Positions 1-12,622 of a stretch of DNA of 12,622 nt are shown here, piece by piece (the first letter of the stretch is position 1; each line of letters opens with the position of its first letter). Below the pieces are notes generated by a model. The model was given only the letters and a program-made list of their open reading frames with translations, was not told the DNA's origin and ran no database searches. Location of the stretch: assembly GCA_025924845.1 (NCBI GenBank), contig JAICHN010000106.1, positions 1 through 12,622 of the forward strand, in the 5' to 3' direction. A program made the translations under genes and the position numbers. Source of the stretch: Chloroflexota bacterium. Its GTDB lineage: Bacteria; Chloroflexota; UBA5177; JANWHV01.

Positions 1-1259
1 CCAAGATCGGACGCTACCGCCCCGAGATTGCCCAGTACGACGGCGATGCCCCGCCGGTCCTCCAACGTCCGGTGCAGCGCCAGGGCCTCCTCATACAGGA
101 CCACCGCCCGCCCGTGATCGCCCTGGACGTTTGTCAGGTTCCCGGCCCCGGCCAGCACCCGCGCGCGAACCACCGGTGAGCCGCCTCCGCCTGCCAGCGC
201 CTCCTCCAGCCGGCGCCGTCCCTCGCTCAGGTAGCCACGCGTGAGCCAGAAGCGCCATAGCGACCCCGCCAGCCGCAGCCCTTGTTCAGCGTCATCGCAT
301 TCCTGCGTCCAAGAGAGCGCCGCCCGCAGGTTGTCATACTCGACCTCCAGCCTGCCCAGCCACTCCCCCTGGTCCGGCCCTCGCAGCCGGGGTGCTGCTT
401 CCTCGGCCAGCACCACGTACCAGGCTAGATGCCGGTCCCGCACGCCCGCGCCTCCGCCCTCGGCGGTCAGCCGCTCGGCCGCATACTCCCGCACCGGCTC
501 CAGCAGCGCGTACCGTCCCTCCCCATCGCTCTCCTGCAGCCCCACCAGCGACTTGGCCACCAGGCCCCCCAGCAGCCCCGGCAGCGGCCAGCCCTCAAGG
601 GCCGCACCGCCGCACACCGCCTCCGCCCCGCCCAGCGCCCAGCCCCCCGCGAACACCGACAAGCGCCCCAACAGCAACCGCTCCGGCCGCCCCAGCAGGT
701 CGTAGCTCCAATCCAGCGTCGCCCGCAGGGTCTGCTGCCGAGCCGCCGCGTCCCGCGGCCCGTCCGCCAGCACTCCAAGACTCCGCTCCAGTCGCGCCAG
801 GATCTCCCCCAGCGGGAGGCTCCCCGCCCGCGCCGCTGCCAATTCGATGGCCAGGGGAATCCCACTCCGCTCGCGGCAGATTCGCACCACGGTCGCCGCA
901 TTCCCCGCGCTCAACGTGAAGTCCGAGCGGCATGCCCGTGCCCGCTCCACGAACAGTCGCACCCCCTCATACTCCGCCAAGGTCGCCGGTGCTTGCTCGC
1001 CGGCCGGGGGCAACACCAGCGAGGGCACCCGGTAGCTCATCTCACCCCTCATGCCCAGCCGCTCGCGGCTGGTGGCCAGCAGTTGTAGGCGCGGACAACT
1101 CCCCAACAACCCTGCCGCCAGTTCCGCGCAGGCTGCAGACAACTGCTCGCAATTGTCCAGTACCAGCAGGAGGCGCTTGTCCTGCAGGTAACCAGTCAGC
1201 GTCTCCAGGGTGCCGCGGCCCGGTTCCTCGCGCAGCCCCAATGCCCTGGCCACCGCCTG
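1..1259 (-). pseudogene. C-terminal part of frameshifted NB-ARC/TPR regulator (partial at left edge)
   Basis: This is the downstream part of the regulator that starts at 2311, read in a different frame. The minus-strand frame whose codons occupy 1257-1259, 1254-1256 and so on stays open to the window edge. It gives a normal NB-ARC continuation: QAVARALGLREEPGR, a Walker B stretch LLLVLDNCEQL near 1140-1165, ATSRERLG, and IPLAIELAAARAG. TPR-like helices follow toward position 1 (EGRRRLEEALAG, RAVVLYEEALALHRTLED). The upstream frame reads GLAGRRWPGHWG instead of the expected GLAGQAVARALG, so one base appears to be missing near 1260-1265. A sequencing error would make this an intact gene; a real deletion would leave this part untranslated unless it reinitiates. 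In intact relatives this half binds and hydrolyses ATP and senses ligands or partners. The C-terminus lies outside the window. Confidence 0.8.
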
Positions 1260-2311
1260 CCGGCCAAGCCCGGGTCGGCGAGGGCCGCAAGCTCCACCAG
1301 CCAGGCCCCGTCCGCGTAGCCCTCCAACAACTCAGCTGCCGCCGCCAGTGCCAACCTGGTCTTGCCGACGTCCCCCGCTCCCACCAGCGTCACTAATGGC
1401 GCCTGGCGCAGCAATTCCCCCACCGCTGCCAGCTCCAGCTCCCGCCCCACGAAGCTGCTCAATTGCGGCGGCAGGTTGGTCGGCGGCACGACCGGAGACC
1501 GCAAGGGTGGGAAGGCGGCGAGCCGAAGCGGGTGCAAGACCTGGTAGATGGGCTGTGGTCGTTCCACCACGCTCAGCGGGTGCCGACCTACCTCACGCAG
1601 CCGCAACCCCTCGGGCAGGGCGCCCTGCACTTCGTTCACGGTAGCCTGGGTCACCAGGATCTGGCCGGGGTGGCCCAGTCGGGCCAGCCGCGCCGTCCGC
1701 TGCCGGGCCGGGCCGGCGTAGTCGCCGGCGCCCGGCGACGCCCAGCCGATATGCAGCGCCAGGCAGATCGGCAGTGCCTGCTCGCCCAGCGCCTGCTGCA
1801 GGGCGCAAGCGGCCGTCAGGGCGTCGCCGATACGGGGGAAGATGCACACCGCTCCGTCTGGACCGTCCGGGGAGTCCACCGTTCGCCCCCCATGTCGCGG
1901 CACCACCTGCCGCAGTGCCAGAGCCAGTCGCGAGTGCATGTGCCCCAGCGCTGGCGGGCGCTCAAGCTGGGGCGCGGGGACGGACACCGGCGCGCAGACG
2001 AGGAAGGTGAGGACTCCGGCCGGCGGCGAGGGCGCCGGCTGCGGGACGGGGGGACCGGCTCGTGCCGCCTCGCGGCAGGCGGCCGACAGGTGATCACGCT
2101 CAGAAGGCGCCAGGCCTAGGGCATCGGCCAGGGCGCCCACCAGCAAGTCGAGCGTGGCCCGCCGCGGCAGGTAGCCTCGTCCCGCCTCCAGATTGCTAAT
2201 CGTGGTAACGCTCACTCCGGCCCGCTCGGCCAGGGACTCCTGGGTAAGCTCGGCGCACTTGCGGCTGCGCACGAGCAGGGCGCCGAGTGGGTTGCGTCCT
2301 GCAGTCGCCAA
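1196..2311 (-). CDS. N-terminal part of HTH / cyclase-like / NB-ARC transcriptional regulator (frameshifted)
   Basis: The protein has 371 residues from a TTG start; no ATG fits upstream of the HTH. Residues about 10-62 form an XRE-type helix-turn-helix (ELTQESLAERAGVSVTTISN). Residues about 100-262 resemble a class III nucleotide cyclase domain: GHPGQILVTQAT and LREVGRHPL are typical. The usual FTDIEGST metal-binding segment is replaced by LVCAPVSVP, so catalysis is unlikely. After the linker PPTNLPPQLSSFVGRE comes an NB-ARC P-loop, GAGDVGKT at 311-318, where D replaces the common G but the GxxxxGKT pattern survives. After about residue 350 the frame drifts (RRWPGHWGCARN) and stops at 1196, while the true continuation lies in another frame. 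The gene is divergent from the monooxygenase at 2550. Its family comprises cytoplasmic transcription regulators; the target is unknown, and the neighbouring monooxygenase is an obvious candidate. Confidence 0.8.
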   Translation of the reverse strand: MATAGRNPLGALLVRSRKCAELTQESLAERAGVSVTTISNLEAGRGYLPRRATLDLLVGALADALGLAPSERDHLSAACREAARAGPPVPQPAPSPPAGVLTFLVCAPVSVPAPQLERPPALGHMHSRLALALRQVVPRHGGRTVDSPDGPDGAVCIFPRIGDALTAACALQQALGEQALPICLALHIGWASPGAGDYAGPARQRTARLARLGHPGQILVTQATVNEVQGALPEGLRLREVGRHPLSVVERPQPIYQVLHPLRLAAFPPLRSPVVPPTNLPPQLSSFVGRELELAAVGELLRQAPLVTLVGAGDVGKTRLALAAAAELLEGYADGAWLVELAALADPGLAGRRWPGHWGCARNRAAAPWRR

Positions 2312-2355
2312 TGTCCGCCACCCCCTGCCCGCGCCCTGCCGTCCCCCGGACCACG

Positions 2356-2373
2356 TTGTCGCGCCCGCGACAA
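2356..2373. promoter_or_regulatory. 18-bp palindrome in divergent intergenic region (candidate operator)
   Basis: TTGTCGCG-CC-CGCGACAA is a perfect inverted repeat with 8-bp arms and a 2-bp centre. It lies 45 bp upstream of the regulator start and about 100 bp upstream of the monooxygenase -10 box. A symmetric site of this length between divergent genes is typical of a dimeric repressor operator. Which protein binds it is not known. Confidence 0.5.
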
Positions 2374-2471
2374 TGCCTGTGAGCGTAGCACAGAGTACAC
2401 GGCCCGACCATCAGGCGATACACTGCGATGTCCCGCTCAGTCGGGTCCTCATGTATGACGAGGCACCGCTG

Positions 2472-2477
2472 TATAAT
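2472..2477 (+). promoter_or_regulatory. Candidate -10 box for the monooxygenase gene
   Basis: A perfect TATAAT lies 72 bp upstream of the chosen ATG at 2550. No good -35 hexamer is found 16-18 bp upstream (TCATGT at 17 bp), so the promoter may need an activator, or the match may be chance in otherwise GC-rich DNA. Confidence 0.4.
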
Positions 2478-2549
2478 GAACGCTGCCCAACCACTGATCA
2501 GTTCCCCGATCAACCCGATCGCCGGCATGCAGCGGAAAGCTTGCGCGCC

Positions 2550-4061
2550 ATGTCAGAAACGCACACACTGACCGGATCCCACGCCGAATCCGGCGCGCAA
2601 ACGCCGGAACATTTCGACGTGCTGATCGTCGGCGCGGGCATCTCCGGCGTCGGCGCGGCCTATCATCTCACCGAGCAATGCCCCGGGACCACATTCGTAG
2701 TGCTTGAAAGTCTGGCAAGCTACGGCGGCACCTGGCTGACGCACCGCTATCCCGGCATCCGCTCCGACAGCGACCTCTACACCTATGGCTACCGATTCAA
2801 GCCCTGGACCAGCGCGCCCATCGCCTCGGCTGCCGAGATCCTCAAGTACATGGGCGAGGTGATCGAAGAGAACGGCCTGGGCCGGCATATTCGCTACCAC
2901 CACCGAATCGACTCGGCCCGCTGGTCCAGCCACGAGCAGCGTTGGACGATCGAGGCGACGCGGACCGACACGGCCGAGGCGGTCCGCGTCACCGCCAATT
3001 TCCTGTGGATGTGCCAGGGCTACTACCGCCACGCGCCAGGCTACACGCCGCGGTGGACGGCTATGGGGCGCTTTACGGGCACCTTAGTCCATCCCCAGAC
3101 CTGGCCCGAAGACCTGGACTACAAGGGCAAGACGGTGATCGTGATCGGCTCCGGCGCCACCGCCGCGACCCTCATCCCAGCCATCGCCGACCATTGCGCC
3201 CATGTCACCTTGCTGCAGCGTTCGCCGACCTACTACCTCACGGACCGAAACGCCAACGAGTTGGCCGACACGCTTCGCGAATTGGACGTGCCGGAGGAGT
3301 GGATCCACGAGATCGTGCGCCGCAAGATCGTCCACGACCAGGACGTCTTCACGCGTCGCTCGTTGGAGGAGCCTGAAACGGTCAAGCAAGAACTCCTGGC
3401 CGGCATCAGCGCCTTCATTGGCCCGGAAGCGACGGCCGCTCACTTCACGCCGACCTATCGGCCCTGGCGCCAACGAATCGCGGTCGTGCCGGACGGCGAC
3501 ATCTTCCAACGTGTTATGGCCGGCAAGGTCTCGGTGGTCACAGACCACATCGATCGGTTCACCGAAACTAGCATCCTCTTGCAGTCGGGCGCGGCGCTGG
3601 AGGCGGACCTCATTATCACCGCGACCGGCTTCAACCTCAACGTCCTTGGCGATATCGTCATCGCCATTGACGGCGAACCGCTGGAGTTCGCCAATACCGT
3701 CACCTACCGTGGCATGATGTTCACCGGCGTTCCCAACCTGGTCTGGGTGTTCGGCTACTTCCGGGCCAGCTGGACCTTGCGCGCCGATCTGATCGCCGAT
3801 TTCGTCTGTCGCTTGATCAATCATATGAAGCAGCGCCGGGCGCGCAAGGTGACCGTGGCGTTGCGCGCGCAAGACAGGGACATGAAGCTGTCGTCTTGGA
3901 TCGATCCGGAGAACTTCAATCCAGGCTATCTGCTGCGCGGCATGCACCTCTTGCCCAAGCGCGGCGACAAGCCGGAATGGCAGCACACCCAGGACTACTG
4001 GGCTGAGCGCAAGCAGTTTCCCGCCATAGACCTCGACGACGAGGCATTTGTGTACGAATGA
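2550..4061 (+). CDS. EthA-like flavin-containing (Baeyer-Villiger type) monooxygenase
   Basis: The 503-residue protein is close in length to EthA-type enzymes (about 490). These are FAD- and NADPH-dependent monooxygenases that insert one oxygen from O2 into ketones or sulfur compounds. An N-terminal FAD-binding Rossmann motif GAGISGVG follows FDVLIV. GGTW and RYPGIRSDSDLYTYGYRF are highly typical of the family. The Baeyer-Villiger fingerprint FxGxxxHxxxWP is complete (FTGTLVHPQTWP). It is followed by the NADPH Rossmann motif VIGSGATAATL and by ITATGFNLN near the C-terminal third. The frame extends further upstream, but the ATG at 2550 was chosen because family homology begins just after it and GGAAAG (2534-2539) lies upstream. 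No signal peptide is seen, so it is a cytosolic enzyme. The substrate cannot be read from sequence. Unlike mycobacterial ethA it is not beside a TetR gene but beside the broken multidomain regulator. Confidence 0.9.
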   Translation: MSETHTLTGSHAESGAQTPEHFDVLIVGAGISGVGAAYHLTEQCPGTTFVVLESLASYGGTWLTHRYPGIRSDSDLYTYGYRFKPWTSAPIASAAEILKYMGEVIEENGLGRHIRYHHRIDSARWSSHEQRWTIEATRTDTAEAVRVTANFLWMCQGYYRHAPGYTPRWTAMGRFTGTLVHPQTWPEDLDYKGKTVIVIGSGATAATLIPAIADHCAHVTLLQRSPTYYLTDRNANELADTLRELDVPEEWIHEIVRRKIVHDQDVFTRRSLEEPETVKQELLAGISAFIGPEATAAHFTPTYRPWRQRIAVVPDGDIFQRVMAGKVSVVTDHIDRFTETSILLQSGAALEADLIITATGFNLNVLGDIVIAIDGEPLEFANTVTYRGMMFTGVPNLVWVFGYFRASWTLRADLIADFVCRLINHMKQRRARKVTVALRAQDRDMKLSSWIDPENFNPGYLLRGMHLLPKRGDKPEWQHTQDYWAERKQFPAIDLDDEAFVYE

Positions 4062-4209
4062 TCGGGCCGGCGCTGCCTCGGCCGGCACCTTCCGGCGTGT
4101 GATTGAAAACCTTCAAATACTATGTGGCCCGTGCAATCTCGATAAAGGTGCGGACCTTTAGCGGCCCGAACCGAAGGCGTCCACGGGTATTGGATACATC
4201 AACGAAGAA

Positions 4210-4236
4210 GGGGCCTGCGGCGCAGGCCCCTTTCCT
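4210..4236 (-). terminator. Hairpin terminator downstream of the tRNA-Pro fragment
   Basis: GGGGCCTGC (4210-4218) pairs perfectly with GCAGGCCCC (4222-4230) around a 3-nt loop. On the minus strand it is followed by a T-rich stretch (TTCTTCGTT) and lies about 20 nt past the tRNA 3' end, as expected for the original tRNA terminator. On the plus strand it is followed by TTTCCT, so it could also end monooxygenase transcripts coming from 4061. Confidence 0.75.
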
Positions 4237-4250
4237 CCGGTGGACGATAG

Positions 4251-4291
4251 TCGGGGCGAGAGGATTCGAACCTCCGGCCTTCTGAACCCCA
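4251..4291 (-). other. Attachment site: displaced 3' part of tRNA-Pro(GGG)
   Basis: Read on the minus strand, this is the 3' part of a tRNA. It holds the end of an anticodon loop with TGGGG (U33, anticodon GGG, G37), the anticodon 3' stem TCAGA, the variable loop AGGCC, a T arm (GGAGG, loop TTCGAAT, CCTCT with one G-T pair), the acceptor 3' strand CGCCCCG and discriminator A. CCA is not encoded. Beyond position 4292 nothing pairs with TCAGA and no D arm or 5' acceptor strand (CGGGGCG) follows. The homology stops exactly in the anticodon loop, a common crossover region for tyrosine recombinases. I infer that this is an att site with the chromosome on the low-coordinate side and the element on the high-coordinate side. 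The intact tRNA gene should then lie at the far element end. Confidence 0.75.
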
Positions 4292-4305
4292 TTCGGCCCA
4301 GGCTT

Positions 4306-4441
4306 CTGGTAGCTGGTAGTATCTCATGGTAGACCATAGTACATCACCAGAGAAAATAGATCGATACAACCCTTCCTTGGTGGTAACTGGTAGTAGCCCG
4401 TAGTAGGCCGTTTTAGCCCCGTCGTAGTAGTCAAATAGTAG
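4306..4441. repeat. Cluster of GGTAG/GTAGTAG repeats next to the att site (possible integrase arm sites)
   Basis: Short direct repeats crowd this segment: CTGGTAG at 4306-4312 and 4313-4319 in tandem, ATGGTAG at 4326-4332, CTGGTAGTAG at 4387-4396, CGTAGTAGG at 4399-4407, CGTAGTAG at 4423-4430 and ATAGTAG at 4435-4441. All have the same orientation and lie within 150 bp of the tRNA fragment. Arm-type integrase sites or excisionase sites are typically arranged this way. No protein assignment can be made. Confidence 0.5.
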
Positions 4442-4606
4442 TTGGGAACGGCACGGAATCTCTCCGAACACCGGGCTAGGGCACGGCGGTTAGCCGCATC
4501 GTGGGCTGGCCGGGTACGAGGGAACTACCCTACACCCTGGCCGTCCACCGCGTGGTGGACATGCCGCTTGACGTGGCCGGGGGGTGCTGACAACACGATT
4601 GCATAC
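4442..4606. other. Non-coding stretch without recognised features
   Basis: This lies between the repeat cluster and the inverted repeats. I see no open frame with a plausible ribosome site or family similarity, no RNA gene and no clear promoter. A lone TTGACG at 4568-4573 has no matching -10 box. Confidence 0.4.
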
Positions 4607-4712
4607 GCATCCGCGATGCATTATCGTGAGATGTAGATAGTGTGTTCTACGCTGTCGCAGACACGACAAATCGCGGATGCTCTGATTGGCGTCTCGACAT
4701 CCGCGATTTGTC
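4607..4712. repeat. 15-bp perfect inverted repeat plus a third copy of its core
   Basis: GACAAATCGCGGATG at 4665-4679 is mirrored exactly by CATCCGCGATTTGTC at 4698-4712, with an 18-bp spacer. The 10-bp core CATCCGCGAT occurs a third time at 4608-4617, inside the small palindrome GCATC-CGC-GATGC (4607-4619). A further TGTCG/CGACA pair lies at 4653-4668. The set is upstream of the excisionase-like genes and the replication block, so it may be an operator array or iteron-like replication site. The spacer and arm length argue against a simple terminator, and there is no T tract. Confidence 0.6.
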
Positions 4713-4740
4713 TCACGTTTCGGCCGGAGCAAACCAGCCG

Positions 4741-4801
4741 TTGTCGTACATTGTCCGACAAACGAATCATGGCACAGCCTGTTACAGGTGTCAACACCTG
4801 T
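4741..4801. promoter_or_regulatory. Palindromes upstream of the first HTH gene (candidate operators)
   Basis: ACAGGTGT-CA-ACACCTGT at 4784-4801 is a perfect palindrome with 8-bp arms, ending 53 bp before the GTG at 4855. Just upstream, TTGTC-C-GACAA (4751-4761) is symmetric, and TTGTCG (4741-4746) also pairs with CGACAA (4756-4761). Both sites are placed where a regulator of the HTH pair and the replication genes would bind. No convincing -35/-10 pair was found. Confidence 0.45.
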
Positions 4802-4854
4802 CTACACCAATGTCCGTACCGATGGTTGGGCTCTGGCCGGTTGGAGGACAACCG

Positions 4855-5070
4855 GTGAGACCACGAACGACCAACACGAGCGTACCGAAACTCGCGTACT
4901 CCAAACACGAGGCCGCGGCGGTGCTGGGCATCGGCCTGACGACGTTGCACCGCGAGATCGCCGCCGGCCACATCCGACCGGTGCGCTGTCGCAACCGCGT
5001 CATTATCGCAGCGAGCGAGTTACAACGGTTCCTGAATGAACGCGCCGGCGCGGCTCGGCAGGTGTCGTGA
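4855..5070 (+). CDS. Small excisionase-like helix-turn-helix protein
   Basis: The 71-residue protein starts at GTG, chosen because a strong GGAGG (4844-4848) precedes it by 6 nt; an in-frame ATG at 4822 lacks such a site. The body is one MerR/excisionase-like winged helix: LAYSKHEAAAVLGIGLTTLHREIAAGHIRPVRCRNRVIIAASELQ. This fits the HTH_17 pattern of an N-terminal helix-turn-helix followed by a basic hairpin and a residue-selecting SEL-type helix. Its stop codon overlaps the next gene's start (TGATG), so the two are probably translationally coupled. Lying at the att end of the element, it could direct excision (Xis) or regulate the replication block. Family knowledge gives DNA binding only; the exact job is inference. 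Confidence 0.75.
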   Translation: MRPRTTNTSVPKLAYSKHEAAAVLGIGLTTLHREIAAGHIRPVRCRNRVIIAASELQRFLNERAGAARQVS

Positions 5071-5288
5071 TGCCTGCCTCAGCGCGAGCGCACCTGCAAC
5101 CAGTGCCGGACAGCGAGCAACCAGCCGACGCGCCCACCGACGCCGTTTGGCTCACCGTGCCCGAGGCGGCACGCCTCTTGCGCGTGGGTGAGTCGCTGTG
5201 CTGGAAACTAGTTCGGGATCGTGCCATCCCCTCGCGGCGCATCGGCCGCTTGGTCCGTGTGCCGCGATCCGCAGTTGTCCCCGCGTAG
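5070..5288 (+). CDS. Second excisionase-family helix-turn-helix protein
   Basis: The 72-residue protein starts at the ATG that overlaps the preceding stop; a GTG one codon earlier is also possible. After a disordered N-terminus of about 27 residues comes a classic excisionase/HTH_17 domain: WLTVPEAARLLRVGESLCWKLVRDRAIPSRRIGRLVRVPRSAV. The domain ends abruptly at VPA, a few residues before the usual final helix (typically followed by W and a short basic tail), so the protein is slightly short for the family. The two tandem HTH proteins are different in sequence and may bind separate sites. A hairpin follows the stop at 5297-5321. The likely role is DNA bending in excision or regulation of the downstream primase gene. 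Confidence 0.8.
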   Translation: MPASARAHLQPVPDSEQPADAPTDAVWLTVPEAARLLRVGESLCWKLVRDRAIPSRRIGRLVRVPRSAVVPA

Positions 5289-5296
5289 AACGTCAA

Positions 5297-5325
5297 AAGC
5301 CGCCTTGGCGGGAGGCGGCTTCTGA
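5297..5325 (-). terminator. Hairpin between the HTH pair and the primase gene
   Basis: AAGCCGCCT (5297-5305) and AGGCGGCTT (5313-5321) form a 9-bp perfect stem with a 7-nt loop. On the plus strand there is no T tract after it, so it may act as an attenuator or transcript-processing hairpin rather than a full stop. On the minus strand it ends in CTTTTG, a better terminator tail, although no minus-strand gene is seen feeding into it. The strand choice is therefore uncertain. Confidence 0.4.
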
Positions 5326-5403
5326 AGGCGCGGGCTGGATACGATTCGCTCCCGTCAGTGTACCACGCCCGCGTTACGCCCACCTGAATGATGAGGACGT
5401 AGC

Positions 5404-6327
5404 GTGTTAGTAGACAGTAATCTAGTACACATCCCAACCGACTTGCGAGCCCTGCCCAACTGGGTGTGTCACCGCGACAAACAACCGTTCAATCCCCGTA
5501 CCGGCTACGGCAACAGCCACAGTGACCCACGCACCTGGACCACGTTCCCCGAGGCGTACGCCGCCTGGCATCGCGGCTATCACGGCCTGGGCTGCGCGAT
5601 CACCGTGCCCTACGTGGGAATCGACTTCGACCACTGCGTAGATCGTGCCACCGGTGCTATTGACCGCTGGGTAGCCGAGTGGCTGGCCCGCCTGGACAGC
5701 TACAGCGAGTACAGTTTCAGCGGGACCGGCATCCACACCTGGGTACGCGCGGCGCTCGATGCAGCGTGCAAAACGCCTCGGGCCGAACTGTACGGCCGCG
5801 CCCGCTTCTTCACGATGACCGGGAACCGGGTACTGGGCACACCCGCTGCGATTGAGGCGCGACAGGACGTAGTAGACGCGCTGGTAGCGGAATTGCGGCC
5901 CGTGCGCAGCGGCGCGGCGATAACGGAGGTGTGGACCGGGACGGTAGGTGGTAGTCCGGCCACGCTGCGGGAGCGAGCGGCGGCCGGACGTATCCGCCGC
6001 GTCACGCTCTCGTTGCTGGACTCGACTGGAGCGGCCGGCTACGGTTCCGCCAGCGAGGCTGATTCGGCGCTGGCCTGTGCCCTGGTGGGCGCGGGCCTGA
6101 CCGCCGACGAGGTGTTGGCGCTGTTCCTCGACAGCCCACGCGGCGGCGACGCGATACGGCGTAAATCGGCGCGGCATGGGGAGAGCTACCTACGCCGGAC
6201 GGTGGAACACGCGGCGCGGCACGTGGGGCCGGTTCTGGCGCCGCTCGGAGGGTTACGGGTGCGGCTGGGCAACGGCGCCGCTGTGGCGTGGCGGCTGGCC
6301 GGACGGCCGCATGGGGGACAAGTATGA
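5404..6327 (+). CDS. Primase-polymerase of the AEP superfamily (bifunctional DNA primase/polymerase)
   Basis: The 307-residue protein starts at GTG; TGAGGA at 5392-5397 is the likely ribosome site. AEP primase-polymerases on mobile elements make primers and extend DNA to start replication. The N-terminus matches this fold: IPTDLRALPNWVCHR opens it and GIDFDH (residues 72-77, D74 and D76) supplies the metal-binding acidic pair. SFSGTGIH (104-111) carries the conserved histidine, and RFFTMTGN (134-141) is the third motif. These agree with element-borne PrimPols of the NrS-1 type. The C-terminal half (about 190-290) is helical, with DSALACALVGAGLTADEVLALFLDSP resembling the PriCT-like domains found in such proteins. 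It overlaps the helicase gene by 4 bp, as expected for a replication operon. Confidence 0.85.
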   Translation: MLVDSNLVHIPTDLRALPNWVCHRDKQPFNPRTGYGNSHSDPRTWTTFPEAYAAWHRGYHGLGCAITVPYVGIDFDHCVDRATGAIDRWVAEWLARLDSYSEYSFSGTGIHTWVRAALDAACKTPRAELYGRARFFTMTGNRVLGTPAAIEARQDVVDALVAELRPVRSGAAITEVWTGTVGGSPATLRERAAAGRIRRVTLSLLDSTGAAGYGSASEADSALACALVGAGLTADEVLALFLDSPRGGDAIRRKSARHGESYLRRTVEHAARHVGPVLAPLGGLRVRLGNGAAVAWRLAGRPHGGQV

Positions 6328-8087
6328 ACACGATGCACGCTCTCCCCGAGCCGACACCGGGCGCCCAGGTAGGCGCCGTGCTGTTGACCGCCACGGCCGC
6401 CACGCGGGACGAGGACGGCATTACCGCAACCGTGCAAGCGGTCAACGGGCACGTGCTGTGGTCGGACGTTGCCACGCTCACCACCGCCACGGGCCGAGCC
6501 GACTGGGCACGTCAGGCCGGGCCGCGTACCGGACTGGCGACTGACGAGATGGAATCGGGATTGCTGGCCCTCGTGCCGTTGATCGACGCCGCGCTACGCG
6601 GTCTGCCCGTCCTGGAGTGGCGGCCCATCGTGCCGTTGGGCGCGGCGTTGCCTGCCATGCCGTTTCCGGTTAAATCGCTCCTGGCACCCACCCTGATCAA
6701 TTTCGTCAACGCGGTAGCAAACGCTTACCGGGTGCCGGCCGATTTCGCGGCTGCGGGCACGTTGGGCACGCTCTCCGGTGCCATCGGGCATCGGCGCGTT
6801 CTCCACCTTGGGGGTGAACTCTACGCCTCCGCCTGCCTGTGGATAGCCGCCGTTGGGCGGAGCGGCAGCGGTAAAACGCCGCCGATTAAACGAGGCGTGC
6901 GACCGTTGCGGGCACTTCAGGACGCGGCGATCAAACGCTATCAGGAGAAACAGAAAGAGTATCAGTCCGATCTGGCGGAATGGGAAGGCGGCAAGCCCGG
7001 CGCACGCGGCCCGAAGCCCGAGGCGCCCACCCTGCCCCGCGTGCTGATCAGCAACATTACGATTGAATCGCTAGCGTCCGACCTCCGCCACGCTCCGGCC
7101 GGCGTGCTGCTGGTGCGCGATGAACTCGCGGCCTGGCTGGCCGCGTTCGACAAATACAGTAGCGGCGGGGGAGGCAGCGACCGGGCCGCGTGGCTGGAAA
7201 TCTGGTCACACGAAACCATCGATAACTCGCGGAAAACGGGAGAGGATCGGCTGATCTACGTCCCGAATCCCTACGCGGGCGTGGTAGGCGGCATTCAGCC
7301 GAACCGCTTGCATGAGTTGATCGGTACTCAAGACGACGGAATGGGCGCGCGGGTACTGCTGTGCTACCCTGATGCACCGATTGCCCCGTTGTCGGACGCC
7401 TCGATTGATCACGAGGTGGAGGCCGCGTACGGCGCACTGATCAACACACTGTGGACGGCGCCTTATGACGAGCGCGCCGAACCGATCCGGCTGTCGAATG
7501 AGGCGCGACGCCGTTACCGCGAACGAGACGCCGATTTCAAGCGGCAGTGGCCGGCCGACGTATCGGCCCGTCTGGACGAGGCGCTGTCCAAGCTGTGTAT
7601 CTACGCGGGCAGGCTCACCAATATCGTGATGACCGCCTGCGAGGCGTCAGGATTCGATGCGTCGGATACCGACTGTGTCGGAGCGGCTTGGGAGATGATC
7701 GGCTACTTCCGCCATTCCGCGATGCGGATGCACGACGGCGGCGGCGAACGGCACGCACAGGCGCGGCGAATCCTGGCCTGGATCGAGAGAGGCAGGCGCG
7801 AACAATTCAGTCTCGCTGAACTACGCGACGACATGCGCCGCACTCTGGAACGCGGTGACGACCTCGACGCCCCGCTAGGCGTGCTGGAGGAACACCACTA
7901 CATTCATCTCGTGCCGGAACCATCCCGATCCGGCGCCGGTCGGAAAGCCTCTCCGCGCTACGCGGTGAATCCCGCCATATGGCGGAAGAATCCTAAAAAT
8001 ACGGAAAATAGCCTGCTTGGGGCGAATAAATCGGATAAAACGTATTATTCCGCCACTATAGGACAGCGCGAACGGGTAACACTGTGA
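6324..8087 (+). CDS. DUF3987-like replicative helicase/ATPase
   Basis: The 587-residue protein starts at an ATG that overlaps the primase stop (ATGA), with GGGGGA just upstream. The N-terminal 95 residues are unassigned. From about 110 the chain matches DUF3987-type ATPases of mobile elements: a Walker A GRSGSGKT (178-185), a helical insertion, a Walker B VLLVRDE (261-267) and a sensor-like GGIQPNRL (323-330). GMGARVLLCYPD (339-350) is the usual Arg-containing motif. A C-terminal winged-helix-like segment (ILAWIERGRREQFSLAELRDDM) precedes a polar tail. This class is thought to unwind DNA or load replication proteins beside AEP primases; that role comes from context and family. The last 80 bp are unusually AT-rich for this gene. 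The stop overlaps the next start. Confidence 0.85.
   Translation: MNTMHALPEPTPGAQVGAVLLTATAATRDEDGITATVQAVNGHVLWSDVATLTTATGRADWARQAGPRTGLATDEMESGLLALVPLIDAALRGLPVLEWRPIVPLGAALPAMPFPVKSLLAPTLINFVNAVANAYRVPADFAAAGTLGTLSGAIGHRRVLHLGGELYASACLWIAAVGRSGSGKTPPIKRGVRPLRALQDAAIKRYQEKQKEYQSDLAEWEGGKPGARGPKPEAPTLPRVLISNITIESLASDLRHAPAGVLLVRDELAAWLAAFDKYSSGGGGSDRAAWLEIWSHETIDNSRKTGEDRLIYVPNPYAGVVGGIQPNRLHELIGTQDDGMGARVLLCYPDAPIAPLSDASIDHEVEAAYGALINTLWTAPYDERAEPIRLSNEARRRYRERDADFKRQWPADVSARLDEALSKLCIYAGRLTNIVMTACEASGFDASDTDCVGAAWEMIGYFRHSAMRMHDGGGERHAQARRILAWIERGRREQFSLAELRDDMRRTLERGDDLDAPLGVLEEHHYIHLVPEPSRSGAGRKASPRYAVNPAIWRKNPKNTENSLLGANKSDKTYYSATIGQRERVTL
7981..8054. repeat. AT-rich stretch bounded by an inverted repeat at the 3' end of the helicase gene
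   Basis: GGCGGAAGAAT (7981-7991) and ATTATTCCGCC (8044-8054) are inverted repeats of 11 bp with one mismatch. The 52 bp between them are rich in A and T (CCTAAAAATACGG, GCGAATAAATCGG), in contrast with the GC-rich coding around them. They encode the polar tail of the helicase-like protein. It could be a DNA-unwinding element, an internal promoter or simply a permissive tail. Confidence 0.4.
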
Positions 8088-8593
8088 CCGGCGCCGCGCT
8101 GCTTGACACTCTCGCGGCTCGCGGGGTGGTCTGTGTGATCAGCGAGGCCGGCGGGCTCGAACTAGACGCCCCGCCCGGCGCCCTCGACACCGAGCTACTG
8201 GAGGCTCTCCGTTCGCACAAAGTGGAGGTGCTGGCCCTGCTGAGCGAACAAACATCACACGCCGGAGAAACGTCGCAGCCGTCACAAACGCCGGAAACGT
8301 CGCAGGCTCTCCCGCCCACTGCACAAAACACGGATGCCTATGTGGAGTCCATCGCGCTCACCATGGCGATGCTGGCGGCAGCCGAGCGACTGGCGGCCGT
8401 CAGCCCACCGACCGACCCTAGCGAGTGGGACGCGGCGCACCAGCGGTACCAGGCAGCCGGTAGCGCCCTGCTCGACTGGATGGCCGCCACGAAGAGCACC
8501 GACCCGGCCATGGTGGATGAGACCTGGACGGCCCTTCATGCCCGCCTGGAGGCGCTGCGGAGCGACTGGCGGGCACGAGCGCAACCCCACTGA
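8084..8593 (+). CDS. Small protein with TubC_N-like N-terminal domain
   Basis: The 169-residue protein starts at a GTG that overlaps the previous stop. Residues 1-55 (LLDTLAARGVVCVISEAGGL, LDAPPGALDTELLEALRSHKVEVLALL) match the pattern of the TubC N-terminal docking domain: a helix, a beta hairpin with the DAPPGAL turn, then helices ending in LLALL. That domain was first described as a docking piece of nonribosomal peptide synthetases, yet similar short domains occur on replication-related proteins of mobile elements. A linker rich in ETSQ/PSQ repeats (56-85) leads to a helical C-terminal part (85-169) of no recognised family. Its place between helicase and SSB suggests a protein-protein adaptor in replication; this is inference. 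Confidence 0.65.
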   Translation: MTGAALLDTLAARGVVCVISEAGGLELDAPPGALDTELLEALRSHKVEVLALLSEQTSHAGETSQPSQTPETSQALPPTAQNTDAYVESIALTMAMLAAAERLAAVSPPTDPSEWDAAHQRYQAAGSALLDWMAATKSTDPAMVDETWTALHARLEALRSDWRARAQPH

Positions 8594-8655
8594 ACGAGGA
8601 AGCGCCCGGCCGTGGTGTTGGGCACCCGGCCGGACAGAGAGAGGACAGGACCACA

Positions 8656-9018
8656 ATGTACCCCACGTCAAGCCCACAAGACAGCGCCTATCTCACCGCC
8701 ATCGGCACGGCATCAGCCGATGCCGCGATAGGCATGACCAAGAACGGCAAGCCCTATGCCCGCTTCACCCTGCGGGCCGAAGTAGCCAAGGAAACACTGT
8801 GGCTCTCGATAATCGCCTTCGATGCCGCGTTGGTGGAGGCGGCGCGGCCCGTCCGCAAAGGGGCGCGGATAGAGGCGGCCGGCCGCTTGCAGGTGCGCAC
8901 CTGGACCGGCACGGACGGCAAGGAGCGGACCTCGGTCGGTATCGTCGCGGCGGCTATCGACCTGCTGAGCCAACCGACCGAACCCGAGGACGACCCCTAC
9001 GACGGCCTACCGTTCTAA
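8656..9018 (+). CDS. ssb: Single-stranded DNA-binding protein
   Basis: The 120-residue protein is preceded by AGAGAGGACAGG and starts at ATG 8656. The OB-fold pattern is clear: IGTASADAAIGMTKNGKPYARFTLRA, WLSIIAFDAALVEAA, VRKGARIEAAGRLQVRTWTGTDGKERTSVGIVA. The chain ends in an acidic tail with the protein-recruiting tip PEDDPYDGLPF, close to the canonical DDxPF ending. SSB coats unwound DNA during replication and recruits partners through this tip. It is shorter than housekeeping SSB (about 160-180 residues), as is usual on mobile elements. It follows the TubC_N-like gene after 62 bp, which hold an imperfect GC-rich hairpin (CCGGCC at 8606-8611 with GGCCGG at 8628-8633). Confidence 0.9.
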   Translation: MYPTSSPQDSAYLTAIGTASADAAIGMTKNGKPYARFTLRAEVAKETLWLSIIAFDAALVEAARPVRKGARIEAAGRLQVRTWTGTDGKERTSVGIVAAAIDLLSQPTEPEDDPYDGLPF

Positions 9019-9583
9019 GGAAGGGAGGAACCATGCACGCCACGGCGCCTCGATTGCGCGAACCCCTGCCCCATGGCCTGGATGCCCATTCCGGCGCTTC
9101 CATCACAGCCGCCCCTGTACAACCCCAGCCACGGGCCGCCGGCGGCCAAGCAGGCGAGCGGGTAGCCATCACGGGCAGCCGGGAACGCACCGACCGAGCG
9201 ACCATCGAGCAGGCCATAGCGGCCCTGCCCGACGGAGTGACCGTCATCACCGGCGGCTGTGCCGGTCCCGACCTCTGGGCCGAAGCGGCGGCCAGACGGA
9301 CGGCGGCCGGCGCGGTCGGATCGGTCAAGATGGCCTGGAGCGTGGCTACCGCCGCATCGGCCAGCACGGCAAGGCGCCCGGTCGCATGGCCCAAGGCATC
9401 CCTCTTGGGGGCGCGATATGTCTCCAGGAAGGTCGAATCGGCCAGCCACTTATAGGCCGTCCGTTCGGGCACGTTCGCGGCCTTGCAGGCATGGGCAATG
9501 GTGGGCGCGGTGAGCAGGGCCACCACGAAGGCGTGCTGACGGGGCGAAAGGCTGCCGCCTTGTGCATCGTCCAGAGTGTGCAT
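8954..9583 (-). pseudogene. Phage-type HTH protein (terminase small-subunit-like), truncated 3' end
   Basis: The start is the ATG at 9583, with GGGAGG 4 nt upstream (minus strand). Residues about 10-100 resemble the HTH proteins of phages and elements often placed near small terminase genes: LSPRQHAFVVALLTAPTIAHACKAANVPERTAYKWLADSTFLETYRAPK, then the helix ATLQAILTDPTAPAAVRLAAA. After about residue 100 (near 9285-9270) similarity ends, and the frame runs through the reverse complement of the SLOG gene until a stop at 8954. The extra residues look like antisense of another gene rather than protein. I therefore infer that the true 3' end was lost at a junction near 9270-9310. It is divergent from the gene at 9628, 44 bp apart. 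Confidence 0.6.
9033..9455 (+). pseudogene. SLOG-domain (DUF2493-like) protein, truncated
   Basis: The 141-codon frame has an excellent ribosome site (GGAAGGGAGG) before ATG 9033. Residues 43-91 carry the start of a Rossmann-like SLOG domain of the DUF2493/DprA-related type: RVAITGSRERTDRATIEQAI, then VTVITGGCAGPDLWAEAAARRT, with GSR at 48-50 and GGCAGPD at 74-80. These motifs normally bind nucleotide-like ligands. The second half of the domain is missing: after about residue 91 the frame reads through the antisense of the opposing HTH gene. It continues the plus-strand run from SSB with a 14-bp gap. The protein, if made, would lack half of its fold. Confidence 0.65.
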
Positions 9584-9627
9584 GATGCCTCCCGTCATTA
9601 TGGTAAAGCCTGGGGAGGGTACACGCA

Positions 9628-9927
9628 ATGAGTACGCAAGGCTTGGCCCGGCGGCTGGATCGCCTGGAGGCGCTGGCCCCGCCTGTTGCCCTGCCCACGG
9701 CGCCCGAACGCCTGGACAGTCCGGCCGATGTGTTAAGCGTGGTGGAGCAGACGATCCGCGACGTCCGGGCCGGGCGCATGGACCCTCGCACGGCGGCCGT
9801 GATCGGCGGCCTGGCAGGCGTGGCGCTCAAAGCGATGGAAGTAGGCGACCTGGCGGCGCAAGTGGAGGCCCTGACCGCCATCCTTGCCCCGGAGAAGCGG
9901 CGGCGCCTGCCCGAACGGAGAAGATAG
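9628..9927 (+). CDS. Small helical protein of phage/element type, function unknown
   Basis: The 99-residue protein starts at ATG 9628 after GGGGAGGG (9 nt spacing). It begins MSTQGLARRLDRLEAL, a short coiled segment, and has ADVLSVVEQTIRDVRAGRMDPRTAAVIGGLAGVALKAMEVGDLAAQVEALTAIL. This last stretch (DPRTAA, then ALKAMEVGDLAAQVEAL) resembles the C-terminal helical region seen in HTH proteins of phage packaging regions, such as the truncated one at 9583. It could therefore be a partner or a separated tail of that type. The basic end KRRRLPERRR may contact nucleic acid. It lies 2 bp before the next gene, which suggests coupled translation. No catalytic motif is visible. Confidence 0.6.
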   Translation: MSTQGLARRLDRLEALAPPVALPTAPERLDSPADVLSVVEQTIRDVRAGRMDPRTAAVIGGLAGVALKAMEVGDLAAQVEALTAILAPEKRRRLPERRR

Positions 9928-9929
9928 GT

Positions 9930-11000
9930 ATGGCCAACCTCGGCCATCTCTACGGCGGGCTGAGCTATGCCGAACGGGCCCGGCTGATTGCCCGCTGTGT
10001 CCGCACCGGGGACTTCTCTACGCTCGACCAGGTGCGCTATACGGTGCCCCAGGGTGAAGGCGAGCATTTTAACCGGGTGATGGCCACGGTTCGCCGGCAC
10101 ACCAGCTATGGGCACTGGATAGCCGATAGCCTGCGGTTACAGGCGGAACGAGACGAGGCCCGCCTGTTGCTGGCCGTCACGAACCGGGCCCGCCGGCAGC
10201 TTGCCTGGCTGACGACCTGGCACGTGTGGAAGCTGGTGGGCTATCCGGTGACGGCAACGGAGTATGCCCACGTGGTGGAGATGGACAAGGCGCGGCCCGA
10301 GCCGCTGGGCGCCTTCGCGCTCCACCTATGGGAGATGACCGCCGACGAAGCCGAGCAGGCAGGCAGGCGCCCGGACCTGGTGGACTGGCTGCGGAGCACC
10401 GAGGACACCGACGACGACGCGGGCGAAGCCCAAGCCGCCGCGCTGATTGGCGCGGCCATCCAGCGGGGAGCGTTACCGACCCCCACACCGAGCGAGGAGG
10501 GATTGGCCCTGCCCTGGGGCGCCTGCAGGGCCTGGCTGATGCCGGGACGCACCGAGCACGAGCCGTATGGCCCCGAATGGCATATCCCCCTGGTGGAAGC
10601 ATTGGGCGGCACCTGGGCCAAGTGGGAGATACACCCGGATAGTGAACAGGAGGCGGTCAGAGCACGGCGCGACTTGCTGGCCGCTACTCTGGCAAGCGTG
10701 GCGGCGCTCGATCTTGCCGCCCTGCCAGGCAGCATCCATCCCCCGGCCAGTCTGGACGACCAGGCGGCCCAACAGGCGGCAATCCAAGCGGCATGGCCCT
10801 GGAAGGATGATGTATGGCGCGGACGAGCCGCTTCCATCGCCGCCCAGCAGGCAGGCAATCTGGCCCAGTGGCGAGCCGTCCTGACCGTGCTGGAGGAATC
10901 ACGCATCGAGGACTTCGCGGGGGAAGACCCCATCCCCGAAGGGTTGCGGGCCAAGCTGGACGCGGTAGAGGCGGCCATGGACCGGGTAGCGGCGGTCTAG
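9930..11000 (+). CDS. Unknown 356-residue protein, probably shortened by an amber codon
   Basis: I do not recognise this family. The ATG at 9930 follows the previous stop by 2 bp. The chain is rich in A, W, E and R. It has an early segment LSYAERARLIARCVRTGDFSTLDQVRYTVPQGEGEHFNRVMATVRRH, a helical stretch with WLTTWHVWKLVGYPVTATEY, an acidic loop STEDTDDDAGEAQ, and a C-terminal helical part (IEDFAGEDPIPEGLRAKLDAVEAAMDRVAAV). No signal peptide, membrane segment or known motif is seen. The stop is TAG at 10998-11000, but the same frame continues for 37 codons without interruption to a TGA at 11112-11114, with acidic, coding-like sequence (EDEPDFEPTEELAAKLL). An original length of about 394 residues is likely. 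Confidence 0.6.
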   Translation: MANLGHLYGGLSYAERARLIARCVRTGDFSTLDQVRYTVPQGEGEHFNRVMATVRRHTSYGHWIADSLRLQAERDEARLLLAVTNRARRQLAWLTTWHVWKLVGYPVTATEYAHVVEMDKARPEPLGAFALHLWEMTADEAEQAGRRPDLVDWLRSTEDTDDDAGEAQAAALIGAAIQRGALPTPTPSEEGLALPWGACRAWLMPGRTEHEPYGPEWHIPLVEALGGTWAKWEIHPDSEQEAVRARRDLLAATLASVAALDLAALPGSIHPPASLDDQAAQQAAIQAAWPWKDDVWRGRAASIAAQQAGNLAQWRAVLTVLEESRIEDFAGEDPIPEGLRAKLDAVEAAMDRVAAV

Positions 11001-11114
11001 GCACTGGCCAAGGACAGCGAAGACGAGCCCGACTTCGAGCCCACCGAGGAACTGGCGGCCAAGCTGCTCGACGATACCCGGCACATCCTGGGGCCAAGCA
11101 ACGGGGACGACTGA
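11001..11114 (+). pseudogene. In-frame continuation of the 9930 gene past the amber codon
   Basis: Thirty-seven codons directly after TAG encode ALAKDSEDEPDFEP, then TEELAAKLLDDTRHILGPSNGDD, and end at TGA 11112-11114. Base use matches the preceding gene (G or C at most third positions), and no start codon or ribosome site opens the segment separately. A CAG-to-TAG change would explain it. Other genes nearby end in TAG, so general amber recoding is unlikely. Confidence 0.55.
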
Positions 11115-11132
11115 GCGGGCACGGGCCCTGGC

Positions 11133-11390
11133 GTGCTGTCCGGCCTGTTGGAATCCCTTTTTTGTGTTCGGACAGGGTACGAACCGACCCGGTGCCATGG
11201 GGTAATCAAAGCGGCGCTGGTGGAAACCGCCGTCCGGGCACGGGCAGCGGCGCGCCAGCGGGAGCGGTTGGCCCAGTACCAATCCCCCGTTCCGACAACG
11301 TTAACGGAACGGGAGCAAGGAGACAGCCGCGAGGTGATTGGCGCGGCCTATGGGGTAAGCGGCGGCACGGCGGCGGCACTCATGGGGTGA
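11133..11390 (+). pseudogene. Fragment of a plasmid/phage DNA-binding (ParB-like) protein
   Basis: The open frame opens with GTG but has no ribosome site. Its later part resembles the C-terminal region of small DNA-binding proteins of plasmids and phages: AVRARAAARQRERLAQYQ, then TTLTEREQGDSREVIGAAYGVSGGT. The last stretch is a helix-turn-helix of the SREVIG-x-x-YGVSGxT type. The first 22 residues (MLSGLLESLFCVRTG and on) look unrelated. A sequence near its start (GGGGTAATCAAAGCGGCG) recurs imperfectly at 11404-11421. The expected N-terminal half is not upstream; a piece of it seems to lie downstream at 11426-11485. The locus looks rearranged. Function is presumably lost. Confidence 0.4.
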
Positions 11391-11425
11391 TCAGTCACTC
11401 AAGGGGTGTCCAAAGCGGCGCACGT

Positions 11426-11485
11426 GGGAAGGGTCTCTACCGAGCCGAATACGGCACCTGGGCACGGTATTGTCAGGAACGCTGA
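11426..11485 (+). pseudogene. Fragment with the LYR-YGTW-YCQER motif, ended by TGA
   Basis: Codons in this frame read KGLYRAEYGTWARYCQER and then stop. The stretch matches the conserved LYRxxYxTFxxYCxERWG segment of plasmid/phage DNA-binding proteins. The expected next residue is W (TGG) and the codon is TGA, so a single base change may have created the stop. No start or ribosome site belongs to it. It fits the N-terminal part of the same family as the fragment at 11133-11390, but in the wrong order. Confidence 0.4.
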
Positions 11486-11516
11486 GGCAAGACGCGGGAT
11501 TGGGGCGCCTCCAGGT

Positions 11517-11762
11517 TTACGCCGCCCGATCCGCCTCTACATGAGACACCGTGACGGAGCGCGCGGCGCCCGCGAAGGCATCTAGGGCGAGCGCCAGAGC
11601 GTCACGAGGACTAGCGGCGGCCACGGTCAAGGTAACGCCGATCCGGCCCTGCCCGTAGGCGACTGCCGGGTGATACGCGGCCAAGGCGTCAACGAGTCCA
11701 TCGGCGACATCATCGTGAGCCGCCTGGGCCTGTCCCTCGATCCGCACGGTCCATTCATTCAT
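11517..11762 (-). CDS. Small protein of unknown function, third gene of a HicA-like operon
   Basis: The 81-residue protein starts at an ATG that overlaps the stop of the HicA-like gene (ATGA). The sequence alternates strands and helices: WTVRIEG, DDVADGLVDALAAYHPAVAYGQGRIGVTLTVAAASPRDALALALDAFAGAA, SVTVSHVEAD. It has the look of a small ferredoxin-like or ACT-like alpha/beta fold; similar short proteins are common on actinobacterial elements, with no known function. No catalytic residues stand out. It is not a HicB antitoxin, because the HicB fold motif with its C-terminal DNA-binding part is absent. Confidence 0.6.
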   Translation of the reverse strand: MNEWTVRIEGQAQAAHDDVADGLVDALAAYHPAVAYGQGRIGVTLTVAAASPRDALALALDAFAGAARSVTVSHVEADRAA

Positions 11763-11974
11763 GGGGTGCTCCTTTCCGGCCAGGGCCAGATAAATCCCTG
11801 GCGGCGCAATTCGGCGATCAGATTGGCGAGCGAGCGGTAATCGGAAGGAGTGCCGGACCCTATTACGATCTGCTTGGCCCGATCGGGGGGAATGAACTTG
11901 GGATGACCTTTCGTCGTGCGAGTCACGATGAACCCCTGTTCACGGGCCGCTTGCTCGATGTCCCGCAGGTTCAC
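11759..11974 (-). CDS. HicA-like small RNA-binding protein (toxin family)
   Basis: The 71-residue protein starts at a GTG overlapping the upstream HTH stop (GTGA) and overlaps the downstream start. It has the HicA double-stranded-RNA-binding-like fold: MNLRDIEQAAREQGFIVTRT, then TKGHPKFIPPD, and QIVIGSGTPSDYRSLANLIAELRRQGF. His24 in TKGHPKF corresponds to the histidine needed by HicA mRNA interferases. The overall length is close to the family. HicA toxins cut translated mRNA and are normally paired with HicB. Here no HicB is visible and the partner gene upstream is a MerR-like HTH, so the toxin role is possible but not established. The tail WPWPERSTP is an addition. Confidence 0.7.
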   Translation of the reverse strand: MNLRDIEQAAREQGFIVTRTTKGHPKFIPPDRAKQIVIGSGTPSDYRSLANLIAELRRQGFIWPWPERSTP

Positions 11975-12219
11975 CCGCCCATGCCCTCGGGCGCCTCGTA
12001 GCCCTCGGGCAGGGGTGACGCCTGCTTGAAGGTAGCATCACGTTCCATCAGGTAGGTGTGAAGCAAGCGCCGTGTGGTGTATTGTTCGCGCCCCAGTCTG
12101 TGAACCGCGAGACGGCCATTAGCCGCCTGGTGCCGAAGCGTATTGACCGACAGGCCGGACAATTCAGCGGCCCGTACCAGGCTGATTGGCTGATCGGACT
12201 CTTCAAGCTGTGTAACCAT
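11971..12219 (-). CDS. MerR-like helix-turn-helix regulator, first gene of the operon
   Basis: The 82-residue protein starts at ATG 12219, with GGAGGG 3-4 nt upstream. Its DNA-binding part is SLVRAAELSGLSVNTLRHQAANGRLAVHRLGREQYTTRRLLHTYL, the winged-helix pattern of MerR/excisionase-type proteins (LSVNTLRHQ as recognition turn, HRLGREQYTT as wing). The C-terminal tail (PLPEGYEAPEGMGG) is disordered. It sits in front of a HicA-like gene with a 4-bp overlap. It is divergent from the gene at 12405, with two identical-pattern palindromes in between, so self-regulation and control of the divergent gene are likely. It could act as an antitoxin, but no evidence of that is in the sequence beyond its position. 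Confidence 0.75.
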   Translation of the reverse strand: MVTQLEESDQPISLVRAAELSGLSVNTLRHQAANGRLAVHRLGREQYTTRRLLHTYLMERDATFKQASPLPEGYEAPEGMGG

Positions 12220-12240
12220 CTACCCTCCATTCCTACCATC

Positions 12241-12246
12241 AGTATA
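12241..12246 (-). promoter_or_regulatory. Candidate -10 box for the minus-strand HTH operon
   Basis: TATACT on the minus strand, about 22 bp before the ATG at 12219. It leaves a short leader that includes the GGAGGG ribosome site. No good -35 hexamer is found at 16-18 bp (AGGGAA). The first palindrome (12245-12260) overlaps its upstream end. Confidence 0.5.
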
Positions 12247-12260
12247 GCAGACTTCTGCTA
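12245..12260. promoter_or_regulatory. Operator-like palindrome 1
   Basis: TAGCAGA-CT-TCTGCTA is perfect, with 7-bp arms and a 2-bp centre. It overlaps the -10 box of the minus-strand operon, where a bound protein would block that promoter. Confidence 0.65.
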
Positions 12261-12280
12261 ATTTTCCCTCCCAATAGGTA

Positions 12281-12309
12281 TTGACAGACTAGCAGACATA
12301 TGCTATTCA
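12281..12309 (+). promoter_or_regulatory. Sigma-70-type promoter for the gene at 12405
   Basis: TTGACA (12281-12286) and TATTCA (12304-12309) are separated by exactly 17 bp. The -35 is perfect and the -10 has four of six consensus bases. A start about 90 bp before the ATG would give a leader containing the hairpin at 12344-12380. Confidence 0.65.
12290..12305. promoter_or_regulatory. Operator-like palindrome 2
   Basis: TAGCAGA-CA-TATGCTA has the same pattern as the first palindrome (TAGCAGA-N2-TCTGCTA) with one mismatch in the right arm. It lies in the spacer between the -35 and -10 of the plus-strand promoter and reaches into the -10. The two palindromes start 45 bp apart. Confidence 0.65.
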
Positions 12310-12343
12310 AGGTACAGATAGAGCGGAGTGCTCTACAAACGCC

Positions 12344-12380
12344 GAACGGCTCCCCCGCCTGCAAGCACGAGGAGCCGTTC
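12344..12380 (+). promoter_or_regulatory. Leader hairpin upstream of the SWIM-like gene
   Basis: GAACGGCTCC (12344-12353) pairs perfectly with GGAGCCGTTC (12371-12380) around a 17-nt loop. It ends 10 nt before the AAAGGA ribosome site of the gene at 12405 and has no T tract, so it is not a simple terminator. A leader structure affecting stability or translation is more likely. Confidence 0.5.
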
Positions 12381-12404
12381 AGAAGCCCAGAAAGGACCAC
12401 TTCC

Positions 12405-12622
12405 ATGGTACCAGCCACCACCACCCGCCAACCGGCCACCTGTTCACCGGCCCGCGCCTGCTGGCTGCGCGCCTGGGACCGCGCCAAGGCCGAAAAGCTC
12501 ATCCCCTTCAAGAACGCCGATGGTTCTTGGGCCGTGAAGACCTACACCGTGAGCGTGACCGGCGCCGGGTGGTCCGACCTCTCCTGCACGTGCGCCGCCG
12601 GTCGGAACGGCCGCATCTGCAA
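12405..12622 (+). CDS. SWIM-like zinc-finger protein, partial at right edge
   Basis: The frame is open from ATG 12405, preceded by AAAGGA (12391-12396), to the window end (72 codons). The start is rich in Thr, Pro and Ala, then ACWLRAWDRAKAEKLIPFKNADG leads to TYTVSVTGAGWSDLSCTCAAGRNGRICK. The CTC pair followed by a C eight residues later fits the CxCxnC part of a SWIM zinc finger; the expected final histidine lies just beyond the edge. SWIM fingers bind DNA or proteins. The gene is transcribed divergently from the HTH/HicA-like operon and shares its operator region. The C-terminal part is not in the window, so length and other domains are unknown. Confidence 0.6.
   Translation, partial: MVPATTTRQPATCSPARACWLRAWDRAKAEKLIPFKNADGSWAVKTYTVSVTGAGWSDLSCTCAAGRNGRIC

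Follow-up and report, generated by a model that had tools for sequence, protein, structure and literature searches.

Insertion at a tRNA gene is a common and well-understood kind of integration, and among the actinomycetes there are small elements, of which pSAM2 is the type, that integrate into a proline tRNA gene and carry their own replication protein and an excisionase. The locus described in this work is likened to these elements by description, and it differs from them in that no conjugation or integrase gene was seen. The specific target considered here, tRNA-Pro(GGG), is known from the Sinorhizobium phage phiLM21, whose attP region is reported to include the 3'-terminal 45 bp of that gene (PMC12429752); integration of the phage in the Sinorhizobium tRNA-Pro(GGG) reconstitutes the tRNA (PMC5537653). 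Both the mechanism and the target gene are already known.

The 12,622-nt stretch of DNA analyzed in this work (the window, from now on) resembles phiLM21 and the prophage phiSM11-017 in that the target is tRNA-Pro(GGG) and that its core corresponds to 44 nt of the same part of the gene. However, the two Sinorhizobium elements are tailed-phage prophages of an alphaproteobacterium and have known integrases, whereas the window displays replication genes and neither an integrase nor clear virion genes. A broader comparison is provided by the Islander collection, which counts 3760 islands carrying 3' tDNA fragments, 159 carrying 5' fragments and 2083 with an anticodon-centered attP (PMC4383910). 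Islander-type islands of sub-site A share with the window a 3' fragment displaced to one end of the island and a cross-over in the anticodon loop (PMC4383910), although the Islander rule needs both ends of the island and the window shows one end only.

The tRNA-Pro(GGG) fragment and its chromosomal flank

A sequence-only reading of this DNA had placed a tRNA-Pro(GGG) fragment on the minus strand at 4251-4291, and it was right about the isotype, the anticodon and the strand. When the 41-nt part was searched in 400 Chloroflexota genomes (allowing up to three mismatches), four of them contained it, and in all four the match fell inside an intact tRNA-Pro(ggg) called by ARAGORN, which confirms the isotype and anticodon assignment. 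In addition, the fragment is identical in 43 of its 44 bases to the intact tRNA-Pro(GGG) L088 of the Chloroflexota genome G056, which, as in the window, has no encoded CCA. The extent initially claimed was real but incomplete: the minus strand of 4251-4291 covers T33-GGG-G37 through A73, and three more bases match beyond it, up to G30 at 4294. The complete fragment (minus-strand letters of 4251-4294, GAATGGGGTTCAGAAGGCCGGAGGTTCGAATCCTCTCGCCCCGA) therefore corresponds to positions 30-73 of the tRNA, numbered back from the discriminator A73, and extends from the final two bases on the 5' side of the anticodon stem, through the GGG loop and the remainder of that stem, to the variable loop, the T arm and the 3' strand of the acceptor stem. 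As a 44-nt 3' fragment whose upstream limit falls in the anticodon stem/loop, it has the form expected of an anticodon-loop sub-site.

No tRNA was called in the window by ARAGORN or by Rfam (E up to 1), which is what half a gene should give. The fragment folded alone gave no signal (z 0.81), and there were no exact matches to a 40-nt core in genome contigs or to a 37-nt core in viral contigs. A chance resemblance is not a concern, since a single, exact copy of the 13-nt T-arm core is present, against an expectation of 0.09 at up to two mismatches. The absence of the 5' half, also noted in the earlier reading, was borne out: the best local alignment between the 80 nt adjoining position 30 and the intact 5' half scores 14, a value reached by 240 of 1000 shuffles. 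The notion of a decayed tRNA gene was rejected on this basis. GC content dips locally at the junction (0.585-0.587) and shows no step between both sides. The features on either side of the break are collected in Table 1.

Table 1. Features of the window around the tRNA-Pro(GGG) fragment.
Feature	Coordinates	Strand	Evidence
Chromosomal flank: flavin-containing monooxygenase (CzcO-like)	2550..4061	+	Pfam PF07992/PF00743; homologues up to 88%
Hairpin, probable terminator serving both the tRNA and the convergent monooxygenase gene (bidirectional)	4208..4232	.	Perfect 12-nt inverted repeat; interrupted T tract
3' part of tRNA-Pro(GGG), shared att core, here very probably attR; no encoded CCA	4251..4294	-	43/44 identical to intact L088; ARAGORN calls the intact gene
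Element-side flank replacing the tRNA 5' half	4295..4306	-	C at position 29; T in 56/61 att fragments
Ten GTAG words in one orientation (TGGTAGCTGGTAGTA..., TGGTAACTGGTAGTAGCCCGTAGTAG...), candidate arm-type binding sites of an integrase or excisionase	4307..4441	+	Word count vs shuffles; function inferred
Element: excisionase-family HTH_17 protein	4858..5070	+	PF12728; phrog_66; TIGR01764 29.5 bits (cut-off 28.8)
Element: second excisionase-family HTH_17 protein	5067..5288	+	PF12728; TIGR01764 40.0 bits (cut-off 28.8)
Element: DNA primase-like protein	5404..6327	+	phrog_13901 6.5e-38; phrog_1829
Element: DUF3987 helicase-like protein	6324..8087	+	PF13148 194 bits; phrog_2373
Element: small protein, TubC_N-like N terminus	8084..8593	+	PF18563 31.6 bits (cut-off 26)
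Element: single-strand DNA-binding protein (SSB)	8656..9018	+	PF00436; phrog_44

On the chromosomal side, the fragment is followed by a structure that had been taken for the natural terminator. What stands of this proposal is a strong hairpin with perfect 12-nt arms, included in a 61-nt region that folds at z = -3.85; on the other hand, its T tract is interrupted (TTCTTCGTT) and a consensus terminator scan over 4050-5420 found no terminator, the hairpin at 4208-4232 included. Beyond the hairpin, and convergent with the tRNA fragment, lies the monooxygenase gene, whose named relatives are mostly alphaproteobacterial; what points to a Chloroflexota host is the tRNA match, obtained in a search confined to that phylum. 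Homologues of 81-88% identity exist among protein sequences, and the top identity in the genome scan was 77% among the best 80 loci, which were mostly alphaproteobacterial as well. Matches were found in 2 of 400 genomes of the phylum and in 16 of 294 genomes of one class (best 74%), and none in sets of 1, 7 and 158 genomes (the 158-genome search was run twice, apparently on the same class, and is counted once). These genomes gave no close orthologue of the monooxygenase, the highest value being that 77% match among the best 80 loci, and this route did not lead to an uninterrupted tRNA gene at the same locus, that is, an empty site. Farther away on this side (3-2311, minus strand), a long HTH_31/AAA_16/TPR-type regulator is split across two frames near 1196-1253, which suggests a frameshift or a sequence error.

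The same half-gene in virus contigs

The informative comparisons came from IMG/VR, which was scanned with a pattern for the 3' half of tRNA-Pro(GGG) (GAATGGGGTTC...GGTTCRAATCC). This yielded 78 matches in 77 stretches, 15 of them at an intact tRNA called by ARAGORN and 63 outside any intact tRNA. Two of these 63 fragments (L143 and L177) lie at a contig start and are uninformative, whereas the other 61 have at least 12 nt upstream, by which 52 are distinct. Because the pattern itself fixes positions 30 onward, only the upstream limit of the similarity is informative. T29 is retained in 56 of the 61 fragments, and partial pairing is kept at positions 27 and 28 in 45 and 35 of them, respectively; at position 26 and upstream the top letter is found in no more than 28 of the 61, although conservation continues there in the 15 intact genes. 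When a 5'-half pattern was used as a control, 20 stretches were recovered, of which 18 were complete tRNAs and two (L187 and L189) were 5' halves only. This indicates that the halves are not random contig breaks and that 3' halves dominate, in agreement with the Islander figures of 3760 (3') versus 159 (5') (PMC4383910).

The two exceptions deserve a brief description. In L163/L187 (IMGVR_UViG_3300017658_000027) and L189 (IMGVR_UViG_2837678835_000003, near 1559), the tRNA-Pro(GGG) 5' half only is present, and it stops within the anticodon loop or immediately past it. In the former contig an intact copy shares 42 nt with it, that is, the entire 5' half, and an integrase is encoded upstream of the intact copy. 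This contig is a case of the rare opposite polarity, in which the element supplies the 5' half.

Integrase-like open reading frames near the fragments were located with a profile that had been seeded with the L105 integrase (E up to 1e-5). Such a frame was found within 500 nt of 44 of the 63 fragments and anywhere in the examined stretch for 46, leaving 17 fragments with none. Ten of these frames were sampled with Pfam and eight passed PF00589 (six of eight at fragment loci and two of two at intact loci), the other two being one with the arm-binding domain only and one with no match at E 1e-4. For 30 of the 63 fragments, the integrase is no more than 500 nt from the core on its 5' side, corresponding to the element side of the window (right of 4294); an integrase within 500 nt on the 3' side of the intact tRNA, the arrangement required for the window element, was found at 5 of the 15 intact genes.

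The half-gene in L105 (IMGVR_UViG_3300047160_036011) is identical to that of the window in 42 of 44 bases and is placed 81 nt from an integrase frame, which gave a direct Pfam match of 38.3 bits, although an earlier PF00589 search of this record had missed it. No tRNA was found in the examined stretch of L105, and its half-gene looks like an attP. By eye, AGAAGNCTGGGC is common to the element-side flanks directly upstream of the core in L105 (2307-2318) and in the window (4296-4307, minus strand), and it is perhaps a common integrase-binding element.

Two further contigs display both ends of an element, in the pairing of intact tRNA and fragment foreseen by the sequence-only reading. The first, L178 (IMGVR_UViG_3300016457_000429; 10,235 nt), carries an intact tRNA-Pro and the 3' fragment at opposite ends, as 51-nt direct repeats at 39-89 and 10138-10188, 10.1 kb apart, with an integrase between them. 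The second is a 16,092-nt contig (IMGVR_UViG_3300019487_000760), represented by the stretches L172 and L182, which share 55 nt, one copy being intact and the other a fragment. Both are like the window in their tRNA-Pro(GGG) target, in the 3' fragment and in the break at the anticodon stem, and unlike it in that the integrase adjoins the fragment; moreover, none of the 12 element ORFs of the window matches the L178 or L172/L182 loci (E 1e-3). Taken together with the break in the window, these observations fit the proposal, already made in the sequence-only reading, of a boundary at the anticodon loop and of tRNA-Pro(GGG) as attB, since the same half-gene, with the same break, is found beside integrase-like genes in many virus contigs.

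The element side of the junction

The proposal that the fragment marks a chromosome/element junction was supported by the change in gene content across the break, from a monooxygenase on one side to excisionase-family, primase, DUF3987 and SSB genes on the other. Genes of this type (excisionase-family HTH, primase, DUF3987 and SSB) start at the att site, as in an integrative mobile element. The region 4296-4460 contains ten GTAG/CTAC words, against a mean of 3.7 in dinucleotide shuffles (both strands counted) and with none of 2000 shuffles reaching ten, for a motif that was picked after looking at the sequence; outside this region, no 165-nt stretch has more than five. All ten words are GTAG on one strand and lie within 150 nt of the core. 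Between this array and the first HTH gene, repeated GCATCCGCGAT / GACAAATCGCGGATG inverted repeats were observed (4607-4712), possibly operator or origin sites.

The primase, the DUF3987 gene and the gene that follows are open frames overlapping at their start and stop codons. No integrase-like ORF of at least 120 codons was found in the window, in which 8.3 kb of the element are visible, the element continuing past the window end. Among the window ORFs searched against family libraries, the only match to virion or packaging genes was a weak terminase-small-like one (phrog_4102, E 0.0029). Several features of the more distal part were also recorded. In 9033-9586, a SLOG-like gene on the plus strand (PF10686 at 24.2 bits, short of the cut-off of 28.2) has no end of its own and enters the antisense of the terminase-small-like HTH gene (minus strand) near 9330, where both genes look 3'-truncated, as after a deletion or a chimeric join. 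A 356-codon ORF in 9930-11114, of unassigned family, stops at a TAG (10998-11000), past which the frame, inspected by eye, remains open and coding-like as far as 11114; a nonsense mutation, a sequencing error or stop read-through are possible. Finally, a small phage-type protein of the phrog_2089 family (unknown function; HicA-like by eye) is encoded within 11759-12219 (minus strand), beside an HTH protein with a weak Cox-like match (phrog_575, E 0.00093).

The relatives of the element are known only as proteins without genomic context. Eleven homologues of the DUF3987 protein appeared among the candidates scored, ranging from one with two differences (record P0121, source lgn) through 70% down to 29% identity. 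The window protein itself had no match in viral contigs; its family alignment reached two distant loci there (31% identity) and gave three matches, also distant, in 400 Chloroflexota genomes. Three phage records matched the DUF3987 protein (25-29%), and 117 plasmid records matched the primase, all below 60%.

Proposed mechanism, alternative explanations and meaning

The observations at the junction are best explained by assuming that the 44-nt fragment is, with high probability, the attR site of an integrative element that uses the anticodon-loop sub-site. In the proposed mechanism, the attP of the element would duplicate the 3' part of the tRNA-Pro(GGG) gene of the host, and a tyrosine integrase, encoded outside the window, would exchange strands inside the anticodon stem-loop, the halves of the anticodon stem forming the inverted core sites. 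At the far end, the 5' half of the host gene would become joined to the 3' half of the element to give a working tRNA, while at the window end the displaced 3' half of the host would stay before the hairpin terminator and the monooxygenase gene. The original wording, that integration moved the intact tRNA, is not accurate in these terms, because the far-end copy would consist of the original 5' half and a 3' half from the element. We infer that the window element has an integrase and that an intact tRNA lies at its far end; no such tRNA was seen downstream, as the window comes to its end within the element. Similarly, the GTAG repeats are candidate arm-type sites and one of the HTH_17 proteins would be a putative excisionase. 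Several facts count against this explanation: no integrase was found in the visible 8.3 kb, although 30 of the 63 fragments, including those of L178 and L182, have one within 500 nt on that side; the arrangement needed here occurs at 5 of the 15 intact tRNAs; position 29 is C instead of the usual T; the GC content shows no step; and neither the far end nor an empty site was seen.

The lack of an integrase in the window can also be accommodated by a defective or remnant element, in which an old insertion later lost its integrase and far end. This possibility, a sub-case of the attR explanation that is not exclusive of it, is regarded as real but doubtful. The head-on fusion of the SLOG-like and antisense terminase-small-like genes near 9330 and the in-frame TAG at 10998-11000 may represent the damage expected in such an element. 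In contrast, the half-gene is still identical to a complete tRNA gene in 43 of 44 bases, the primase, the DUF3987 gene and the next genes are open and overlap at their start and stop codons, and a DUF3987 protein with two differences is present in P0121.

Two other explanations dispense with a site-specific insertion at this locus. An assembly chimera, in which the shared 44 nt served to link reads of an uninterrupted tRNA-Pro locus with a free or unrelated element, would be conceivable in what may be a metagenome contig, and 44 nt falls within the k-mer size of short-read assemblers. The paired structure of the L178 contig argues against it and makes it improbable; besides, a chimera through the core needs an element with the same tRNA half (attP), so that the identification of the att core would stand in any case. 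Even less probable, to the point of being hardly credible, is that an ordinary deletion or rearrangement, with no site-specific integration, truncated the tRNA gene. In its favor, the window shows neither integrase nor far end, but the break coincides with that of the 61 informative virus-contig fragments, and repeats and excisionase-family genes come directly after it.

Returning to an integrative element as the preferred explanation, it may be tentatively suggested that it represents a family of small integrative replicons not yet described, made of a pair of excisionase-like HTH proteins, a primase, a DUF3987 helicase and SSB, with no virion genes near the att end. Its host would be an unsampled one, perhaps of the Chloroflexota, and it would have its integrase at the intact-tRNA end and arm sites in the form of an unusually dense GTAG array. 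One boundary of a mobile element is fixed to within a few bases and its attB is named, and therefore the chromosomal genes (the monooxygenase and the regulator) can be separated from those of the element, and the target to be sought at the far end is known. Beyond this locus, the anticodon loop of tRNA-Pro(GGG) emerges as a site used repeatedly for integration in virus contigs from the environment.
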